Assembly: GCF_014202505.1 (NCBI RefSeq) | Contig: NZ_JACHGW010000003.1 | Coordinates: 682,001-746,000 of the forward strand | Origin: Armatimonas rosea | GTDB taxonomy: Bacteria > Armatimonadota > Armatimonadia > Armatimonadales > Armatimonadaceae | DNA: 64,000 bases | Reading direction: 5' to 3' | In this document: positions 1-64,000 of the stretch, piece by piece | How positions within the stretch are numbered: the stretch's first letter is position 1 | Layout of the letters: each line of letters opens with the position of its first letter | Made by a program: the position numbers and the translations under genes | Notes under the pieces: model-generated | The model's input: the letters and a program-made list of their open reading frames with translations, nothing else | Databases searched by the model: none | What the model was told of the DNA's origin: nothing

Positions 1-1
1 G

Positions 2-814
2 CGCATCTGGCAGACGGGAAGCTGGCAGCGGTCCGTGAACAACTTCCGGGTGGCCTGTGAGCTCGTGCGTAACGGGCGCCTGGGCAAGGTGGTTCGGATT
101 GAGGTCGGCCTGCCGACTGGGAGCCCCTGTGGCCCCGTGCAGTTCAAAGACGCCCCCCCCGCTCTCGACTACGATTTTTGGGTAGGACCGTCGCGCATGC
201 TGCCCTACTGCGACCAGCGCACCCACTGGAACTGGCGCTGGCAGCTCGACTTTGGCGGCGGTCAGATGATGGACTGGATCGGGCACCACGCCGATATCGC
301 CCACTGGGGGATGGACTGGGACACGACCGGCCCGCTCACCATCGAGGGCACCGGAAACTACCCCGACAAGGGAATCTGGGACGCGGCGACGACCTACCAC
401 TTTATCTGCCAGTACGCCGGTGGAGTGGAGCTGCATGTCGCCAACGGCGGCAACGCGGGGATTCGTGGCGGCACCAAGTGGATCGGGGAGAACGGCAGCT
501 GGATCTGGGTGGACCGTGGTGGCCTCGATGCCAGCCCCAAGAGCCTGCTCAGTGAGGTGGTCGGCCCGGACGAGAACCAGCTCTTCCGCAGCCCTGGGCA
601 CCACCGCAACTTCCTGGACTGTGTCAAGTCCCGCAAGCAGACCCTCACCCCCGCCGAGACCGCCCACCGCTCCGCGTCCGTGGGACACCTGGGGCAGATC
701 GCGATGCGCACGGGCCGCAAGCTCAAGTGGAACCCCGTGACCGAGCAGTTCGCCGACGATCCCATGGCGACTCGCCTGCTGACAACTCCGATGCGCGCTC
801 CGTGGCATACGTAA
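2..814 (+). CDS. Gfo/Idh/MocA family oxidoreductase, C-terminal part (5' end outside window)
   Basis: The reading frame is open from the first bases of the window, and codons before the first internal GTG encode GSWQRSVNNF. This matches the GTWQRSLQQF stretch of the complete Gfo/Idh protein at 49303-50745, so the gene is cut by the window edge. About 270 residues are visible: the end of the NAD-binding half and the substrate-side beta-sheet domain, with the conserved DYDFWVGP, the WNWRW tryptophan cluster and GGGQMMDWIGHH, in which the histidine is the usual catalytic region. Such proteins oxidise or reduce sugar C-OH groups with NAD(P). The substrate cannot be read from sequence. It is followed after 17 nt by the HEAT-repeat gene. 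Confidence 0.93.
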   Translation, partial: RIWQTGSWQRSVNNFRVACELVRNGRLGKVVRIEVGLPTGSPCGPVQFKDAPPALDYDFWVGPSRMLPYCDQRTHWNWRWQLDFGGGQMMDWIGHHADIAHWGMDWDTTGPLTIEGTGNYPDKGIWDAATTYHFICQYAGGVELHVANGGNAGIRGGTKWIGENGSWIWVDRGGLDASPKSLLSEVVGPDENQLFRSPGHHRNFLDCVKSRKQTLTPAETAHRSASVGHLGQIAMRTGRKLKWNPVTEQFADDPMATRLLTTPMRAPWHT

Positions 815-831
815 GGAAGACAAGAGAACCC

Positions 832-2862
832 ATGCAATTTTTTCGTGGAGCCCTCCCGGCTCTCGCACTGGCGCTGACACTCGCGCCCGCCCATGCCCAA
901 GACCCACTTGAAGCACTGCGGCGCTACGACTACCAAGACCGGAGCGCTCTGGACACGATCGCCAAGCAGATCGCTGCGGCGGGGAAAGACACCGCAAAGC
1001 TGGCCGCGCTGGAGACCGGGCTTGTCGCGGTTCTGGGCGACCCGCAAGCGACCGAGGGAGCGCGGCTGGAGGCCTGTACTTTCCTCTGCCGTATCGGAAC
1101 CGCCCGCTCCGTTCCCGCCGTGGCCCGGCTTCTCGCGAGTCCTGCGACCGCCAATATCGCCCGCCTCGCCCTAGAGCGCAACGCCGATCCGTCGGCGGGG
1201 GCGGCTCTCTTGGCGGCCTTGGGCTCGGCAAAGGGCCTGGCGCTGGTGGGGATCGTCAACTCCCTGGGAAACCGCGGCGATGTGTCCGCGGTACCACGCC
1301 TCAAGGGGCTCACGACCAGCTCGGAGCCCTTGGTCGCGGAGGCGGCGGTGACCGCACTGGGCAAGATCGGGGCAACCCCGTCCGTTGCAGCCCTCCGTGG
1401 CGTGAAGAACCCGGCGCTCCCGGTCTCGCAGGCGCTTCTGAGTGCGGCGGGGCGGCTTGCGGGAGCGGGGAAGCGCTCCGAGGCTCTCGCGGTCTACCAG
1501 AGCCTCCTGAGCCCTAGCCAGCCCGAGGTGGTGCGCTCCGGTGCGCTCACCGGGCTCGTGGCCGTGGGTGCCCCCAAGCTCGGCGAGCTCGCGCTGGGGC
1601 TGGCTAAGAGCGCGCCCGAGCCGCAGCTCCAGCGGGTCGCTGGGCGTGTGCTGGGCATGCAGCCCGATCCTGCGACTGTGAAGCTGGGAGCACGTGCGTT
1701 CTCGACACTGCCGACTCCTGCCCAGATCGCCCTGCTCACGGCCTGGGCAGATCGCCGGGAGAAGGCCGTGGCTCTGGTTGCGCTGGATGCCCTCAAGAGC
1801 GCCGACGCCGAGGTCCGTGTGGCGGCGATCCAGACCGCGGCGCGTGTGGCGGGTGTCGCCGCTGTCACGCCGCTTGCGACTCTCGCACAAGACGGGGAGC
1901 AGGCTGGCACTGCCCGCACGGCACTGGCCCGGATGGGCGGCCCTGGTGTGGAGGATACCCTACTACGCCTCGCCAGTACGGGCCCCGGAAAGATTTCTCC
2001 CGCCGTGATCGCGGTGCTCGGGGAGCGTCCTACCCCGCGCTCGACCGCCGCTCTCATGGCAATTGCGGCGAGCAAGGAGCAGGAGACCCGCGTGGCGGTG
2101 GCCGCGCTCAAGGTCCTGGAGAGGACCGCGACCCCCGCGCAGGCCGACGGGCTGGTCAAGCTCTTGGTGAGCACGCCCAACGAGCAGGTTCGCGATGGCG
2201 CCCAGACCGCCCTCGTCGCGATTGCCCAGCGCTCGGGTGACCGCGAGCGTGCCGCTCAGCCGCTCCTCACCGCTATGGGGAGTGCATCAGCCGAGGGACA
2301 GGCGGCGCTCCTAGGGGCTCTGGCCGAGCTGGGAGGCACGCAGGCGCTGGGGGCACTGACCCAGGCCACGACCTCGACCAATGACCTCCTCAAGAGTGCG
2401 GCGCTGGCCGGCCTTGCCAATACCTGGAGCGACTCAAGCGCCCTGCCCACGCTTCTGACGCTGGTTCGGCGAAGCATGGCGAAAGAAGACCGGGTCCTGG
2501 CGCTGCGGGGAAGCCTGCGACTGCTAGCCGCCGATGACCGCATGCCCGCGCCCCAGAAACTCAGCCAGCTCACCGAGCTCTTTGGGCTCGCCGAGCGCGT
2601 CGAGGAGAGGCGTCAGGCGCTCAGTGTCCTGCGTGAGATTCGGCTCCCCGGAGCGCTCGTGCTGGCGACAAAGGCGCTGGACAACCCAGAGCTGCTCGCC
2701 GAGGCAGGGGATGCGATTCTCTACCTGGCGGCCCCGCAGAGGAAAGACCGCACCAATCTCGCGGCGGTCCAGGGGGCGGAGCGGGATGCGGCGCTGGACC
2801 GGCTGATCGCGGTGAGCTCCGACGAGAAAATCCGAGAGCAAGCCCGCAAGCTCCGCGGGTAA
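832..2862 (+). CDS. Secreted HEAT-repeat protein
   Basis: A 676-residue protein starting at the ATG at 832, chosen because it gives a clean signal peptide (MQFFRGALPALALALTLAP, cut after AHA) and follows an AAGGAAG element. An earlier in-frame ATG at 727 lies inside the upstream oxidoreductase gene. The mature protein is almost entirely alpha-helical alanine/leucine-rich repeats of about 30-40 residues, for example VPAVARLLAS, AVTALGKIGA and VRDGAQTALVAIA, as in HEAT/PBS-lyase-like scaffolds. No catalytic motif was seen. It is probably an extracytoplasmic protein-binding scaffold. It sits 17 nt after the oxidoreductase gene and 17 nt before the glycosyltransferase, so cotranscription with the oxidoreductase is likely. 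Confidence 0.88.
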   Translation: MQFFRGALPALALALTLAPAHAQDPLEALRRYDYQDRSALDTIAKQIAAAGKDTAKLAALETGLVAVLGDPQATEGARLEACTFLCRIGTARSVPAVARLLASPATANIARLALERNADPSAGAALLAALGSAKGLALVGIVNSLGNRGDVSAVPRLKGLTTSSEPLVAEAAVTALGKIGATPSVAALRGVKNPALPVSQALLSAAGRLAGAGKRSEALAVYQSLLSPSQPEVVRSGALTGLVAVGAPKLGELALGLAKSAPEPQLQRVAGRVLGMQPDPATVKLGARAFSTLPTPAQIALLTAWADRREKAVALVALDALKSADAEVRVAAIQTAARVAGVAAVTPLATLAQDGEQAGTARTALARMGGPGVEDTLLRLASTGPGKISPAVIAVLGERPTPRSTAALMAIAASKEQETRVAVAALKVLERTATPAQADGLVKLLVSTPNEQVRDGAQTALVAIAQRSGDRERAAQPLLTAMGSASAEGQAALLGALAELGGTQALGALTQATTSTNDLLKSAALAGLANTWSDSSALPTLLTLVRRSMAKEDRVLALRGSLRLLAADDRMPAPQKLSQLTELFGLAERVEERRQALSVLREIRLPGALVLATKALDNPELLAEAGDAILYLAAPQRKDRTNLAAVQGAERDAALDRLIAVSSDEKIREQARKLRG

Positions 2863-2867
2863 GGGGG

Positions 2868-2873
2868 TACAAT
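2868..2873 (+). promoter_or_regulatory. TACAAT -10-like hexamer 6 nt before the ATG at 2880
   Basis: TACAAT lies six bases before the glycosyltransferase start codon. No Shine-Dalgarno sequence fits in between and there is no obvious -35 box. Transcription would begin at or next to the ATG, giving a leaderless mRNA. See the finding on the TANNNT-start pattern. Confidence 0.5.
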
Positions 2874-2879
2874 CGGCGC

Positions 2880-4103
2880 ATGCGTGCAATTTTGCTTTCC
2901 TGGGAGTACCCGCCGATGCGGGTGGGGGGTATCGCGGCGGCGCTGGAGGGACTCGCTCCGGCGCTGGCCCGCGCAGGGGTGGAGACCCATGTCGTGACCT
3001 GTGGCGACTCAGGGGGGGCACCGGAGGAGAACCCGGAGCCCAACCTATTTCTCCACCGCGTGACCGTCTCCGAGCCGTCGGATAACTTTGTCCACTGGGT
3101 GCACCTGCTCAACGATAAGCTCGATGAGCGGGCGGATGGCCTGATCCGTGAGTGGCAGAAGAAAGAGGCGCGGAAGAAGAACAAGACCCCGATTGTCCTT
3201 CATGTCCACGACTGGCTGGGGCAGTTCGCGGGGATCGCGCTCAAGCACCGCTACAAGCTCCCGATGCTGTCTACTATCCATGCGACGGAGTTTGGACGCA
3301 ACGGGGGCATTCGCACCGAGGGACAGCACTACATCAACCGCTGCGAGTGGGAGCTGGCCAGTGAGTCCTGGCGGGTGATTGTCTGCTCGGACTTTATGCG
3401 CGGCGAGGTGGAGTACGCGCTGGGGGTGCCCTGGGACAAGATGGATGTCTTGCCCAATGGGGTCGAGGCGCGGGTCTTTGAGGGGCTGGAGGGCGATGCC
3501 TGGTGGAACTTTCGCCGCCGCTTCGCCTCCGACAACGAGAAAATTGTCTTCTTTATCGGGCGGCCCGTTCACGAGAAGGGCGCGCATGTGCTGGTGCAGG
3601 CGCTCCCGCGGGTGCGTGCACGCGGGGTCAATGCCAAGCTGGTGATCGCCGGGGGCGGGGTTCGTGGGCACCTGGAGACTCTGGCGGGGCAGCTCGGGGT
3701 CTGGGACCATGTCTACTTCACGGGGCGGGTCAGCGACCAGGACCGGGACAATCTCTACCAAGTGGCCGATGTGGCGGTCTTCCCGAGCCTCTACGAGCCC
3801 TTTGGAATTGTTGCCTTGGAGGCGATGGCGGCCCACACGCCCGTGGTGGTGAGCGATGCCGGCGGCCTTTCGGAGGTCGTCGAGCACAATGTCACGGGGA
3901 CAACCACCTACAAGGGCGACCCGGACTCGCTTGCCTGGGGGATCGCCCGCGCGGTCAACGACCCCGGCCACTCGCGCTGGATGGCACAGAACGCCTACGA
4001 GCGGGTGGAGAAGATCTTCAACTGGGACGTGATCGCCGCCGATACCAAGGCGGTCTACGAGCGTGTCTGGGACGAGTACAAGGCCAGCGGCTGGGGCGGA
4101 TAG
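2880..4103 (+). CDS. Family 4 glycosyltransferase (glycogen-synthase-like)
   Basis: A 407-residue GT-B fold enzyme. The N-terminal domain opens with LLSWEYPPMRVGGIAAALEG, the start typical of GT4/GT5 starch or glycogen-synthase-like enzymes, where the lysine or glycine loop contacts the nucleotide sugar. The C-terminal Rossmann domain begins near residue 220 (VFFIGRPVHEKGAHVL). It carries the E-x7-E signature in EPFGIVALEAM followed by PVVVSDAGGLSEVV. The family transfers a sugar from a nucleotide donor with retention. Glucan, polysaccharide or glycolipid are all possible acceptors. The gene is followed by a strong terminator, so it ends its transcription unit. Confidence 0.93.
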   Translation: MRAILLSWEYPPMRVGGIAAALEGLAPALARAGVETHVVTCGDSGGAPEENPEPNLFLHRVTVSEPSDNFVHWVHLLNDKLDERADGLIREWQKKEARKKNKTPIVLHVHDWLGQFAGIALKHRYKLPMLSTIHATEFGRNGGIRTEGQHYINRCEWELASESWRVIVCSDFMRGEVEYALGVPWDKMDVLPNGVEARVFEGLEGDAWWNFRRRFASDNEKIVFFIGRPVHEKGAHVLVQALPRVRARGVNAKLVIAGGGVRGHLETLAGQLGVWDHVYFTGRVSDQDRDNLYQVADVAVFPSLYEPFGIVALEAMAAHTPVVVSDAGGLSEVVEHNVTGTTTYKGDPDSLAWGIARAVNDPGHSRWMAQNAYERVEKIFNWDVIAADTKAVYERVWDEYKASGWGG

Positions 4104-4133
4104 CCGGGCAATACATTACCCCGCAGAGAGGGG

Positions 4134-4196
4134 GAGCGTCCCGTGGACGCGCAGCGGCCAAGCGGCTCCTGCGTCCACGGGACGCTCTCTTTTTTG
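4134..4196 (+). terminator. Strong intrinsic terminator after the glycosyltransferase gene
   Basis: A 17-bp perfect stem (GAGCGTCCCGTGGACGC at 4134-4150 with its complement at 4171-4187) is followed by CTTTTTTG. It is the 3' half of a composite repeat that starts at 4104 (CCGGGCAATACATTACCCC). A second copy lies on the minus strand at 22305-22396. Confidence 0.92.
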
Positions 4197-4431
4197 TGCC
4201 GGGGATGTCACCCTCGGGCCTATTTTCCTGCGGAACTTTCTCCTTGACTTTCTTAACAATTACAGGCACACTGTGGGTGCGGAGGAAAGGTAACACTATT
4301 TGGCCTCTGCGGCATCGTCAACATAAACGGTTTCACTCCGTTTCTTAGCCTTTTGTTAATGGTTTGCCCCAGTGTGGGGGATAGACTCGTTGTGTGGGTG
4401 AACCCCACTCGTCAGCGGAGGTATGGATACA
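4197..4431 (+). promoter_or_regulatory. Structured leader region before the first pseudopilin gene
   Basis: This gene-free stretch (with 4104-4196, about 330 bp in all) contains a TTGACT at 4244-4249 that could be a -35 box. It is followed by several small inverted repeats: AAACGG..CCGTTT near 4326-4344, CCCC..GGGG around 4366-4379 and GTGGG..CCCAC near 4395-4410. A GGAGG ribosome-binding site lies at 4417-4421. The arrangement fits a long folded 5' UTR. No known riboswitch consensus was recognised. Confidence 0.4.
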
Positions 4432-5298
4432 ATGCAACGCATCAAGCGTGGTTTTACTCTTATTGAGCTCTTAGTCGTCATCGCGATCATCGCGATTCTC
4501 GCCGCAATTCTCTTTCCCGTCTTTGCCCAGGCTCGCGCCAAGGCACGCTCTATCGCCTGTCTCTCCAATGTCCGTCAGATTGGTACCGCTTTTGCGATGT
4601 ATGTCCAGGACTACGACGAGACAACCCCCTCGGGCCGCAGTGGTGGCTGGGAGTGGTGGGTCGAGCTGGTTCCCTACTTCAAGTCCCTTGACCTGATTCA
4701 CTGCCCCGACCGCAACGACCCCAACGTCCGCAACTACGGTGGTGCGTGTACCTCCGCGATCTACAGCCGCACCAAGCAGTCGGGCTACGGCTACAACTGG
4801 GGACCAATCAGCTACCGCGGTGGTGGGCTGATGGGACCGCGTACGGTTGAGGCCAACTGTGGTCAGCAGTACTTGGGGATGTCCCTCGCGGCAATCGACC
4901 TGCCGGCAGAGACCTTCGCCTTCGGCGACACCTACGACACCCCGCGCCAGACCATCGCGGTCTCCTTTGCGCTGGATGGCTACGGTGGCACGAGTAACGC
5001 GGGCTTCCGCCACACCCTGGGAATGTTCAACTACGCCTTTGTCGATGGCCATGCCAAGGCAATCAAGGTGCGTGGTGGCTTCATGGGCGGTGCTTTCAAC
5101 GGGAAGTTCATCATCCCTGCCAACCGCGATATCGCCCGCACAGCATTCTGCTCCAGCCAGACCGCAGTGATCTCTGCCAACGGCTTCGATGGGACGAACA
5201 TCCCGAACCTGCCCTGTAACCAGATCACGGACTGGATCTACGCCAACTACCCCGCCTGCCCGGCATCGGGTGGCTCGAACTGCTTCTGGTCGAACTAA
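4432..5298 (+). CDS. Type II secretion / type IV pilus-like pseudopilin (DUF1559-like)
   Basis: A 288-residue protein with a class III prepilin leader. The short basic MQRIKRG precedes [19 protein letters not shown], with cleavage after G and the conserved Glu at position 5 of the mature protein. The helix continues into [12 protein letters not shown], a hallmark of Armatimonadota pseudopilins, then QDYDE. The C-terminal half has the H-x-G/DG type ending [13 protein letters not shown] 4432 is preferred over the ATG at 4423 because the GGAGG at 4417-4421 is ten bases from the former and only one from the latter. It should be processed by the prepilin peptidase encoded at 26448-27800. A tiny lipoprotein follows. 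Confidence 0.93.
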
Positions 5299-5311
5299 GC
5301 GAGGCACGATA

Positions 5312-5497
5312 ATGGAAAAGAAACTCTTTCTCGTCGCTGCGCTAGGGCTCTTGGTCTTTGCCGGGTGCCAGCAGCCCGTGGATGAGCCCAAGCTCGACCC
5401 CGCCGCCGCGAAGACTGCGCCGGGGGCTGATACCCCCGCTGCCGCCCCTGCCGCCGTCAACCCGGCACAGGTACGCGCGGACAAAGAAGGCAAGTAG
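5312..5497 (+). CDS. Small lipoprotein
   Basis: A 61-residue protein beginning MEKKLFLVAALGLLVFAGC, a textbook lipoprotein signal peptide with the lipobox FAGC. The cysteine is at residue 19. The mature part is short and rich in Ala, Pro and Asp and looks unstructured. It follows the pseudopilin gene by 13 nt and is ended by a terminator at 5528-5560, so the two are probably one transcript. No function can be assigned. An outer-membrane anchor or accessory peptide of the pilus-like system is possible, but this is inference. Confidence 0.8.
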   Translation: MEKKLFLVAALGLLVFAGCQQPVDEPKLDPAAAKTAPGADTPAAAPAAVNPAQVRADKEGK

Positions 5498-5527
5498 ATA
5501 CCGCCGTCGCCGACGGCAAATTAAGAA

Positions 5528-5560
5528 AGAGAGGCTCCTTCGGGGGCCTCTCTGAGTTTT
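5528..5560 (+). terminator. Intrinsic terminator after the pseudopilin-lipoprotein pair
   Basis: AGAGAGGC at 5528-5535 pairs with GCCTCTCT at 5546-5553 around a TCCTTCGGGG loop, followed by GAGTTTT. The next gene's ATG is only five bases further on (5566). Confidence 0.85.
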
Positions 5561-5565
5561 AACCC

Positions 5566-8148
5566 ATGCAAAAACTTCTCCCTCATCTTGGTGCGCCTGC
5601 CGGTCTGCAGGTCGCGAAAGTCGTTCCGGGTGGGACCACGATCCTGCCCAATGGCCGCTTCCTCACTCCCCTGGGCAAGCGGCTCTGGGTGGCCGGGACC
5701 AACCTCTGGAACCTGAGCCTTACCCCGGACAACAAGACCCTTGTCGGCCTCTACGAAGGCGGAATGACACTCTGGCCCGCCGATGGGAGCGCGCCCCGTG
5801 GGAAGAATATCGCACGGCGAGATGCGGGCTTTGCGGGTGTCTTCACGAAAGACGGCAGCCGCTTTATTGCATCGAGTGGCGATGAGGGGCATGGGATCGA
5901 GGTCTACAACACCGCGGACTGGGACGCCGAGCCGCAGCGGATCGGGGGCGATAAAGAGGCCTACATCAACGATCTGGTGCTCTCGCCCGATGGCCGCTGG
6001 GTCTATGGGGTCGATGTGGCGCGGCAGAAAGTGGTGGTCTTCGACCTACAAGCGGGGAAGGTGGTTGCCGAGGCACCCGCAGGCCGCGAGCCCTATGCCT
6101 GTGTCCTCTCCGCTGATGGCAAGCGCCTCTTTGTCGCCAATATCGGCATCTTCGACTACAGCCTTGTTCCCCCGCCTGCGCCCGGGAGCAAGGGGAGCAA
6201 GCGCGGGCTCAGTGTCCCTGCCTTTGGGTTTCCATCGAAGGAGGCCGAGGAGGGAGTCGAGCGCGAGGGGCGGAAAATCCCGGGTCTGGGGAGCCCGTAT
6301 GTCCCCGATGCCCAGAGCCTCTGGGCCTACGATGTCAGCAACCCCGCCGCCCCTAAAGTCACGGGCAAGGCAAAGACCGGTGTCCTGATCCACGCGCCCG
6401 CCGATGGCGGCAAGTCCGTGGGAGGGAGCGCCCCCAATGCCCTCCTCCTGCGTGGCAGCCAGCTCTTTGTCAGCAATGCCAACAACGACACGGTGCAGAT
6501 CTTTGACGTGGCCACCCTCAAGCCGCTCAAGACCATCAAGCTCACCCCCACCAAAGAGACCGCGCGGCTTCGGGGCGTGATCCCGACCGGCATGGCGCTC
6601 AACAAGGCGGGGACCCGGCTCTTTGTCTGTGAGGCGGGGATCAATGCCGTGGCCGTGATCGACCCGAAGGCGGGCACCGTGCTCGGGCATATCCCCACAG
6701 GCTGGTTCCCCGTGCAGTGCGTGCTCGCTTCCGATGAGAGGACCCTCTATATCGCGACCCAGAAGGGGCTGGGGCGTGGGCCACGGGGAACCAAGAACCC
6801 TCGCCCTGAGACCGACGAGCGCGCCGGCCTGACCGAGATGCCGGGAATGGTCGATGCCGTGAGCCTCCCCAGCCTCAGTCTCGCGAGCGCCACGAAGTCG
6901 GTCCTGGCGAACAATGGCCTGATCCCTAAGGCCGAGCCCCTGCCCAAGCTGCCTAAGGAAGTTGAGTACGTGGTCTTTATCACCAAAGAGAACCACACCT
7001 TCGATGGCATCTTTGGCACGCTAGAGAACGCCGCCGCCGAGCCCGAGTACGCCGAGTGGGGTGAGCGCGGCTGGATTCGGGAGAAGGGCAAGGACGAGCG
7101 GGTTCCGATCATGCCCAACCACCTGAAGCTCGCGCGGCAGTTCTCGGTCTCGGATAACTTCTACATGGAGCCGGACGCATCGGGCGATGGCCACCGGTGG
7201 CTCGTGGGGGTCTATCCCAGCCTCTGGACCACCAAGGTCTTCTACTCGGGCTGGGCGTTCTCCGTCTCGGAGTCGGCGCGAGGGCGCATGGTGAGCTTCG
7301 GCTCCAACGGTAGCCAGATCCCCGAGGACTACCTGGAGAATGGCTCGCTCTGGGAGCACCTGGCGCGTGGTGGGATCAGCTTCAGAAACTACGGCGAGGG
7401 CTACGAGCTTCCGGACAACGATGAGGGGGTCCCCGAGACCAAGTCTGGAGCCTTCACGCGGGTGAACTACCCCATGCCCAAGGTCCTCTACGACAACACC
7501 TGCTTTGAGTTCCCCGCCTACAACAACAATATCCCTGATATCGCCCGCGCCGACTGGTTCCGTGAGGATATCGCCCTCTACCGCAAGAAGCACCAGGGCA
7601 AGCTCCCGCGCTTTATCAATATCGCCATCTGCAACGACCACGGTGCCGGCAAGCGCCCCGAGCGTGGCTACCCCTACACCGCCAGCTACATGGCCGACAA
7701 CGACCTGGCACTGGGCCGCATTGTCGAGTTTTTGAGCCACCAGCCCGAGTGGAAGAAGATGGCGATCTTTGTCACCCAGGACGACTCCGGGGGCGATGGC
7801 GACCATATCGACCGGCACCGGAGCTTTGTCCTTGGGATTGGCCCGTGGATGAAGAAGCACTATGTCGCGCACCAGCACACGAGCATCATGAGCATCATGA
7901 AGACCATCTACCGGCTCTTTGGGCTGGGGCCAAACAACCTGTGCGATGCCGTTGCCACCGATCTCTCGGAGATGTTCACGACCACGCCGGACTTCACGCC
8001 CTACAAGCATGTCCCGGCCGATCCCCGTGTCTTCAAGCCCGCCGAGACCTTCGATCCCAGCGATCCGCAGTTCAAGCGCCGCCGCGGGGAGAAGCCCGAT
8101 GTCCCGCTCGACGATCCCAAGTTTATCGACTCGCTTCGCCAGCGGTAA
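5566..8148 (+). CDS. Beta-propeller (YncE/YVTN-like) fused to phosphoesterase domain
   Basis: An 860-residue two-part protein. Residues from about 40 to 440 hold repeated blade motifs such as LSPDGRWVYGVD, VLSADGKRLFVANI and LNKAGTRLFVCEAG, as in YVTN-family propellers. The C-terminal half, from VVFITKENHTFDGIFG onward, is the phosphoesterase family related to acid phosphatases and phospholipase C. It has DNFYMEPDASGDGHRW, the metal-ligand-like TQDDSGGDGDHIDRHR and TSIMSIMKTIYRLFGL. The usual role is extracytoplasmic phosphate-ester hydrolysis, but no signal peptide is visible at this start. An in-frame stop at 5560-5562 excludes an upstream start. No ribosome-binding site is seen, because the terminator of the preceding unit occupies that place. 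Confidence 0.88.
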   Translation: MQKLLPHLGAPAGLQVAKVVPGGTTILPNGRFLTPLGKRLWVAGTNLWNLSLTPDNKTLVGLYEGGMTLWPADGSAPRGKNIARRDAGFAGVFTKDGSRFIASSGDEGHGIEVYNTADWDAEPQRIGGDKEAYINDLVLSPDGRWVYGVDVARQKVVVFDLQAGKVVAEAPAGREPYACVLSADGKRLFVANIGIFDYSLVPPPAPGSKGSKRGLSVPAFGFPSKEAEEGVEREGRKIPGLGSPYVPDAQSLWAYDVSNPAAPKVTGKAKTGVLIHAPADGGKSVGGSAPNALLLRGSQLFVSNANNDTVQIFDVATLKPLKTIKLTPTKETARLRGVIPTGMALNKAGTRLFVCEAGINAVAVIDPKAGTVLGHIPTGWFPVQCVLASDERTLYIATQKGLGRGPRGTKNPRPETDERAGLTEMPGMVDAVSLPSLSLASATKSVLANNGLIPKAEPLPKLPKEVEYVVFITKENHTFDGIFGTLENAAAEPEYAEWGERGWIREKGKDERVPIMPNHLKLARQFSVSDNFYMEPDASGDGHRWLVGVYPSLWTTKVFYSGWAFSVSESARGRMVSFGSNGSQIPEDYLENGSLWEHLARGGISFRNYGEGYELPDNDEGVPETKSGAFTRVNYPMPKVLYDNTCFEFPAYNNNIPDIARADWFREDIALYRKKHQGKLPRFINIAICNDHGAGKRPERGYPYTASYMADNDLALGRIVEFLSHQPEWKKMAIFVTQDDSGGDGDHIDRHRSFVLGIGPWMKKHYVAHQHTSIMSIMKTIYRLFGLGPNNLCDAVATDLSEMFTTTPDFTPYKHVPADPRVFKPAETFDPSDPQFKRRRGEKPDVPLDDPKFIDSLRQR

Positions 8149-8188
8149 GTAGTGGGAACATAAACGTAGGAAGTGGGATAGAGAGAGT

Positions 8189-9286
8189 ATGCCCGTTTAC
8201 CTACACCATATCGAGACAGCCGTTCCGGAGACTGCGTATCCCCAGACCGTGGCCGCGGAGATCCTCAAGCAGGCTATCGCCACGGACGACCGCAAGACGG
8301 AGCGGCTGATCCAGCGGCTGTACTCCCACTCCGGGATCGAGACGCGCCACTCGGTGCTGGGGGGCTTTGAGCACGACGGGCCAGGGAGCCAGTTCCACAA
8401 CCTCGCGGAGGGGACATTTCGGAGCCCCAGCACGGAGGAGCGGAACCTGATCTACACCGAGGCAGCGCGGCGCATGGCCCCCGAGCTAGCCGCGCGGGTG
8501 ATCGACGGCTGCCCCGGTGTCAGTCGCGGTGAGATTACCCACCTCATCACGGTCTCGTGCACGGGCTTCTTCCAGCCGGGGCCGGACTTTGCGATTGTTC
8601 AGGCGCTTGGCCTCTCGGACTCCGTGGAGCGCTACCACCTCGGCTTCATGGGCTGCTACGCCGCCTTTCCCGCCCTCCGCATGGCCCAGGCGTTCTGCCT
8701 CGCCCAGCCCGATGCCGTGGTGCTCGTGGTCTGTCTCGAGTTCTGCTCGCTCCACCTCCAGTGGAGCCGGGAGACCGACGATCTCCTGGCGGGCTCGGTC
8801 TTCGCCGATGGCATCTCCGGGGCGATTGTCCGTGCACAGCCGCCCGCACACGGGGGGCTCCAGCTCGATGCCTTTGTCTCGGCGCTGGCCCCGGCTGGGG
8901 AGCAGGACATGGCCTGGACAATCGGCAACGAAGGCTTCCGCATGCGGCTCTCGTCGTATGTCCCGGAGCTGATCCAGAACGGAATCACCGAGGCCCTCGC
9001 GCCCGTGCTCGCCCGCACGATGCTCCAAAAAGACGAGATCGACCACTGGGCGGTCCACCCGGGGGGACGGGCCATCCTAGACCGGGTCGAGCGGGGGCTG
9101 GGGCTTCCGGCGGAGTCGCTGACCGCATCGCGCGAGGTGCTTCGCAACTTTGGCAACATGAGCAGCGCGACCATCCTCTTTGTCCTCAAGGCGGTGCAGG
9201 AGCAAGCCCGCGCTGGGGAGCGGATTGTCGCGCTGGCGTTTGGGCCGGGCCTGACTATCGAGAGCGCTGTCCTCACCCGCGTATGA
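8189..9286 (+). CDS. Type III polyketide synthase (alkylresorcinol/alkylpyrone synthase-like)
   Basis: A 365-residue thiolase-fold enzyme of the chalcone synthase family. The catalytic triad can be placed at Cys156 (in GFMGCYAA), His290 (in WAVHPGG) and Asn323 (in NFGNMSSATILF). VSCTGFFQPG and the C-terminal ALAFGPGLTIES also fit the family. Bacterial members extend fatty acyl-CoA or acyl-ACP starters with malonyl-CoA to give alkylresorcinols or alkylpyrones. KAS III is an alternative but lacks this length and the GFGPG-type end. The stop overlaps the methyltransferase ATG (ATGA), so the three genes 8189-11018 are translationally coupled, as in phenolic-lipid clusters. Confidence 0.92.
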   Translation: MPVYLHHIETAVPETAYPQTVAAEILKQAIATDDRKTERLIQRLYSHSGIETRHSVLGGFEHDGPGSQFHNLAEGTFRSPSTEERNLIYTEAARRMAPELAARVIDGCPGVSRGEITHLITVSCTGFFQPGPDFAIVQALGLSDSVERYHLGFMGCYAAFPALRMAQAFCLAQPDAVVLVVCLEFCSLHLQWSRETDDLLAGSVFADGISGAIVRAQPPAHGGLQLDAFVSALAPAGEQDMAWTIGNEGFRMRLSSYVPELIQNGITEALAPVLARTMLQKDEIDHWAVHPGGRAILDRVERGLGLPAESLTASREVLRNFGNMSSATILFVLKAVQEQARAGERIVALAFGPGLTIESAVLTRV

Positions 9287-9978
9287 CTGTCTTTCTGCGA
9301 GAGCGTGCGCTGGGGCTCACGGAGCGCATGGACTCCCCCGACTGCGACCCTGCCCTGCTCCAGCGCACCTACGCACAGTTCTCCACGGTCAATGCCGTGC
9401 TCAGCGGCTGGGGACAGCTCTACCAGCGCTATCTCCAGCCCTGGCTACGGACCCAGGCGCGCACGACCCGTGTCCTGGATATCGGCTGTGGCGGCGGCGA
9501 TCTGCTCCGACGCCTCGGGGGCTGGGCCGCGCAAGAGGGCCTCAGCGCGACCTTTGTGGGGATCGACCCCGACCCCCGCGCGATCGCCTTCGCCCGCCAA
9601 GCCCCGCACCACTCCAGCACAACGTTCCGTCAGGCCGACTCGCGCACACTGGTGGCTGCGGGGGAGCGCTTTGATATTGTCCTCTCCAACCATGTCCTCC
9701 ATCACCTGAGTGCGCCGGAGCTGACTGCGCTCTGCCAGGACTGCGAGCAGCTAGCCCTGGGCCGGGTGATCCACAACGATATCCGCCGCGATGACCTTGC
9801 CTATGTGCTCTTCCCCTTGGCGGGGCTGGTCTGCCAGCGCTCGTTTATTGTCGAGGACGGCCTGCGCTCCATCCGGCGCTCCTTTACCCCGGCCGAGCTG
9901 GAGCAAGCCGCGCCTCCCGGCTGGACCGTCGCAACCACAGCCCCGTTTCGCCTGCAGCTCCTCTGGAGCGCGCCATGA
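9283..9978 (+). CDS. Class I SAM-dependent methyltransferase of the polyketide cluster
   Basis: A 231-residue protein starting at ATG 9283, which overlaps the polyketide synthase stop. Motif I is VLDIGCGGGDLLRRLG (residues about 62-77), followed by FVGIDPDPRAIAFAR (acidic residue binding the SAM ribose) and FDIVLSNHVLHHL. This is the UbiE/small-molecule class I methyltransferase architecture. By position it probably methylates the product of the polyketide synthase or of the flavin monooxygenase. In the Streptomyces srsABC pathway the methyltransferase is instead a membrane protein of another family, so only the logic of the cluster is shared. The next gene again starts in an ATGA overlap. 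Confidence 0.92.
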   Translation: MTVFLRERALGLTERMDSPDCDPALLQRTYAQFSTVNAVLSGWGQLYQRYLQPWLRTQARTTRVLDIGCGGGDLLRRLGGWAAQEGLSATFVGIDPDPRAIAFARQAPHHSSTTFRQADSRTLVAAGERFDIVLSNHVLHHLSAPELTALCQDCEQLALGRVIHNDIRRDDLAYVLFPLAGLVCQRSFIVEDGLRSIRRSFTPAELEQAAPPGWTVATTAPFRLQLLWSAP

Positions 9979-11018
9979 AGCCAGTGGTGATTGTCGGGGG
10001 CGGCCCCGTGGGGATGCTACTGGGGTGCTTGCTGGCCCAGCGCGGGGTTGCCTGTGAGCTCTTCGAGCGCCGCACGACCCGGGCACCCCACTCCCGCGCG
10101 ATTGGGCTCCATGGCCCTGCGCTTGCGGTGCTCGACCGGGTGGGCGTGGGGCAGGCCGTGCGGCAGCGCGCCATGGCGATCACGGGGGGGCAGGTCTTCT
10201 ACGGGAGCCAGCGCCTCGGGCGGCTTGCGCTGGAGCCGACCTCTGTCTCGATCCCGCAGACCGAGACAGAGCAGCTCCTAGAGGAGCGCCTCCTCTCCCT
10301 GCCCTGTGTGCGGTTTCACCGTGGGACGGCGGTGCAGGACCTCTCCGAGTACCGGGGCTGTGTCGTGGTGGGCAGCGATGGGAAAGACAGCCTCGTGCGG
10401 ACGCAGGCAGGCATCCCGCTCACCGGACACGCCTACCCCGACCACTACCTGATGGGGGATTTTGCCGAGACGACCCCGTTTGGGAGCGATGCGGCGCTCT
10501 TTCTCACCCCCGACGGCATCGTGGAGTCGTTTCCTCTGCCGGGGGCGCAGCGGCGGTGGGTTGTCTGGACCGGCATCCCCGAGCGGCCCGCAAGTCTTCC
10601 CCGCCTCGTGGACCTGATCGCCACTCGGACTGGGTTTACCGTGACGCCGGAGAGCTGCTCTTGGGTGAGTGCCTTTGGCGTCCAGCACCAGCTCGCGCGG
10701 CGCTTCACGCAGGAGGGGCTTGCCTTGGTCGGGGATGCGGCGCACGTGATTAGCCCGATCGGGGGGCAGGGGATGACCCTGGGGTTCTTGGGCGCGGAGA
10801 CCCTCGCCGAGGCAATCGTGGCGGGCGACCTGCGACCCTACGAGCGGGTGCAGCAGAAGCGTGCCCAGCGCATCGGGCGGCGGGCGGCGTTCAACACCGC
10901 GATGGGGCGGCCGTGCGTGCCGCACAGCCCGCGCTTGCTCTTTATCGAGGCACTGCTCCGCATTCCTGCGCTCGCACAGCACTTTGCGAGTCAGTTCACC
11001 ATGGCTGATATTAGCTAG
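9975..11018 (+). CDS. FAD-dependent monooxygenase of the polyketide cluster
   Basis: A 347-residue flavoprotein of the PF01494 (PHBH-like) family. It has an N-terminal dinucleotide-binding VVIVGGGPVGMLLG, an arginine-containing SRAIGLHGPAL, and the second FAD motif GLALVGDAAHVISPIGGQGM near residue 250. Such enzymes hydroxylate aromatic rings with NAD(P)H and oxygen. As the third gene of a type III polyketide synthase operon it is well placed to hydroxylate a resorcinol ring, opening the way to a quinone. It starts in an ATGA overlap with the methyltransferase. Its last eight bases overlap the convergent lpxB gene. Confidence 0.92.
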   Translation: MKPVVIVGGGPVGMLLGCLLAQRGVACELFERRTTRAPHSRAIGLHGPALAVLDRVGVGQAVRQRAMAITGGQVFYGSQRLGRLALEPTSVSIPQTETEQLLEERLLSLPCVRFHRGTAVQDLSEYRGCVVVGSDGKDSLVRTQAGIPLTGHAYPDHYLMGDFAETTPFGSDAALFLTPDGIVESFPLPGAQRRWVVWTGIPERPASLPRLVDLIATRTGFTVTPESCSWVSAFGVQHQLARRFTQEGLALVGDAAHVISPIGGQGMTLGFLGAETLAEAIVAGDLRPYERVQQKRAQRIGRRAAFNTAMGRPCVPHSPRLLFIEALLRIPALAQHFASQFTMADIS

Positions 11019-12336
11019 GCGCTGATCCTTGGGCGAGATCTAGGGCGAGCCTTGCGGTACGCTCCGCTCCACCGGGCTCCCCGAGCTGGCTGCGGATTCC
11101 CTGGAGGCTGCGGCGCATGCGTGCCATGCGATCGGGGTCGAGGAGGAGATCGAGGATATGGGTGGCGATCGCCTCGGGAGTCGCGGCGTCTTGGAGGAGC
11201 TCGGGGCAGATCTCTTCCCCGGCGATCAGGTTGGGCATCCCCACAAAGCGCGGCAGGCTCTTGCGGACGAGGGCGATCTGGAGGGTATTGGCCTTGCTGA
11301 GCTTGTAGACAATCACCATCGGCTTGCCCAAGATCGCCGCCTCCAGAGTGGTGGTTCCCGACTTGCAGATCAGCGCATCACAGGCCGAGAGCATGTCGTA
11401 GGTGGCGTCTTCGAGGATCACAAAGGGCGGGATCACCGGGCTCTCGCTTCGGTGCGCCTGGGCCTGCTCGATCCACTCTTTTTGTCGCCGTGCCAGCTCC
11501 TCGACCGAGCCCTCTGCCAGGACGGGCTGGCGTCGGTTGGTCTCGTGCGACGGCTTGTGCGCGGGCCGGGGGGCGGTGTGGTGCTGGGTCGCGGCGCGGA
11601 TCGCGGCCTCGACCTGGGTGCGGTCCACGGTGGGGGCGAGGGCGATCATAAACTGCACGCCGGGGAGCCGCTGGGCGATCTGGAGCGCGGCGGCGAGCTG
11701 GGTGGGCAGGATGGCGTCTATCTCCTGACTACGGCTCCCCGGAAGCAGCCCGACCAGCGGCTTGTCGGTGTCGAGCCCGTATTTTTGCGCGAGCTCGGGG
11801 AGGGTGTGGGTGGGCTTCACCAGATCGAGCAGGGGATGTCCCACAAACTCGGCGCGCACCCCGAGGCGGTTGAGCTCGCTCGCGTTCCAGGGAAACGGCG
11901 AGGCGACCGCATCGACAAGCCCACTGAGCGGCGTGTACTTGAGGGTCTTGCGCCAGGAGCCGGGGGGGAAGTAGTAGAGAATCTTGGTCTGGGGGAGGTG
12001 CTTGCGCGCCCAGGGAACCAGGCCCTGGATTGGGCCAATCCCCAGGTGAAACGCACCCGCATCGATGGGGATGAGCACATCGGGCGGACGCCGCTTGAGC
12101 TCGGCGAGCAGGCGACGGCGCGCGGCGAGCATCTGCGGGAGCAGCTTCATGCCCGCGACCAGGCCAATCACCCCAAACGAGCTGGCATCAACAATGACCT
12201 CGGCGCCGGCTTCACGGAGCCACTTGCCGCCACTGCCGTAGAGCTCGACAGCCGGGTCTAGGCGGCGCAGCTCGTGGGCGAGCTGGCCGGCAACCCGGTC
12301 TCCCGAGGCCTCCGCGGCAGTGATGGCGACTCGCAT
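11011..12336 (-). CDS. lpxB: Lipid-A-disaccharide synthase LpxB
   Basis: A 441-residue GT19 enzyme that joins UDP-2,3-diacylglucosamine and lipid X to form the lipid A disaccharide at the inner membrane. It starts MRVAITAAEASGDRVAGQLA, the family N-terminal motif, and has SFGVIGLVAG and LLPGSRSQEI. The C-terminal donor-site block is DALICKSGTTTLEAAILGKPMVIVYK. It is about 60 residues longer than typical LpxB. The extra, charged segment lies at roughly residues 240-300 (HTAPRPAHKPSHETNRRQ and onward). It is the last gene of lpxC-fabZ-lpxA-lpxB, starting 3 nt after the lpxA stop. Confidence 0.96.
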   Translation of the reverse strand: MRVAITAAEASGDRVAGQLAHELRRLDPAVELYGSGGKWLREAGAEVIVDASSFGVIGLVAGMKLLPQMLAARRRLLAELKRRPPDVLIPIDAGAFHLGIGPIQGLVPWARKHLPQTKILYYFPPGSWRKTLKYTPLSGLVDAVASPFPWNASELNRLGVRAEFVGHPLLDLVKPTHTLPELAQKYGLDTDKPLVGLLPGSRSQEIDAILPTQLAAALQIAQRLPGVQFMIALAPTVDRTQVEAAIRAATQHHTAPRPAHKPSHETNRRQPVLAEGSVEELARRQKEWIEQAQAHRSESPVIPPFVILEDATYDMLSACDALICKSGTTTLEAAILGKPMVIVYKLSKANTLQIALVRKSLPRFVGMPNLIAGEEICPELLQDAATPEAIATHILDLLLDPDRMARMRRSLQGIRSQLGEPGGAERTARLALDLAQGSAPS

Positions 12337-12339
12337 GGG

Positions 12340-13143
12340 CTAGCGGCGCGGGCGGTCGTCTTGCCGCCCCGACGTTCCGTCCTTCATGCGCTCGATAAAC
12401 TGCACGAGGTAGTCCAGCTCCGGGTTGGGCTCCAGCTCCTCCGCGATGGCTTCGAGGGCCTGGGTGCGGTTCATGTTGGAGCGGTAGAGCAGCTTGTAGG
12501 CCTGCTTGAGTGCGTTGCGGGTGTTGGTGTCGATCCCGGCGCGGCGGAGCCCGCGGACATTGAGGTCGAGGATATCGGCGGGGCGGCCATCGGCGAGCAT
12601 GAACGGCGGGACATCCTGGACCACCTTGGAGTACCCCCCGAGCATGGCGTAGCGGCCGACACGCACGAACTGGTGCATCCCGATCATGCCCCCGACAATC
12701 ACGTTGTCCTCGATATAGATGTGTCCGGAGAGTCCGGCATACGACGATAGCATGGCCTTGTTGCCGACATTGCAGTTGTGCCCGATATGGACATAGGCCA
12801 TGATCAGGTTGTCATCGCCGATTGTCGTGGCCTCGTCCTCGCCCGTGGAGCGGTGGATCGTGACAAACTCGCGAATCTGGGTCCGGTCACCGACCCGCAC
12901 AAAGGAGCGCTCGCCCTTGAACTTATTGTCCTGCGGGGGGCCACCGAGCACCGCGCCCGCTCGGACCTGGCAGAGCTTGCCCAGCTCGGTGTACTGCTCC
13001 AGGACCACGTGCGGCCCGAGGATCGTCCCATCGCCGACAATACAGTCCGGCCCAATCACCGTGTAGGCACCGATCTCCACATCTTCGCCGATCTGGGCCG
13101 ACGGATCGATCACCGCGGTTGCGTGAATCTTGGGGGTACTCAT
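12340..13143 (-). CDS. lpxA: Acyl-ACP--UDP-N-acetylglucosamine O-acyltransferase LpxA
   Basis: A 267-residue left-handed parallel beta-helix acyltransferase, the first step of lipid A synthesis. Hexapeptide repeats run from IHATAVIDPSAQIGEDVEIG through about residue 180. The catalytic histidine region is MAYVHIGHNCNVGN, where the second His matches E. coli His125. QFVRVGRYAMLGGYSKVVQD and the C-terminal helical part (GIDTNTRNALKQAYKLLYR) are also conserved. Length is normal. The ATG overlaps the fabZ stop, so the pair is translationally coupled, and lpxB follows after 3 nt. Confidence 0.97.
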   Translation of the reverse strand: MSTPKIHATAVIDPSAQIGEDVEIGAYTVIGPDCIVGDGTILGPHVVLEQYTELGKLCQVRAGAVLGGPPQDNKFKGERSFVRVGDRTQIREFVTIHRSTGEDEATTIGDDNLIMAYVHIGHNCNVGNKAMLSSYAGLSGHIYIEDNVIVGGMIGMHQFVRVGRYAMLGGYSKVVQDVPPFMLADGRPADILDLNVRGLRRAGIDTNTRNALKQAYKLLYRSNMNRTQALEAIAEELEPNPELDYLVQFIERMKDGTSGRQDDRPRR

Positions 13144-13604
13144 AGCTCGCTCATTCTCCCTTCCGCCAGAGCAAAGGAGATCTCCGCCTCGGAGGCGATC
13201 TTTCCATCGACTTTTGCTTCACAGTGGATCCAGCCCATCGGGCCACGTGTCTTGGTGACGACGATCTCAATCTCGAGAACATCGCCGGGCACGACCTTGC
13301 GCCGGAAGCGGGCCTTCTCGATTCCGGTGAGCAGGGCGAGCTTGCCTTCGTTGCCGGGCTCCAGGAGCAGCAGGACACCGCCCGCTTGTGCCATGCACTC
13401 AATTTGAAGGACTCCCGGCATGATCGGAATCTCAGGGAAGTGCCCAACAAAGTGCGGCTCGTTGATCGTCACGTTCTTACGTGCCAGGATGCGCTTGCCC
13501 GGGTCTAGCTCCAGGACACGGTCTACCAGTAGAAACGGGTAGCGGTGGGGCAAGATGCGCAGCAGCGTCGTTGCCTCGATGGGCAGGGATATTTCGTTAC
13601 TCAA
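13140..13604 (-). CDS. fabZ: 3-hydroxyacyl-ACP dehydratase FabZ
   Basis: A 154-residue hot-dog-fold dehydratase of fatty acid elongation. It has the conserved [13 protein letters not shown] start, the catalytic histidine in [18 protein letters not shown], and the catalytic glutamate in IECMAQAGG. FabZ competes with LpxA for 3-hydroxyacyl-ACP, and the two genes are often neighbours. Here it lies between lpxC and lpxA with overlaps on both sides (8 nt with lpxC, 4 nt with lpxA), which suggests balanced expression of phospholipid and lipid A precursors. Confidence 0.96.
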
Positions 13605-14388
13605 GATCAGTCCTCGACAGAAGTGAAGCCAGCTGGCAGTTTAGCCTGTGGCTGGGTTTCATGGCGATTATATCCGCTTTTGGCAGAAAACCGGTAAGGT
13701 AGAGGTCACCGAGGAGGTCGAGAAGCTTATGCCGTGCCAGCTCGTTGTCAAAGCGCAGGGCGGGCTCGTAGCGATCGGGGTAGACAATCACCGCGTTGTC
13801 CAGCGAGCCGCCCTTAGCCAGGCCGGCATCGAGGAGCTTTTGCACTTCCTCAATAAACCCAAAGGTCCGAGCTGGCGCGATCTCACGGGCGTAGTCTCCC
13901 TCGCTGGTGGGGGCAGGGGGGGCAAAGCGTGCGACTTGTGTCCCGACCAGCGCGTGCTCGAAGGCGATCGCGCAGGTGACCGTGAGGTGCTCGGCGGGGT
14001 AGCAGGCGATAAAGGCTCCTCCGCGACCCGTCACAATAACTGGCTCCGTAAGCTCCCGGAGCACGAGCGGGCTCTGGGGGAGCACCTCTGCCCAGCCTGC
14101 GGCGCTGCCATCGAGGATGGGGAGCTCGGGGCCATCGACCGTGATCTTCAGGTCGGTGATTCCGCGCCCCGCGCAGGCGGAGAGCAGGTGCTCCACGGTG
14201 GAGAGGCGTGCGCCGCCGCTTCCCAAGACGGTGCAGCGGAGGGTCTCGACCACGTTTTCGGCGCGCGCAGGAATCGTCCCCTGCGCCGTCTCAAAGACAA
14301 TGCCGGAGCCGGGGGGGAGGGCGGTGAGAGTCGCGGTGCAGGGCTGGCCGGTGTGGATGCCAACCCCGGAGAGTGTCGCGTAGGTCAT
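13597..14388 (-). CDS. lpxC: UDP-3-O-acyl-N-acetylglucosamine deacetylase LpxC
   Basis: A 263-residue zinc amidase that carries out the committed step of lipid A synthesis. Zinc-ligand motifs are visible: the His of LSTVEHLLSACAG and the His/Asp pair of ARHKLLDLLGDL. The catalytic-domain TFGFIEEVQ and LDGSAAGW motifs are also present. It is about 40 residues shorter than E. coli LpxC. It leads the minus-strand lpxC-fabZ-lpxA-lpxB operon. A TATCAT hexamer seven bases upstream of the ATG, with no Shine-Dalgarno in between, suggests a leaderless operon transcript. Confidence 0.96.
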   Translation of the reverse strand: MTYATLSGVGIHTGQPCTATLTALPPGSGIVFETAQGTIPARAENVVETLRCTVLGSGGARLSTVEHLLSACAGRGITDLKITVDGPELPILDGSAAGWAEVLPQSPLVLRELTEPVIVTGRGGAFIACYPAEHLTVTCAIAFEHALVGTQVARFAPPAPTSEGDYAREIAPARTFGFIEEVQKLLDAGLAKGGSLDNAVIVYPDRYEPALRFDNELARHKLLDLLGDLYLTGFLPKADIIAMKPSHRLNCQLASLLSRTDLE

Positions 14389-14395
14389 GGCCTAG

Positions 14396-14401
14396 ATGAT
14401 A
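14396..14401 (-). promoter_or_regulatory. TATCAT -10-like hexamer 7 nt before lpxC
   Basis: On the minus strand TATCAT-N7-ATG precedes lpxC within the 37-bp intergenic space shared with the divergent gene at 14426. No ribosome-binding site fits. A TACAAT on the plus strand at 14400-14405 could serve the divergent gene. Confidence 0.5.
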
Positions 14402-14425
14402 CAATATTCCCTAGCGAAATTTCCT

Positions 14426-14821
14426 ATGAGCCGCATCGTTCATCGTCAGCCTATCTGGACCTGGAGCCTTGTCTTCCTCTCCACCCTCCTGCTCACCCCG
14501 AGCACGGCGGCGGTGGTGCTGGCGGCGCTGCGTCAGGCCAATGTGGCGATGGTGCCAAGCGAGTCGGCGGTCTCTCCCCGGCGGGCGACCACCGAAGAGG
14601 AAGAGGCGATCAAGGCCGCCGCCCAGAGCGGGCGCCTGAAGGTCATTCGCCTAGAGCCCGCCTCCGAGCAGAACGCTCTGGCGATCCTCGCCCCAACCCG
14701 CGCCACGGTCGCGCTCCCGGAGCTCTGCGCTGCCCGGCAGCTCTATCCCACCCTCACAACCACCCTCCGTTCTGCGGAGCGACTCTCCTATGGCTCTCGT
14801 GCACCGCCGCACGCCGCTTAG
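14426..14821 (+). CDS. Small single-pass membrane protein of unknown function
   Basis: A 131-residue protein starting at the ATG at 14426 (an upstream in-frame ATG at 14396 would run into the lpxC promoter). An N-terminal hydrophobic segment, TWSLVFLSTLLLTPSTAAVV, follows a basic MSRIVHRQPI. This gives one membrane anchor or a signal peptide. The remainder (about 90 residues) is alanine- and glutamate-rich and has no recognised domain. Codon use is typical of the neighbouring genes (strong G/C third position), supporting a real gene. It is divergent from lpxC and ends just before the palindromic repeat that precedes secA. Confidence 0.62.
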   Translation: MSRIVHRQPIWTWSLVFLSTLLLTPSTAAVVLAALRQANVAMVPSESAVSPRRATTEEEEAIKAAAQSGRLKVIRLEPASEQNALAILAPTRATVALPELCAARQLYPTLTTTLRSAERLSYGSRAPPHAA

Positions 14822-14875
14822 AACTCTTCTTCGTTGATTGTGTCCCGGATGGTAAACGTCGGGCAACCTCGACGG

Positions 14876-14985
14876 TAAACGTCAGGCTATGGGGCCTTCG
14901 GCCGCCTCCTCGTCCCTCGTCGGTACAAGATTTATCCGAGCGAAGCGAGGCGGCGGAGGCACGACGCCCCATAGCCCCACGTTTA
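14876..14985. repeat. Palindromic intergenic repeat, family A copy 1
   Basis: GGCTATGGGGC at 14885-14895 is matched by its exact complement at 14966-14976. Outside these, TAAACGT (14876-14882) pairs with ACGTTTA (14979-14985). The interior shares CCTCGTCGGTA and the GGCGGAGG..ACGACGCCCC end with the copy at 60016-60136. It lies between the small membrane protein gene and secA. A separate small stem, CGTCG..CGACG, precedes it at about 14857-14874. The element could form a long hairpin. Confidence 0.8.
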
Positions 14986-15027
14986 TCGTGCGGGAACGTG
15001 AATTTAAGTGAGAACCACAGAATAACC

Positions 15028-18000
15028 ATGGATTTCCTACGAAAACTTTTTGATAACAACGAGCGTGATGTCCGCAAGTACCGCAAGGTCGTGGAGAAGA
15101 TCAACGCGATCGAGCCGCAGTTTAAGGCGCTAACCGATGAGCAGCTCAAGGCCAAGACCGACGAGTTCCGCCAGCGGGTGAAGGACGCCGTCGGCGATGA
15201 GAGCGAGTACACCGACCCCAAGATGCTCCGCGCCGCCTACGACAAGGCGCTCGATAGCATCCTGGTCGAGGCGTTTGCCGCCTGCCGCGAGGCGGGCTGG
15301 CGTGCGCTGGGGATGCGCCACTTCGATGTCCAGCTCATCGGGGGCATGGTCCAGCACGATGGCCGTATCTCCGAGCTACGCACCGGCGAGGGCAAGACCC
15401 TGACCTCGACCCTGGCGACCTACCTCAACGCCATCGCGGGCAAGGGAGTGCACCTGGTCACGGCCAACGACTACCTGGTCAAGCGCGATGCCATCTGGAT
15501 GGGGCCGGTCTACGCGGCGCTGGGGATGACGGTCGGGATTCTGCAGGGGCACTCCCCGGAGACGGGCGAGGGCGGTGGGACCTTTATCTACGACCCCAGC
15601 TACGAAGACCCGTCGGTGGATGGCCTCGATGAGCGCTTTAAGTACGCCCGCCAGACCTACGACCGCCGCGATGCCTATGCCTGCGATATCCTCTACGCCA
15701 CCAGCGCCGAGCTGGGCTTTGACTACCTCCGCGACAACATGGCCCCCACCCTGGAGCATGTTGTCCAGCACCGTGGTCACTGGTTCGCCATTATCGACGA
15801 GTGCGACTCCAACTTAATCGACGAGGCCCGGACCCCGCTGATTATCTCCGGCACGGCCCAGCGCTCGTCGGAGCTCTACTATGTCTTCTCGAGCATCATG
15901 CCCCAGCTTGAGAAGGGCGAGGCCAAGAAAGACAAGTACGACACCACCACCGACGAAAAAGACTACACCGTGGACGAGAAGGCCAAGAACGCCACCTTCA
16001 CCGAGCGGGGCATGGAAAAGGTCGAAGAGATCCTCCGCAAGATGGGCCACGATATCCAGGATATCTCGTCGATGGAGAACCTGGAGTACATGCAGCACGC
16101 GGTCGCGGCTCTGAAGGCCCATGCGGTCTTTGAGCTCGATATCGACTACGTGGTCAAGCCCAACCAGGAGGGCAAGCCCGAGATCGTGATTGTCGATGAG
16201 TCCACGGGGCGCCTGATGTTTGGCCGCCGCTGGTCCGATGGCCTGCACCAGGCGGTCGAGGCCAAGGAGGGGATCAAGATCGAGAACGAGCAGCAGACCC
16301 TCGCGACCATCACGATCCAGAACTACTTCCGCCTCTACGCCAAGCTCGCGGGCATGACCGGAACCGCCAAGACCGAAGAGGACGAGTTCCGCAAGATCTA
16401 CGCGCTCGATGTGGTGCAGGTGCCTACCAACAAGCCCATGCAGCGCAAAGATGTCGCCGACATGATCTACAAGAGCCTGGAGGCCAAGCTGCGCGGGATC
16501 GCCAGCGAGGTGCTCACGGTCCACTGTCGCCAGCAACCGCTCCTCGTGGGGACTCGCTCTATTGAGATGAGCGAGCGGGTCAGCTCCCGCCTGACCTTCC
16601 AGGCACTGGAGCTCCTCTCCGCCATCACGATCCTGCGCGCACGCTTGCTAGAGAAGCGCAAGGAGCTCGGGGAAGAGAAGTACGGCCAGTTCACCGCAGT
16701 GCTCAACCGGCGTGTCGACGACCTCAACCTGCCGATGCTCGCGCCGCTCGCCAAGGAGCTGGGCATGGGCACGAAGATGACCGACGAGGCCCAGGTCGCG
16801 GCGTTTGCGAGCCTACTGGGGCTGGACAAGGCCGATGAGAACGCGGTCAAGAACCTGGTCGCACTCCATGGCAAGTCCGCCACCGAGGTCTCCACGGAGC
16901 TCGTGACCGCCCAGCTCAAGGCACTGCGCGAGGCGCTGGAGTACGGGATTCCCCACAATGTCCTCAATGCCAAGTACCACGAGCAAGAGGCACGCATCAT
17001 CGCCGAGGCGGGCCGCCGTGGCGCGGTGACGATCGCGACCAACATGGCGGGCCGTGGTGTCGATATTCTCCTGGGAGGCTCGCACTACAAAGAGGTCGAG
17101 GGGCAGGAAGAGAAGGAGCGCGACTTCTCCTACCGTCGTGGTGGGCGCCGTGCGGGGATCGCCCATGTGGTGACCGGGCGCGACCAGGCCGCCAGCGGGG
17201 TCGAGGGAACGCACTCCCTCACCGAGGAAGAGAACCTGGACCTGGCCAAAGAGCGCGAGGAAGTGCGCGCACGCGGTGGGCTCTACATCCTGGGCACCGA
17301 GCGCCACGAGTCGCGGCGTATCGACAACCAGCTCCGGGGCCGCTCCGGGCGCCAGGGCGATCCGGGCACCAGTAAGTTCCATGTCTCGCTAGAGGACTAC
17401 CTCTGGCGCGCGTTTGGCGAGCGCAACAGCCTCCAGCTCGCCGCGCTCAAGGCGTGGGAAGAGGACCAGGCGGTCGATATGCCGATCCTCTCCAAGATGA
17501 TCGAGCGCGCCCAGAAGAAGGTCGAGCAGCACAACTTCGACTCCCGAAAGCATGTTCTGGAGTACGACGATGTGATGAATGTCCAGCGTGAGGTGATCTA
17601 CGGCGAGCGCCGCAAGCTCCTACAGGGGGCCGAGCTGCGCGACACGCTCACCAGCTACCTCCATGAGACCGTGGACACGATGGTCGAGCTCAACTGCCCC
17701 GATGGGATTCCGTCGGAGGAGTGGGACAAGGAGAAGCTCTACCACGACCTCAACGAGCAGTTCCCGCTGGCCAACTTCGCCAGCTACGACGAGCTCAAGG
17801 ACCTGACCAAGGCCGAGCTCGCCCAGAAGCTGCACGACCTCGCCGACGAAGCCTACGATGCTAAGGAGGAAGAGGTGGGGCCGGAGCTGATGCGCGAGAT
17901 CGAGCGCCATCTCCTGCGCCAGACTATCGACCAGACCTGGATCCAGCACCTGCAGGCGATGGACTACCTCCGCGAGGGAATCGGGCTGCGCGGCTATGCG

Positions 18001-18387
18001 CAAGTCGATCCTCTGGTCGCCTACAAGAAAGAGGCGATGGAGGTCTTCTCGCAGATGCAGGCCGGGCTGGTGGGCGACACGGTGCGCAATGTCTTTGTGG
18101 CCCAGCTCCAGCAGGACATGCCGGACTTCGAGCAGGAGCAAGATATCTTCAACCTGCTCCAGCAGTACGGCGGCGAGTCCGTGCCGATGGAGCTTGGCGG
18201 CGAGGGCGGCCCCGTCATGGAGAACCCGATCGTCCCCGAGGTCAATGCGCTCCTCGCGGCGGCGGCGGAGGCCGCCCAGTCCACGGCTCCCCGCAAGATC
18301 GACCCGAACGACCCGTGTCCCTGTGGCAGCGGCAAGAAGTACAAGCAGTGCCACCGGGGCAAGCCGCTTCCCGCCGATGTGGCGTAG
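15028..18387 (+). CDS. secA: Preprotein translocase ATPase SecA (with large inserts)
   Basis: A 1119-residue motor of the Sec pathway that drives unfolded proteins through SecYEG. The ATG at 15028 gives the family start MDFLRKLFDNNERD. It has Walker A RTGEGKT (about residue 120), DECDSNLIDEARTPLIISG (Walker B region, with Cys where Val is usual), MTGTAKTEEDEF, GRRGAVTIATNMAGRG, RRIDNQLRGRSGRQGDPG, and the C-terminal zinc SEC-C motif PCPCGSGKKYKQCH. Bacterial SecA is usually 830-950 residues. Most of the extra length is an insert of about 115 residues between LVGTRSIEMSERV (505-518) and GIPHNVLNAK (640-649). A smaller extension follows ILLGGSHYKE. Confidence 0.97.
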   Translation: MDFLRKLFDNNERDVRKYRKVVEKINAIEPQFKALTDEQLKAKTDEFRQRVKDAVGDESEYTDPKMLRAAYDKALDSILVEAFAACREAGWRALGMRHFDVQLIGGMVQHDGRISELRTGEGKTLTSTLATYLNAIAGKGVHLVTANDYLVKRDAIWMGPVYAALGMTVGILQGHSPETGEGGGTFIYDPSYEDPSVDGLDERFKYARQTYDRRDAYACDILYATSAELGFDYLRDNMAPTLEHVVQHRGHWFAIIDECDSNLIDEARTPLIISGTAQRSSELYYVFSSIMPQLEKGEAKKDKYDTTTDEKDYTVDEKAKNATFTERGMEKVEEILRKMGHDIQDISSMENLEYMQHAVAALKAHAVFELDIDYVVKPNQEGKPEIVIVDESTGRLMFGRRWSDGLHQAVEAKEGIKIENEQQTLATITIQNYFRLYAKLAGMTGTAKTEEDEFRKIYALDVVQVPTNKPMQRKDVADMIYKSLEAKLRGIASEVLTVHCRQQPLLVGTRSIEMSERVSSRLTFQALELLSAITILRARLLEKRKELGEEKYGQFTAVLNRRVDDLNLPMLAPLAKELGMGTKMTDEAQVAAFASLLGLDKADENAVKNLVALHGKSATEVSTELVTAQLKALREALEYGIPHNVLNAKYHEQEARIIAEAGRRGAVTIATNMAGRGVDILLGGSHYKEVEGQEEKERDFSYRRGGRRAGIAHVVTGRDQAASGVEGTHSLTEEENLDLAKEREEVRARGGLYILGTERHESRRIDNQLRGRSGRQGDPGTSKFHVSLEDYLWRAFGERNSLQLAALKAWEEDQAVDMPILSKMIERAQKKVEQHNFDSRKHVLEYDDVMNVQREVIYGERRKLLQGAELRDTLTSYLHETVDTMVELNCPDGIPSEEWDKEKLYHDLNEQFPLANFASYDELKDLTKAELAQKLHDLADEAYDAKEEEVGPELMREIERHLLRQTIDQTWIQHLQAMDYLREGIGLRGYAQVDPLVAYKKEAMEVFSQMQAGLVGDTVRNVFVAQLQQDMPDFEQEQDIFNLLQQYGGESVPMELGGEGGPVMENPIVPEVNALLAAAAEAAQSTAPRKIDPNDPCPCGSGKKYKQCHRGKPLPADVA

Positions 18388-18409
18388 CGAAAAAATAAGT
18401 TGGGGAAAA

Positions 18410-18440
18410 GTTGGGGGCGCAAGCCCCCAACATTGGTTTA
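18410..18440 (+). terminator. Hairpin after secA
   Basis: GTTGGGGGC at 18410-18418 pairs with GCCCCCAAC at 18423-18431 around a GCAA tetraloop, followed by ATTGGTTT. The stem is perfect but the T tract is weak. Confidence 0.7.
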
Positions 18441-18476
18441 AACCGGAAAATTAATCCTATCTTCATCCTGCCTTTC

Positions 18477-18482
18477 TAGAAT
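18477..18482 (+). promoter_or_regulatory. TAGAAT -10-like hexamer 6 nt before the ECF sigma gene
   Basis: TAGAAT-N6-ATG precedes the sigma factor gene at 18489. The only purine stretch (AAAGG) is one base from the ATG and cannot serve as a normal Shine-Dalgarno sequence. No -35 box is seen, so a leaderless start is likely. Confidence 0.5.
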
Positions 18483-18488
18483 AAAGGC

Positions 18489-19100
18489 ATGGGAGTCGCG
18501 GCCACACCATGGGCACGGGTTGAGCAGGAAGTCGAGAGAGCACGCCAGCATCGCTTTGATCGGCTCGCCGCACAGCACCGAGAGCGCTTCTGGGCCTATG
18601 CCTACCGCCTCTGTGGTAACCCCGCCGATGCCGACGATCTCCTTGCGGAGACCATGCTAGAGGCGTACCAGTCCTTTGATGCCTACCAAGGCCATGGCTT
18701 CGACCGCTGGGTCTTTCGTATCCTCACCACCAACCGGATCGACCAGGCACGCCGGGCAAGTCGCCGCCCCGCTCAGCCCCTCGCAGAGTACCCCGAGCCT
18801 ATCTCGGGTGCTCCCACGCCTCTCGACTGGCTTCTCAACCCCTTGCTCTCCGAAGAGCTCCAGCTCGCGCTCCAGAAGCTCCCTGACTCGTTTCGGACGC
18901 CGCTCCTGCTCTGCGATGTGGAAGGCCTCGACTACGCGACGATTGCGACGCGCCTGCAGATTCCCCTCGGCACCGTCCGCTCCCGCATCCACCGCGCCCG
19001 CGAACGCCTGCACCGCGAGCTTGGACAGTTCTGTCACGCTAAAGACTGCTCTGTCTGTGGGAAAGAAGCCAGGTATAGAGTGCAGCGTTCGAGTAGGTAG
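18489..19100 (+). CDS. ECF-type RNA polymerase sigma factor with Cys-rich tail
   Basis: A 203-residue sigma-70 family protein. Region 2 runs from about residue 30 to 95 (FWAYAYRLCGNPADADDLLAE, then FDRWVFRILTTNRIDQAR). Region 4 runs from about 120 to 180 (LQKLPDSFRTPLLLCDVEGL, then IPLGTVRSRIHRARERLHRE). This is the usual two-domain ECF layout. Beyond region 4 is a short tail with C-H-x3-C-x2-C spacing (FCHAKDCSVCGKEA) that could bind a metal or sense redox. This is inference. No anti-sigma gene is adjacent. The last 62 nt, encoding the tail, overlap the 3' end of the convergent esterase gene. Confidence 0.9.
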   Translation: MGVAATPWARVEQEVERARQHRFDRLAAQHRERFWAYAYRLCGNPADADDLLAETMLEAYQSFDAYQGHGFDRWVFRILTTNRIDQARRASRRPAQPLAEYPEPISGAPTPLDWLLNPLLSEELQLALQKLPDSFRTPLLLCDVEGLDYATIATRLQIPLGTVRSRIHRARERLHRELGQFCHAKDCSVCGKEARYRVQRSSR

Positions 19101-20997
19101 CGCTCCAAGCATCGTGGCCTGTGTCGGGGTAGAGCGTAAGGCGTGCTTCCCGTGCCCCTGCTTTTTGTAGGGCCGCGATCATCTCCTGAGAGTGCCGTGG
19201 TGGTACTGTGTCGTCTTTGAGGCCGTGAAAAGCCCAGACGGGAAGCTCGGTGAGGCGCACAGCATCCGCCGGGTCGCCCGCCCCGCAGATCGGTGCGATG
19301 GCGGCGAAGCGCCTGGGAGCAAGCAGTGCCGTGGCCCATGTCCCAAAGCCGCCCAGCGAGAGCCCCGTGAGATAGAGCCGTGTCGTGTCCAAGCGGTAGG
19401 TTCTCTCCAGCTCCTCAACCAGAGTGAGAACCTGCTCCGGGCGCCACCAGTCGCCGCTAGGGTTCTGTGGCGCGGCGATCAGAAACTCCTTGGTGTGCTT
19501 CCAGGGACCGTGCACCTTGACCAAGTCGAGGTTGTCCCCCGACTCACCAGAGCCGTGGAGGAAGAGCAGCAAGGGCCAGCGCCGGGTCTTGTCCGAGTCG
19601 TAGCCCGCAGGGAGCTGAAGGGCGGTGCGAAGGCGTGGTGCGAGCCCAAGTTTCTGCTGGAGGCCCCACCACCAGCGGCCATCGCGTGCGTCGGGGCTGA
19701 GGCGGGCGACAGGGGGCTCGTCGGGCTTGCACTCCGCCAGTCCTGCCAGCAAGACCGCACTCTTGGGGTCATCGTCGAGGTGGGCGAGAAAGCGCTCCCG
19801 CAGAAACTCAGCGATCTCGCCCTGCCGCAGCTTGCTCACCTCGGGCAGGACCCCCAGCTCCTCCGGGATACGCCCGGCAAAGAAGTTGGGTTTCTGCCAG
19901 GAATCGTGGCTCCCCGGCGATTTGTAGAGGGTCGTAAAGAACGTCCGCGTCAGCCCGCTCTTGCTCTTGAGCGTCGTGACTGCGCCGTAGCGCCCTGGTG
20001 CTGTGGGCTGTGTTACCGGCTTTTGGTTGGTGTCGTAGAAGGTCGTCGTGAGCGCCACGCCGCCCAGCGCCGCTTCGAGCCGCTCCGAGACCTCGGGAGT
20101 GGGGAAGCGGGAGTCGGTGAAGACGAACGACGAGAAGCTCAGCTTGGCATCGGTGAGGAGCTTTGCACGGATGTCGGCGGGGTTTTCTAGCAGTAAGGGA
20201 CTCCGCCGTTTTGAAAACTCACACGTGATCGTCTCGTCCCATGCACGGCTGAGCTGAACCTCGCCCACTGCGCCGTGGGGCTTCTTGGTAAAGCGCCCTG
20301 TGGCAAGTGTGCCGGAGCGATCCCTGATGACGAACGGTGTTCCCACGAGCCCGAAGGGGCCAACGAGGGCGAGCTTGGTCTGGGGGAAGCGGCTGACGTC
20401 TGCCTCCGTTGCTAGCTCCAGCGCGTGATCCGGCTCTTGGGTGAGGCGAAGGCGGATCATTTTCTTGGGGTCGTTGTAGGCGCTCCCACCGGGATGGAGG
20501 CCGTACTGGCGCACGGTGCCGTCTCTATCCCGATCGTTGACGACCGCTTGGAAGGCAAGCTCCAGCCCCGTCTTGGGAACGATCCCCAGCTGCGCCCAGC
20601 CCAGATAGGCCCGCAAGACATAGGTATTGGGCGGGCCGCCGTCGGTCTGGCTGGTGACTCTACACTGGAGGGGCCCTTTCCCTTGCGTGCGATGATCAAC
20701 CTCCACAACCTTGGCATGGTAGCTACCGATGAGAAACTGGACATAGTGCGACTCACCGACACGGGTGCCCAGAAAGAGCTCGACGGAGTCGCCTTGCCAG
20801 AGATTCTCGGTGCCGGGCTGCTCACTTTGGGTATCGTCGGTAACGACAAGGTGGACAAAGAGCCCTTCCGGGAGCCAGGAAAGCCCGAGTAGCACGTCGA
20901 GGTCGCTCGGCGGTGTCCAGCCGCCCACGGTGGGGACAAACGCTTTTATCCACACGCGGCGTGGATTCCGCGGGACTTCGATTATCGTGGGGATCAT
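19039..20997 (-). CDS. Esterase with N-terminal carbohydrate-binding-like domain
   Basis: A 652-residue protein. Residues about 1-190 (WIKAFVPTVGGWTPPSDLDV, VELFLGTRVGESHYVQF) resemble the CBM9/DOMON-like sugar-binding fold. The middle has no clear family. The C-terminal 230 residues are an alpha/beta hydrolase of the feruloyl-esterase/dienelactone-hydrolase type. It has LLLFLHGSGESGDN, the nucleophile in LTGLSLGGFGTW, the Asp region GLKDDTVPP and the His in DTGHDAW. It may deacylate polysaccharides. No signal peptide is evident from ATG 20997. It starts seven bases after the MFS gene stop, so the two could be cotranscribed, yet a TATAAT lies six bases before its ATG. Confidence 0.87.
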   Translation of the reverse strand: MIPTIIEVPRNPRRVWIKAFVPTVGGWTPPSDLDVLLGLSWLPEGLFVHLVVTDDTQSEQPGTENLWQGDSVELFLGTRVGESHYVQFLIGSYHAKVVEVDHRTQGKGPLQCRVTSQTDGGPPNTYVLRAYLGWAQLGIVPKTGLELAFQAVVNDRDRDGTVRQYGLHPGGSAYNDPKKMIRLRLTQEPDHALELATEADVSRFPQTKLALVGPFGLVGTPFVIRDRSGTLATGRFTKKPHGAVGEVQLSRAWDETITCEFSKRRSPLLLENPADIRAKLLTDAKLSFSSFVFTDSRFPTPEVSERLEAALGGVALTTTFYDTNQKPVTQPTAPGRYGAVTTLKSKSGLTRTFFTTLYKSPGSHDSWQKPNFFAGRIPEELGVLPEVSKLRQGEIAEFLRERFLAHLDDDPKSAVLLAGLAECKPDEPPVARLSPDARDGRWWWGLQQKLGLAPRLRTALQLPAGYDSDKTRRWPLLLFLHGSGESGDNLDLVKVHGPWKHTKEFLIAAPQNPSGDWWRPEQVLTLVEELERTYRLDTTRLYLTGLSLGGFGTWATALLAPRRFAAIAPICGAGDPADAVRLTELPVWAFHGLKDDTVPPRHSQEMIAALQKAGAREARLTLYPDTGHDAWSATYSNAALYTWLLSHRQSSL

Positions 20998-21003
20998 AGG
21001 GCG

Positions 21004-21009
21004 ATTATA
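21004..21009 (-). promoter_or_regulatory. TATAAT hexamer 6 nt before the esterase gene
   Basis: On the minus strand GTATAATCG contains a perfect -10 consensus six bases before the ATG at 20997. It overlaps the TAA stop codon of the upstream MFS gene, so part of the match is forced by the stop codon. Confidence 0.4.
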
Positions 21010-22249
21010 CGCCGCTTCGGGTAGCGCGCCACTGCAAGTAGGCCCCGATGAGCATAAACACAAACGTGATCGCAAAGACTCCCTGGTAGTGGATGATCCG
21101 CAGGAGCGGGAGCGCGACTAGGGGGGCGAGGACGCCACGAATCCCCAAGAGAAGCGAGTGGAGCGCCTGGTAGCGGGCGGCTTGCCCGTGCTCGGCGTAG
21201 TTGAGGATGCTTGCCGTGTAGCTCAGCTCGATCCCAACCATCCCAAACCCGGAGAGAAACGCCGCGAGATAGAGCAGGGAGAGCGTGTGGGCAAAGAAGT
21301 ACACCGCTGAGATCGACGCGATCAGGAGAATCCCCCGGAAGACAGTCTGGGCGGCGCCGTGGCGGTCGATAAAGCGCCCCCAGAACAGCGAGCCCAGCAT
21401 GGAGCTAATCGACGCCACATTGGTGAGGTTGGCGATCTGGGTGGGGCGAATATGGAGCTGCTCCACCTGGTAGAGCTGGTAGAGCGGCGCGGCCATGAGG
21501 TTCCCAAAGCCATAGAGCATCACCGAGAGGGCGAACCAGCGGTAGCTCTCGTTCTCCTTGAGGATGCTGAGGGTGTTGAGAAAGAAGCTCAGGAGCGGCT
21601 GCGGGGGATCGGCGGACGGCGGGGGAATATGGGGCAGGGGCCGCACCTGGCGAAAGAAGACCGCTGCCAGGATGCCCGCCACGCCTGCGACGGCAAAGAG
21701 AGGGCCAAAGCCAACCCCACGGTCCATCAGGCGGCCCGTGATCAGGGTGGAGAAGAAGGTCATCGCCTGCACGACGATCCGTACATAGCTCATCAGCTGG
21801 CCACGGGCACGGTCGGGGTAGATATCCTTCATCAGCGACGTGTACGCGGGGGAGCTGATCGTCCCGATAAAGAGCAGGAGCGCGATAATCCCCACAAAAC
21901 CCCAAGCCGTGGCCGCCAGTGGCATGAGCAGCAAGAGCGAGCGCCCGGTGATCCAGCTCACCTGGCAGAAGGGCATCTTCGCCTTGCCCTCCATCTGCCG
22001 TGCCCAGACTGGCGCGAGGAGGTTCCCGACGAATGGCGCGGCGTTCATCAGCCCAATCGCAAAGTCCGATGCGTGAAGCTCGGCGCGGGCGATTCGGGTG
22101 AAGAAGGGAATGGTCATGCCCAGGTAGATCCCCGCGCACGCCCCCGCGAGTACGTCCCAGCCCAGGGAGTGGAGTGCTTCTCGTGGAACCCCGAGCTTCC
22201 AGCGGGCCCAGTGGCGTAGCCGTAGCCTTATGTCCTCGCGTTCACTCAT
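21005..22249 (-). CDS. Major facilitator superfamily transporter
   Basis: A 414-residue polytopic membrane protein with about 12 predicted hydrophobic segments, for example LLLLMPLAATAWGFVGIIAL, VAGVAGILAAVFF and LSLLYLAAFLSGFGMVGIEL. The loop between helices 2 and 3 (APVWARQMEGKAK) and the mirrored GSLFWGRFIDRHGA in the second half are the MFS signature loops. The substrate cannot be predicted. The start at ATG 22249 (MSEREDIRLRLRHWAR) has no Shine-Dalgarno sequence but has TAGACT eight bases upstream. The esterase gene follows directly. Confidence 0.9.
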   Translation of the reverse strand: MSEREDIRLRLRHWARWKLGVPREALHSLGWDVLAGACAGIYLGMTIPFFTRIARAELHASDFAIGLMNAAPFVGNLLAPVWARQMEGKAKMPFCQVSWITGRSLLLLMPLAATAWGFVGIIALLLFIGTISSPAYTSLMKDIYPDRARGQLMSYVRIVVQAMTFFSTLITGRLMDRGVGFGPLFAVAGVAGILAAVFFRQVRPLPHIPPPSADPPQPLLSFFLNTLSILKENESYRWFALSVMLYGFGNLMAAPLYQLYQVEQLHIRPTQIANLTNVASISSMLGSLFWGRFIDRHGAAQTVFRGILLIASISAVYFFAHTLSLLYLAAFLSGFGMVGIELSYTASILNYAEHGQAARYQALHSLLLGIRGVLAPLVALPLLRIIHYQGVFAITFVFMLIGAYLQWRATRSGV

Positions 22250-22257
22250 TAGGAGAC

Positions 22258-22263
22258 AGTCTA
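22258..22263 (-). promoter_or_regulatory. TAGACT -10-like hexamer 8 nt before the MFS gene
   Basis: TAGACT-N8-ATG on the minus strand, with the pyrimidine-rich GTCTCCTA in between, so no Shine-Dalgarno sequence is possible. It is consistent with a leaderless or near-leaderless mRNA. Confidence 0.4.
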
Positions 22264-22278
22264 CCGCGCCTTGGCAGC

Positions 22279-22301
22279 GACGGGGATTGAAAATCCCCGT
22301 C
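22279..22301. repeat. Perfect 10-bp inverted repeat
   Basis: GACGGGGATT at 22279-22288 and AATCCCCGTC at 22292-22301 form a perfect stem with a GAA triloop, between the MFS start and the terminator at 22305-22364. A structural or protein-binding role is possible. No T tract follows on either strand, although TCAGGAAAAAAG follows on the plus strand. Confidence 0.6.
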
Positions 22302-22304
22302 TCA

Positions 22305-22396
22305 GGAAAAAAGAAGCGTCCCGAGGACGCGAAAGGAGTTTGTTTCGGTGCGTCCTCGGGACGCCTCTGCTGGCTGCCGGGTAATTTATTGCCCGA
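22305..22396 (-). terminator. Composite terminator repeat, family B copy 2 (minus strand)
   Basis: Read on the minus strand it is CGGGCAATAAATTACCCGG, a short spacer, then GCGTCCCGAGGACGC (22350-22364) and its complement (22316-22330), followed by TTCTTTTTTCC. It has the same order and nearly the same sequence as the plus-strand element at 4104-4196. The stem differs by a compensated T-A to A-T pair. It faces away from the pseudopilin gene at 22705-23418 but lies beyond the small plus-strand gene. Confidence 0.8.
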
Positions 22397-22453
22397 GCAC
22401 TTGCAAAGAAAACAGTTGTTTGGTAGACTTCCCAGCAGAGAGGCAGGAGAGAC

Positions 22454-22708
22454 ATGAAAGCTTCCCTTTGGAAGATTGGGACACGCCGAGCGATGGCGTA
22501 CGTAGAGGGGCGAGAGGCTCTGGAGCGGCTCGCTGTTGTGGCGGGGGTAGAGCGAGCACCGCTCAAGCGGGGGGCGGGGATCGAGGCGGAGCTCCAGGGA
22601 CCGGGGGCGGTGGCGGTCTACACCGATCCCAAGGGCAGACCATTTGCCTGGCTGATCGCCTTTGATGCCAAGCGCTGGGACGATGTGAGTGCTCTGGCTG
22701 CTTCCTAG
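22454..22708 (+). CDS. Small protein of unknown function
   Basis: An 84-residue cytoplasmic-looking protein with a good ribosome-binding site (GGCAGGAGAGAC before ATG 22454). No signal peptide, membrane segment or recognised motif is present. It has alternating basic and hydrophobic segments ([19 protein letters not shown], then [19 protein letters not shown]) and could be one small alpha/beta domain. Codon use matches the genome. Its stop codon overlaps that of the convergent pseudopilin gene. The only terminator for the pseudopilin transcript lies upstream of this gene, so its whole length would be covered by antisense RNA. Confidence 0.65.
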
Positions 22709-23418
22709 CCGGGACAGTTCGTGTGCCAGGGAGTGCGTGCGGGATTGGGTAGCGGGATGGGGTAGCGCCGCATCAGATCCACGCCCGACCAGGGGAGGCC
22801 ACACGGGTCTTTCAGGAGAGAGCCGCGGCTCATCCACTTGGCGTGTCCATCAAAGAAGGCGGCATTGACTCCGCCTTGGTGGCGTGTCATGGCAAGTACC
22901 GGCTCGCCAAAGCCCGGCTTGTCGTAGAGGTTTTTGGGAGGCTCGAACCAGGAGTCGTCGAACTGTGCGTTTTTCTCGGTGACGACGATAATCTCTGCGG
23001 GGGTATCGACTGCTGCTAACGTGAGCGACTCCGCGGCGCGGTTGGCGACATACGAGCGGGGCTTGTTGTCCGTGGAGTTGGGGGTCTTCTTGGGATCGTC
23101 GGGGCAGTACAGCAGGCTCGGTGCCGATGTCGTGTAGGGCAGGATCTGGTTCCACCAGCGATTTGTAGCGAGTGCACCGAGAGGGGCCGACGGGTTGGAG
23201 CGGGAGTAGTCGACATTGTGCCCAAAGAAGAAAAGCATCTCATCGTAGTCTTGGGCGTACATCGAGAGCCCAATTCCAAGCTGGCGCATGTTGGAGAGGC
23301 AGTTAACCTGCCGCGCTTTTGCACGTGCTTGGGCAAAGACCGGGAAGAGAATGGCGGCGAGAATGGCGATTATCGCGATGACGACTAGAAGCTCGATGAG
23401 GGTAAAGGCGCGTCTCAT
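22705..23418 (-). CDS. Type II secretion / type IV pilus-like pseudopilin (DUF1559-like)
   Basis: A 237-residue paralogue of the protein at 4432-5298. It has the leader MRRA, then [40 protein letters not shown] and QDYDEM. It ends with the conserved [12 protein letters not shown] motif. The ATG at 23418 is used because a longer frame would give an overlong leader. Six bases upstream is TATGAT and there is no Shine-Dalgarno sequence. It lies 34 nt after the alpha/beta hydrolase gene on the same strand. It should be cleaved and N-methylated by the prepilin peptidase at 26448-27800. Confidence 0.92.
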
Positions 23419-23424
23419 GAGGCA

Positions 23425-23430
23425 ATCATA
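23425..23430 (-). promoter_or_regulatory. TATGAT -10-like hexamer 6 nt before the second pseudopilin gene
   Basis: TATGAT-N6-ATG on the minus strand, in the 34-bp gap after the upstream hydrolase gene. The gap has no Shine-Dalgarno sequence, suggesting a separate leaderless transcript for this abundant-type protein. Confidence 0.5.
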
Positions 23431-23452
23431 GCATAGCTTGCTCGGTTGTTGG

Positions 23453-24346
23453 TTAAAATTTTGTGAGCCACTCGCGGATGGCGGCGTAGTAGCGGCTATC
23501 ACTGGGAGTGTTGTGCTGGTCGCCCTCCAGCACGACCAAGCGCTTGGGCTCGTTGGCGGCCGCGAGAAGCGCCTCGCCTAGTACCGGCGGGCAGAGGGTA
23601 TCGTCGCTGCCGAAGAGGAGCAAGACGGGAACAGAGACCTTGGGGAGCTTTGCCTGGTTGTCGAAGCGGTGGAAGACCAGCGGGCCCAGGCGCAGGCGGA
23701 AGAGGCGACGGCCCATATCGGGGATGGAGCAGAAGGTTCGGGAGAGAATCAGCGCCTTGAGGGTGGGATGGCGAAGCGCGACCTCGGTCGCCACCCCGCC
23801 GCCGAGGGATTTTCCTAGGACAAGAGTCTGCTCCAGCGGGAAGCCTTGCGTGCTCGTTAGCCAGGTGAGACCGGCGAGGGCGGAGGCGTAGCAGCTCGCC
23901 TCGGTGGGAGCGCCACGCGACTTGCCAAAGCCCGGGTAGTCGATCGCAAGCACGCTGACCTCAAGCTCACGGCGCAGGGTGTTGGCCGAGACAATACGGT
24001 GGCTCAGGTCGCCCGCGTTGCCGTGGCAGTAGAGCAGGGCCTCCGAGGCACCAGGCTTGGGGAACCAGAGGGCGTGGATCCCTGGCTCCAGCCAGAGCTC
24101 CTGGGAGTCCGGGGGGATCGGGAGCGGCTGATCGCGCGGAAACTCGCTGGGGGCAAAGATCAGGTGCGCCTGCATGAGGGTCACGACTGCGACACCGGCG
24201 AGGCAAAAGAGCAGCGCCTGGGCACCGAGCCAGAGCGGGAAGGGAGTCGTCTCGGGGAGGAGCTTACCGCCGCCTTGAACAATCAGAAAGCCAACCCCGA
24301 GCGCCAGCAGGCAGTCGCGGAGCAGGCGCAGGTGGCGGCGGCTCAT
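23453..24346 (-). CDS. Membrane-anchored alpha/beta hydrolase (Bem46/YqiA-like)
   Basis: A 297-residue protein. Two hydrophobic stretches near the N-terminus ([15 protein letters not shown] and [17 protein letters not shown]) anchor it in the membrane. The hydrolase domain then shows the oxyanion [13 protein letters not shown], the YPGFGKSRG turn, the nucleophile in [12 protein letters not shown], the Asp in [11 protein letters not shown] and the His in GDQHNTP. The substrate is unknown. Members of this group are often lipid or peptide esterases. It directly abuts moeA (stop and start within one base), so it is expressed with the moaC-moeA unit by position, although a link to molybdopterin is not evident. 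Confidence 0.9.
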
Positions 24347-25567
24347 CTAGCGGAGCACCAGGGCGGGCAGAGTCGCGCCCGCCGGGTAGTCACCGTGGTC
24401 CTCGTGGGCGATCACCAGGACATCCGCCCCAACCATGCTGGAGGTTCGGTGGGAGCCCTGTAGCCCGGTCGGCGTGGCGTGGAGGTCTGAATCGACACTG
24501 GCACGGACAAACTCCCGCCGGCCGGGTGCGTGGGGCAGGGGAGTGGCTAGCGTGACGGTCACCTGGGGCCGTAGGACCCGTGTGTGGCCGGCGAGTTTTC
24601 TCAATAGGGGGCGGACAAAGAGCTCAAAGGTCACCAGCGACGAGACGGGGTTGCCGGGGAGCCCAAAGAACAGCGCCCCCCCGAGCGTCCCAAACGCCAG
24701 TGGCTTGCCCGGCTTGATCGCGATCCGCCAGAAGTCCAGCGTGCCCTGCGCCTCCAGAACCGCCTTCACGTGGTCGTGGTCGCCCACCGAGACCCCGCCC
24801 GACGAGATCAGCACATCACAGCCCGCGAGCTGGGCCAGCGCCTCCGCGACCGCCTCGGGGGTGTCTTTGGCGTGGGTTCGGCCCACCACTACGCCTCCGG
24901 CCTCTTCAATCGCGGCGACCAACGCCGGGCCGTTGGAGTCGCGGATCTGGCCGGGCTGGAGCGTGGCTTGACCGACAGGAATGAGCTCATCGCCTGTGGA
25001 GAGAATCCCGACACGGGGCAGGCGAACACAGGGAACGTCGGTGATATTGAGCGCGGCGAGCAGGCCCAGCTCCCCCGCCCCGAGGGTCAGGCCCGCCGGA
25101 ATCGCAACACTCCCCGCCGCAATGTCGGAGCCGCGTCGCCGGATGTAGCTCCCCGAGCCGGGATGGCGTAGCGTGACCCGCCCCGGCTCGTCCTCACTCT
25201 CCTCCGTGTCCTCGACCATCACGACAGCATCGCAGCCCTCCGGGATGGGCGCACCAGTGAAGATGCGCGCCGCCTCACCTGCTTGAAGGGGGCGCGTGGG
25301 CCAAGAGCCCGCGGGAATCTCCATCATAATCGGCAGGCTCAGCCCTAGTTCCTCCGACGCCCCTCCCACACTAGCAGCGCGGACAGCGTAGCCGTCGACC
25401 ATGGAGTTATCAAACGGGGGCAGGTCACAGAGGGCGAGAATCTCCTCGGCGATGGCTCGCCCTCGTGCGTGCTCCAGCGGGACAAGCTCGGTCTCGAGTG
25501 GCCCTGCGGAGGCCAAGATCCGCTCTAGCGCGGCGTCATAGCTCTGCATCCCGTTATTTTTCGGCAT
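24347..25567 (-). CDS. moeA: Molybdopterin molybdenumtransferase MoeA
   Basis: A 406-residue enzyme that inserts molybdate into adenylylated molybdopterin. It has the family start PFDNSMVDGYAVRA, IFTGAPIPEGCDAVVMVEDT, RRRGSDI and the GSTGDEL-like VGILSTGDELI. The MoCF-binding motif follows as DVLISSGGVSVGDHDHVKAVL, and then FFGLPGNPVSS. Length is normal. ATG 25567 has GGAG seven bases upstream but overlaps moaC by 14 nt. An alternative ATG at 25549 removes the overlap. It is translationally linked to moaC and to the hydrolase gene downstream. Confidence 0.95.
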   Translation of the reverse strand: MPKNNGMQSYDAALERILASAGPLETELVPLEHARGRAIAEEILALCDLPPFDNSMVDGYAVRAASVGGASEELGLSLPIMMEIPAGSWPTRPLQAGEAARIFTGAPIPEGCDAVVMVEDTEESEDEPGRVTLRHPGSGSYIRRRGSDIAAGSVAIPAGLTLGAGELGLLAALNITDVPCVRLPRVGILSTGDELIPVGQATLQPGQIRDSNGPALVAAIEEAGGVVVGRTHAKDTPEAVAEALAQLAGCDVLISSGGVSVGDHDHVKAVLEAQGTLDFWRIAIKPGKPLAFGTLGGALFFGLPGNPVSSLVTFELFVRPLLRKLAGHTRVLRPQVTVTLATPLPHAPGRREFVRASVDSDLHATPTGLQGSHRTSSMVGADVLVIAHEDHGDYPAGATLPALVLR

Positions 25568-26036
25568 GCCACGCTCCGCTCTTGCCGCCGGTCTTGCTCA
25601 CCAGCCGCACTTCCTCGATCACGATCCCTTTGTCCACGGCCTTACACATATCGTAGACCGTCAGCGCGGCGACACTGACTGCGGTGAGAGCCTCCATCTC
25701 CACTCCCGTCCGCCCGACACACGACGCGGTCGCGGAGATCGCCACGCCGCTCTCGGTGAGGCGTAGCTCCACCTGAATATCCGTGAGGGGGAGCGGGTGG
25801 CAGAGGGGAATGAGCTCGCCGCACTTCTTTGCCGCCAGGATCCCCGCGAGCTTTGCCACTGTAAAGACATCGCCCTTGGGGAGCGCTTTCTCCGCCACGA
25901 GCTGGCGCACGCTCTCGGTAAGGCGAACTTGTCCCTGCGCTGTCGCTGTCCGGTGCGTCTCCGCCTTCGCCGAGACATCGACCATCCGTGCCGTGCCGCT
26001 CTCGTCTAAGTGGCTAAACTCCCGTATCTCTGTCAT
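25554..26036 (-). CDS. moaC: Cyclic pyranopterin monophosphate synthase MoaC
   Basis: A 160-residue enzyme converting the MoaA product to cyclic pyranopterin monophosphate in molybdenum-cofactor synthesis. Conserved blocks are MVDVSAKAETHRTATAQG, GKLAGI-like AKLAGILAAKKCGELIPLCHPLPL (active-site Cys-His-Pro), VSCVGRTGVEMEALTAV and YDMCKAVDKGI. Length is normal. It leads the minus-strand unit moaC-moeA-hydrolase and has TAGAAT seven bases before its ATG. Only these two cofactor genes are in the window, so moaA, moaE, moaD and mogA must be elsewhere. Confidence 0.96.
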   Translation of the reverse strand: MTEIREFSHLDESGTARMVDVSAKAETHRTATAQGQVRLTESVRQLVAEKALPKGDVFTVAKLAGILAAKKCGELIPLCHPLPLTDIQVELRLTESGVAISATASCVGRTGVEMEALTAVSVAALTVYDMCKAVDKGIVIEEVRLVSKTGGKSGAWHAEK

Positions 26037-26043
26037 GTCTTGG

Positions 26044-26049
26044 ATTCTA
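26044..26049 (-). promoter_or_regulatory. TAGAAT -10-like hexamer 7 nt before moaC
   Basis: TAGAAT-N7-ATG on the minus strand without a Shine-Dalgarno sequence. It sits 10 bp from the plus-strand TATACT at 26060-26065, so the two divergent promoters are nearly back to back. Confidence 0.5.
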
Positions 26050-26059
26050 CCCTGCGCGG

Positions 26060-26123
26060 TATACTGAAGGGTGTCGGACGTAACGACACTTTCGCAAGGT
26101 CGCGAAAAGGAATCAGGTCAACG
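26060..26123 (+). promoter_or_regulatory. TATACT -10 and hairpin-rich 5' UTR of the STAS gene
   Basis: TATACT at 26060-26065 is a good -10 element. The following leader of about 50 nt contains two stems: GTGTCG (26071-26076) with CGACAC (26084-26089), and TTTCGC (26090-26095) with GCGAAA (26102-26107). An AGGA and the ATG at 26124 follow. The second stem abuts the ribosome-binding region, so it could modulate translation. Confidence 0.5.
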
Positions 26124-26447
26124 ATGAACAAGATCTCACTCTATCCGGCGGGACGAACCGCCCTTCTGCGCTGCAATGCACCACTCTCCGGCGGCCCCGA
26201 TGTCACGCAGCTTGTCACTCAGATCGAGCGTACTGGTGCCCGCGAGGTTCTGCTGGACACCACCAAGGCGAGCTGGGCCGACAGTGATGGCCTCCGCTGG
26301 TTGCTCTCGCTCCATCAAATGCTTCAGACCCACGGCCGCTCCCTACGCATTGTCGCGCAAGAGAATGGCCGTATCTGGCGCAATATCACGCTCCTCCAGA
26401 CCGACCTGCCGCTCTTTGGGAGTGTGCGGGCCGCGCTCCAGTACTAG
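26124..26447 (+). CDS. STAS-domain protein (anti-sigma factor antagonist-like)
   Basis: A 107-residue single STAS domain starting at ATG 26124, after an AGGA and a hairpin-rich leader. The core strand and helix EVLLDTTKASWADSDGLRWL match the SpoIIAA fold. The phosphoserine position is preserved (the Ser after Asp in DSDGL), and the second Ser of the usual DSSGL is Asp. Antagonists of this kind bind anti-sigma kinases and are switched off by phosphorylation. No kinase or sigma gene adjoins, so the partner must be elsewhere. Its stop is directly followed by the convergent prepilin peptidase gene. Confidence 0.82.
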   Translation: MNKISLYPAGRTALLRCNAPLSGGPDVTQLVTQIERTGAREVLLDTTKASWADSDGLRWLLSLHQMLQTHGRSLRIVAQENGRIWRNITLLQTDLPLFGSVRAALQY

Positions 26448-27800
26448 CTACTGTCCCGGCTTGAGGGGGGGAAGGCCCATTCTCTGGCGGGTCTTGGGGC
26501 CACGAATATCGAGGTGAAGGTCGTCTTTCTTCTCAGGGAAGGCGATCTTGCGGTAGTTCTCGATCAGCAGCGGACCGTAGCACATGGTCAGCATCGCACC
26601 GGCGGCCATGAAGGGGACAAAGGGAATCCCATACTTCATGCTACGTCCCCGGCGGAACGCCAGATACCCTCCGACCGTGGCTCCAAGGAAGGTCGCAAAG
26701 ACAAGGGAGAGGACGGCGAGCCCTGGCCCCAGGATCGCCCCTAGGCCGAGCGCGAGCTTGACATCGCCAAGACCCATCGCGCCGTGCTGCCCGGTCTCGG
26801 CTTCACGGGCGAACTGGTCGGCCTCCGCTGCCGCCGCCGCGACCTCCTCACTCGCCGATGCCGGGAGCCCGAGGTCGTCAGAGCGGCCAAAGCGGGCGAT
26901 TGTCTGGAGCGGGGTCTCATCGGCGCGACGGGTCATGAAGAAGAAGGCTGTCAGGGGAATCAGCAGAAAGACCGGCGAGAGGGTGGGGATGAGCGGTGCC
27001 ATGGACAGAAACGAGAGGGCGCAGAGAAAGAGGGGGGAGAACGCCAGGCGTGGCGGAGCGCTCTCCGAGCCGTCCTCGCCCTCGCCGCCGGTATCGACCA
27101 GTGCCATGCCGCTCTCCGTCTCGGGGGCCTCGTCCACAAAGAAGCGCCGTGCGGTCTGGAGGAAGCTCTCGCCAGGCACACGGGCGTAGAGCACAAAGCC
27201 AAGAAACGAGACCAGGAAGAGCAGGCCACCGTAGAGCGCGGCACCTGCCACGGAGATCGGGAGCCAGCCAAAGTAGAGATAGGTCTCGGCAAAGTGGGGC
27301 CACTCACCCAGCAGGACCGCCGCGATGCCACAGGCGATATCCCGGCCAATGCCTAGGATCAAGGCGAGCCGGGTGAGCTCATCTGGGGCAAGGAAGTGGT
27401 CCAGGTCGATAAAGACCAGCGCGATCAGCACCGACGAGACCAGCGCGGCGAAGATAAAGTGCCAGGTGGTGAGCTGTTGGTAGGGAAGGACGATGGTGTG
27501 GTAGAGCAGAGCCCAGAAACAGCCTGTGAAGAGCTCGACACAGAAGTAGCGCCAGGAGATGGGGGCCTTACAGTCGCTACAGCGTGCTCGCAGAAACAGA
27601 AACGAGAGCAGGGGGATATTCTCCCAGAACGTGATGAGGTGGTTGCAGTTGGGGCAGTGGCTTGCGGGCTTGGAGAGGTGCTTGCCGAGCGGGAGCCGGT
27701 AGATCACCACATTGAGAAAGGAGCCGACAATGGCTCCGTAGGCGAAGGCAACGTAGTACCAAAACGAGTCCGGCAGCGCGGGCCACTCAATATTCATCAC
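26448..27800 (-). CDS. pilD: Prepilin peptidase / N-methyltransferase PilD (long form)
   Basis: A 450-residue polytopic A24 aspartic protease that cleaves and methylates pseudopilins. The N-terminal methyltransferase domain has FAYGAIVGSFLNVVIYRLP and the two zinc-binding pairs CPNC (residues about 48-51) and CSDC (about 74-77). Catalytic aspartates lie in FIDLDHFLAPDE and in GLGDVKLALGLGAI. It is roughly 160 residues longer than the E. coli or Pseudomonas enzyme. The extra region lies between the two catalytic sites (from about residue 200 to 330). It holds extra membrane segments and a charged loop ending in SASEEVAAAAAEADQF. It follows pilC after a terminator. Confidence 0.94.
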   Translation of the reverse strand: MMNIEWPALPDSFWYYVAFAYGAIVGSFLNVVIYRLPLGKHLSKPASHCPNCNHLITFWENIPLLSFLFLRARCSDCKAPISWRYFCVELFTGCFWALLYHTIVLPYQQLTTWHFIFAALVSSVLIALVFIDLDHFLAPDELTRLALILGIGRDIACGIAAVLLGEWPHFAETYLYFGWLPISVAGAALYGGLLFLVSFLGFVLYARVPGESFLQTARRFFVDEAPETESGMALVDTGGEGEDGSESAPPRLAFSPLFLCALSFLSMAPLIPTLSPVFLLIPLTAFFFMTRRADETPLQTIARFGRSDDLGLPASASEEVAAAAAEADQFAREAETGQHGAMGLGDVKLALGLGAILGPGLAVLSLVFATFLGATVGGYLAFRRGRSMKYGIPFVPFMAAGAMLTMCYGPLLIENYRKIAFPEKKDDLHLDIRGPKTRQRMGLPPLKPGQ

Positions 27801-27823
27801 TTTATGTTATCGGTAAAACGCAA

Positions 27824-27863
27824 AAAAAACGAACCCTCTCGCTGTGCGAGAGGGTTCGTTTTT
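27824..27863 (-). terminator. Intrinsic terminator of pilC (usable on both strands)
   Basis: ACGAACCCTCTCGC and its complement surround a TGT loop, with an A tract on one side and TTTTT on the other. On the minus strand it comes 15 nt after the pilC stop and before pilD, separating the two genes' transcripts. Confidence 0.9.
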
Positions 27864-27878
27864 ACGTTGCTGTAGCGC

Positions 27879-29141
27879 TTACTTGTCGCCGTCGCCGTTG
27901 TCGCCGGAGAGACCTTGGATCAGTCCGACGAGGGGAAGGAACATTGCGATCACGATGTAGCCGACCGTGAATCCTAGGAAGACGATCAGGATGGGCTCGA
28001 TGGCCGCGGTCAGCGAGGCGATCGCTGCGTCTACCTCGCCGTCGTAGAAGTCCGCGATCTTGGAGAGCATGGTATCGAGCGAACCCGACTCTTGGCCGAT
28101 CGAGATCATCTGGACAACCATCGGAGGGAACATCTTGGACTTGCGCAGTGGCTCGGAGATCACGTCTCCTTCACGCACACGGGCACGGGCATCCAGGATG
28201 GCATCGGAGAGAATCTCGTTGGAGACGGTTCCGGCAACGGTCTCTAGCGCCTGGAGGATCGGCACACCCGACGTGAGGAGCGTCGAGAGCGTTCGGGAGA
28301 AGCGGGCCAGGGCGACCTTATGGTTGAGTTTTCCAAAGACCGGGACTTTGAGCTTGAAGCGGTCGTAGACACGGCGCCCAAACTTGGTACGGGTGAACAT
28401 CTTGAAGGCGATCACAAAGATCACCACCGAGAGGATCATGATGTACCACTTATCTACCAGGAAGTCCGAGAAGATCTTGAGGGACATCGTCATGGCGGGG
28501 AAGTCCTCCGCCTTGAGCCCTAGGTCGATAAACATCTTCAGGAACTGCGGGACGATATAGATCGTCAGGAACATCACGATTCCAAGAGCGACTACCGAGA
28601 CCAGGATCGGGTAGGTCATCGCCGACTTCACCTTGCGGCGCAGCTCGACGTCTTTCTCAAGGAAGGTGGAGAGGCGCTGGAGGGACTCTTCTAGCACACC
28701 ACCGACCTCTCCGGCGCGGATAAGACCGACAAAGAGGTTGGAGAAGGTGGAGGGGTACTTTGCCATCGCCTTGGAGAGCATGTTACCGGCCTCAACCTCG
28801 GCGCGGAGGTCCGCGATAATGCGGCGGAGCTTGGGCGACTGGGACTGGTCCGAGAGAACGTCCAGACAGCGCACCAGCGACACACCCGCATCGATCATCG
28901 TGGAGAACTGGCGGCAGAAGATCGACAGGTCGCTCAGCTTGACCTTCTGGAAGCGGTCCAGGAAGTTGGGCTGGTTCGATGCCTTAGTAGCCTTCTTGGT
29001 TGCCTTGGCGGGGGCTACCTTCTGAACCGTGTATCCCTGCTCGGTAAGACGCTGTCGCAGCTCCGCGGGGGTAGCAGCCTCGCTGTTTCCGGTTAGTGTC
29101 TTGCCATCTGCGGCCTTAGCCGTGTATGTGAATGCGGGCAT
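27879..29141 (-). CDS. pilC: Type II secretion / type IV pilus inner-membrane platform protein PilC/GspF
   Basis: A 420-residue platform protein that couples the assembly ATPase to the growing pseudopilus. It has two GspF cytoplasmic domains. The first is LSIFCRQFSTMIDAGVSLVRCL (about residue 75) with RAGEVGGVLEESLQRLS, and the second is ARFSRTLSTLLTSGVPILQAL with GQESGSLDTMLSKIADFYDGE. They are separated by hydrophobic helices (ILVSVVALGIVMFLTIYIV, plus two more) and the protein ends with a final membrane segment. It has its own promoter and an AGGAG ribosome-binding site. The N-terminal 60 residues are a small extension rich in Lys, Ala and Thr. Confidence 0.95.
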   Translation of the reverse strand: MPAFTYTAKAADGKTLTGNSEAATPAELRQRLTEQGYTVQKVAPAKATKKATKASNQPNFLDRFQKVKLSDLSIFCRQFSTMIDAGVSLVRCLDVLSDQSQSPKLRRIIADLRAEVEAGNMLSKAMAKYPSTFSNLFVGLIRAGEVGGVLEESLQRLSTFLEKDVELRRKVKSAMTYPILVSVVALGIVMFLTIYIVPQFLKMFIDLGLKAEDFPAMTMSLKIFSDFLVDKWYIMILSVVIFVIAFKMFTRTKFGRRVYDRFKLKVPVFGKLNHKVALARFSRTLSTLLTSGVPILQALETVAGTVSNEILSDAILDARARVREGDVISEPLRKSKMFPPMVVQMISIGQESGSLDTMLSKIADFYDGEVDAAIASLTAAIEPILIVFLGFTVGYIVIAMFLPLVGLIQGLSGDNGDGDK

Positions 29142-29159
29142 AGAGTTTCTTTCTCCTGC

Positions 29160-29200
29160 AGGTAGATGCCTAATAAACGTCGGTTTGATCCCGACGGTTA
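29160..29200 (-). repeat. Short inverted repeat in the pilC leader
   Basis: CGTCGG..CCGACG around a TTTGAT loop lies in the roughly 80-nt 5' UTR of pilC. AAACGTCGG followed by CGACGGT also occurs before the repeat at 14855-14876, so the motif may be a minor dispersed repeat. Confidence 0.4.
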
Positions 29201-29226
29201 CGGCTCCGCAAAAATCCTTGGTTTGT

Positions 29227-29256
29227 ATTATAGGTCATCTAGTGCCATCTCGTCAA
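29227..29256 (-). promoter_or_regulatory. Promoter of pilC
   Basis: On the minus strand TTGACG (29251-29256) and TATAAT (29227-29232) are separated by 18 bp, a near-consensus housekeeping promoter. The start of transcription would be about 80 nt before pilC. The -35 box overlaps the stop codon of the upstream gene. Confidence 0.75.
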
Positions 29257-30377
29257 TTTTTCCGCCAAGGGAGCTGAATAGGCGTTCGTTTTCCGTCTTC
29301 ATCGGCTGGTCCGGCACTGTAGAGCTCGTAGCCGTTCTCCGTTCTTTCGTAGCGGAAGGGCTGACGCGTGAAGGGATCGAGCGCCCACTCGGCGAGCCGG
29401 AGCGGCTCTAGTCTATCGGGCAGTTTCTCCCACTCCCACTTGTACTTACGGACCGCGGCATAGCAGTAGAGGAGCTGGCACTGGATTCTGTTCTTCACCA
29501 GGTTCTCCACGGCTCGGGGGTAGGCAGGTGTGATGGTATCGAGTAGCGCCGCTTCCAGAGTGCCTGCGGGGAGCTTAGGCTCGGGCGGCAGGATGTGGGG
29601 AGCGAGGAGATAGGCCTGGGCGCGTGCCTGGTGCTGCTGTGCGCCTTGGAGAAAGGCACCTAGGACACGCTTTCTCTCGGTAGGGTTGTTCTGGAGCGCC
29701 GAGAACTGGCGCTGGAGCTGGTTGAGTGTCGGGTCCTCAGAGTCAGTGAAGAGCTCGCGGAAGATCGCGGGGTCACTTGTCTCCAGGGTGGGAAGGATGC
29801 TCTCCACAAAGCGCTGCTCCATGGCGATAGCCTTTGAGGCACTGCCCTGGTCTTGCTCCTGGTGCTCGCGCAGGATAGCCTGGACCCGGTCGCAGTCACG
29901 CGGGGTGAGCTGCTCTAGGTGCGTCTTGACACGGGTCAGCAAGACCGAGTCGATCGCGGCTCCGACAAGGCCACCAATCAGCACCTGCGCCTTGGGAGCA
30001 CTCCCCAGACGCAGGCCCTGTGCAAAGCTCACCAGCGCGGCGGCCGCTCGCCCCTCGGAAAAGAGCACATGCATCTCGGCCGAGAGCAAGCGGGCCAGAT
30101 CACGCAGGCCGGTGTACTCGGGAAAGGTGGTTGAGGCTGTTAGTTCCCGAACTGGCGACTCTAGTGGCTTGAGGGCGGAGGTCTCGATCAGGGCGCGCGC
30201 CTGACGCACCGGCGGATCGGCGAGGGCACGGCGACGGCTAGAGAGGGTGTTTTGCTGCTGCGCATCGGCCCAGAGTGCGCTGGTCTTCAGGAGCTCTCCG
30301 GCGCGGACAAGGTCTTCGTAGCCGTTTCTTCCCGTCGGCTTGGGGAAGAGCTGAGAGAGGATACTTTTTTCTTGCAC
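29253..30377 (-). CDS. Protein of unknown function with a pseudopilin-like C-terminal motif
   Basis: A 374-residue, largely helical protein starting at a GTG (30377). No signal peptide or membrane segment is seen. Most of it has no recognised family, for example LLSAEMHVLFSEGRAAAALV and LVGAAIDSVLLTRVKTHLEQ. The last 60 residues (KWEWEKLPDRLEPL, DPFTRQPFRYE, GYELYSAGPADEDG) match the pattern DPFxGxPxxYxxxxxGYxLYSxGPDxxDDGG. That pattern is known from the C-termini of GspG-type pseudopilins and planctomycete proteins. It precedes pilC on the same strand, so a role near the pilus-like machine is possible but unproven. Confidence 0.75.
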   Translation of the reverse strand: MQEKSILSQLFPKPTGRNGYEDLVRAGELLKTSALWADAQQQNTLSSRRRALADPPVRQARALIETSALKPLESPVRELTASTTFPEYTGLRDLARLLSAEMHVLFSEGRAAAALVSFAQGLRLGSAPKAQVLIGGLVGAAIDSVLLTRVKTHLEQLTPRDCDRVQAILREHQEQDQGSASKAIAMEQRFVESILPTLETSDPAIFRELFTDSEDPTLNQLQRQFSALQNNPTERKRVLGAFLQGAQQHQARAQAYLLAPHILPPEPKLPAGTLEAALLDTITPAYPRAVENLVKNRIQCQLLYCYAAVRKYKWEWEKLPDRLEPLRLAEWALDPFTRQPFRYERTENGYELYSAGPADEDGKRTPIQLPWRKN

Positions 30378-30408
30378 AGAATTCTTAACGCAGATTTCTC
30401 AAGAATGG

Positions 30409-30437
30409 TTGCGGGGTCTGTCAGAAGGTGATAAGAT
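30409..30437 (+). promoter_or_regulatory. Promoter of tRNA-Pro
   Basis: TTGCGG (30409-30414) and TAAGAT (30432-30437) are separated by 17 bp. Transcription would start about 10 nt before the mature tRNA at 30454. Confidence 0.6.
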
Positions 30438-30453
30438 TCCCCTTGCGTTTCTT

Positions 30454-30527
30454 CGGGGCGTGGCGCAGCTTGGTAGCGCGTCTGAATGGGGTTCAGAAGG
30501 TCGCACGTTCGAATCGTGTCGCCCCGA
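30454..30527 (+). tRNA. tRNA-Pro (anticodon GGG)
   Basis: A 74-nt cloverleaf. The acceptor stem CGGGGCG pairs with CGCCCCG and is followed by discriminator A. The D arm is GCGCAGCTTGGTAGCGC. The anticodon stem TCTGA/TCAGA encloses the loop ATGGGGT, giving anticodon GGG. The T arm contains GTTCGAATC. CCA is not encoded. The gene is transcribed toward lpxD and shares its terminator. Confidence 0.97.
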
Positions 30528-30532
30528 TTAGG

Positions 30533-30566
30533 AAAACCCTCCGCTTCCTCAAGCGGAGGGTTTTTC
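30533..30566. terminator. Bidirectional terminator shared by tRNA-Pro and lpxD
   Basis: AAACCCTCCGCTT and AAGCGGAGGGTTT form a 13-bp stem around CCTC, with TTTTTC on the plus side and TTTTCC on the minus side. The lpxD stop codon (30549-30551) lies in the loop region, so the last lpxD codons form one arm of the hairpin. Confidence 0.9.
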
Positions 30567-31613
30567 TTTGTCTTTCTCTAGCTCGGCGAGACGCTTCTCT
30601 AGGTCGCGAAGCTTCTTGACCATGTCTGGGAGCCGGTGGGCCGCTGCCTGCTGGCGCATCATCTCCTTGTGGGGCCGCGCCGGGAAGCCGGAGACAAACG
30701 AGCCCTCGGGGATATCACCGATCACGCCGCCACGGCCCGCGATCACCGAGCGCGCCCCGATCTTGACGTGCTCGCCCGCGCCAGACTGGCCCGCAAAGAC
30801 CGAGTAGTCGCCCACTTGGACACCGCCGGCAAGCGCGGTCTGGGCGACGAGCAGGCAGTGGTTGCCTACCTGGCAGTTGTGCGCCACATGGACCATGTTG
30901 TCGAGCTTGGTCCCATTGCCGATTCGGGTCGTGCCGGTCTTGGCGCGGTCGATCGTGCAGTTCGCTCCCATCTCCACATCGTCGCCGATCGAGACCGTGC
31001 CAATCTGCGGGACCTTGAGGTGCTGGCCACCGACAAGCATGTACCCAAACCCATCGGCACCAATGACGGTCCCCGAGTGGATGATATTGCGCTTGCCCAT
31101 CTTGGTCCCGTGGAGAATCGTCACATTGGGAAAGATAATGGTATCGTCGCCAATCTCCACATCGTTGCCGATATAGCAGAGCGGGTGGATCGTGACGTTC
31201 TTACCCAGCCGGACATTCTCCCCGAGCACGCACTGTGCCCCCAAGGAGACGAGCTCCCCGTACTCAAGATCGCTTCCGATCACGGCGGTGGGATGGATAC
31301 CACGGGGGGCGTAGTGCTCCGGCGCGAAGAGGTCCAGGAGCTGAGCAAACGCCAAACGAGGGTTCTCGACCCCGATCATGACCTTGGTGTCGCCGTTGCT
31401 AATGGCCGACTGGGGGGCCAGAATCGCCGAGGCGAGAGACTTTCGCGCTGTCTCTAGGAAGCGGGGGCTCTCCGCAAAGGTGATATCCCCGGAGCGTGCC
31501 TCTTCTATCGAGGCGATCCCACAGATCATGGTCGCGGGGTCGCCAAAAACCTGGCCTTGCACGACCGCTGCTATCTCGGCCACCGTCCGGAGGCGCTGCT
31601 CTTTGCCCATCAT
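30549..31613 (-). CDS. lpxD: UDP-3-O-(3-hydroxyacyl)glucosamine N-acyltransferase LpxD
   Basis: A 354-residue lipid A enzyme adding the second acyl chain. The N-terminal uridine-binding domain (about 1-105) ends with NPRLAFAQLLDLFAPEHY. A left-handed beta-helix of hexapeptide repeats follows (IHPTAVIGSDLEYGELVSLG onward). The catalytic histidine is in NMVHVAHNCQVGNHCLL. The tail PDMVKKLRDLEKRLAELEKD is a short coiled coil. It is the last gene of the bamA-ompH-lipoprotein-lpxD block. Its start codon shares a TAATG overlap with the lipoprotein gene. Its stop lies inside the terminator shared with tRNA-Pro. Confidence 0.97.
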   Translation of the reverse strand: MMGKEQRLRTVAEIAAVVQGQVFGDPATMICGIASIEEARSGDITFAESPRFLETARKSLASAILAPQSAISNGDTKVMIGVENPRLAFAQLLDLFAPEHYAPRGIHPTAVIGSDLEYGELVSLGAQCVLGENVRLGKNVTIHPLCYIGNDVEIGDDTIIFPNVTILHGTKMGKRNIIHSGTVIGADGFGYMLVGGQHLKVPQIGTVSIGDDVEMGANCTIDRAKTGTTRIGNGTKLDNMVHVAHNCQVGNHCLLVAQTALAGGVQVGDYSVFAGQSGAGEHVKIGARSVIAGRGGVIGDIPEGSFVSGFPARPHKEMMRQQAAAHRLPDMVKKLRDLEKRLAELEKDKEKPSA

Positions 31614-32797
31614 TACAAACTCACCTTTATCCAGTTGGCAAACTCTCTGGTTCGATCCGGAACGCCGGGAAGGGGGGAGAAGGAGACGATGATCCCCCGA
31701 CGCTTGGCGATGTCCTCGACTTGAGCGCGTAGCTCGGCCACCAGAGCTTTTTGCTCGTTGTTTTCTCTTTTTGCGGGGCGACTCTCCACTACCTGGGGAG
31801 AGGACCCTCTCGGTCTCACAGGGAGGCCCGAGCTAGGGGGTGTGCCCGCGGCACGGCGTGTTGGGAGCTCCTCGGCCAAGAGAACGCGGTTGAGGCTCTC
31901 TTCTTGATCGAGGCGCAAGGAGAAGGTCTCGTCGCGGCTACGAAGCCCTTCAAGGCGCTGCTCCACCCGTTGTTTGATCTCACTCTCCCGCTCTTGGGCG
32001 CTCTGTAGGCGCTTTTGTTCCGCTTGAAGCTCCGCGCGTTTGATCGTGTCTTCAAGCTCTTGGCACAGTGTCTCTAGGGCATCGCGCGAGGCGGCGTAGA
32101 GGACACGGGGGTTGCGTGGTGCGACCCCGTTCTCCCAGGCAACACGTGCGCGCCGAACCCCGGTCAGGGAGTCCACCTGAATCTGGGCACGGAGAGGGAT
32201 GGCGCGGAGACGCTTGACCTCTTTTGCAACTTTCTCGGGCTCATCCGGGGCGAGGAGGGTATCGTTGGCCGGGCTGGCGAGGGCGCGCGAGATCTGAAAC
32301 TGGGTCTGGGCCAGCGAGAGATCGTCCTTAAGCCGTGCCACTTCCTCACTCACGGTCCGCATCGCCTCCTTGCGGTCGTCGTCGGCCTGGCTCCGCGCTT
32401 GCGGCCGCTCCTGATCCTCAAAGTAGGACTTGCTGATCTCCAAAAAACGGTCCTGTCGCTCGCGGAGGCGTGTGCCAAACTCCTGAATCCCCCGCTGGTT
32501 GGCCCGTGTGACCTCTGCACGCCCCTGGAGCCGCCGCCGCTGCGCCTGCTCCCAGCCCGCCGTCTGCGTCAGCACGAGCGGGACAAGCGCGGCAGGACGC
32601 ACGAGTGTGGTCAGCGGGACGGGCTGCCCTGCGGGGAGTGCGAGGAGGGCTTCTGTCCGAACATGGCTCTGGACAAGAGCCTCCAGGTCCACCGTTGCAT
32701 GAGTCGGGGCAGGCGTGGAGGAGGGGGTGGGTACAGACTTGCTACACCCACACACCCCTAGAGCAATACAAAGTGCTACACCAGGAACCCGCGTCAC
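31613..32797 (-). CDS. Coiled-coil lipoprotein of unknown function between ompH and lpxD
   Basis: A 394-residue protein. The GTG at 32797 is chosen because it yields a short lipoprotein signal (MTRVPGVALCIALGVCGC, lipidated Cys about residue 18). It also starts 11 nt after the ompH stop, whereas longer starts overlap ompH. After a Pro/Thr-rich linker the body is highly charged and predicted helical, rich in Glu, Arg and Gln (for example RLRERQDRFLEISKSYFEDQ and EQKRLQSAQERESEIKQRVE), like a long periplasmic coiled coil. The last 45 residues (KALVAELRAQVEDIAKRRGI, then SFSPLPGVPDRT) look like a small folded end. Its position suggests an envelope-assembly role. No family was recognised. Confidence 0.82.
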   Translation of the reverse strand: MTRVPGVALCIALGVCGCSKSVPTPSSTPAPTHATVDLEALVQSHVRTEALLALPAGQPVPLTTLVRPAALVPLVLTQTAGWEQAQRRRLQGRAEVTRANQRGIQEFGTRLRERQDRFLEISKSYFEDQERPQARSQADDDRKEAMRTVSEEVARLKDDLSLAQTQFQISRALASPANDTLLAPDEPEKVAKEVKRLRAIPLRAQIQVDSLTGVRRARVAWENGVAPRNPRVLYAASRDALETLCQELEDTIKRAELQAEQKRLQSAQERESEIKQRVEQRLEGLRSRDETFSLRLDQEESLNRVLLAEELPTRRAAGTPPSSGLPVRPRGSSPQVVESRPAKRENNEQKALVAELRAQVEDIAKRRGIIVSFSPLPGVPDRTREFANWIKVSL

Positions 32798-32807
32798 AGA
32801 GCGACGC

Positions 32808-33482
32808 CTACTTTTGGAGGAGCTTAACCACGTCCTCAGTGATGTCGGTCGCTGCATAGATCACGACATTGGCATTGAAGACAAGGGCCAGGCTCTTTTC
32901 CTGCGCCACTTTCTTCACTGCGTCCTTGACTGCTTTCTCCAGCTGGTTTTCAAAATCGGTGCCCTTCTCCGTGATACGCTTCTCGTACTCGGCCCCGATC
33001 TCATTGAGGAGCGGAATTCCCTCGTTTTGCAGGGTGTTGAGCCGCTCCAGCTCTTTCTTCTCATCGTCTTTGAGCTGGGCTTGCTGGCTGAGGCGGGTGA
33101 TGGTGCCCGCGCTCTGGTCTGCCTTCTTCTGGAGATCCGCGGCGCGCATCTTCTCCGCCGGGGTGGCCTTGTCGCCCTTTTCGTAGATCGCGGCGAGCTC
33201 ACCCATCTCCTGCTTGGTCAGAAAGATGGCATTGCCCTCTTTGAGCTTGGTAAAGATTCCCAGCATGCTACGCTTGAAGCTATCGAACTGGCCATCCAGG
33301 TCTTTTTTTAGCTTGGACTGCTTGGCGCACTCTTGAAAGTCAACAATGCCAAACTGCTGCTGGGCATGCGCGGGGGTGGGGACGAGGGCTGGCAGGCAGA
33401 CTCCTCCGAGAAGGGCCAGGGCAACCGGCAGGAGGGGCCGAAGGGTTCGAGTGGATCGCATGCGATATTGGAGAGAGGTCAT
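32808..33482 (-). CDS. ompH: Periplasmic chaperone OmpH/Skp family
   Basis: A 224-residue protein with a signal peptide (LLPVALALLGGVCLPALVPT, cut after AHA). The Skp/OmpH body follows: the first strand FGIVDFQECAKQSK, two long charged helices forming the tentacle hairpin (EKMRAADLQKKADQSAG, then QLKDDEKKELERLNTL), and the returning strand KSLALVFNANVVIYAATDIT near the C-terminus. Skp carries unfolded outer-membrane proteins to BAM. It lies 26 nt after bamA, as in many diderms, and the coiled-coil lipoprotein and lpxD follow. Confidence 0.92.
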   Translation of the reverse strand: MTSLQYRMRSTRTLRPLLPVALALLGGVCLPALVPTPAHAQQQFGIVDFQECAKQSKLKKDLDGQFDSFKRSMLGIFTKLKEGNAIFLTKQEMGELAAIYEKGDKATPAEKMRAADLQKKADQSAGTITRLSQQAQLKDDEKKELERLNTLQNEGIPLLNEIGAEYEKRITEKGTDFENQLEKAVKDAVKKVAQEKSLALVFNANVVIYAATDITEDVVKLLQK

Positions 33483-33508
33483 GGTAAAAAGTTTCTCTTT
33501 CTTCTTTA

Positions 33509-35392
33509 CTAAAATGCCTGGCCAATGGAGAAGTGGCTCCGACCGGCACCGTCCCCGAAGCCGTAGTCAAGACGGACAGGGCCGACGGGCGTGCGGACAC
33601 GGATGCCGACACCAAAGCTCGTCCTTGGGTGGAAGCCGGTCTGCTGCTGGAATCCGGCGATATTTTCCTGGTTGACCGTGGAAGCGCCCCATGCATGGCC
33701 CACATCGACAAAGAACACGCCCCCAAGCTGGTTGGTCTTGTCCAGCGGGATGCGCACCTCGTTGGAGAAGAGGAACATGTTGTTGCCCCAGAAGCGGTCA
33801 TCGAAGAAGCCACGGAGGTTGTCGGCGCCGCCCATGAAGAACTGCTCCGAGAAGGCGATATTGCCCGTGGCCGTTCCCACCATGAGGCGTGAGGCAAGCA
33901 CCCGCTTGCCCTCGCGCAGGTTCTCCTTGGAGCGCTCACCATTGAGGGACGTGTAGCGGCGGGCATCGAGGATGTACTTGACAAACCCACCGTTCTGGCT
34001 CCGGTCCTCCAGCAAGAGGCGGGGCTCGCCGGTCTGGCCGAACTTGGGGTTGAGGCTGGGCTTCTGGTAGTTGAAGCGGCTGTGCCCAAACTCGATACTG
34101 GGGGAGAGGTAGTAGCCACGGGTCGGGTCTTGGGCGTTGTCGGTGGGGTTGGAGATCACGCCAAAGGTCACTGCGGAGATGCGCCCGTCCTGAACCAGTG
34201 AGCCCCGAAGGTTGCGAATGTCGTCGTCGCTGAGGGCATCGTAGTTCTGCTGGAGGTTGTTGGCCTGGATCCCCTCCGCACGAAGCCCGGCGAAGGCGCG
34301 GGTGAAGCGGTCCGCGGTCAGAGGACGGGAGAGGTTAAAGCCCGCACCCTTGCGCTCCTCGTAGTACTGGTTGTTCGATGTATCATTGGTCAGGTTCGAC
34401 GAGAGAATGCGGTTGAAGCGAAACGCGAGGCGGTCGTAGAGGTTGATGCTGGCGCTGGTGTTGTTCTTGTCTACCCAGGGCTCGGTGAAGCCTAGCTCGT
34501 AGGAGTTGCGGGAGATGCCGCCCGCCACCGACCACTGCAGATCGAGCCCCTGGCCCTTGCCCCGGAAGTTCTGCTCGTTGAGGCTGACGGTTCCAATCAG
34601 GCGCTGGCGTGCCGAGTAGCCCACCGAGACCCCCACCTGGCCCGTGCGCTGCTCCTGCACCGCGAGGGTGACCTTGGTCTTGTCCAGGTCGCTGCCCGGC
34701 TCGGCGTTGGTGACCGCATCGACAAAGATATTGAGGCGCATCAGGCGGGAGAGGTCCTCTTGGAGCAGGCTCTCGTTGTAGGGATTGCCCACCTTGGTGC
34801 GTAGCTCGCGTGTCACCACGCTGCGGGCGGTCTTGATATTTCCCGTGACCTCAATCGACTCGACCACGGTCTCCAGGATGGGAATCGTGAGGGTGCGGGT
34901 CTTGGGGTCGAGCGAGACCTCGTCGATCACCACGAGTGCGCGGTAGCCCTGGCTCTGGTAGAAGCGGGGGATCTTGAGGACATCGCTGGAGAGGGTCTTC
35001 TGGTTGAGCACCTCGCCGGGCTTGGTCGCCATCAGCTTGAGGAGCTCATCGTTCTTGATGACCTTGTTGCCGGTAAAGGTGATGACATCGATCACCGGGT
35101 TCTCGGCAAGGTTGAAGATGAGGCGAATGCGCCGGTCGGGCAGCTCCTCGAAGCGCGCGGTGACTGTCGCGTAGAGCCCGGTGTCCAAGAGCGCTTTCTT
35201 AGCGTCCTCTAGGCCCTTGAAGGCAAAGGGCGAGCCAATCTTAAATACTTTATTGACCGCCAGTGTGGCGACAGTCTCGTTGGTTTTCTGTCGCCCCGTG
35301 AACTGAATCTCCGCGATGGGGCGGCTCTCCTGAGCACTTGCCACCACCGCGACACTCAGTGCGGCGACACTACATCCTAGCTTGAACCACAT
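33509..35392 (-). CDS. bamA: Outer membrane protein assembly factor BamA
   Basis: A 627-residue Omp85 protein. A signal peptide (CSVAALSVAVVASA) is followed by about three POTRA domains (IAEIQFTGRQKTNETVATLA; VIDVITFTGNKVIKNDELLK; VESIEVTGNIKTARSVVTRE). The 16-strand barrel starts near residue 260 (QVGVSVGYSARQRLIGTVSL). The chaperone-recognised C-terminal phenylalanine is present (HFSIGQAF). RGFFDDRFWG is the likely L6 RGF motif region. It is shorter than the five-POTRA E. coli protein. An AGGAG ribosome-binding site precedes ATG 35392. The ECF sigma gene ends 15 nt upstream, so the two are likely cotranscribed. Confidence 0.96.
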   Translation of the reverse strand: MWFKLGCSVAALSVAVVASAQESRPIAEIQFTGRQKTNETVATLAVNKVFKIGSPFAFKGLEDAKKALLDTGLYATVTARFEELPDRRIRLIFNLAENPVIDVITFTGNKVIKNDELLKLMATKPGEVLNQKTLSSDVLKIPRFYQSQGYRALVVIDEVSLDPKTRTLTIPILETVVESIEVTGNIKTARSVVTRELRTKVGNPYNESLLQEDLSRLMRLNIFVDAVTNAEPGSDLDKTKVTLAVQEQRTGQVGVSVGYSARQRLIGTVSLNEQNFRGKGQGLDLQWSVAGGISRNSYELGFTEPWVDKNNTSASINLYDRLAFRFNRILSSNLTNDTSNNQYYEERKGAGFNLSRPLTADRFTRAFAGLRAEGIQANNLQQNYDALSDDDIRNLRGSLVQDGRISAVTFGVISNPTDNAQDPTRGYYLSPSIEFGHSRFNYQKPSLNPKFGQTGEPRLLLEDRSQNGGFVKYILDARRYTSLNGERSKENLREGKRVLASRLMVGTATGNIAFSEQFFMGGADNLRGFFDDRFWGNNMFLFSNEVRIPLDKTNQLGGVFFVDVGHAWGASTVNQENIAGFQQQTGFHPRTSFGVGIRVRTPVGPVRLDYGFGDGAGRSHFSIGQAF

Positions 35393-35406
35393 GATCTAAA
35401 AAACTC

Positions 35407-36015
35407 CTAACCTTGTCCCTGACGGCCAAGCCACCCCCGGTAGTAGGGCTCCAGCCGCTGGCGTACTTTATTGCGGGCCCGGTGCAGGCGGGTTTTTACC
35501 GCGGGCACCGACAGGCCCAAAATGGCTGCGATCTCATCGTAGGGAAGGTCCTCCCAGAGGTCCAGGATCAGCACTTCCCGATACTCCATGGGCAGGGCAT
35601 CGACCGCCTCACGGATTTTTTGTCCAAACTCCGTCTCCAGCAAGAGCTTCTCTGGTGCATTGCGCCAGTCGGCGACCTCGTGGGTGAGCTCTCCGGAGTC
35701 GCTCTCTAGGTTGTCATCGAGCGAGTAGCCCTCACGCTCGCGCTGGCGGCCTTTTTGCTTGTACCAGTTCTTGCAGAGGTTACGGGCGATCTGGTAGAGC
35801 CAGGTGTAGACTTGCGCATCGCGGCGGAAGCCTCCCCAGGCTTTCCAGGCATTGGTGAAGGTATCTACCAGAAGGTCGTTTGCATCCTCCACGTTCTCGT
35901 TACCGATCATGCGTAGGATTAGGTTATAGAGACGGAGCTCGTATTTCTTTTGGATCTGCTCGAAAGTGAGATGACGATCATCTCCTTCTCGGGGTCGGCG
36001 CTCCGTACTACTCAC
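35407..36015 (-). CDS. ECF-type RNA polymerase sigma factor upstream of bamA
   Basis: About 202 residues from the GTG at 36015. A TTG at 36048 would add 11 residues but coincides with a TTGACA that may be a promoter box. Region 2 is YELRLYNLILRMIGN, then DLLVDTFTNAWKAW and VYTWLYQIARNLCKNWY. Region 4 is VDALPMEYREVLILDLWEDL, then LGLSVPAVKTRLHRARNKVR. This is the RpoE-like ECF layout. No anti-sigma gene is adjacent. Being directly upstream of bamA-ompH-lpxD, it is a plausible regulator of envelope biogenesis, by analogy with sigma E control of bamA and skp in proteobacteria. Confidence 0.9.
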   Translation of the reverse strand: MSSTERRPREGDDRHLTFEQIQKKYELRLYNLILRMIGNENVEDANDLLVDTFTNAWKAWGGFRRDAQVYTWLYQIARNLCKNWYKQKGRQREREGYSLDDNLESDSGELTHEVADWRNAPEKLLLETEFGQKIREAVDALPMEYREVLILDLWEDLPYDEIAAILGLSVPAVKTRLHRARNKVRQRLEPYYRGWLGRQGQG

Positions 36016-36078
36016 AATGACACCAGGGTAGACAGTAAAGGCTGTCAAACGTTTCAGGGTTTTGCAACAAGTGGTGCA

Positions 36079-39000
36079 TTAGTAGCGTAGAGTGCCTCGA
36101 ATAAAGAGCTGGCTATCGCGCTGCTCGTTGGTCGAGGCGCCCAGCTGAAGACGGCTCCCACGGCGGAGCTGGCCGATCTCGTAGTTGAGGCTGTAGAGCT
36201 GTGGGAGGAGGGTGGACGAGCCGCTGCGGGTCTGAAACGAGCGGCGCACCTCGATGGTCACCTTGTCCAAGGGCTCGGGGAGGCGGCGGATAAAGAACAG
36301 GTTCGCCAGGCCGTCCTGCCCGTAGTCAAGCGAGACATTCTCCAGCCCAAAGAGCTTGCTGAACTGGTCGGTGAGCGGGGTCAGCAGCGAGCTAGTGAGG
36401 CCGTTGCTCAGGAGCGATGCCCCATCGCGCAGGGCTTGCTCCGAGAGCTGGGAGAACATCTGCACCGGGAAGAGCAGGGAGTAGATCGCGTACTCGCTCA
36501 GGCGCGGATCGGAGGCGGTGAGGCGGATCGGGTTGGCCTGGGACTTGCCCACCTGGAAGAGCGCATCACCGAGCGGAAGAACGCCATTGAAGCTCGCGGT
36601 GATCGTCACCCGCTTGCCCGCCAGATCGTCGGGGATCTGGTTGCTGAGCCGCCCGGGATCGAAGGTCGTGGGGGTGGACTGCGACGACTTCACCGCCGAT
36701 GAGCTCACGAGAATCTTGCCGGATGCGGTCACATCCTGTGCCTTCAGATCGAACTGGAGCCGGTCTTGGCGTGCCTCGTAGCGCTTGGCGTAGGTCAGGC
36801 GCAGCTCCCCGCCACGCTGGACGGTAAAGGTCGCCAGGGGGTACTTGAAGTAGCCGCCTGTCGGGCTCAGGACTCCCTCGATCTTGGGGGAGGCCAGGTC
36901 CCCGGAGATCGTCACGTTACCCAGTCCCTGGAACTCAAAGATCGAGGTCTTGGTGAGGCGGGCTTGGTTGATGGTCTCCAGGTTCAGGGCAAAGCGGGGG
37001 TTGAAGTCGCGGGCGACATTTTCGGTGCTCTCAGGGAGCTGGCGCTTGGGAAGCCGGAAGCTCACGTCGGTGAGCCCGAGGTTGCCGCCTGTCGCGGTGG
37101 CCAGAGTCGGGGTGAGCAGGGGGCCGCGAACCAGGAAGCGCCCGTTGAGCTGCCCCTTGAAGGCCTCCTCTAAGCCCCCACCCAGCGAGCGCACCAGGGT
37201 CTCGTTCATCAGGAGGGCGGAGGCATTCTCGGTGTCGAGCTGGAGGTTCTCAAAGCTGGCCTTCAGGTCGAACTCGCCGCGGAGCTTGGGGGCCGGTGCG
37301 CGCTCTTCTTGGTCGGTCTCTTTCCGAGCAAAGAGGCGGGTGAAGTCTTCTAGGTTCTCAATCCGAATGACCGAGCTGGGGTCCAGGGAGAGCTTGCCCG
37401 CACTGGGAAGCGAGTCTAGGGCGGGCGGTGTGGGGAGTGGCTTGCCCTTCTCAGACTTTGTGGGGGGGAGCTGGGCGAGCTGGAGCTCTGCCTTGGGGAA
37501 GCGAATCTCGTTCCCCGCAAACTCCATGGCGAGCGCGAGGTGCTGGATCGGGTTGATCACATCGCGTGCCCCCCGCTGGATCGGGTTGGGGAAGCGTACC
37601 GTGCCATCGTCGAGCCGTAGCTTCCCGGTGAGCTGCGGCTCGTTGAGGCTCCCGGCAAGCTGGATATTCCCTCGCAGGACCCCGCCCAGCTTGATGCCCG
37701 CGGTCTGGAAGTACTGGGTCAGGGTCGCCAGAGTCAGCCCCTGGGCATCGTCGATTGCCGCGTGCGCCTGGATCGGCTGGTCCGCCGCGACACGGGACTT
37801 CTGGTTGTCGTAGGGGAGAGCGCCATCGAAGGTGACAACCTCCTTAGCATGGGTCAAGCGCCCATCCGTGACCGTCAGCTGCCAGTCTTGGGCGTTCTTT
37901 CCCGTGAGCTCGACTTGAAAACGGAGCAGGTCGATCAGCAGAGGCGGGATATTGACAGCCCCTGCCTGCCCGACCGTCTCCCCGATCAAGAGATTGTCCG
38001 CATAGAACGATGCCGTGACATGGGGAGTCTCGGCCGTGCCATCCGCGGCGAGCGTGACGGCCGCCTTCCCCTGGATGGGGGCGAGGCTCCGGGGGGAGAG
38101 GACACGCACGAGGTTGAGAGGGATGGCGTTGGTATCCAGGGTAAGGTGGTACTCTAGCTTCTCGTCCTTGGTTTGTGGGAGCCTCAGCCAGCTCTTGCTC
38201 GTGCTTGTCTCGCCCGTCTTGGGGTCTTTCGTGGCATGGGCGAGCAGGCGGACGATAGTCGGGTCCTCGCTCTGGGGGTCTTGGAGAGTGAGCTCGGCGC
38301 TATCGAGGGAGAGGCGCTCGTTGTTGAGGGTTGCGCGGGCATTGAGCTGTCCCTTGACCACCACCGGCTCTTTTTCGGTCCCTGCCTGGAACACCAGGTC
38401 GCCACTGCTCAAGCGCAGGTTGGCACTGAGGTCCGTGGGAGAGCCGGTCGCAAACGAGGCCCCGAGCGTCCCCGTGAGAGCCGCAGTCCCGTCGATCTGA
38501 CTGGGAACTTTGTAGAGGCTCTGGATAAAGTCTTGCCCCTCCGGGGTATCGTCGAGGTGGGCCGAGCGCAGGTCATCGAGAACCTGCTGGAGCCGCGCCT
38601 CGGTCACCGCCAGGCGGCCCGTCACCCGCTGGGTCGCGAGGTCGTAGTGCACGCCGAGGAGCTCGAACTTCACCCGGCTCTTGCCTAGGCGCAGGCTTAC
38701 CTCGGGGAGCGTGACGATACCCTCCACGGGACCGGGGCCTCCCAGGATAGGAGCGAGCTCCAGGGCTCCGATCTTCAGCTCCGTGACCGGAATCCCCACA
38801 AGCTGCAAGGGGCGTTTCTCGGCGAGCTGGGCGGTGATCACGGGCCGCTCACTGGTTCCGGCAAGGGTCAGAGTCGCCGAGACCGCCCCGGTGATCCCTA
38901 CTTGCTTCTCCTCCAGACCGCCCAGCGATGAGAGCGCTTCCAGGTCGATACTCTGGGCCACCACGCTTCCGGTGAGCTCTCCGGTCTTGGCGAGCGAGAT

Positions 39001-41448
39001 CTCGCCGGAGACCGCGCCCGTGGCGGTGTTGAGCTGGATATCGTGGACCCGGACTTGGTTCTCGTCGCGGGAGAACGCCAGGGTTCCGCCTTCGAGTGGG
39101 AACCGGGTTAGTAGAAACCGCCCTAGGGTTGCTTTCCCAAGGATCACGGGCTCTTTTGCATCCCCGGTGATGGTCGCTTGGGCACTACGGACCAACCCAC
39201 TGATCGGGGGCTTGGGGACACCGGTCCACTCCATGCCGGTTAAGAGGCTCTCGTAGGTCGGGTGGTGCTGAAGCCCAAGCGGCGCAAAGTTCCCTGGCTC
39301 GTCGGAGATCTGCTGGAGAATCTCATCGACCTCGATGTTCTCCGCGCGGGCAACGAGGTTGAGCTGGGACGCCTCTTTGGAGCCCGTGATGGTGCCATAG
39401 ACCTCGGCCACTGCGGGGGAGTGGGAGACACGGAGCGGCTGCATGGGGTCGAGCTCTAGGCGAACCTGTCCCGTGGCGAGGAGCCGCAGTGTGGTGCGCT
39501 CGATAAAGGCCGACTCGGCGACCAGAAGATGGCTGTCAAAGCGAAAGCTCGGCTGGAGGACGGTTACATCCCGCAGGAGCAGCGAAGGGGCCGCCTCGGT
39601 CCCGGTGAGCTGCAGGGAGGCGGAGACCGTCCCGCCCACTCCGGGCAGGCCAAAGGAACGGGTGAGCTTCCCGAGATCCGCCGCGACCAGCTGGCCTTCC
39701 AGCGCCATGGCCCCCCCGAGCTCGCCACTTCCTGTCACGCGTAGGGCACCGCTCTCTCCCGCTAGGGCACCGTCGAGGAGCTGGTAGCGCTTGCCCTTGA
39801 GGGAGAGGCGGGCGCTCGCTTTGGGGAAGCTCAGACCCACAAGGCTCAGATTCGCAACCTGGACAAGCCCGTCTCCGGTGATATTTCCTCGGAGAATCGT
39901 CCCGACCACGTCCCCGGAGAGCTGGCCGCGGGGGGGCGTTTTTAACCCCTTCAGGAGGGCGACACTCTCCAGCGGAGCCGCGCGGAGGTGGAGATCGAAG
40001 GCACCCTGCTGGCTCTTGAGTGTGTAGCTCCCTTGGCCCACTAGAGTCCCACCACCTGCGAAGTTGGCACGAACCTCGGTTGCCCGCAGCTCCTGGTTGG
40101 TGTAGACAAGGCTGGCCGCGGCCGTGACCGGGGGAAAACCCTTCCAGCTCGCTTGGATGCCGGAGACCCGTGCCTGGACCTGTGGGGCCTTTAGGGTACC
40201 GGTGATCCGTGCGCCTTCGAGCTGCAGGGTCTCGCCCAGAGCGAGCTTCTGGGGGAGCCCGAGCTTGGGCAGGAGCGCCAGACCGCGCCGCAGGGGCACA
40301 CGGGGGATACGCACGGTCGCGGCGAGCTGTGGATCGGGGCTGGTCAGGTCACGGAGGTTTCCCTGTAGGGTGAACGGCTCCCCGAGGGCCTTACCCGCCA
40401 CAACCGCCGCGAGCGTCTCGCCGTCGTAGGTTGCGCTTCCCCCCAGACCGGTGAACGGGACACGGACGGGTTGCTGGAGCTGGGCATCGACCTCGAAGAA
40501 GCGGGCCGTGGCATGGACAATGGGACGTGCATTTTTCTCGGGGGGGAGCACGAGGCTTGCCTGAACCTTGGCTCGTCCCCGTGTGAGAGCGGCTTGTGGC
40601 GGAAGTTTAACCGCGTAGCTAACCCAGTAGGGAAGCTCGACACTCTCGGCGGAGGCGCGCAGGGAGACGAGGGGCTGGTCTGCACGCGGGCTATCGTCGC
40701 GTGGGCCGGGCTCTCCCCGTCGTGCCGAGCCCTCGACCAGAAGGGGGCCCGCGAGCCGCGCGGTGGTGCGACCCGCGGGGTAGGCACGCGCCGTAAAACG
40801 AATCGTCCGGGTGCCCGTCAGGTCCGCGACTGCATCAACCCGCTGGAGCGCGTTCTCCTCCACCTGGCCGGGGGCGCGGAGGCTGGCGAAGTCGCGGACT
40901 CGGACACGGCCTGCATGCACCCCGATCGTTGTCTGAAAGGCCGGCTGCTTGGGATCCGGGGGCGTCTTGGGCTTGGGCAGGAAGTCCTCAAAGCTCAGGT
41001 GGCCGTCGGGGCGGCGGTAGACCACGACCTCGGGCGACTCCAAGCGCACCTCCGCGACTCCGTGTTCACTGAGCTTCCCTGCCTGAAGCGCCGCTGGGGA
41101 GACGAGGGCGCTCACGCGGGGCACGCGTGCCAGCCAGCTCTGACCTGCCCAGCGCTGCTCGTCGGGGCGGCATCCCAGCTCCAGCCCCTCAACCACGACC
41201 GGGAGGGTTTTCCGCGTGAGTGCGTCCTTGAGGGTGGCGATACTGAGGCCGGGAGAGAGCCGCTGGAAGTGCACGGGGCGCTGGAGAACCTCCGAGAGCT
41301 CCTGCTCGATCAGGGGCTTGCTCTGCGCCAGCTCTCTGTCGAGGCGCTCTTGGACCTGCTGCCAGGCCCAGAGGGAGAAGACAAGCGGCGGCGCGAGCGC
41401 CACGGCAAGGGCTAGCACCCCATTGGTGGCGGCACCCAGGGCTCTCAT
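36079..41448 (-). CDS. tamB: TamB-like (DUF490) envelope lipid-transport / assembly protein
   Basis: A 1789-residue protein with one N-terminal membrane anchor (VLALAVALAPPLVFSLWAW) and a very long beta-rich body of repeated short strands, as in AsmA/TamB groove proteins that bridge the periplasm. Repeated phrases such as LKAPQVQARVSGI and LNEPQLTGKLRLDDGTVRF are characteristic. The C-terminal DUF490 domain runs from about residue 1450 (FQGLGNVTISGDLASPKIEG) to the end, with ITASFNGVLPLGDALFQVG and a terminal aromatic RGTLRY. TamB-family proteins are thought to move phospholipid to the outer membrane. lipA lies 10 nt upstream on the same strand. Confidence 0.93.
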   Translation of the reverse strand: MRALGAATNGVLALAVALAPPLVFSLWAWQQVQERLDRELAQSKPLIEQELSEVLQRPVHFQRLSPGLSIATLKDALTRKTLPVVVEGLELGCRPDEQRWAGQSWLARVPRVSALVSPAALQAGKLSEHGVAEVRLESPEVVVYRRPDGHLSFEDFLPKPKTPPDPKQPAFQTTIGVHAGRVRVRDFASLRAPGQVEENALQRVDAVADLTGTRTIRFTARAYPAGRTTARLAGPLLVEGSARRGEPGPRDDSPRADQPLVSLRASAESVELPYWVSYAVKLPPQAALTRGRAKVQASLVLPPEKNARPIVHATARFFEVDAQLQQPVRVPFTGLGGSATYDGETLAAVVAGKALGEPFTLQGNLRDLTSPDPQLAATVRIPRVPLRRGLALLPKLGLPQKLALGETLQLEGARITGTLKAPQVQARVSGIQASWKGFPPVTAAASLVYTNQELRATEVRANFAGGGTLVGQGSYTLKSQQGAFDLHLRAAPLESVALLKGLKTPPRGQLSGDVVGTILRGNITGDGLVQVANLSLVGLSFPKASARLSLKGKRYQLLDGALAGESGALRVTGSGELGGAMALEGQLVAADLGKLTRSFGLPGVGGTVSASLQLTGTEAAPSLLLRDVTVLQPSFRFDSHLLVAESAFIERTTLRLLATGQVRLELDPMQPLRVSHSPAVAEVYGTITGSKEASQLNLVARAENIEVDEILQQISDEPGNFAPLGLQHHPTYESLLTGMEWTGVPKPPISGLVRSAQATITGDAKEPVILGKATLGRFLLTRFPLEGGTLAFSRDENQVRVHDIQLNTATGAVSGEISLAKTGELTGSVVAQSIDLEALSSLGGLEEKQVGITGAVSATLTLAGTSERPVITAQLAEKRPLQLVGIPVTELKIGALELAPILGGPGPVEGIVTLPEVSLRLGKSRVKFELLGVHYDLATQRVTGRLAVTEARLQQVLDDLRSAHLDDTPEGQDFIQSLYKVPSQIDGTAALTGTLGASFATGSPTDLSANLRLSSGDLVFQAGTEKEPVVVKGQLNARATLNNERLSLDSAELTLQDPQSEDPTIVRLLAHATKDPKTGETSTSKSWLRLPQTKDEKLEYHLTLDTNAIPLNLVRVLSPRSLAPIQGKAAVTLAADGTAETPHVTASFYADNLLIGETVGQAGAVNIPPLLIDLLRFQVELTGKNAQDWQLTVTDGRLTHAKEVVTFDGALPYDNQKSRVAADQPIQAHAAIDDAQGLTLATLTQYFQTAGIKLGGVLRGNIQLAGSLNEPQLTGKLRLDDGTVRFPNPIQRGARDVINPIQHLALAMEFAGNEIRFPKAELQLAQLPPTKSEKGKPLPTPPALDSLPSAGKLSLDPSSVIRIENLEDFTRLFARKETDQEERAPAPKLRGEFDLKASFENLQLDTENASALLMNETLVRSLGGGLEEAFKGQLNGRFLVRGPLLTPTLATATGGNLGLTDVSFRLPKRQLPESTENVARDFNPRFALNLETINQARLTKTSIFEFQGLGNVTISGDLASPKIEGVLSPTGGYFKYPLATFTVQRGGELRLTYAKRYEARQDRLQFDLKAQDVTASGKILVSSSAVKSSQSTPTTFDPGRLSNQIPDDLAGKRVTITASFNGVLPLGDALFQVGKSQANPIRLTASDPRLSEYAIYSLLFPVQMFSQLSEQALRDGASLLSNGLTSSLLTPLTDQFSKLFGLENVSLDYGQDGLANLFFIRRLPEPLDKVTIEVRRSFQTRSGSSTLLPQLYSLNYEIGQLRRGSRLQLGASTNEQRDSQLFIRGTLRY

Positions 41449-41458
41449 CGGAGGAGGA

Positions 41459-42457
41459 TCACACCACCGCCAGAGGGAGGCTTAGGCGGCGCGGGCCCGG
41501 TGTCGCAGGTCGCGGCGGTGCCATGCCTGTCTCCAGATACTTATGGCGGAAGTCGATGGCATTGTACGACGAGCGCACGAAGGGGCCGGAGGCGACATAG
41601 AGAAAGCCCATCTCCTCGGCGAGGGCCTTGTAGTGCTCAAAGCGTGTCGGGTGGACATACTCGACCACGTCCAAGTACCCCTTGCCTGGCTTGAGGTACT
41701 GCCCCAGGGTCACGGCATCTACGCCAGCATCTTTCCAGTCCGAGAGCACCTGAAGGACCTCCTCTTCGGTCTCACCCAGCCCGAGCATGATCCCTGACTT
41801 GGTGTAGATGGTGGGAGCGGTCTCCTTCACCGTGCGGAGGAAGTCAATCGAGCGCTCGTACTTGGCCTGGGGGCGGACCGTGCGGTAGAGGCGCGGGACG
41901 GTCTCGGTGTTGTGGTTGAAGACATCGGGGTGGGCGGCACAGACCGTCTCAATGGCGAAGCGTCGGCCACGAAAATCGGGGGTGAGCACCTCGATACTGG
42001 TCTCCGGGAGGGCCTCCCGGAGCGCGGCGATCACCGCAGCAAAGTGCGCCGCGCCGCCGTCGAGCAGCTCGTCCCGGTTCACCGAGGTCACCACGACATG
42101 CTTGAGCTGGAGCTCACGGGCCGCATCGGCGAGGCGCTGGGGCTCTTGGGGATCGAGCGGCGCGCCCCGGCCCGTCTTGACCGCGCAGAAGCGGCAGGAG
42201 CGGGTGCAGGTATCGCCCATGATCATGAAGGTCGCGGTTCCCTTGGTCCAGCACTCGCCCAGGTTGGGGCAGCGTGCCTCCTCACAGACCGTCACGAGGC
42301 GCTGGGAGCGCATGAGGTCCTCGACCTTACCAATATCCCGGGAGCGGGGCACCTTGATGGTGAGCCACTCGGGGATGCGGCGGTGGATCTTGGGCTGGAG
42401 AGTGACAAGCTCAGGGTCGGACTCTAGCGTGGGGTTGGCTGTAGTTGGTTCGCTCAC
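41459..42457 (-). CDS. lipA: Lipoyl synthase LipA
   Basis: A 332-residue radical SAM enzyme that inserts two sulfurs into protein-bound octanoate. The auxiliary cluster motif is C-x4-C-x5-C in VCEEARCPNLGECW. The radical SAM motif is C-x3-C-x2-C in TCTRSCRFCAV. VVVTSVNRDELLDGGA, FNHNTETV and KSGIMLGLGETEEEV are also conserved. A GTG start at 42457 is chosen. A longer GTG start at 42508 exists, but TAGACT lies eight bases before 42457 and there is no Shine-Dalgarno for either. It supplies lipoate for enzymes such as the E2 protein at 60144-61535. tamB follows after 10 nt. Confidence 0.95.
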   Translation of the reverse strand: MSEPTTANPTLESDPELVTLQPKIHRRIPEWLTIKVPRSRDIGKVEDLMRSQRLVTVCEEARCPNLGECWTKGTATFMIMGDTCTRSCRFCAVKTGRGAPLDPQEPQRLADAARELQLKHVVVTSVNRDELLDGGAAHFAAVIAALREALPETSIEVLTPDFRGRRFAIETVCAAHPDVFNHNTETVPRLYRTVRPQAKYERSIDFLRTVKETAPTIYTKSGIMLGLGETEEEVLQVLSDWKDAGVDAVTLGQYLKPGKGYLDVVEYVHPTRFEHYKALAEEMGFLYVASGPFVRSSYNAIDFRHKYLETGMAPPRPATPGPRRLSLPLAVV

Positions 42458-42465
42458 AATCTTGA

Positions 42466-42471
42466 AGTCTA
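42466..42471 (-). promoter_or_regulatory. TAGACT -10-like hexamer 8 nt before lipA
   Basis: TAGACT-N8-GTG on the minus strand, identical in hexamer and spacing to the motif before the MFS gene. It supports the shorter lipA start and a leaderless lipA-tamB transcript. Confidence 0.4.
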
Positions 42472-42538
42472 CCCTGTGAAGCGGGGGCACCGCAACCGGT
42501 GGGAACACTTGGAGGCTGTGGTGCGTAGAACTAGCTGT

Positions 42539-43555
42539 ATGCGACGATCTGCTGTTTGGGTTCTGGCGACCGGACTGGTGGTCTGGCTGGTGGGGTGTGA
42601 CTCGGTGCCGCTGACGGCATCACTGTGGACCGACGATGAGCGTCGGGAGCAGGCGCGGGCCTACTGGAACGAGGGGCTCGCCGAGCTGAGCGTGAGCGAG
42701 GGGAGTAGCGAGCGCGCCGATCAGCTCCTCGTGCAGGCTGCGCACCTTGAAGGTCCGGCCGGCGAGGGAGTGCTGACGATCTCCCGGCGCTTGCTCGATG
42801 TCGCGCCGGTCTATGCCACCAAGGTCGCGACCTGGCTCAAGGAGGCTGTCCTGCAACCGCCGCTCTCGGAGAACCCTGTGGCCTTTGGGGTGCTGGCACG
42901 GGCCTACGATCTCCTCGGCGATACGCGCTCCCAAGAGGAGAGCCTGGAGCACGCGCAGGAGCTGGTCGCGAGGGCGGTCGATCTGCTGGACAAGGCAGCG
43001 CCAACCGACGAGCGTGGGCGGCTGGAGCGGGTGCGGCGGCTGACCCTGGCCGGCGAGTACTGCGATGGGTTTCTCAAAGACGGCACAAAGGCGGTGCGGC
43101 TCCTGCGCGGTGCGGTGCGGCTCGGCCCGGCGGATATCGACCTCTTGGAGCTGCAGGATGCCCAGGCCCTCAGTGCGCTGGGAAGTGCCCTGGCTCGGAA
43201 TAAAGAGCTCGCCCAGGACCGGGGTGAGGCGACCCGCCTGACGCGCATCGCCGCCCAGCACGACTCCGAAAATCCGGAGCTCCTTGAGGCCTATGGCACC
43301 GCTCTCTTTCTCCAGGGCGATCTTGCGGGAGCGCGCCGGGTGCTGGGCGAGGTGGTCGCTCTTGCACCGGACCGTGCGGAGGCGCGCTGCATGCTCGGTC
43401 GGGTCCTCTCTCGGCTGAAGCTCTACCGCTTGGCAGCCGTGGAGCTGGACCGTGCGCTCGCTCTCCAGCCGCAGAACCCAACCGCGCGGACTGCCCGTGC
43501 GGCGCTGCCTAACCCACTGCCCGCGCCAGAAGCGGACCCGGAAGAAGCGTCCTAG
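42539..43555 (+). CDS. TPR-containing lipoprotein
   Basis: A 338-residue protein starting at ATG 42539, which gives the lipoprotein signal MRRSAVWVLATGLVVWLVGC (lipidated Cys at residue 20). The body consists of helical repeats with TPR spacing, clearest near the end: NPELLEAYGTALFLQGDLAG, VVALAPDRAEARCMLGRVLS and LDRALALQPQNPTARTA. TPR lipoproteins often act as outer-membrane scaffolds, for example in BAM (BamD) or pilus assembly (PilF/PilW). The partner here is unknown. It is divergent from lipA. Its last 47 nt overlap the convergent PHP gene. Confidence 0.88.
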   Translation: MRRSAVWVLATGLVVWLVGCDSVPLTASLWTDDERREQARAYWNEGLAELSVSEGSSERADQLLVQAAHLEGPAGEGVLTISRRLLDVAPVYATKVATWLKEAVLQPPLSENPVAFGVLARAYDLLGDTRSQEESLEHAQELVARAVDLLDKAAPTDERGRLERVRRLTLAGEYCDGFLKDGTKAVRLLRGAVRLGPADIDLLELQDAQALSALGSALARNKELAQDRGEATRLTRIAAQHDSENPELLEAYGTALFLQGDLAGARRVLGEVVALAPDRAEARCMLGRVLSRLKLYRLAAVELDRALALQPQNPTARTARAALPNPLPAPEADPEEAS

Positions 43556-44360
43556 CCAGCGGTTTTCCATCGCGGACGATCCCAAGCGGCACATCGGGCT
43601 TGTTGTCCCCGTGGAAATCGGAGCCGCCGGTGACGAGGAGCTGGTACTTCTCTGCAAGGCGAAGAAACCGTGCCTCGTCGGCGGGGCTATACGACGAGTA
43701 GTAGGCCTCGATCCCGTCGAGACCGAGGGCGGCAAGCGCACGGACGCGGCTCTCGTGGGTCTCGTGGGCCGCGAGTTTTAAGAGGCCAGGGTGCGCGAGA
43801 AAGCACAGCCCGCCTGCTTCGTGTACCAGCGCAATCGCCTCCGCAGGGCTGAGGGTCGCCTTCTCCACATAGGCCGCGGCATCGTCGGCGAGGTACCGCG
43901 TAAAGGCCTCCCGCAGGTCAGTGACCACCCCTTTGGCTAGGAGCACGGCGGCGATATGTGGTCGCCCAATGTTCGCTCCACGCGGTGCCAGCGCAATCAC
44001 TTCCTCCAGCGTGATCGCAACTCCCAGGGCATTGAGCCGTGCGATAATCTTGAGGTTGCGCTGGCGGCGGTTCTCCGAGAGGGTCGCGAGGGTTGTCACA
44101 AGGGGGGCATGGTGCGGGTCGATCCCCAGCCCAAGCAGGTGGCACTTGCCCGGTGCGCCCTCGGCGGAGAGCTCGACTCCGGCGAGAAACTGCATCCCAT
44201 AGCCAAGCGCCGCTGCCTGCGCCTCGGCCACTCCCGCGGTGGTGTCGTGGTCGGTGACCGCGAGGAGGCCAAGCCCGCACTGGTGCGCGGCGGTGACTAG
44301 CTCGGTGGGGGTGAGGGTGCCATCGGAGGCGGTGGTGTGGGTATGGAGATCAGCGGTCAT
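43509..44360 (-). CDS. PHP-domain phosphoesterase (RNase AM / YciV-like)
   Basis: A 283-residue protein of the polymerase-and-histidinol-phosphatase fold. Metal ligands are visible in ADLHTHTTASDGTL (residues 3-16), AVTDHDTTAG, GVELSAE, GRPHIAAVL, FLAHPGLLK and GGSDFHGDN. This set and the length match the TrpH/YciV family, which hydrolyses 3',5'-nucleoside bisphosphates and trims RNA 5' ends. It begins just after the terminator of the sigma factor gene, so it probably has its own promoter, which was not identified. It converges on and overlaps the TPR lipoprotein gene. Confidence 0.92.
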   Translation of the reverse strand: MTADLHTHTTASDGTLTPTELVTAAHQCGLGLLAVTDHDTTAGVAEAQAAALGYGMQFLAGVELSAEGAPGKCHLLGLGIDPHHAPLVTTLATLSENRRQRNLKIIARLNALGVAITLEEVIALAPRGANIGRPHIAAVLLAKGVVTDLREAFTRYLADDAAAYVEKATLSPAEAIALVHEAGGLCFLAHPGLLKLAAHETHESRVRALAALGLDGIEAYYSSYSPADEARFLRLAEKYQLLVTGGSDFHGDNKPDVPLGIVRDGKPLARTLLPGPLLARAVG

Positions 44361-44373
44361 AGCGTTTGGGACT

Positions 44374-44417
44374 CAAAAAGCAAAGGGGTGGCGCATCGGC
44401 TGCGGCCACCCCTTTGC
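44374..44417 (-). terminator. Intrinsic terminator of the RpoD-family sigma gene
   Basis: GCAAAGGGGTGGC and its complement (44380-44392 and 44405-44417) form a 13-bp stem, followed on the minus strand by TTTTTGAG. It lies 33 nt after the sigma gene stop. Confidence 0.9.
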
Positions 44418-44449
44418 CTGGATGCGATTGCACCCTGCAATAAAATAAA

Positions 44450-45355
44450 TTATGCCTGGAATAGGTCTTTGAGGCGGCCTTTGCGGGCCTCCATCCGAAG
44501 CTTACGAAGGGCCTGTGCCTCGATCTGGCGCACACGCTCCCGGCTGATACAGAGCTCTTCCCCGATCTGTGAGAGCACACAGCCCTCATCGCCATCGAAG
44601 CCAAACCGCCGGCGCATGACGATCCGCTCGCGCTCGTCGAGGTCGTTGAGGATCTCTTCGAGGGTGGTGCGAATCTCGCTGCTCAGGAGGTAGTCCTGGG
44701 GATCGAGGGCGTTCTTGTCGGTGAGGAGCGCACCCAGCGGGGTGTTCTCTTCATCCCCGACCGGCAGGTCCAAGGAGATCGGGTCCTGGGTGGTGTTCAT
44801 CAGGGCGAGGACCTTGCGAACCGGCATTCCCGCGCGGTCGGCGAGGAGCTCGGTGCTGGGGTCTTGGCCGATCTCACGGCGGAGCTCGGCGCGGACTCGC
44901 TCTAGCTTGCGGAGCGACTCGGAGATATGGGCGGGGATGCGGATGGACTTGCTCTTGTTGTCCACGGCGCGCCCAATCGCCTGCCGAATCCACTGGGTGG
45001 CGTAGGTGGAGAAGCGGAACCCACGGGCCGGGTCGAAGCGCTCGGCCGCGGTCATGAGCCCGATAGCTCCCTCTTGTACCAGGTCCTCGAAGGGAATCCC
45101 CGACGACCGGTAGGCCTTTGCTATGGAGACCACGAGGCGCATGTTGGCCTCGACGAGGGTGGAGCGGGCACGAGAACCCTCCAGGCCTCCTTTGCCAATC
45201 TTATTGGCAAGACGAATCTCTTCCTCGTGGGTAAGTAGTCCCGCGCGTGTCAAGCGGGTAACATAGGAATGACCGTCGTCATGAAAGCCAAGCACTTCGG
45301 GTGCTTTCAGACGCCCGATCACGCTGCGCGTCCGACTCTGTGGCATAATTGCCAT
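44450..45355 (-). CDS. RpoD-family (group 2/3) sigma factor
   Basis: A 301-residue sigma-70 protein lacking region 1.1. Region 1.2/2 begins near TRAGLLTHEEEIRLANKI. Core region 2 is GIPFEDLVQEGAIGLMTAAE, then RFSTYATQWIRQAIGRAV. Region 3 is SESLRKLERVRAELRREIGQ. Region 4 has ERERIVMRRRFGFDGDE and the helix-turn-helix ISRERVRQIEAQALRKLR. ATG 45355 is chosen because GGAGG lies eleven bases upstream. Longer forms would overlap the divergent xerD promoter space. It could be a stress or stationary-phase sigma (RpoS/SigA-like), or the primary sigma if no longer homologue exists. Confidence 0.93.
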   Translation of the reverse strand: MAIMPQSRTRSVIGRLKAPEVLGFHDDGHSYVTRLTRAGLLTHEEEIRLANKIGKGGLEGSRARSTLVEANMRLVVSIAKAYRSSGIPFEDLVQEGAIGLMTAAERFDPARGFRFSTYATQWIRQAIGRAVDNKSKSIRIPAHISESLRKLERVRAELRREIGQDPSTELLADRAGMPVRKVLALMNTTQDPISLDLPVGDEENTPLGALLTDKNALDPQDYLLSSEIRTTLEEILNDLDERERIVMRRRFGFDGDEGCVLSQIGEELCISRERVRQIEAQALRKLRMEARKGRLKDLFQA

Positions 45356-45500
45356 CGCCTGTTTGTCCTCCCTCACTAGTTCCATCGGATGTAAGGAAAC
45401 CCCTGGCCAGTCACAGCCAGGAAGAGATTCGGCACGTGCCAAAAGGATTCCTTCTTTGACCTTGCCGAGTTCCCATTTTTTTTGTAAGACAGGAAGTGAA
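45356..45500. promoter_or_regulatory. Divergent intergenic region between the sigma factor gene and xerD
   Basis: It contains the palindrome GGCACGTGCC near 45432, an inverted repeat CCTGG..CCAGG near 45402-45421, and a TTGACC near 45457 that could be a -35 box for xerD. A TTTTTTTT run and AGGAAG (ribosome-binding site of xerD) follow. The palindrome may be an operator. This is inference. Confidence 0.35.
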
Positions 45501-46430
45501 ATGACGGTCTCCTCGGATACTCTGCGCGATGGATTTCTGGAACACCTGCGCCGTGTTCGCCGCGCCTCGCCCCACACTCTCCGTGCCTATGCCGAAGACC
45601 TACGCCAGTTCTGTGCCTGGATGGAGGAGAGCGAGGGCAAGACCCTGGAAACGCTCACCGCCGCTGAGGTGCGTACCTTTATCGCGGCCCTGACCACCGA
45701 GCGAAAACTAGCAAGAACGACAGTGGCACGCAAGGCCGCCTCGCTCCGCGCGTTCTTTCGCTATCTCCAGCGCCAGGAGGTTGTCGCGAGCTCCCCGGCA
45801 CAAGAGCTCCAGACCCCCAAGCGCGGTCGCTCACTGCCCAAGGCGCTCTCCGAGGAGGCGGTCGCCGCGCTCCTGGCCTTCCCCGACCCCAGCAAGCCCG
45901 ATGGCCTCCGCGATCGGGCGATCCTGGAGACACTCTACGCCTCCGGGCTACGCGCCAGTGAGCTGGTGGGGCTGGATATCGCCGATCTCGCGCTGGAGGC
46001 CAGTGGCGAGGGCGAGGCACGGGTGCGCCAGGGCAAGGGAGGGAAAGAGCGGATCGGTCTGCTGGGACGGCCCGCGGTGCTGGCGCTGGAGCGCTACCTC
46101 AGCGATGCCCGCCCGGCTCTGGCGCAAGGCAAGCCCACCCCGGCTCTCTTTCTCAACCGCTTCGGCGACCGGCTCTCGGATCGGGCGGTGCGGCGGCTCT
46201 TTGACCGGGCCTGCACCCAGGTCTCGGTGAGCCATAAAGTGACCCCACACACGCTCCGGCATAGCTTTGCGACCCACTTGCTGGATCATGGTGCCGATCT
46301 CCGCGTGGTCCAGGAGCTCCTTGGCCACGCCGATCTCTCGACCACCCAGGTCTACACCCACGTGAGCACCACCCGCCTGAAGGAGGCCTATGAGCAAGCC
46401 CACCCCCTCGCCCGCAAGCCCCAAGACTGA
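45501..46430 (+). CDS. xerD: Site-specific tyrosine recombinase XerD
   Basis: A 309-residue recombinase that resolves chromosome dimers at dif with XerC. The N-terminal SAM-like core-binding domain (LEHLRRVRRASPHTLRAYAE) is followed by the catalytic domain. The Arg of LYASGLRASELVGLDIADL, the Lys of RQGKGGKERIG, HTLRHSFATHLLDHGADLR (His and Arg), LLGHADLSTT (His) and the nucleophile tyrosine in QVYTHVS are visible. GADLRVVQELLGH and a final RLKEAYEQAHPLA favour XerD over XerC. AGGAAG precedes ATG 45501. The 3' end overlaps the next gene by 41 nt. Confidence 0.94.
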   Translation: MTVSSDTLRDGFLEHLRRVRRASPHTLRAYAEDLRQFCAWMEESEGKTLETLTAAEVRTFIAALTTERKLARTTVARKAASLRAFFRYLQRQEVVASSPAQELQTPKRGRSLPKALSEEAVAALLAFPDPSKPDGLRDRAILETLYASGLRASELVGLDIADLALEASGEGEARVRQGKGGKERIGLLGRPAVLALERYLSDARPALAQGKPTPALFLNRFGDRLSDRAVRRLFDRACTQVSVSHKVTPHTLRHSFATHLLDHGADLRVVQELLGHADLSTTQVYTHVSTTRLKEAYEQAHPLARKPQD

Positions 46431-46929
46431 GTGGCGCACCTGGGCCCTGGAGGCTCGTCGCTCTCTGGACCGCGCCTCTCTCTCGGCCCAGCTCCACAGG
46501 GCACTCTTGCCCGCTCTCGTGGACGCCCAGCACGTGCTGCTCTACGCCGCCACGGCGGAAGAGATCGATCTCTTGTCGCTTGTCGCCGCCCTGCCTGAGA
46601 CACAGTTCTACCTGCCCCGCTGCGCCCCCCAGCGGCGACTGGCAGTCCATGCCTACCCATGCCCCTTGGTGACTAGCCGCTTCGGCATCCGCGAGCCCGC
46701 TGCCGACCAGCCGGAGGCCGATCCTTTCACCCTTGATCTGGTTCTTGTCCCCGCGCTTGTGCTCGACCAGCGCGGCTACCGCTTAGGCTATGGCGGGGGC
46801 TACTACGACCGCTTCTTGCCCCGCCTGCGCCCCGATTGCCGCACTCTGGGAATCGCCCCTTTTATTGTCGCCGAGCTCCCCACCGACCCGTGGGATGTCC
46901 CGGTGGGATTGTTGTCGGGCGGCGGATAA
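46390..46929 (+). CDS. 5-formyltetrahydrofolate cyclo-ligase
   Basis: A 179-residue enzyme converting 5-formyl-THF to 5,10-methenyl-THF with ATP. It has the N-terminal basic helix with EWRTWALEARRSL, the folate-site VLVPALVLDQRGYRLG, and the signature YGGGYYDRFLPRL. The C-terminal block GIAPFIVAELPTDPWDVPV is also conserved. Length is normal. Its start lies 41 nt inside xerD, so it depends on xerD transcription, probably by translational coupling. It ends at a repeat-rich gap. Confidence 0.94.
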   Translation: MSKPTPSPASPKTEWRTWALEARRSLDRASLSAQLHRALLPALVDAQHVLLYAATAEEIDLLSLVAALPETQFYLPRCAPQRRLAVHAYPCPLVTSRFGIREPAADQPEADPFTLDLVLVPALVLDQRGYRLGYGGGYYDRFLPRLRPDCRTLGIAPFIVAELPTDPWDVPVGLLSGGG

Positions 46930-47127
46930 ATTCGGGCGGCATTTCGGGTTCGGGCGGCTAAAGCAGCCCGCTGGTGCGGCAAGACCCATAAATGGGCCTC
47001 CAAAACTAATATGACCCCCTTCGCCCCTCGGAACGCGGCGGGTACCCTCTGGGTGTGGCGAAGGGGGTCGGCGGTGGTGCCGCCGGGGGGATGTACCGCC
47101 GGGGGGATGTCCGGGGGATGTCCTACC
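46930..47127. repeat. Repeat-rich intergenic region
   Basis: A perfect 13-bp inverted repeat, GACCCCCTTCGCC at 47013-47025 with its complement at 47057-47069, is followed by tandem units ending in GGGGGATGT at 47081-47095, 47096-47110 and 47111-47121. Before it are two TTCGGGCGGC repeats (46932-46960 region) and the palindrome CCCATAAATGGG. It separates convergent genes and may act as a bidirectional terminator. No gene is seen in it. Confidence 0.7.
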
Positions 47128-48636
47128 CTATTCCTCGTCTTCAACGGGCCCGCGCTGCTTGAGATACGGCTCCCAGAGGTTCATTTTTACGAATAGCTCA
47201 TAGGAGGCATCGGGGCGCAGAGCAAAGAAGCCGGTCATGATGTGGTCTTTGAGCTTGGGCGTCAGGGCTTCGTCGAACTCCGGCGACGCCAGCACGAGGG
47301 GGGCATCGGGGTCTGCGGGGAGCTGGGTCCAGTACCCGATATTCTCGAAGCGGCGGAGGTACCAGGGAAGCGGCCAGTAGTAGCCGTCCTTGGAGAGTAC
47401 CTTGATGACCAGCTTCTCATGGTCGGGGTGCACCTTGGCGAGGTCCTCGATACGGGTCTTGAGCTTGACGACATCGGGGACAGTGGGGGAGAAGACATAG
47501 GGATTTTTATTGCTGGCGAAGTGCACAAAGCTGGTCTGGTAGGAGAGCCAGCCAAGGTGAGCGCTTGCAAGCAAGATCAGCCCTGTGATGAGGGCCTTGG
47601 CAGGGAGCTTGGCGGCTCGCTCAATTAGGCCCGCCACACCGACCCCTGCGAGGAGCGTGAGCGGCATCAGGAAGTTCAGGGCACACCACGGGGTCTTGTA
47701 GGGAATCAGCGAGTAGCCGACCGTGAGAAAGAGCGTGAAGAGGGCGAGGAAGCGCACAAACGGGCGCTCGGCGGTGGTCGGGGGCTTGAGCGCTCCGAAA
47801 ATGCCTAGAAGGAGAATGAGGCTCTCGCTCCAGAGGGGGACGCCCTCGCGGCGGTGCCAGAAGAAGCGCTCCAGATAGTCAAACCAGGGGTTCTTATGAA
47901 GCTCCTCGCCGGCTGCGCGGTGGAGCCAGGGCGTGTAGGCTTGAAAGTACTGCAAGGGGTTGGGACGCGCCTCGGTAGGGAGAGGCCGATAACAACCGTA
48001 CAGAGCCACACAAGCCACCGTGATCGCCACTCCCAGCGCGAGCCAGAAAGACCTACCCAGCGTAGGCCGTTTGCGGCTCACGAGTAGCCAGGCGACCCCG
48101 GCGGCGAAAAATGTCAGCACGGCGGTCTCTTTCGTGGCCACCATCAGCCCCGCGGCGATCCCGGCGGCAATGGGTTTCTTGAGCGTGACCGATGCCAGAA
48201 AGACCAGGGTGAAGACAACCAGAAATACCTCTTGGATGAAGTAGCGGCTGTAGAAAACCAGGGCGGGTGAGAGCGCGGCAAAGAGCCCCGCCCAGAGCAC
48301 GGCCGAGGTGCCGAGCGGCTTTCTCAAGAGGAGGAAGAGGGGGACCAGCGCCGCTCCGACAAGGGCGATCACCAGCCTTAGGTCGGCTTCCTGCAGCGCG
48401 ACAAAGGTCTTGTGGCCGCTCGCCGCGACCGTGGGGAGGGCGGCGTAGTAGATGGTCGGGCCGTGGAACTCGTTGGGGTCGTAGCGGTAGCGACCGTGCT
48501 CCCAGAGCTCACGGAACTTGACCGCGTGCACCGCCTCATCGGCGTGAAAGGGGCGGTTCCCAAGCTGGGGCAGGCGCAAGAGCAGCGCCAGCCCCAGGAG
48601 AAAGAGTGCGAGACCGGCTGAGGCGAAGCGTCTCAC
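47128..48636 (-). CDS. TIGR03663-type membrane glycosyltransferase-like protein (GT39 family)
   Basis: A 502-residue polytopic membrane protein starting at a GTG that overlaps the previous stop (GTGA). The first loop has the GT-C acidic motif in RPFHADEAVHAVKFRELWE. Further membrane helices follow, together with YSRYFIQEVFLVVF, KETAVLTF, the conserved IPYKTPWCALNFL and a periplasmic C-terminal part with KNPYVFSPT. This matches the TIGR03663 family, dolichyl- or undecaprenyl-phosphate-sugar dependent mannosyltransferase-like proteins. It is the third gene of an operon with a secreted discoidin-like protein and a Gfo/Idh oxidoreductase. Confidence 0.9.
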   Translation of the reverse strand: MRRFASAGLALFLLGLALLLRLPQLGNRPFHADEAVHAVKFRELWEHGRYRYDPNEFHGPTIYYAALPTVAASGHKTFVALQEADLRLVIALVGAALVPLFLLLRKPLGTSAVLWAGLFAALSPALVFYSRYFIQEVFLVVFTLVFLASVTLKKPIAAGIAAGLMVATKETAVLTFFAAGVAWLLVSRKRPTLGRSFWLALGVAITVACVALYGCYRPLPTEARPNPLQYFQAYTPWLHRAAGEELHKNPWFDYLERFFWHRREGVPLWSESLILLLGIFGALKPPTTAERPFVRFLALFTLFLTVGYSLIPYKTPWCALNFLMPLTLLAGVGVAGLIERAAKLPAKALITGLILLASAHLGWLSYQTSFVHFASNKNPYVFSPTVPDVVKLKTRIEDLAKVHPDHEKLVIKVLSKDGYYWPLPWYLRRFENIGYWTQLPADPDAPLVLASPEFDEALTPKLKDHIMTGFFALRPDASYELFVKMNLWEPYLKQRGPVEDEE

Positions 48637-49298
48637 TTACTGGGCAGGCCGTAGACCTCGACCTCGGTATAGCGGTTGAGCGGGTCGGTGTAGGTGCTAC
48701 CACGGCTGTAGAGACGAACATAGCGCGCCTTTACTTTATTCGCCGCGATCAGGCGGCCCTCGCTCGTCTCGAAGTACTCGCGGTCCTTGCCGATACCAAG
48801 ACCGGCGCTATTGTCCGCGTCGTTGTTGTAGAGTGTCGTCACCCCCTCCACGAACTTGGGATCGTTGGAGACCTGCACGATCACATCGCGGAAGACCACC
48901 GGCTGCTCGTGGAAGTGCCATACCAGAACATAGGAGAGCTCAGAGGCTGCCTCCAGGTCGATCTGGACCCACTGGAGCTTGGGGTACATCTCGACCGCAC
49001 TGCCCTGCTTGGCGTCCTTGACACCATCGGTGATGAGATCGAGCGAGCCTTCGTAGGGTGCCTTGCTGGCGGTGACTTTCTTGTGGAGCGCGAGGTTGAC
49101 CGTTCCCTTGGGCACCTGGGGAATGGGGCGCGGTCGGCCTAGTGGCTTCTCGACATTGGCGCCTGCGGGTGCATCGGAGGGGGTTCCGATAAAGTTGGGC
49201 TTTGGCAGGACGGCGGGGAGCGGGATGGTGTCCTGCGCGAGCGCGGCTCCGGCGAGCGCCAGGGTCGTGACAAGGGTAAAGAGGTGTGATTTTTTCAT
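48633..49298 (-). CDS. Secreted discoidin (F5/8 type C)-like domain protein
   Basis: A 221-residue protein with a signal peptide (MKKSHLFTLVTTLALAGAAL, cut after ALA). After a Pro-rich linker, residues about 70-221 form one galactose-binding-like jelly roll. It has NLALHKKVTASKAPYEGSLD, the LITDGVKDAKQGS block, WVQIDLEAASELSYVLVWHF and, at the end, VKARYVRLYSRGS and YTEVEVYGL. Such domains bind sugars or other ligands. No enzyme domain is attached. It starts four bases after the oxidoreductase gene and its stop overlaps the next start. Confidence 0.87.
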   Translation of the reverse strand: MKKSHLFTLVTTLALAGAALAQDTIPLPAVLPKPNFIGTPSDAPAGANVEKPLGRPRPIPQVPKGTVNLALHKKVTASKAPYEGSLDLITDGVKDAKQGSAVEMYPKLQWVQIDLEAASELSYVLVWHFHEQPVVFRDVIVQVSNDPKFVEGVTTLYNNDADNSAGLGIGKDREYFETSEGRLIAANKVKARYVRLYSRGSTYTDPLNRYTEVEVYGLPSK

Positions 49299-49302
49299 AG
49301 GG

Positions 49303-50745
49303 TTATGCTTTCGGAAGAGTCCAGCCCTTGCGGTACTCGCGCTGGTAGCTGAGGTTGTTCATCGCCTTCTTATCGTTGGTGACAATCTCCTTGGCGGCGT
49401 CCCAGTGGAGGACATTCTGCGCTTGGTAGGCAAGGTTGGCAAGATGGCAGACCGTGGTTGTCTTGAACATGGAGGCGATATTGGAGCGCATCACCGCCTT
49501 GGTCTTTGTGCCGGCGACGAGCTGCCCGACATGGGCGGGGAGGCCATTGAGGCGCTCGCCCGTGTCGATGGCGGCGGGCTTCTCCACAGGGTTGCCGGCG
49601 GCATCGAAGATCGACCAGCCACTCCGGTCCACGAGAACACTGCCATTGCTCCCAATGAAGAGCGCGCCATGGTCGCGACCAGTGGTTGCGCTTCCGGCAA
49701 GTGCGTTGGGGCCGGTCTTGGTATTGCCGACATGCACCTCCCACTGGAGCATCCACCCCGGAAACTCAATCAAGGCGATCTGGGTATCGGGCGTCGTGCG
49801 GTCGTCGTCGGTGCCGGTGAAGAACTTTCCTCCAAGGCTCATGACCTTGGTCGGCATCACAAAGTCGTCGGTCTTGTTCATGCCAAGCAGGATGGTGTCC
49901 ATCATGTGAACCCCCCAGTCGCCCGTCATGCCCCCCGCGAAGTTGAAGTACCAGCGGAACTTGTAGTGGCAGCGGTTCTCCTGGTAGGGGACAAAGGCGG
50001 CCGGCCCCACCCACATGTCGTAGTCGAGGTCGGCGGGCACGGGCTTGGTGGCCTCCTTGCCCATCACGGCGGCGTTGGGGTCTTGCACCTTCCAGGCGCG
50101 GCAGAGATTGATCTTGCCCAGCTTGCCGGAGCGGACATAGGCCACGGCATCGATAAACTGCTGGAGCGAGCGCTGCCAGGTGCCAACCTGTACCACACTG
50201 TTGTGCTTAGCGGCATGGTTGACCATCTGACGCCCCTCCAGGATATTGTGGGAGATCGGCTTCTCGGTGAAGAGCGCCTTGCCCGCCTGGCAGGCATGGA
50301 TCGCCACCAGAGCGTGCCAGTGGTCGGGGGTGGCGTTGATGACCAGGTCGATATCCTTGCGCTCTAGGACCTTGCGGTAGTCCTTTATCTGTGCCGCTGT
50401 CTGGTCGAGCTTGTCGTCCACCGTGATCGCGGCCTTGCCCATGCGCTTGGCATCGGGGTCGCAGACAGCAACGACATTGATATCCTTGCGGCCCATGAAG
50501 GTGTTGAGGTTGCTCATGCCTTGGCCGCCACAGCCGATCAGGGCGATATTGAGCTTGTCCTGAACGGAGACGCGTCCCGGCACCAGCGCCTCTTCGCCAA
50601 AATCGACCCCGTAGTCGTGGGCCGCACGGCCGTTCTGCGCCCCGTAGACCGGCTGGAGGTCCAGTGCTCCCAGCATTCCCAACCCAAGCGCCGCCTGGCC
50701 CGCTCCGGAGAGTAGGCCACGACGCGTCATCTTTTCCTTATTCAT
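49303..50745 (-). CDS. Tat-exported Gfo/Idh/MocA family oxidoreductase
   Basis: A 480-residue protein. Starting at ATG 50745 it has a twin-arginine leader (MTRRGLLSGAGQAALGLGM). The NAD-binding site follows in LNIALIGCGGQGMSN, then VAVCDPDAKRMG, NATPDHWHALVAIHA and the conserved EKPISHNILEG. The C-terminal domain has the LDYDMWVGPA and GGMTGDWGVHMMDTILLG motifs. An alternative ATG at 50730 would put the RR closer to the N-terminus. These exported forms are common in Planctomycetes and Armatimonadota and may act on sugars outside the cytoplasm with bound cofactor. It is first in a three-gene operon. Confidence 0.93.
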   Translation of the reverse strand: MNKEKMTRRGLLSGAGQAALGLGMLGALDLQPVYGAQNGRAAHDYGVDFGEEALVPGRVSVQDKLNIALIGCGGQGMSNLNTFMGRKDINVVAVCDPDAKRMGKAAITVDDKLDQTAAQIKDYRKVLERKDIDLVINATPDHWHALVAIHACQAGKALFTEKPISHNILEGRQMVNHAAKHNSVVQVGTWQRSLQQFIDAVAYVRSGKLGKINLCRAWKVQDPNAAVMGKEATKPVPADLDYDMWVGPAAFVPYQENRCHYKFRWYFNFAGGMTGDWGVHMMDTILLGMNKTDDFVMPTKVMSLGGKFFTGTDDDRTTPDTQIALIEFPGWMLQWEVHVGNTKTGPNALAGSATTGRDHGALFIGSNGSVLVDRSGWSIFDAAGNPVEKPAAIDTGERLNGLPAHVGQLVAGTKTKAVMRSNIASMFKTTTVCHLANLAYQAQNVLHWDAAKEIVTNDKKAMNNLSYQREYRKGWTLPKA

Positions 50746-50880
50746 ATCAAGCCCTTCAGACGAAGTGATGGTCTTAAAGTTCGCAAGACATTGCGTTTTT
50801 CCCTCCCTCCGCAAAGGAAACTCTGACCTATTCAAATTCCAACCAGATGCCAAAAATAGGATTTAGGAAAATCTAATCTA

Positions 50881-53244
50881 ATGTCCGAGCGCCGCTTCCG
50901 TCCCTTTCGAGCACTGGAAAGTCTTCCTGTGCGCGCTCGCTTGCCTATCTTCCTCCTCGTGCTCAGTGTTCTGATTCTCGCTCTGGCTGTGGCCTGGACC
51001 CGCGAGACCCAGCACCAGCTTACCCACCTGAATGCCCAGGAGCGAACCACCAAGAAAGAGCTGATGGAGCAGATCATCCAGCTCAAGTCGCAGCAGCTCG
51101 CGGGGCTGACCTACGACTACGGCTACTGGGATGACCTGCGGACGTTCTTGGACACGGGCGATAAGACCTGGGCGAAGAACAACCTGATCTCCGTGCTAAA
51201 GGGGCAGAACACCGACGGGCTCTGGATCTACCGACGGGACCAGCGCTGCGTGCTGACGAGCTTTCGTCGCCCGGAGAACACGCTGAAGATCCACGAGGTG
51301 GATGTCTTTAGCCTGCGTCCCGCCGCGAAGGCACACCGCTGGTATCAGGTGGAGGGAAGCACGGTCTGGGAGCTCTACGGGACGACCATCCACCGGGGTG
51401 AGGACGCCGAGCACAAGGGAGCTTACTTTGGCTATATCGTCATTGGGCGCCTTCTTGATCGTAGCTACCTCTCGTCCCTGGAGACGCTATCCCAGTGCCG
51501 GCTCTCGCTGCTGATGGGGGCTCAGACCGAGCTGCTCCCTACGTCCCAACACTTTGACACGAGCCTAAAGGATAATAACAATGTCCCGGTGGCGACCCTT
51601 CGTGCCCGAATGCTGGACTCCCTAGGGCCGGTGATCGAGGACTCCGTTGTCCAGGCCGAAGCCTACTTTGTGGGCATCGCGATCTTGGTGGCGGTGCTGG
51701 TGGGAGTGGCGCTGATCCGCTGGATCGGGAGACCGATTGGACTCCTGGCCGATGCCCTCAAGAGGCGAGATGCCGCGACACTGGGGCCGCTCCTGCACCA
51801 GAAAAATGAGTTTGGGGACCTCGCCCGGCTCGTGCTGGACTTCTTCGTACAGGAGCAAGTGCTCGTGCAGGCACGCAATGAGCTGGAGGAGCGGGTGGCC
51901 GAGCGCACCGAGGCGCTGGCCCACCAAGCCTACCACGATGCCTTGACAGGCCTCCCCAACCGGACTCTTTTCCGCGAGCGGCTCGACAGCGCCCTCGCCC
52001 TTGCCCAGCAGTCTGACCGCGGCTTGGCAGTGGTGTTCATGGACATGGATAACTTCAAGGTGATCAATGACAGCCTTGGCCACGAAGTCGGCGATCTCGT
52101 GCTGCGCCTGGCGGCGGAGCGCATGCTCCTTGCTCTACGAGCTAACGACCTGGTGGCACGGCTCAGTGGGGATGAGTTCGCGCTCCTGCTTCCCGGCGTA
52201 CGAGAGCCCGAGCAGGTCCAGCTGGTCACTACCCGGCTCCAGGAGGCGTTTCAGGCACCCCTGCCGCTGCAAAATAAGCGTCTCGTGGTGACACTGAGTA
52301 TGGGCTCCGCCCTCTTTACGGGGCAAGAGAGTGCCACGGATCTGATCCGAAACGCGGACACGGCGATGTATGTCGCGAAGTCCCAGGGCAAGGGGGGGAT
52401 GGCCCTCTTCGACTCCCAGATGAAACAGCAGGCGGACCGTCGGCTTGAGCTTGAGATCGAGCTCCGGCATGCCCTCGCCGACGATCCTGCGCAGCTGACG
52501 ATCGCCTTCCAGCCGATCTTCTCGCTGACAGAGGGCAGGATTCAGGGGGTGGAGGCACTGGCCCGCTGGAACCACCCGACGCTCGGTGCGATCTCCCCGG
52601 CGCAGTTTATCCCCGTGGCGGAGGAGGCGGGACTCATCGGCGCGGTTGGAGCCTTCGTTCTCGAAGAGGCGGGCCGCCAGGTGGTCGCCTGGAGCAGGCA
52701 GCTGGGTCGGCCCCTCCAGCTGAGTATCAACCTCTCCGTCCGCCAGCTACAAGAGGAAGACATTGTCGAGCGGATCCAGGCGACCCTCCAGAGACTGGGG
52801 ATTGTCGCAGGACAGCTGGAGCTTGAGGTGACCGAGAGTGTGATGATGCAGCACCCAGAGCTGGTCGTCGACCGGCTCTCTCGGCTTCGCAAGAGCGGGA
52901 TTCGGATCGCAGCCGATGACTTCGGGACGGGCTACTCGTCGATGGCGGTGCTTGCCCAGCTCCCGCTCGATGTTATCAAGGTGGATAGGAGCTTTGTGAG
53001 TGGCCTCGAAGAGCACTCCGAGGCAACCGCGATTATCCAGGCGATCCTGGAGCTGGCCCATGCCTTGAACCTTACCACGACGGCGGAAGGAATCGAGACG
53101 CAGCTCCAGTGGGACTCTTTGCAAGAGCTGGGGTGCACCAACGGTCAGGGCTACTTCTTCTGTCGCCCCTTAAGCGCGGAGGCGATCGGGTCTTTCTTGC
53201 TTGAGAAAGAAGCCGCGCTCCCTCCCCAACTCAAGGCCGCATGA
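50881..53244 (+). CDS. CHASE4-HAMP-GGDEF-EAL cyclic-di-GMP signalling protein
   Basis: A 787-residue membrane protein. A first helix (IFLLVLSVLILALAVAW) leads to an extracytoplasmic CHASE4 domain (LTYDYGYWDDLRTFLDTGD, about residues 75-250). A second helix (VGIAILVAVLVGVALI), a HAMP-like segment and a short coiled coil follow. The GGDEF domain (about 355-515) has the active-site variant SGDEF. The EAL domain (about 530-780) has VEALARW, NLSVRQL, DDFGTGYSS, VIKVDRSFV and EGIETQ, consistent with an active phosphodiesterase. It may make or break cyclic-di-GMP. AGGAAAA precedes the ATG. It converges with the response regulator gene, overlapping by 14 nt. Confidence 0.95.
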   Translation: MSERRFRPFRALESLPVRARLPIFLLVLSVLILALAVAWTRETQHQLTHLNAQERTTKKELMEQIIQLKSQQLAGLTYDYGYWDDLRTFLDTGDKTWAKNNLISVLKGQNTDGLWIYRRDQRCVLTSFRRPENTLKIHEVDVFSLRPAAKAHRWYQVEGSTVWELYGTTIHRGEDAEHKGAYFGYIVIGRLLDRSYLSSLETLSQCRLSLLMGAQTELLPTSQHFDTSLKDNNNVPVATLRARMLDSLGPVIEDSVVQAEAYFVGIAILVAVLVGVALIRWIGRPIGLLADALKRRDAATLGPLLHQKNEFGDLARLVLDFFVQEQVLVQARNELEERVAERTEALAHQAYHDALTGLPNRTLFRERLDSALALAQQSDRGLAVVFMDMDNFKVINDSLGHEVGDLVLRLAAERMLLALRANDLVARLSGDEFALLLPGVREPEQVQLVTTRLQEAFQAPLPLQNKRLVVTLSMGSALFTGQESATDLIRNADTAMYVAKSQGKGGMALFDSQMKQQADRRLELEIELRHALADDPAQLTIAFQPIFSLTEGRIQGVEALARWNHPTLGAISPAQFIPVAEEAGLIGAVGAFVLEEAGRQVVAWSRQLGRPLQLSINLSVRQLQEEDIVERIQATLQRLGIVAGQLELEVTESVMMQHPELVVDRLSRLRKSGIRIAADDFGTGYSSMAVLAQLPLDVIKVDRSFVSGLEEHSEATAIIQAILELAHALNLTTTAEGIETQLQWDSLQELGCTNGQGYFFCRPLSAEAIGSFLLEKEAALPPQLKAA

Positions 53245-53884
53245 GCCCCTCGCGCCAGGCATAGACCGCCGCTTGGGTACGATCCGTGACATGGAGCTTG
53301 GCCAGGATATTGCTCACGTGGCTCTTGACGGTCTTCTCGGAGAGAAAGAGGCGCTCGGCGATCTCGGTGTTGGAGAGGCCATCGGCGATTAGGCGGATCA
53401 CCTCCAGCTCCCGTGTGGTCAAGGGGGACTCGGGGGGGGGCGGCTCGCTGGGCTTGCGCTCCCCACTGACTGCCTTCATCATCTGCGCCGCGATCGCGGG
53501 AGAGAGGGTGACCTCGCCAGTAGCTGCCTTGCGAATGGCTGTGGCGATCTCCCCCGCCGCCACATCCTTGAGAAGATACGAGAGTGCCCCCGCGCGGATC
53601 GCCGGGACCACGTGCTCGTCCTCGTGGTAGCTGGTGAGCACGATCACCTGGGTTCGTGGGCTGATCGCCTTCACCCGCCGGGTCGCCTCGACACCGCCCA
53701 TCCCGGGCATGAGCAGGTCCATCAGGACAATATCGGGCGCGAGCTGCTCACAGAGCCGAATCGCCTCCTCGCCGCTCCCCGCCTCTCCCACAACCTTCAG
53801 GTCGGGTTGGGTCTCCAGAAAGGCGCGGACTCCCTGCCGCACGATAGCGTGGTCGTCTGTCAGTAGAACCGTGATCTCGTCCAT
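53231..53884 (-). CDS. NarL/FixJ-family response regulator
   Basis: A 217-residue regulator. The receiver domain starts ITVLLTDDHAIVRQGVRAFL, with the phosphoacceptor Asp in PDIVLMDLLMPGMGG, the Thr/Ser switch in VIVLTSYHEDE and the Lys in YLLKDVAAGEI. A LuxR helix-turn-helix follows from about residue 148 (LTTRELEVIRLIADGLSNTE, then LFLSEKTVKSHVSNILAKL). It follows the histidine kinase gene by 7 nt, so the two are a cognate pair. The targets are unknown. Its 3' end overlaps the convergent GGDEF-EAL gene. Confidence 0.95.
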   Translation of the reverse strand: MDEITVLLTDDHAIVRQGVRAFLETQPDLKVVGEAGSGEEAIRLCEQLAPDIVLMDLLMPGMGGVEATRRVKAISPRTQVIVLTSYHEDEHVVPAIRAGALSYLLKDVAAGEIATAIRKAATGEVTLSPAIAAQMMKAVSGERKPSEPPPPESPLTTRELEVIRLIADGLSNTEIAERLFLSEKTVKSHVSNILAKLHVTDRTQAAVYAWREGLMRP

Positions 53885-53891
53885 GGGCAGG

Positions 53892-54956
53892 TTAGAGCAG
53901 GCGAATCGCGTCTTCCATCCCTAGGAAGTCGTCCATGCGTGCCGGACGTGCCGCGCTATCGCAGCGCACGACAATGCAGCAGCCTGCGCCGGGGGTACTG
54001 AGGAGCTGGAAGCGGCCGCCTGGCAGGGCCTGGGCGCGCTCGCGCATCGTGTGGAGCCCAAAGCCCTCGCCACCGCAGAGCCGGTGCTGGCGGGCATCGA
54101 AGCCACGGCCATTGTCTCGGATCAGAAGACGAACCCCCCCGGCATCGTCGCGGCGGAGCGAGACCTCCACGCGGGTTGCCTCGCTGTGCTTGCTGGCATT
54201 GGCGAGGGCCTCTTGTGCCACACGGAGGAGCCCGTTGGCAGCCTCGGGAGAGAGAGAGGGGAGCTCATCGCTCTCAAAGGTCGTGGGGATGCTGTTGCGG
54301 CGGCTCCAGTCCGAGACATGGCCCTTGAGCAGGATCGCCAGCGGTGCCCCTTGTGCGCTCACGGGGCGCAGCTCTTGGAGGACACTGGTCAGGTCGCGCT
54401 GGGCCTGCTGGGCGAGGTCGTTGGCGGCGTCCAGGCGGGTGAGAGCGAGCTCGGGCTGGGCCGGCAGGAGCGCCTTGGCGGCTCCGATCTGCATCGACGC
54501 GGCAAAAAGATGCTGCTTGACCGTGTCGTGGAGGTCCCGTGCCAAGCGATTGCGCTCCTCTAGGGTAGCGACATCTTGCCGAAGCGCCATGAGATCGCGC
54601 AGCTCTGTGGCCATACGATTGAGCCGCCCCGCGAGCTGGCCCATCTCATCGGTCGCCTCGGGGGCCATGGCGGAGAAGTCCCCCCGCGCCCAGGCATCGG
54701 CGGCCTTGCTCATCGCATCGAAGCGCCACGCCAGCCGCCTCGCCGAGAGGTAGCCCGAGATTCCCGCCACCACCCCGGAGGACAGCGCAAGCACGAGGGC
54801 GCTGGGGAGGAGGCGCTCCAGAAAGTTCGAGCTGGGGCGGTTTCCAAAGAGGCCGAGGAGGACAAAAAATCCCAGGGTGGCCAGGGCCGTGGTCGCAGCA
54901 GCCTTGATATGCGACTCTTTGAGCTGGGTGCGCAGACGGAGCGGGGGCGCTTTCAT
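53892..54956 (-). CDS. Membrane sensor histidine kinase (HisKA_3 type)
   Basis: A 354-residue kinase of the NarX/LiaS/DesK class. Two N-terminal membrane helices (ATTALATLGFFVLLGLFG and LLPSALVLALSSGVVAGISG) have almost no extracytoplasmic loop, then comes a HAMP domain (MSKAADAWARGDFSA). The phosphoacceptor His is in RNRLARDLHDTVKQHLFA. The ATP-binding domain has RVAQEALANASKHSEA, LLIRDNGRGFD and GEGFGLHTMRERA. With so little sensor domain it may sense the membrane itself, as LiaS-type kinases do. TACAAT lies six bases before the ATG, with no Shine-Dalgarno. Confidence 0.95.
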   Translation of the reverse strand: MKAPPLRLRTQLKESHIKAAATTALATLGFFVLLGLFGNRPSSNFLERLLPSALVLALSSGVVAGISGYLSARRLAWRFDAMSKAADAWARGDFSAMAPEATDEMGQLAGRLNRMATELRDLMALRQDVATLEERNRLARDLHDTVKQHLFAASMQIGAAKALLPAQPELALTRLDAANDLAQQAQRDLTSVLQELRPVSAQGAPLAILLKGHVSDWSRRNSIPTTFESDELPSLSPEAANGLLRVAQEALANASKHSEATRVEVSLRRDDAGGVRLLIRDNGRGFDARQHRLCGGEGFGLHTMRERAQALPGGRFQLLSTPGAGCCIVVRCDSAARPARMDDFLGMEDAIRLL

Positions 54957-54962
54957 AGTTGC

Positions 54963-54968
54963 ATTGTA
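54963..54968 (-). promoter_or_regulatory. TACAAT -10-like hexamer 6 nt before the histidine kinase gene
   Basis: TACAAT-N6-ATG on the minus strand without Shine-Dalgarno or recognisable -35 box. It is identical in hexamer and spacing to the motif before the glycosyltransferase at 2880. Confidence 0.5.
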
Positions 54969-55010
54969 CGCCCGTTGTGTCTGTTTCCCCTCGGTCTGGG
55001 GACGGATTTT

Positions 55011-55769
55011 TTAGCGCTCGCCGGCGGCGTGGAGAAAGACCTCTTCGAGTGGGGTGTCGGTGGGGACGATCAGATACTCCAGCTGGTAGCGCTGTGCAAG
55101 CTCGGCGAGGCGCTGGCGGATATCGTCCTCCATGCGCAGCCCTAGCCCGCCCTCGCCCATCTCGGAGCGGTCCATGAGGTGGATCAAGACAATACGGGCC
55201 TCACCGGTCAAAAGCGCGGGCGCACCCCACTCCCAGTTGCGGTCCCGAAAGTCTGAGAGGAGCAGAAAGAGTGAGCGGCGCGAGGTCCGGCGGACCCGCT
55301 TGCGCAGGGCCCAGGCGAAGTTGCGGGTTCCGCCTGCGCGGAGCCCTTCCAGGTAGTGCAGGACCATCCCGATGTCCTCGGGCTGCTGGAGCACGGGGCT
55401 GCGGACGCCGCGTGCGGGCGAGAGGGCAGTAACCTCGAAGCGCTGCTCCCGGAGCGCCGTGGCGTAGCCCAGCGCAGCGGTGAAGCGGCGGGCGAAGTCG
55501 AACTTGGGGGAGGGCTCTGGCGGGGTGTAGCCCGAGAAGGTCATCGCCACCGAGGCATCGAGGAGCACATGGAGGGTGGTGTTCTCCAGGCGGAGCAGGC
55601 GGATCAGCAGGCGCTCTAGCCGGGTCGACTTGCGGGTGGGCTCGCTCCGTCGTGCCAGCCGGAACAGCGACTCGCTCCGCGGTGTCCGGCGCCCTGCGCG
55701 GCGCGCCTCGTTCTCACTGCTGGGAAGCGCACTCTCCAGCTTCTGCACAAACTCGGGATCAAGAAGCAT
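55011..55769 (-). CDS. DUF58 domain protein (vWA-like)
   Basis: A 252-residue protein. The vWA-like core begins near residue 85 with LHVLLDASVAMTF, the remnant of a metal-ion-dependent adhesion site (Asp-x-Ser). It continues with FDFARRFTAALGYATALREQ and SLFLLLSDFRDRNW. It lacks membrane segments, so the protein is cytoplasmic or attached through partners. DUF58 proteins are often encoded with MoxR ATPases and vWA membrane proteins, but here the partner is the rhomboid gene immediately upstream, whose 3' end it overlaps by 11 nt. No MoxR gene is nearby. Function unknown. Confidence 0.9.
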   Translation of the reverse strand: MLLDPEFVQKLESALPSSENEARRAGRRTPRSESLFRLARRSEPTRKSTRLERLLIRLLRLENTTLHVLLDASVAMTFSGYTPPEPSPKFDFARRFTAALGYATALREQRFEVTALSPARGVRSPVLQQPEDIGMVLHYLEGLRAGGTRNFAWALRKRVRRTSRRSLFLLLSDFRDRNWEWGAPALLTGEARIVLIHLMDRSEMGEGGLGLRMEDDIRQRLAELAQRYQLEYLIVPTDTPLEEVFLHAAGER

Positions 55770-56982
55770 TCTGGTTTTCCGTAATCAGCCCTCGGACATG
55801 GTTGGCCCACTCCGAGCTGGGGTAGAGCCGCAGGAACTCGGCAAAGATGCCCAGAGCGATCTGTGGCTGTCCGAGCTTCAGTAGGTGCAGTTTACCCAAT
55901 TTCAGCATTCCTAGCTCGGCATCGGCGGTGTGGGGGAAGTTCTGGCAGAGATCGGCCAGCGCCTGACGCGCCAGCTCGTACTGCTGGGCGTCTTCACAGG
56001 CACTGGCGACCCGCTGTAGCAGACGCACGGGGAGCGAGACCTTCAGCAGGTTGCGCTGGGCATCGCTGTAGACCCGCGCCACGGCTGCGGCGTTGCCCTG
56101 CTTGGAGAAGAGATCGAGCGCCTCGGTGAAGTAGCGGTGGGCGGCGTCTTGCTCTCCCAGCCGGACATGGACCAGCGCGAGCGTGTGGGCCAGCCCGCCA
56201 TCGGTGGGGGTGCGCACCAGGAGCTCGCGGTAGTAGCGCAGCGCGGTCGGGAGGTCGCCGTTTGCTAGCGCCTTCTCGGCGTCCTCGATCCCGTACTCCC
56301 GTGCGCTCTGCTCCAGAACCTTCAGCGGGAAGGCGAGGGCGAAGCCAAACAAGAAGCCCGAGAGGTGCGCGGTGTAGGCCACTTGGTCGGAGCCGTCGGT
56401 GACAAAGGAGCGGATCGCCAGAAAGCACTGGAGCACCATGACGATCCCCACCGCGACACTGGCGGGCACTGCGGGAATCCAGAAGAGCCGCACACGGGTT
56501 CGCCAGAATCGCACCGCAAAGAGCCCCAGCACCGAGAAGATCGCCCCCGACGCCCCGATCAGCGGGACACTTGCCGCGGCGGGTGAGAGCAGGTTGCAGA
56601 GCAGCGCATGCGCCAGCCCCGAGAGTAGCGCCCCCGCCAGGTAGGCCAGCAGGTAGGGGAGATTGCCTAGTGCCTCCTCGACATGCACCCCGATCACATA
56701 GAGCGTGATCATGTTGCCCAGCAGGTGGAAGATATCGGCGTGGAGAAAGGCGTAGCTCACCAGCGGCACGAGCTGTAGGTGGCTGGGGGTGAGTCCCCAC
56801 TGGCGCACAAACTCCTCGCCGCTACTGAGGCTCCCCAGGAAGATAAGGGTGTTGAGCACCAGCAGCCCCACCGTGACAAACGGAAAGTTCGCCACGCCTC
56901 CCTGCCGTCGCCGCATGGGCAAGATGGGAGTCAGTAGCAGGACCAGCAGAGCGATCAGGAGCAACAGAGCCAGTAACAGCAT
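55759..56982 (-). CDS. Rhomboid intramembrane serine protease with C-terminal TPR-like repeats
   Basis: A 407-residue membrane protein. An N-terminal hydrophobic stretch (MLLLALLLLIALLVLLLTPI) precedes a six-helix rhomboid domain. It has VPLVSYAFLHADIFHLLGNM (conserved His and Asn), the nucleophile in LIGASGAIFSVLGL and the catalytic His in AYTAHLSGFLFGFAL. The last 180 residues are cytosolic helical repeats (LPTALRYYRELLVRT, HTLALVHVRLGEQDAAHRYF, YELARQALADLCQNF), which may bind substrates. TATACT lies eleven bases before the ATG, allowing a very short leader. DUF58 follows with an 11-nt overlap. Confidence 0.93.
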   Translation of the reverse strand: MLLLALLLLIALLVLLLTPILPMRRRQGGVANFPFVTVGLLVLNTLIFLGSLSSGEEFVRQWGLTPSHLQLVPLVSYAFLHADIFHLLGNMITLYVIGVHVEEALGNLPYLLAYLAGALLSGLAHALLCNLLSPAAASVPLIGASGAIFSVLGLFAVRFWRTRVRLFWIPAVPASVAVGIVMVLQCFLAIRSFVTDGSDQVAYTAHLSGFLFGFALAFPLKVLEQSAREYGIEDAEKALANGDLPTALRYYRELLVRTPTDGGLAHTLALVHVRLGEQDAAHRYFTEALDLFSKQGNAAAVARVYSDAQRNLLKVSLPVRLLQRVASACEDAQQYELARQALADLCQNFPHTADAELGMLKLGKLHLLKLGQPQIALGIFAEFLRLYPSSEWANHVRGLITENQNAS

Positions 56983-57192
56983 GAGTGTCCCTTAGTATAC
57001 AGCCAACCCTCTAGCCCGGAAAGGGACACGCCTACTCCCTCACTATGGCCGGAAGGCCTTTGTGTCCGAGGCACGAGGACAGCAAGACGCCCCGGTTCAT
57101 CGGGGCGAGACGCCCCCCTCCAACGGGGGCGATCCAAATGGGGTGGATTTATTGGGCAGGATTTACCAGGGAAGGCGTCGAACGGATTCCCG
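56983..57192. repeat. Divergent intergenic region with tandem hairpins
   Basis: Two adjacent 7-bp stem-loops, CGCCCCG..CGGGGCG (57088-57107) and CGCCCCC..GGGGGCG (57111-57131), each follow the bases GA. They are preceded by GAGGCACGAGGACAGC, which resembles an end of the family A repeat (14876-14985, 60016-60136). No ORF with plausible coding use is seen. The region should hold the promoters of the rhomboid gene (TATACT at 56994-56999, minus) and of the ASCH gene. Confidence 0.55.
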
Positions 57193-57558
57193 ATGTTCGC
57201 ACTTAATTTTTATAACGAGCTCTACGGCGATGCGCTCCGCAAGGGGCGCAAGTCGGCGACTATCCGGCTGGGGGATAAGTCGGGCAAGTACCAGTCCGGT
57301 CAGCTTGTCTGGGTGACCCTCGGTCAGCGCTTTGGGCGGCGCTACAAGCTCTTTACGGCCATCCTCGATATGGTCGAGGTCAAGCCCATCCGCGACCTCA
57401 CACCCCGCGATATCCAGCGGGAGAACCCGGAGTTTCGCACGAAAGAGGAGGTGATTACCCTTCTCTCGCGTGTCTATGATCGTCCGATCTCCGAAGACAG
57501 CCTCATCACTATTATTTACTTTTCGCCCGTGGACGAGTACGGGCTGGATGGAATCTAA
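57193..57558 (+). CDS. ASCH-domain protein
   Basis: A 121-residue single-domain protein of the ASCH/PUA-like beta-barrel superfamily. FYNELYGDALRKGRKSATIR and LGDKSGKYQSGQLVWVTLGQ form the G-x-K/R-x-x-T/S signature and the central strand. VKPIRDLTPRDIQRENPEF and a final strand with TIIYFSPVDEY follow. ASCH proteins bind or modify RNA; relatives include YqfB-type amidohydrolases of modified nucleosides. The exact role is unknown. The S9 peptidase gene starts 6 nt downstream, so the two are probably cotranscribed although functionally unrelated as far as can be seen. Confidence 0.88.
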   Translation: MFALNFYNELYGDALRKGRKSATIRLGDKSGKYQSGQLVWVTLGQRFGRRYKLFTAILDMVEVKPIRDLTPRDIQRENPEFRTKEEVITLLSRVYDRPISEDSLITIIYFSPVDEYGLDGI

Positions 57559-57564
57559 AACGCT

Positions 57565-59994
57565 ATGCTCTTTCCCGTGATCCCCGCCCTTGTGGCGACC
57601 CTCGCACAGCCCGAGGCCCCGAAAGCCAACTGGAAGCTCGCCAGCCGCTTTACCGCCGAGAGCCTCCTGCCCTTCACGCCCAGCACAACCCTCACGCCCG
57701 GCTGGATCAACAAGACCGACACGTTCTGGTACACCTGGCGCGACGATTCCGGGCGCAAGTTTTGGAAGGTTGAGCCCAAGGCGAAGAAGAAGACCCCGCT
57801 CTTCGACTCCGCCAAGATGGCCGCTCTCCTCTCGGAGCTGACCCAGAAGCCCTACGACTCGACCAACCTGCCCTTCACGACCGTGACATTCGATGAAAAA
57901 GACGCCAACCGGATGTTCTTCACGATTGTCGAGGTTCCTACCGCCCCTGTGACACCGCCTGCCGCGCCGAAAACAACGCGCTATGAGTACGACCTGACCA
58001 AGGAGACGCTCAAGGTCGCGCCGAAGGAGGGGACAGCAGCAGCGGAGACCGAGGCGCGGGACTTCCGCAACTGGTCGCCAGATAAGAAAGCCTTTGTCTA
58101 CGCCATGGCGCACAATCTCTACTATGTGGAGGTGGTCGATGGCAAGGAGCAGCCGCCGATCCAGCTGACCAAAGACGGCGAGAAGGACTACAGCTTCGGG
58201 AGCCGCGACGGTGGCTTCGGAGGCGGGGTCTTTGGCGGCGGCGGGACCCGGCGGCGCGGGCAGCAGGGCACGGGCGGGGGCACGACTCCGCCGCCTGTGG
58301 TCGAGCAGCGCGTGCGCGCGGGGGTGACCTGGTCCAAGGACTCCAAGCGCTTCTTTGTCAGCCGCTTCGACTCGCGCGATGTCAAGGAGCTCTTTCTGGT
58401 CAACTCGCTCACCGAGCCGCGACCATCGCTGCTGAGCTACAAGTACGCCATGCCCGGCGAGCCCGGTGTCGGGCACCAGGAGCTCTTTGCCTTCAATCCC
58501 GCCAGCAAGACCCTGGAGAAGCTCCCGATCGAGAAGTACAAGGACCAGCAGGTGCGCAATGTCCACTTCCAGGACGCTGTCTCGACTGCTCTGCGCTTTG
58601 TCCGCCGCGACCGGCTCCAGCGCCACGCGGAGCTTTGCGAGATCAACCTCGATACCAAGGTCGTCACCCCGATGGTCGCGGAGTCTGTGGAGAATGCGTT
58701 TCTGGAGCTACAAGAGGTTAAGTATGTCAAGCCCGGCGGGGACTTTCTCTGGTTCTCCGAGCGCTCCGGCTGGGGGCACTACTATCGCTACAGCAACGAC
58801 GGCAAGCTCAAGAACGCGGTGACCAGCGGCCCGTTTCGCGCGTCGCAGATCACCGAGGTCGATGACAAGAAAGAGCAGCTCTGGTTTGTGGGCCAGGGCC
58901 GCGAGACAGGGGAGAACCCCTACTACCAGCATCTCTACCGAGTCGGGCTAGATGGTAGCGGCTTGGTGCTCGCCGACTCCACCGAGGCCGATCATACGTC
59001 GAGCCTCTCGCCGAGCAAGGACTTTGTGGTCGATGTCTACTCCCGTACCGATCTGGCGCCCAAGGCCGTGCTACGCGACCGCGATGGCAAGGTGCTCCTG
59101 GATCTGGAAGAGAGCAAGCTCGGCCGGCTACTGGAGCTGGGCTGGCGCTTCCCCGAGCGCTTCACGGTCAAGGCCGCCGATGGGGTGAACGACCTCTACG
59201 GGAATATGTGGCGCCCGACGGACTTCGACCCCAAGAAGAAGTACCCGATTATCGCCTATGTCTATCCCGGTCCCCAGACCGAGTCGGTGAACTCGGGCTT
59301 TACGGTGAGCGCCAACAACGCCCGGCTGGCCCAGCTTGGCTTTATCGTGATCCAGATCGGCAACCGGGGCGGCAACCCGGCACGTTCGAATGCCTACCAT
59401 AGTTTTGGCTACTACAACCTGCGCGACTACGGCCTCGCCGATAAGAAGACGGGAATCGAGCAGCTGGCGGCACGCTACCCGTGGATCGATATCGATAAGG
59501 TCGGCATCTTTGGTCACTCCGGCGGCGGCTTCATGACGGGGGCGGCGCTTCTCCTGCCGCCCTACAATGAGTTCTTCAAGGTGGGGGTTAGCAGTGCGGG
59601 CAACCACGACAACAATATCTACAACGCCAACTGGAGCGAGCAACACCACGGTCTCAAGGAGGTTCCCGTCTTGGATAAAGACGGCAAGCCCACGGGCGAG
59701 ACCAAGTTTGAGATCAAGGTTCCGACCAACGCGGAGCTTGCGGGCAATCTCAAGGGCAAGCTGCTTCTGGTCCACGGCGACATGGACAACAATGTCCACC
59801 CTGGTGGGACGATCCGGCTGGTGAACGCCCTCATCCGCGCCGGAAAGCGCTTCGACTTTATGATCCTGCCTGGTCAGGACCATAGCTTCGGGGACATGAT
59901 GCCCTACTTCAACCAACTCACCCTGGAGTACTTCGCCGAGCACCTGCTAGGCGACTACCAGCGCAGCGGGGCGGAGCTAAAGGTCAAGCAGTAG
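57565..59994 (+). CDS. S9 family (dipeptidyl-peptidase IV-like) serine peptidase
   Basis: An 809-residue peptidase. A short hydrophobic N-terminus (LFPVIPALVATLA) may be a signal peptide. An eight-bladed propeller region (about 30-560) carries a low-complexity Gly/Arg loop near residue 215-230 and blade motifs such as DFLWFSERSGWGHYYRYS. The catalytic alpha/beta hydrolase domain begins near 540 (YPIIAYVYPGPQTESV). It has the nucleophile in VGIFGHSGGGFMT, the Asp in LLVHGDMDNNVHP and the His in LPGQDHSFGDM. This is the DPP4/DAP family arrangement, removing dipeptides from proline-containing peptides. Confidence 0.94.
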   Translation: MLFPVIPALVATLAQPEAPKANWKLASRFTAESLLPFTPSTTLTPGWINKTDTFWYTWRDDSGRKFWKVEPKAKKKTPLFDSAKMAALLSELTQKPYDSTNLPFTTVTFDEKDANRMFFTIVEVPTAPVTPPAAPKTTRYEYDLTKETLKVAPKEGTAAAETEARDFRNWSPDKKAFVYAMAHNLYYVEVVDGKEQPPIQLTKDGEKDYSFGSRDGGFGGGVFGGGGTRRRGQQGTGGGTTPPPVVEQRVRAGVTWSKDSKRFFVSRFDSRDVKELFLVNSLTEPRPSLLSYKYAMPGEPGVGHQELFAFNPASKTLEKLPIEKYKDQQVRNVHFQDAVSTALRFVRRDRLQRHAELCEINLDTKVVTPMVAESVENAFLELQEVKYVKPGGDFLWFSERSGWGHYYRYSNDGKLKNAVTSGPFRASQITEVDDKKEQLWFVGQGRETGENPYYQHLYRVGLDGSGLVLADSTEADHTSSLSPSKDFVVDVYSRTDLAPKAVLRDRDGKVLLDLEESKLGRLLELGWRFPERFTVKAADGVNDLYGNMWRPTDFDPKKKYPIIAYVYPGPQTESVNSGFTVSANNARLAQLGFIVIQIGNRGGNPARSNAYHSFGYYNLRDYGLADKKTGIEQLAARYPWIDIDKVGIFGHSGGGFMTGAALLLPPYNEFFKVGVSSAGNHDNNIYNANWSEQHHGLKEVPVLDKDGKPTGETKFEIKVPTNAELAGNLKGKLLLVHGDMDNNVHPGGTIRLVNALIRAGKRFDFMILPGQDHSFGDMMPYFNQLTLEYFAEHLLGDYQRSGAELKVKQ

Positions 59995-60015
59995 TTTCTG
60001 CCCCGCGCCCATAGC

Positions 60016-60136
60016 CCGGACGGAGATCGTCCGGGCTATGGGGCGCTTCGCGCCTCCTCCTCGTGCCTCGTCGGTAGAAATCCGCCGAAGGCGCGGCGGA
60101 GGAACGACGCCCCATAGCCCGACGATCTCCGTCCGG
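60016..60136. repeat. Palindromic intergenic repeat, family A copy 2
   Basis: CCGGACGGAGATCGTC (60016-60031) and its complement (60121-60136) form the outer arms. GGCTATGGGGC (60034-60044) and its complement (60109-60119) form the inner arms. A third partial arm, CCCATAGCCC, lies at 60008-60017. The interior shares GCCTCCTC, GTGCCTCGTCGGTA and ACGACGCCCC with the copy at 14876-14985. It fills the gap between two convergent genes. Confidence 0.85.
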
Positions 60137-60143
60137 GGCCGAA

Positions 60144-61535
60144 TTAAGCCAGCAACAACCCCGGCGTCTCCAGCAGCTCTTTGACTCGTGCCAGAAACGC
60201 CGCGGCGGGGGCACCGTCGAGGGCGCGGTGGTCGAAGCTGAGGGAGAGGCCCATCATGGGGCGCACGGCGGGCTGGCCGTTGACCGCCACAATCGTGTCG
60301 GTGATGGCGCAGACCCCGAGAATCGCCACTTGTGGCGGGGGAATGATCGGGTTAAACGACTGGACCCCGTAGTTGCCCAGGTTGGTGATCGTGAACGTCC
60401 CCCCAGTTACTTCATCGCTCGCCAGCTTCATGGCCCGTGCGCGTGCGGCCAGATCGACACGATCCTTGGCGAGCTGGGTGAGGCCCTTGCTCTGGACATC
60501 CTTGATGACGGGGACGATCAAGCCATCGTCGCCGAGGGAGACCGCCAGCCCAATATGTGCGGCATCGAAGAGGGTGAGCGTGTCGCCGCTGATGTGGGCA
60601 TTGACCATCGGGTGCTCTTTCAGCGCATGGCCGCACGCCTTGACAATGAGATCCGTGGGGGAGATGCGGACGTTGTCGGACTTCTCGATGGCGGGCAGGA
60701 GCTGCTTGCGGAGCTTGTTGGCCTCGGTCATGTCCACGGAGAGGTTGAGCGTGACATGCGGCTTCTCCCGTACGGACTTGCTGAGGTTGTCGGCGACCCG
60801 CTTGCGGAGCCCAGCCAACGGCACGGTCCGTGCTCCCACACTCGTGGGGGCGGGGGGGGCAACGGGCACAGCCGCCGCCCGGACATCGTCGGCGGTGATG
60901 CGCCCGCCCGCGCCGCTGCCCGCGACCTCGGTGAGGTTGACGCCCTCACCCGTTGCGATGGCTTGTGCGAGGGGAGAGACACGGAGCCCCCCGGCCCCCG
61001 CAAGCGAGGGAGTGAGGAGGGCTTCTGCCTGCGTGGCGGCGGCGGTCAGTGCGGCATGGGCGGCCTCGACATCGCGCTCGATGATGCGCCCCCCCGGGCC
61101 GGTGCCTTTCCCGGCGAGGTCGCGGATGCTCACCCCAAGCTCATCGGCGATCCGGCGGGCACGCGGCGAGGCATCCAGCTGGCCCCCCCCGCCCCCAAGA
61201 ATGGGGGAGCTTGTGGGGGCCACAGCGGGCGTGGGCGCAGGGGCCACGACGGCAGGAGTGCTGGCTTCTTCACTTGTGGGGGCAGGGGGGGCTTCCCCCG
61301 GCTCCCCGACCAAGACAACCGGGGACTCTACCTTGACATAGGAATCGACCGGGGCGAGAAAGCCCAGGACCACACCGGCCTCGGTGCTGGCGAACTCCAT
61401 GTTGGTCTTGTCCGTCTCCAGCTCGCCCAGTGCCTCCCCGATCGCGACCGTGTCGCCGATCTTCTTGAACCACTGCACGATACGAACTTCCTCAACCGAC
61501 TGTCCCAGAACGGGCACCTTTACTGTCCTAGCCAT
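60144..61535 (-). CDS. Dihydrolipoyl acyltransferase (E2 of a 2-oxoacid dehydrogenase) with two subunit-binding domains
   Basis: A 463-residue E2 protein. The lipoyl domain (1-80) has the lipoylated Lys43 in ELETDKTNMEF. After a Pro/Ala linker come two peripheral-subunit-binding domains, at about 121-156 (SPRARRIADELGVSIRDLAG) and about 185-220 (SPLAQAIATGEGVNLTEVAG). Each ends in the GRI-x(2,3)-DV motif. The catalytic acyltransferase domain ends with the His and Asp motif SFDHRALDGAPAAAFL. It is most likely the pyruvate or branched-chain dehydrogenase E2. E1 and E3 are not in the window. GAGGAAAC precedes the ATG. Confidence 0.94.
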   Translation of the reverse strand: MARTVKVPVLGQSVEEVRIVQWFKKIGDTVAIGEALGELETDKTNMEFASTEAGVVLGFLAPVDSYVKVESPVVLVGEPGEAPPAPTSEEASTPAVVAPAPTPAVAPTSSPILGGGGGQLDASPRARRIADELGVSIRDLAGKGTGPGGRIIERDVEAAHAALTAAATQAEALLTPSLAGAGGLRVSPLAQAIATGEGVNLTEVAGSGAGGRITADDVRAAAVPVAPPAPTSVGARTVPLAGLRKRVADNLSKSVREKPHVTLNLSVDMTEANKLRKQLLPAIEKSDNVRISPTDLIVKACGHALKEHPMVNAHISGDTLTLFDAAHIGLAVSLGDDGLIVPVIKDVQSKGLTQLAKDRVDLAARARAMKLASDEVTGGTFTITNLGNYGVQSFNPIIPPPQVAILGVCAITDTIVAVNGQPAVRPMMGLSLSFDHRALDGAPAAAFLARVKELLETPGLLLA

Positions 61536-61541
61536 GTTTCC

Positions 61542-62258
61542 TCACAAAGTGTCAGTGTAGCGAATAAACGCGAGATTTTTTTGTTGCTTGAGCACGGGGT
61601 CACACCACATCTTGCGATCGGTGTCGCGCTCTAGGGCGATCTCTTCGCCGGTAAATTTCCGATTTCCCAGCTGGCGTAGCTCGCCATCATCGTCGATTGC
61701 AGGATGACTGACATAGACATAGGTCTGGGTTAAGTCTTCGCTCAGGCGCTCCAGCAGCGAGCCTGTTCCCGGCAGATGGGGGATGTGGTAGACCGTCATC
61801 AGCCCCTGCGACTCCGCCCAGGCGACCAGTGGCTCGCGTAGCTCGTGAACTACCCAAGAGCTCACGCCCATGTGCTCGTCGAGGTACTCTGGGGCGAGGT
61901 CGGCCTTGCGCATACGGTCGAGCTGGGCCTGTGCCTCACGGAGCATCGCGCCAATGGCTTCGTCGCCGCGGGGCAGGTCGATAGGGCTCTGGGGGAAGAC
62001 GCCTCTTTCGTCCTTGAGGATCGGGAAGTCGGTCAGGGGACCCCAGGTAACGTTGTCCCACTCAGAGTTCAGGGTCAGGTGCAGGCCGATACAGAGGCCG
62101 GGAATCCCGCGCAGGCGCTCCGCGGCATCGTCGAACGCGGGGCCACAGGCCATCACCGACGCATTACGCAGGACGCCAAAGCGCGCTGCCTCTTCGACCC
62201 CGCGGTTGGCGGCCACACACGAGCCGGCATCGTCGCCGCGCGTGACTAGCTTAACCAC
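61542..62258 (-). CDS. YdjC/ChbG-like carbohydrate deacetylase
   Basis: A 238-residue protein starting at GTG 62258, nine bases after a GAGG inside smpB. The polysaccharide-deacetylase-like TIM barrel has the metal/catalytic Asp pair in [26 protein letters not shown], the [10 protein letters not shown] histidine motif and DEHMGVSSW with the third ligand follow. ChbG of E. coli removes the acetyl group from chitobiose. Here the substrate is likely a small acetylated sugar. The start overlaps smpB by 8 nt and the next gene, encoding E2, begins 6 nt after its stop. Confidence 0.9.
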
Positions 62259-62733
62259 GCCCAAAGACCTCGCGGCGTGCCTCCCGGTCGGCATCGCGCT
62301 TGGCGATATCGTCGCGCTTGTCGTAGAGCTTCTTGCCGCGCCCCAGCCCGAGCTCCAGCTTGGCGAAGCCGCGCTCGAAGATAATCGCCAGCGGGATCAG
62401 CGCGAGCCCTTTCTGCTGGGTCAGGCCCATGAGCTTGTCGATCTCTTTGCGGGTGAGCAGGAGCTTGCGCACGCGGGTCGGCTCGACATTGCTGGCGTGG
62501 CCCTGGGTGAAGTGCGCGATATGCAGGTTGTGGAGCCAGAGCTCGCCCTTCTCGATGCGCGCGTAGCCGTCGGTGAGGTTGGCCTTGCCCGCCCGCAGGG
62601 ACTTGACCTCGGTTCCCACGAGCACCATCCCGGCGACATAGGTCTCCTCAATGAAATACTCGTGGCGGGCGCGGCGGTTCACGGCGACGGTGCGTTTCTG
62701 GCCGCTTTTCTCTTCCTTCTTGCTGGTGGACAT
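62251..62733 (-). CDS. smpB: SsrA-binding protein SmpB
   Basis: A 160-residue tmRNA partner for rescue of stalled ribosomes. It has the OB-fold start [20 protein letters not shown] and the motif [48 protein letters not shown] and the basic C-terminal tail with [20 protein letters not shown] also match. Length is normal. The tmRNA gene, often adjacent, is not found in the 87-bp gap upstream. TATAAT lies eight bases before the ATG and no Shine-Dalgarno is present. Confidence 0.97.
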
Positions 62734-62741
62734 GGGATTTG

Positions 62742-62747
62742 ATTATA
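62742..62747 (-). promoter_or_regulatory. TATAAT hexamer 8 nt before smpB
   Basis: A perfect -10 consensus, TATAAT-N8-ATG on the minus strand, with CAAATCCC in between (no Shine-Dalgarno sequence) and no -35 match at the usual distance. It suggests a leaderless or nearly leaderless smpB operon transcript. Confidence 0.5.
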
Positions 62748-62756
62748 CCGCGCTCG

Positions 62757-62820
62757 AACCCAACCCAGCCCTCCCTGCGGCAGGGAGGGGGGATGTGAGG
62801 AACGAGCAGCCGGGTGGGTT
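62757..62820. repeat. Nested inverted repeat between the esterase gene and smpB
   Basis: CCCTCCCTGC (62769-62778) and GCAGGGAGGG (62780-62789) form a compact hairpin. Around it AACCCAACCC (62757-62766) pairs with GGGTGGGTT (62812-62820) with one bulge. GGGGGGATGT here also occurs in the tandem units at 47081-47121. It probably ends the upstream minus-strand transcript, although a T tract is lacking. Confidence 0.6.
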
Positions 62821-64000
62821 CTATCGGGGGATCGGCTTGCCTTGACGGAGCGCGGGGAGCCAGTCCTGGTAGCAGCGCTTGTCGTAGGGGGCTTGGGAGC
62901 CGTTTTCGTTCTGGTGGCCGGAGATCGGGAGGATCACAACTTCTTTGGGGCCGCGCATCTGGTTGGCGGCGGCGAAGATTCCCGCCGGGGGGCAGGTCTC
63001 GTCGATTAGGCCGCAGCCGATCAGCACGGGGCAGGTGATACGCGATGCAAAGTTGGCGACATCGTAGTAGCGGGCGGCCTCACGCACTTTCTTTTCGTCT
63101 TTGCCTTGCGCATTGAAGACCCACATCGGCCAGCCGGGCATGCGGCCGGAGTCGGGGCCGAGCATGTCGCAGCCGGCGGGGACATTGGCGAGCGCGGCGG
63201 TGATCTTGGGGTGGAAGCCCGCGGTCATCAGCGACTGCAAGCCGCCCTGGCTCGTGCCCATGACAACGAGTGTTTTTCCGTCCCAGTCCGGGTGCTCCGT
63301 GAGGTACTGCGCGGCGCGGTAGCAGGACAGATACATCCGCAAGAAGTAGCTCGTCTCCGGGCTGTCGTTGCCGATCGCGGGGTAGTTGTTGAGCGGCCCC
63401 TTGCTCTGCGCCTCATAAAACGCGGGCGGCTGGTCGAAGGGGATATCGTGGGGCATGACATTGAGGGTCAGCCAGCCCTCGGCGGCGCGGTCGGTGGCCC
63501 AGTTTTTGGGGAGCCCGTAGACCCCGGCCCACTGGACAATCAAGAGCGCGGGGAGCTTGGTCTGCCCGGCGGGCTGGGCGAGCTGCGCGCGGATCTTGGT
63601 GCCACGGATATTGTCCATCGTGAGCTTGGAGTAGAGAACCCCCGCCCGCCCCGACGGCTGCCGCTCCAGCTGGGGATTGGCAGGGACGCGCTCCAGCTCT
63701 CGCACCTTTGCGGCCCAGAAGGCATCGAAGTCGGCGGGGCGCTTGGCCGAGAGCGCGATCTTCTCCGGGGCCGCCACTGCGCCCCCTCGGCTTCGGGAGC
63801 CCTGGACCACCAAGAGAAGCGTCCCCGGCTCGTCGAAGCGCGCCTCTACCTGGCCCTTGCCGCCACTCAGCACCATGCTGCCCTTGCTTATCTCGGTGAG
63901 GCCGCCTTTTTTGACGACATAGTCGAGCTTCTCGGGCGGAGTTCCCTCGCCGGCCCAGACAATGCTCCAGCGCACGGTCTCCCCAACCCGGTAGACTCCC
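62821..64000 (-). CDS. Acetylxylan esterase / cephalosporin-C deacetylase-like hydrolase (5' end outside window)
   Basis: The frame stays open to the window edge, with codons for GVYRVGETV before the first internal GTG, so the N-terminus is missing. About 393 residues are visible. A beta-sandwich segment (SIVWAGEGTPPEKLDYVVKK) precedes the AXE1-type hydrolase. It has RPADFDAFWAAKVRELERVP, the nucleophile in VVMGTSQGGLQSLMTAG, the Asp region in CGLIDETCPPAG and the His in LPISGHQNENG. Such enzymes remove acetyl groups from xylan or sugar esters. A signal peptide would be in the missing part. It ends at the nested inverted repeat before smpB. Confidence 0.92.
   Translation of the reverse strand, partial: GVYRVGETVRWSIVWAGEGTPPEKLDYVVKKGGLTEISKGSMVLSGGKGQVEARFDEPGTLLLVVQGSRSRGGAVAAPEKIALSAKRPADFDAFWAAKVRELERVPANPQLERQPSGRAGVLYSKLTMDNIRGTKIRAQLAQPAGQTKLPALLIVQWAGVYGLPKNWATDRAAEGWLTLNVMPHDIPFDQPPAFYEAQSKGPLNNYPAIGNDSPETSYFLRMYLSCYRAAQYLTEHPDWDGKTLVVMGTSQGGLQSLMTAGFHPKITAALANVPAGCDMLGPDSGRMPGWPMWVFNAQGKDEKKVREAARYYDVANFASRITCPVLIGCGLIDETCPPAGIFAAANQMRGPKEVVILPISGHQNENGSQAPYDKRCYQDWLPALRQGKPIPR

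Follow-up and report, generated by a model that had tools for sequence, protein, structure and literature searches.

Family A, a hairpin-ended repeat with two copies in the 64,000-nucleotide stretch of DNA analysed here (the window, contig positions 682001-746000), is likely to be a non-autonomous palindromic mobile element of ~120-150 bp that resembles REPINs and TIRtrons and is moved by a Y1 (HUH) single-strand transposase. The observations behind this reading are dispersal through the genome, empty orthologous sites, local hairpin covariation with constrained loops, exchange of modules between copies, a damaged Y1 gene flanked by family A sequence, and direct repeats around some of the copies.

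Copies and distribution of family A

The original prediction of two related elements near 14876 and 60016 was borne out, as both are present and each carries GGCTATGGGGC/GCCCCATAGCC inverted ends. The elements are real but slightly longer than the ~110-120 bp first given (Table 1). The proposed search of the whole genome (6.33 Mb, 98% complete, Armatimonadota) recovered many further copies. More specifically, blastn with copy 1 returned 40 places, with a best non-self E of 1.5e-40, and a covariance model built from 30 copies located ~71 dispersed places, truncated halves included, after its 136 matches (both strands, E<=0.01) had been merged by hand. This recurrence is far beyond chance. Left-only and right-only halves both occur among the copies.

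Family A matches were also found in six regions of the sister species G001, while the family was absent from 59 other genomes searched from the same family, order and phylum. A scan of GTDB r220 with the core pattern gave no match outside the genome.

Architecture of the element

The two ends of family A are inverted copies of each other, each with a small bulged hairpin (hp1). Read inward, a clamp GCC (or GCG) comes first, then a single unpaired base and a stem of 4-5 bp; after the loop, which is GTAAA, GAAAT, GAGAT, GTGAA or ATAAA, come the complementary stem strand and a clamp GGC (or CGC). Inward of the hp1 clamp follow TATGGGGC and then a second hairpin with a TTCG-type loop, and the centre holds CCTCCTCGTNCCTCGTCGGTA, which is highly conserved, then a variable linker rich in A+T, and the right half. 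Several modules are exchanged among the copies, namely GGCCTTCGGCC for GGCGCTTCGCGCC, GGCGGAGGCACGACGCC for GGCGACTTGCTCGCC or GGCGCGAAGCGCC, and TATGGGG for CACCCAGAGGGTACCCGGG, and the exchanged modules occur in many left-right combinations.

Both window copies are intergenic, the extragenic position having been checked for these two only. Their GGCTATGGGGC/GCCCCATAGCC pairs lie at 14885-14895/14966-14976 (copy 1) and 60034-60044/60109-60119 (copy 2), and an upstream CCCATAGCC remnant lengthens the stem of the left end hairpin of copy 2 to 15 bp (60008-60042). An unpaired GTAG/CGTC tag was not found at the foot of hp1, where the adjoining bases are of the AGCC/CATA type inward and variable outward.

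Some copies show further peculiarities. At L034, L039, L215, and L229, the GTCGGTACAAG block in the centre is duplicated internally, which suggests slippage or template switching within the element. An isolated GCGGGTACCCTCTGGGTGTGGC hairpin at 46985-47115 of the window matches the ACCCAGAGGGTACCC module of some family A copies. The possibility that the small hairpins form an independent abundant repeat was rejected, as eight of nine such hairpins in a 464-kb sample proved to be family A.

Table 1 Positions of the two family A copies and their parts within the window
Feature	Position	Strand	Remarks
Family A copy 1, between ORF 14396-14821 and secA (start ~15029)	14868..14994	+	model R1 match 14857-15007, 153.5 bits; site empty in G001
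Left end hairpin hp1 of copy 1, GACG-GTAAA-CGTC	14871..14883	+	local stem covariation
Conserved inward motif GGCTATGGGGC, copy 1	14885..14895	+	
Second hairpin hp2 of copy 1, GGC-CTTCG-GCC	14893..14903	+	other copies have GGCGCTTCGCGCC and others instead
Most conserved block CCTCCTCGTNCCTCGTCGGTA, copy 1	14905..14925	+	invariant alignment columns
Variable A+T-rich linker joining left and right halves, copy 1	14926..14935	+	
Right half of copy 1, CCGAGCGAAGCGAGGCGGCGGAGGCACGACGCCCCATAGCC, exchangeable hairpin modules	14936..14976	+	
Right end hairpin hp1 of copy 1, CACG-TTTAT-CGTG	14978..14990	+	
Family A copy 2, between convergent ORFs 57565-59994 (+) and 60144-61535 (-)	~60018..60134	+	model match 60005-60150, 123.1 bits
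Left end hairpin of copy 2, GGACG-GAGAT-CGTCC	60018..60032	+	
Right end hairpin of copy 2, GACG-ATCTC-CGTC	60121..60133	+	

Pairing and covariation

As had been proposed, each of the two window copies has a left outer arm that is complementary to its right one, and single-strand folding pairs the two in a helix that dominates the predicted fold. The z-scores of the two folds are -4.8 and -7.8, and no shuffle folds as well. The further claim that this pairing is maintained failed once many copies were compared. Left/right identity is 10.63/15, against 10.94 +- 0.30 when arms are re-paired (30 copies, both ends read), and pairing across copies amounts to 74.9%, against 77.3% in shuffled controls. 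Long-range outer-arm pairing was consequently rejected on re-pairing, on shuffling, and on held-out copies. The inner GGCTATGGGGC/GCCCCATAGCC stem shows no covariation (87.0% versus 87.1% shuffled).

Covariation is nevertheless real; it resides in the local hairpin at each end and not between the outer arms. The end hairpins are paired at 93.3% versus 77.8% in shuffled controls, with a covariation score of 0.355 versus 0.106 (0/500 shuffles). Stem pair 4 of hp1 is Watson-Crick in 82/82 ends, as GC in 57 and CG in 25, while shuffling gives 47 +- 4 with a maximum of 62, and the clamp covaries across the 1-nt bulge, GCC/GGC also occurring as GCG/CGC. In held-out copies, found by a model that itself includes the end hairpins, pair 4 is kept in 39/43 (versus 30.7) and pair 5 in 37/43 (versus 22.2). 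When read on the complementary strand, 51 of the 82 hp1 loops are of the TTNA type.

A structured RNA, or an intergenic regulatory or terminator element under selection for pairing, would fit the strong folding and the intergenic position of both window copies. However, no Rfam family matched, the long inner stem does not covary, and the copies, ~70 in one species with none found outside the genus, stand in unrelated contexts and are absent at three orthologous sites. This alternative, of which the structured RNA was also named in the original prediction, thus appears very improbable.

Empty sites and target repeats

The mobility of family A is supported by empty sites and by direct target repeats. 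Three orthologous sites are empty in G001. The region upstream of secA has the same neighbours there and no family A element, and the L046 locus has neither the family A copy nor the Y1 gene. At the L011 site, the 21-bp GCACAAACGCCGCCGCGAGCC is single in G001, with one small difference, and doubled here, where it flanks the element. For the copies at 60016, L006, and L022, searches for the orthologous site gave no clean synteny on both sides.

The flanks of 42 copies were compared, and their longest exact match in direct orientation has a mean of 7.69, versus 6.67 +- 0.16 in permuted flanks (permutation 0/20000). Direct repeats of at least 12 bp surround 5 of these 42 copies (L011, L022, L006, L007, and L025), compared to 0.06% of mis-paired flanks, and measure 12, 13, 15, 17, and 21-22 bp. 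Sixteen further, lower-scoring copies had no direct repeats, so that the target-site duplications for which a test had been proposed occur in 5/58 copies examined and are missing from the others. One of the five, L011, is confirmed by its single-copy empty site in G001. The flanks of L007 have a longer imperfect repeat of ~36-40 bp in common, as judged by eye. Three copies looked by eye as if they had an inverted extension in the flanking DNA, but this did not exceed the control. Dispersal, the three empty sites, and the target repeats in a subset together support the non-autonomous mobile palindrome that had been suggested.

A MITE of the DDE type, descended from an ordinary insertion sequence, would share the short inverted GGCTATGGGGC motif at both ends and the target repeats in some copies. 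Such an origin is highly unlikely for family A, as the target repeats range from 12 to 22 bp with no fixed length, the ends are covarying hairpins, and a non-systematic look met no DDE element with family A ends.

Y1 transposase genes

The genome has seven Y1_Tnp genes, six of them with complete domains in which DHVH (the HUH motif) and Y..QK are conserved and a single catalytic tyrosine is present. The REP-associated (RAYT) transposase for which a test had been proposed was found in part: associated Y1 genes are present, but by NCBIfam they are of the IS200 type and not RAYT. Six score 66-74 bits with the IS200 model (cut-off 55) and 25-36 bits with REP_Tyr_transpos (cut-off 80); the L046 gene reaches 38 bits with the former and has no match to the latter. 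A PDB comparison of one complete Y1 protein gave IS608 and further TnpA structures as matches, and the nearest named relatives of the Y1 transposases come from Armatimonadota metagenome assemblies. All seven genes are enclosed by long inverted repeats; those around the six complete genes are different from gene to gene, and several of these repeats are also dispersed families in the genome, including in the window.

On its upstream side, the Y1 gene at L046 is separated by ~110 bp from a complete family A copy, and the right half of family A follows immediately downstream. By our own arithmetic, the chance that 71 randomly placed copies would closely flank both sides of one of seven genes is of the order of 1e-4. 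The gene carries an in-frame internal deletion after the HUH motif. Because this sole family-A-flanked Y1 gene has lost ~40 residues, no intact dedicated family A enzyme was found, which counts against the Y1 explanation.

A TTATCAG..GTTATAGGGG leader upstream of the L046 gene was considered as part of the Y1 element and rejected. Since a like sequence stands at the empty site in G001, the leader looks like a native promoter; the complete copy may therefore have inserted separately from the Y1 gene and its half copy. A promoter-like motif, ~TTRTCAGATT-N(about 15)-CCGTTATAGGGG, is common to Y1 genes and an unrelated recQ-like gene (G001:C56 ~11255-11343; L046 1420-1480; the right flank of L028; upstream of the L040-L045 Y1 genes), and may be a promoter shared within the genus, one whose spacing is unusually long.

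In a set of 88 related Y1 loci from many phyla, the inverted repeats at the flanks of 53 surpass the 99th percentile of mismatched controls. The repeats at these loci consist of hairpins, with TGAA/TAAA (or TTCA/TTTA) prominent among their loops, and hairpins with TRAA/TTYA loops occur at 2.16 per kb close to related Y1 genes versus 0.25 per kb further away (~nine times). At four Chloroflexota Y1 loci (L122, L154, L109, and L116), two hairpin types alternate in arrays beside the Y1 genes, repeated several times, and look as if the hairpins had been amplified in tandem.

Relation to known systems

Family A is probably a REP/TIRtron-like non-autonomous element, and thus of a general type already described. 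What is new is family A itself, its modular hairpin ends with fixed loops, and the target repeats in a subset; in the open literature searched we found no description of such elements in Armatimonadota, and a literature search found no report of target repeats for Y1-linked repeats.

With REPs, REPINs, and their RAYTs, family A shares the inverted hairpin pair, the extragenic position, moderate abundance, and covarying stems (Nunvar 2010 PMC2817692; Bertels and Rainey 2011 PMC3116915), as well as the presumed movement in trans by a Y1 enzyme. Complementary changes in REP stems were already known (PMC2817692). In contrast to these systems, family A has no GTAG or CGTC tag and is larger and modular, and the Y1 proteins here fall below the REP-associated model cut-off. 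TIRtrons (TIRYT) are Y1 genes enclosed by long inverted repeats, copies of which also occur dispersed (Di Nocera et al. 2013, PMC3733652), and their subclass 2.1 has a C-terminal helix-turn-helix extension (PMC6006769). The genome's other Y1 genes resemble them in having long, partly self-complementary flanking inverted repeats that differ by gene and are in some cases dispersed. Here, however, the arms consist of small hairpins in series whose loops are conserved and whose stems vary, the Y1 proteins are of the IS200 kind and short, the Y1 gene of family A (L046, with family A sequence on both sides) is damaged, and some family A copies have direct target repeats of 12-22 bp. Elements of the IS200/IS605 type (IS608, ISDra2) are similar in their Y1 HUH enzymes, given the matches to IS200 models and IS608/TnpA PDB structures, and in the bulged hairpins at the ends, but differ from family A, whose two ends are inverted copies of each other and whose target repeats span 12-22 bp in 5/58 copies.

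Proposed mechanism

A Y1 transposase would bind hp1 on exposed single-stranded DNA, recognizing it through its loop and paired stem and not through the stem sequence, and would cut near the foot of the hairpin. The folded element would then be joined or copied into a new site as single-stranded DNA. We infer that an intact Y1 relative acts in trans, the family's own gene now being deleted, and that the direct repeats would arise from repair or re-priming at insertion, for example at a gapped fork. The Marinomonas TnpAREP needs a T-T-N-A loop and an unbroken stem, and tolerates stem swaps with moderate effect (PMC8266576). This loop and stem rule matches the family A ends, which is why we propose that the end hairpins are where a Y1 enzyme binds family A.

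Several findings count against the Y1 explanation, including the missing GTAG/CGTC tag, the ~38% of family A ends that carry GAAAT/GAGAT loops and not TRAA, the sixteen lower-scoring copies that lack direct repeats, and the possible separate insertion of the two family A sequences at L046. The variable-length direct target repeats speak against a Y1 enzyme of the IS200/IS605 type, and are left unexplained by such transposition because it makes no larger target duplications (PMC2817692).

The main rival is another insertion machinery, for example template switching of the hairpin strand at a replication fork or target-primed copying of the element's RNA, with the Y1 neighbour being incidental. 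Staggered or re-primed synthesis would give direct repeats of variable length, as in the series from 12 to 21-22 bp, of which IS200-type elements leave none, and the swapping or loss of modules and whole halves among copies fits as well. Nevertheless, like hairpin-chain ends surround Y1 genes both in the genus and in related phyla, one Y1 gene (L046) sits between family A sequences, and there is neither a poly-A tail nor a one-sided truncation bias as in target-primed elements. We consider this rival unlikely in comparison with movement by a Y1 transposase. A more novel but doubtful reading is that the Y1-associated hairpin elements of the clade insert by a copy-in route that leaves target duplications of 12-22 bp (perhaps ~40 bp), unlike any IS200/REP transposition described so far, and that the enzymes recognize hairpins by a code in which the loops are fixed and the stems can be exchanged freely. 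With such a code, whole hairpins could therefore be swapped between elements.

The genus lends itself to a study of how Y1 enzymes spread REP-like repeats. It has several Y1 genes, each accompanied by hairpin repeats of its own, its sister species provides empty sites, and some insertions appear recent and still have their target repeats, so that the insertion step is directly testable. Furthermore, the constancy of the loops and the variability of the stems at the ends agree with the loop recognition that has been measured for one TnpAREP, and suggest that this mode of recognition may be widespread.

Other repeats in the window

Besides family A, the window contains repeats related to other Y1 genes. 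A copy of a different palindromic family, one flanking the Y1 gene L041 (GGCCGGAAGGCCTTTGTGTCCGAGGCACGAGGACAGCAAGACGCCCC), lies at 57045-57138, and long hairpins (GAGCGTCCCGTGGACGC... and GGGGATTGAAAATCCCC...) at 4129-4210 and 22281-22364 are related to the inverted repeats of the Y1 gene L040. Two 108-nt stretches at 4440-4547 and 23312-23419, inside or overlapping ORFs, are 80% mutually complementary and are probably parts of paralogous genes on opposite strands.

Follow-up and report, generated by a model that had tools for sequence, protein, structure and literature searches.

A predicted lipoprotein between ompH and lpxD in Armatimonadota, most likely a distant relative of OmpH/Skp

The ompH-lpxD interval of Armatimonas rosea

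The window, a stretch of 64,000 nucleotides of Armatimonas rosea DNA (contig NZ_JACHGW010000003.1, positions 682,001 to 746,000), carries on its minus strand a block of genes in the order tamB, a sigma-70 family gene, bamA, ompH, a lipoprotein gene and lpxD. The identities of OmpH, LpxD, BamA and TamB are confirmed by Pfam. A preliminary description had placed a lipoprotein reading frame of 394 residues between ompH/skp and lpxD, tightly packed with both, and the frame is found there as described. The genes and features of interest are as follows.

33509..35392, minus strand: bamA, with Omp85 (E 1.3e-37) and three POTRA stretches in Pfam
32808..33482, minus strand: ompH/skp, the upstream neighbour (PF03938, E 1.8e-10)
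31613..32797, minus strand: the lipoprotein gene, 394 aa, with a GTG start at 32797; orthologues found
32744..32797, minus strand: signal peptide (residues 1-17) and predicted lipidated Cys18, read from the sequence
32660..32701, minus strand: N-terminal module HATVDLEALVQSHV (residues 33-46), a family motif aligned to the first strand of OmpH
31847..32560, minus strand: long helical hairpin ('tentacle'), residues about 80-317, from a low-confidence model of the window protein and a confident model of its Pelosinus counterpart
31616..31771, minus strand: C-terminal module (residues 343-394), which contains D381-x-T383 and aligns with the end of OmpH
30549..31613, minus strand: lpxD, the downstream neighbour (PF04613, E 4.9e-16)

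The end of ompH (32808) and the GTG of the lipoprotein gene are ten bases apart, and the TAA stop of the latter (31615-31613) has one base in common with the lpxD ATG at 31613. An alternative ATG start at 32857 would yield a protein of 414 aa and an overlap with ompH of 50 bases. Either start is possible, and the lipobox (VCG, then Cys18 in the 394-aa numbering) is identical with both.

The sigma-70 family gene between tamB and bamA (35407-36048, minus strand) contains regions 2 and 4 and is probably ECF-like, to judge by its size. A relative of it is present in 37 of 58 fetched loci, with bamA visible in 46 of the 58. A sigma factor within the BAM block could be a regulator of that block. Elsewhere in the window, a SecA-like open reading frame of 1579 aa (13648-18387, plus strand) has a DEAD domain that begins only at residue 466 and spans 450 residues versus a 290-position profile; the frame has a long N-terminal extension or a wrong start, plus inserts. 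On the 3' side of lpxD, a 374-aa frame (29253-30377, minus strand) has no Pfam match at E<=0.001.

What does the lipoprotein resemble? Taken singly, the window protein matches no Pfam family at E<=1, PF03938 included, and a search of NCBIfam yields one weak match only, to TatB (E 0.34); neither search shows a domain of the BamB-E families. The two weak matches in the PDB are to ribosomal proteins (E 0.54 and 0.62), and a pattern scan of genome contigs with the window protein gave 105 pattern matches, none of which was confirmed. When the sequence was compared with 61 genomes of the phylum, it was found in its own genome, in a same-genus genome and as one 38-residue piece in a genome from another family of the phylum (G020). 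The same-genus orthologue is 54% identical and likewise lies between ompH and lpxD. As the G020 piece has this location too, the gene was then sought by synteny.

Position and distribution in Armatimonadota

lpxD and ompH were located in the 61 phylum genomes, and the stretches between them were fetched and read. Matches to both genes lie on one contig in 54 of the 61, and here the interval holds a long open reading frame in 47, a short one in four and nothing in three. The genes overlap or almost touch in many genomes. In two further genomes (G032 and G045) the long gene adjoins lpxD and the detected ompH is on another contig; in G025 it adjoins ompH, with lpxD elsewhere. The short frames are of 229-240 aa and do not have the family motifs. 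They come from three loci of one genus (L015, L030, L040) and from L038, show no lipobox by the rule used and no C-terminal D-x-T by eye, and are decayed forms or other genes.

A family alignment of 47 rows was assembled from the long proteins. It omits the near-identical L017 and L020 and the short frames L015, L030, L038 and L040, takes in L060 and L061, where ompH is on another contig, and keeps L046, though this row is without the N-terminal motif. The profile made from it matches 126 of 151 phylum genomes, training genomes included, a number that takes in some OmpH-only matches (G023, judged by position; G062, G106 and G122, judged by frame length). Matches occur in 109 of 130 good-quality genomes and in 86 of 101 genera. 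Of the 126 matched genomes, 46 come from the first 61. The remaining 80, minus the three that are OmpH-like by frame length and minus G061, whose match is a fragment covering 36 profile positions close to the beginning of a contig, leave 76 for a test of position. lpxD was detected in 73 of these; in 70 of the 76 the profile match immediately precedes lpxD in the same orientation, in a search that covered lpxD, and in the other six lpxD is on another contig (three) or none was detected (three). A constant place between ompH and lpxD, which the preliminary description had proposed as a check, is largely borne out by the 47 of 54 genomes, and the further genomes agree as far as lpxD is concerned. 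The same-genus orthologue, the synteny and the profile matches confirm that the gene is real and conserved, and more than a chance reading frame.

A named Armatimonadetes locus (L063) from the set of 80 named loci considered below also carries a family match (E 1e-21). Its OmpH match (E 2e-62) is the strongest by far among the 80 named loci listed, the next being 1e-33, which is in keeping with the phylum named in the preliminary description; the end motifs are absent from its protein by eye.

Likeness to OmpH/Skp

The family has a simple plan. A Cys stands at the lipobox column in 41 of 47 rows, a count inflated by the choice of start codons with a preference for a lipobox, and the other six have no lipobox by the rule used; the same rule applied to OmpH, whose starts were not chosen in this way, finds a lipobox in five of 54 proteins. 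A linker with a median of 13 residues (range 6-69; 16 in the window protein) leads from the Cys to a conserved strand position within an N-terminal segment that reads approximately [YF]-V-D-L-x-x-L-x-x-x-H-P-x-W, with the H in 33 and the P in 39 of 47 rows. The window protein has the D-L-x-x-L-x-x-x-H part and does not have P-x-W; the segment is a strand in its low-confidence model. Two long predicted helical stretches follow, on either side of a Pro-rich turn (Pro in 42 of 47 rows), and the C-terminal module ends the protein with its D-x-T, of which the D is present in 42 rows and the T in 46 (of 47). The median length is 376 aa, versus 226 for the phylum's own OmpH. With the first 25 residues set aside the family is basic (median pI 9.4, n=47, 31 of them above 8), and the neighbouring OmpH is not (median pI 6.1, n=54, 14 above 8). 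Change has been fast: window and same-genus proteins are 54% identical, compared with 74% for OmpH and 78% for LpxD.

Coiled coils give false matches, so a match at the end modules is what matters. In profile-profile alignment a C-terminal stretch of 59 family columns falls on the C-terminus of OmpH (E 1e-5, probability 82%), and the C-terminal module by itself does so with P 3.7e-7 and a probability of 93%. Its score of 41.5 was reached in none of 200 column shuffles, the highest of which gave 16.5; reversed profiles used as decoys gave P 0.09 or worse, and five random half-samples all gave P 1.1e-5 or better. The N-terminal module falls at the expected place on the first strand of OmpH, with P 0.0095, which is weak alone, and with none of 200 shuffles as high. 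Lipoprotein profile matches at E<=1e-3 in the 80 named loci listed comprise 17 reading frames, four long proteins and 13 others, and all 13 others are OmpH-type proteins with an OmpH profile E of 1e-12 or better. In whole genomes the profile likewise detects the adjoining OmpH (4.5e-6 in G056, 5.0e-9 in G023).

Coiled-coil bias is strong. PF03938 matches one of the 47 rows at E<=0.1 (best 0.0036), and Duffy_binding and DUF2267 each match two (Duffy_binding reaching 0.0006); the scattered Pfam and NCBIfam matches of single rows were set aside as products of that bias. The same applies to the full-profile PDB matches, which include apolipoprotein A-I, a short tail fibre and parts of ATP synthase (best E 0.00032). 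With the C-terminal module as query, a complex I protein comes first in the PDB (E 0.018) and Skp 8gl8 second (E 0.024), neither of them significant.

Structure models add a picture of the arms. That of the window protein is poor (pLDDT 52.5, pTM 0.24); it shows, with low confidence, a strand followed by long helices and then by a helix, a strand and a final helix, and a fold search with it returns nothing or generic coils, and no Skp. The model of the long protein of Pelosinus is much better (pLDDT 86.7), with a strand at 16-20, helices at 31-138 and 143-265, a strand at 269-273, a short strand and a helix at 285-293. By VIA it superimposes on Skp 1sg2_A with Z 10.4 and rmsd 4.5 over 136 of 141 residues, and on 1u2m_C with Z 9.8 and rmsd 4.1 over 138 of 143 residues. 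These Skp scores tie with those of unrelated coiled coils, and a VIA Z under about 13 may reflect only a common arrangement for long helices. A Foldseek search with the Pelosinus model places SMC coiled coils first, with no match of any kind reaching E 0.001 and no Skp in the best 50.

Are there similar proteins outside the phylum? The 80 named loci are drawn from at least 591 stretches and say little on the spread of the long form. In the 79 listed besides L063, the lipoprotein profile matches a long protein in three, from Pelosinus fermentans, a Negativicute (8e-17), a Bacillota MAG (5e-10) and Ca. Eremiobacter (2e-10). All three proteins are encoded downstream of an ompH and upstream of lpxD, from which another short OmpH separates them, and those of Pelosinus and Eremiobacter have a lipobox by eye. 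PF03938 itself detects them, at 7.2e-6 (Pelosinus), 6.6e-4 (Bacillota) and 7.7e-4 (Eremiobacter), with 20.1-26.7 bits versus a curated cut-off of 32.4. In the Eremiobacter protein both end modules are recognised, each where expected (N 3.3e-4, C 1.1e-3). Among the named loci listed, a search with the N-terminal module ranks the Pelosinus (1.1e-4) and Eremiobacter long proteins first, and one with the C-terminal module returns the Eremiobacter protein together with OmpH-type proteins. The N-terminal module is not clearly present in the Bacillota (E 2) or Selenomonadaceae (E 260) long protein, and the C-terminal module is not matched in the Pelosinus, Bacillota or Selenomonadaceae proteins (E over 100). 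As Pelosinus matches the N-terminal module only and Bacillota neither clearly, the full-profile match of these two may lean on the coil, and the case for their kinship is in part one of coil, PF03938 match and gene location. The Selenomonadaceae locus (L099) has a similarly placed protein of 335 aa that the profile does not report. Both Bacillota loci also have a frame of 411-453 aa between bamA and the first ompH (L062, 2622-3857, plus strand; L064, 2371-3732, plus strand).

These comparisons support a homology to OmpH/Skp, and the family has the C-terminal body segment of OmpH/Skp with its conserved D-x-T. Since the curated cut-off of PF03938 is not reached, the protein is best called a relative and not a curated member. 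The view that it has no known relatives can be given up, as it appears to be a diverged relative of the adjoining ompH; nor does its restriction to one phylum hold, as there are counterparts in Bacillota and Eremiobacter loci.

Possible function and known systems

The gene most likely encodes a distant lipid-anchored relative of OmpH/Skp that works like Skp, its position kept through most of the sampled phylum. More specifically, it would be a lipid-anchored, long-armed, diverged OmpH/Skp paralogue holding unfolded outer-membrane proteins for BamA, a reading to which a rough probability of 0.6 can be attached. Skp, in the passages of PMC9820271 that describe it, is a trimer with a body of beta-structure and helical tentacles that hold unfolded outer-membrane proteins. 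We infer that the lipoprotein also forms a trimer, binds clients and is located at a membrane. An OmpH/Skp paralogue would have become a lipoprotein and gained longer arms. Its body would trimerise as in Skp, beside the lipid-holding membrane and usually on a short linker, and the tentacles of this basic protein would extend through the periplasm and wrap unfolded outer-membrane proteins arriving from Sec. The wrapped clients would be kept foldable for BamA, a product of the same gene block. A periplasmic chaperone had been among the first suggestions, and this part of the proposal gains from the putative homology of the C-terminal module to OmpH/Skp, with which the N-terminal segment agrees. 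A role as a BAM accessory factor, also suggested, may overlap with the chaperone reading.

In which membrane would the lipid anchor lie? LolA (PF03548) was detected in none of the 19 nearest genomes, which leans to inner-membrane anchoring. It was detected in nine of the 61 genomes of the wider sample, so the inner membrane is a preference and not a finding; given these matches, and a LolA-like match under the cut-off and three Lnt-like open reading frames in the organism's own genome, we do not call Lol absent from the phylum. A search for BamD (PF13525) found none in the own genome. BamD is matched in 23 of the 61 sampled genomes, where many of the frames listed are long and are probably other repeat proteins.

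A bolder version can be considered, in which an inner-membrane-anchored Skp has arms that cross most of the periplasm and form a fixed Sec-to-BamA bridge, replacing soluble shuttles in diderms mostly without detectable Lol. If each residue adds 1.5 angstrom, arm length would come to about 160-185 angstrom in the Pelosinus model; for the low-confidence window model the estimate is at least about 140 angstrom. This version is speculative and rather doubtful. If true, the position shared by Armatimonadota, Eremiobacter and Negativicutes would make the gene part of an early outer-membrane gene block.

Alternatively, the protein might serve as an anchor subunit that forms mixed trimers with soluble OmpH and ties OmpH to a membrane, while itself binding clients only to a small extent. 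Body segments that appear homologous to those of OmpH, the close packing of the genes and the pairing with ompH maintained across the phylum are all consistent with this, as is the assembly of the Skp trimer via its body (in passages of PMC9820271). It leaves unexplained, however, why the arms are longer than those of OmpH, and in G032 and G045 the gene is beside lpxD and the detected ompH on another contig; such a role is tentative and on balance unlikely. Very long predicted helices and a predicted lipid anchor might also suit a passive spacer or tether across the periplasm, which would set the distance of BamA or of a membrane. A tether to the cell wall had in fact been proposed, but neither Pfam nor NCBIfam reveals a cell-wall-binding domain in the window protein, and the putative homology to a chaperone body, though compatible with a changed role, makes a spacer distinctly improbable. 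LpxD acts in the cytoplasm, so its shared position with the lipoprotein gene need not mean a shared step; a service to lipid A or LPS instead of outer-membrane proteins, for example as a basic holder tied to lipid A synthesis, is very improbable, even if the protein is basic and the gene stays with lpxD in G032 and G045, for in G025 it stays with ompH and lpxD is elsewhere. Finally, an unrelated coiled coil with a purely compositional likeness to OmpH would account for the strong coiled-coil bias, the full-profile matches to apolipoprotein A-I and others in the PDB and the single-row matches to unrelated Pfam families, but it can practically be dismissed, as the decisive match lies in a short C-terminal module and withstands reversed and shuffled decoys, and all 13 further profile matches in the named loci listed are OmpH-type proteins.

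How does the lipid-anchored chaperone reading compare with known systems? With OmpH/Skp (PF03938; Escherichia coli Skp, PDB 1SG2 and 1U2M) the family shares a C-terminal strand region, the D-x-T and the final helix and a position between bamA and lpxD, and probably also an N-terminal strand segment and helical arms in between. It differs in that OmpH/Skp is soluble and the family is a predicted lipoprotein (41 of 47 rows, with starts chosen in favour of a lipobox), and in its longer arms and its score below the Pfam cut-off. The long middle OmpH-type proteins of Negativicutes and relatives (Pelosinus L062, 313 aa; Selenomonadaceae L099, 335 aa) also lie between ompH and lpxD and have OmpH-like ends by eye, with a long hairpin in the Pelosinus model and a Pelosinus lipobox. 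They differ in the further short OmpH between the long protein and lpxD, and in Selenomonadaceae the lipobox is missing and the profile does not pick up the protein. Multiple Skp copies in such clusters have precedents: passages of PMC5007114 report up to three after BamA in diderm Firmicutes, and passages of PMC5491611 report that V. parvula has four Skp proteins, three encoded immediately downstream of bamA, and that all four were detected in the outer-membrane fraction. The V. parvula fractionation does not settle the location of the Armatimonadota protein.

BamB-BamE resemble the window protein as lipoproteins encoded near BamA, and differ in that Pfam gives the window protein no family match. 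The MlaD transenvelope bridge of V. parvula, as portrayed in parts of PMC10665443, offers the same idea of a long periplasm-spanning part in place of a shuttle and an outer-membrane lipoprotein; the proteins are unrelated and the comparison is an analogy only. In the open-licence literature searched, no title or abstract opening points to an Armatimonadota Skp that is lipidated or long. Excerpts of a 2026 review state that Terrabacteria BamA works without lipoprotein subunits and that soluble factors may exist (PMC13067283), and passages of another (PMC11784454), which make no mention of Armatimonadota, that neither outer-membrane lipoproteins nor a Lol pathway take part when diderm Terrabacteria build their outer membrane. 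The protein may thus be a membrane-tied helper for outer-membrane building in bacteria that are considered to have no lipoprotein helpers of this kind, and it offers a testable link to the question of outer-membrane assembly in Terrabacteria, where the usual lipoproteins are missing. Are the missing lipoprotein parts replaced or dispensable, as passages of the Veillonella study ask (PMC10665443)? A conserved, putatively Skp-type lipoprotein in the BAM-lipid A block of a phylum of the same kingdom (Bacillati) provides a concrete gene for this question.
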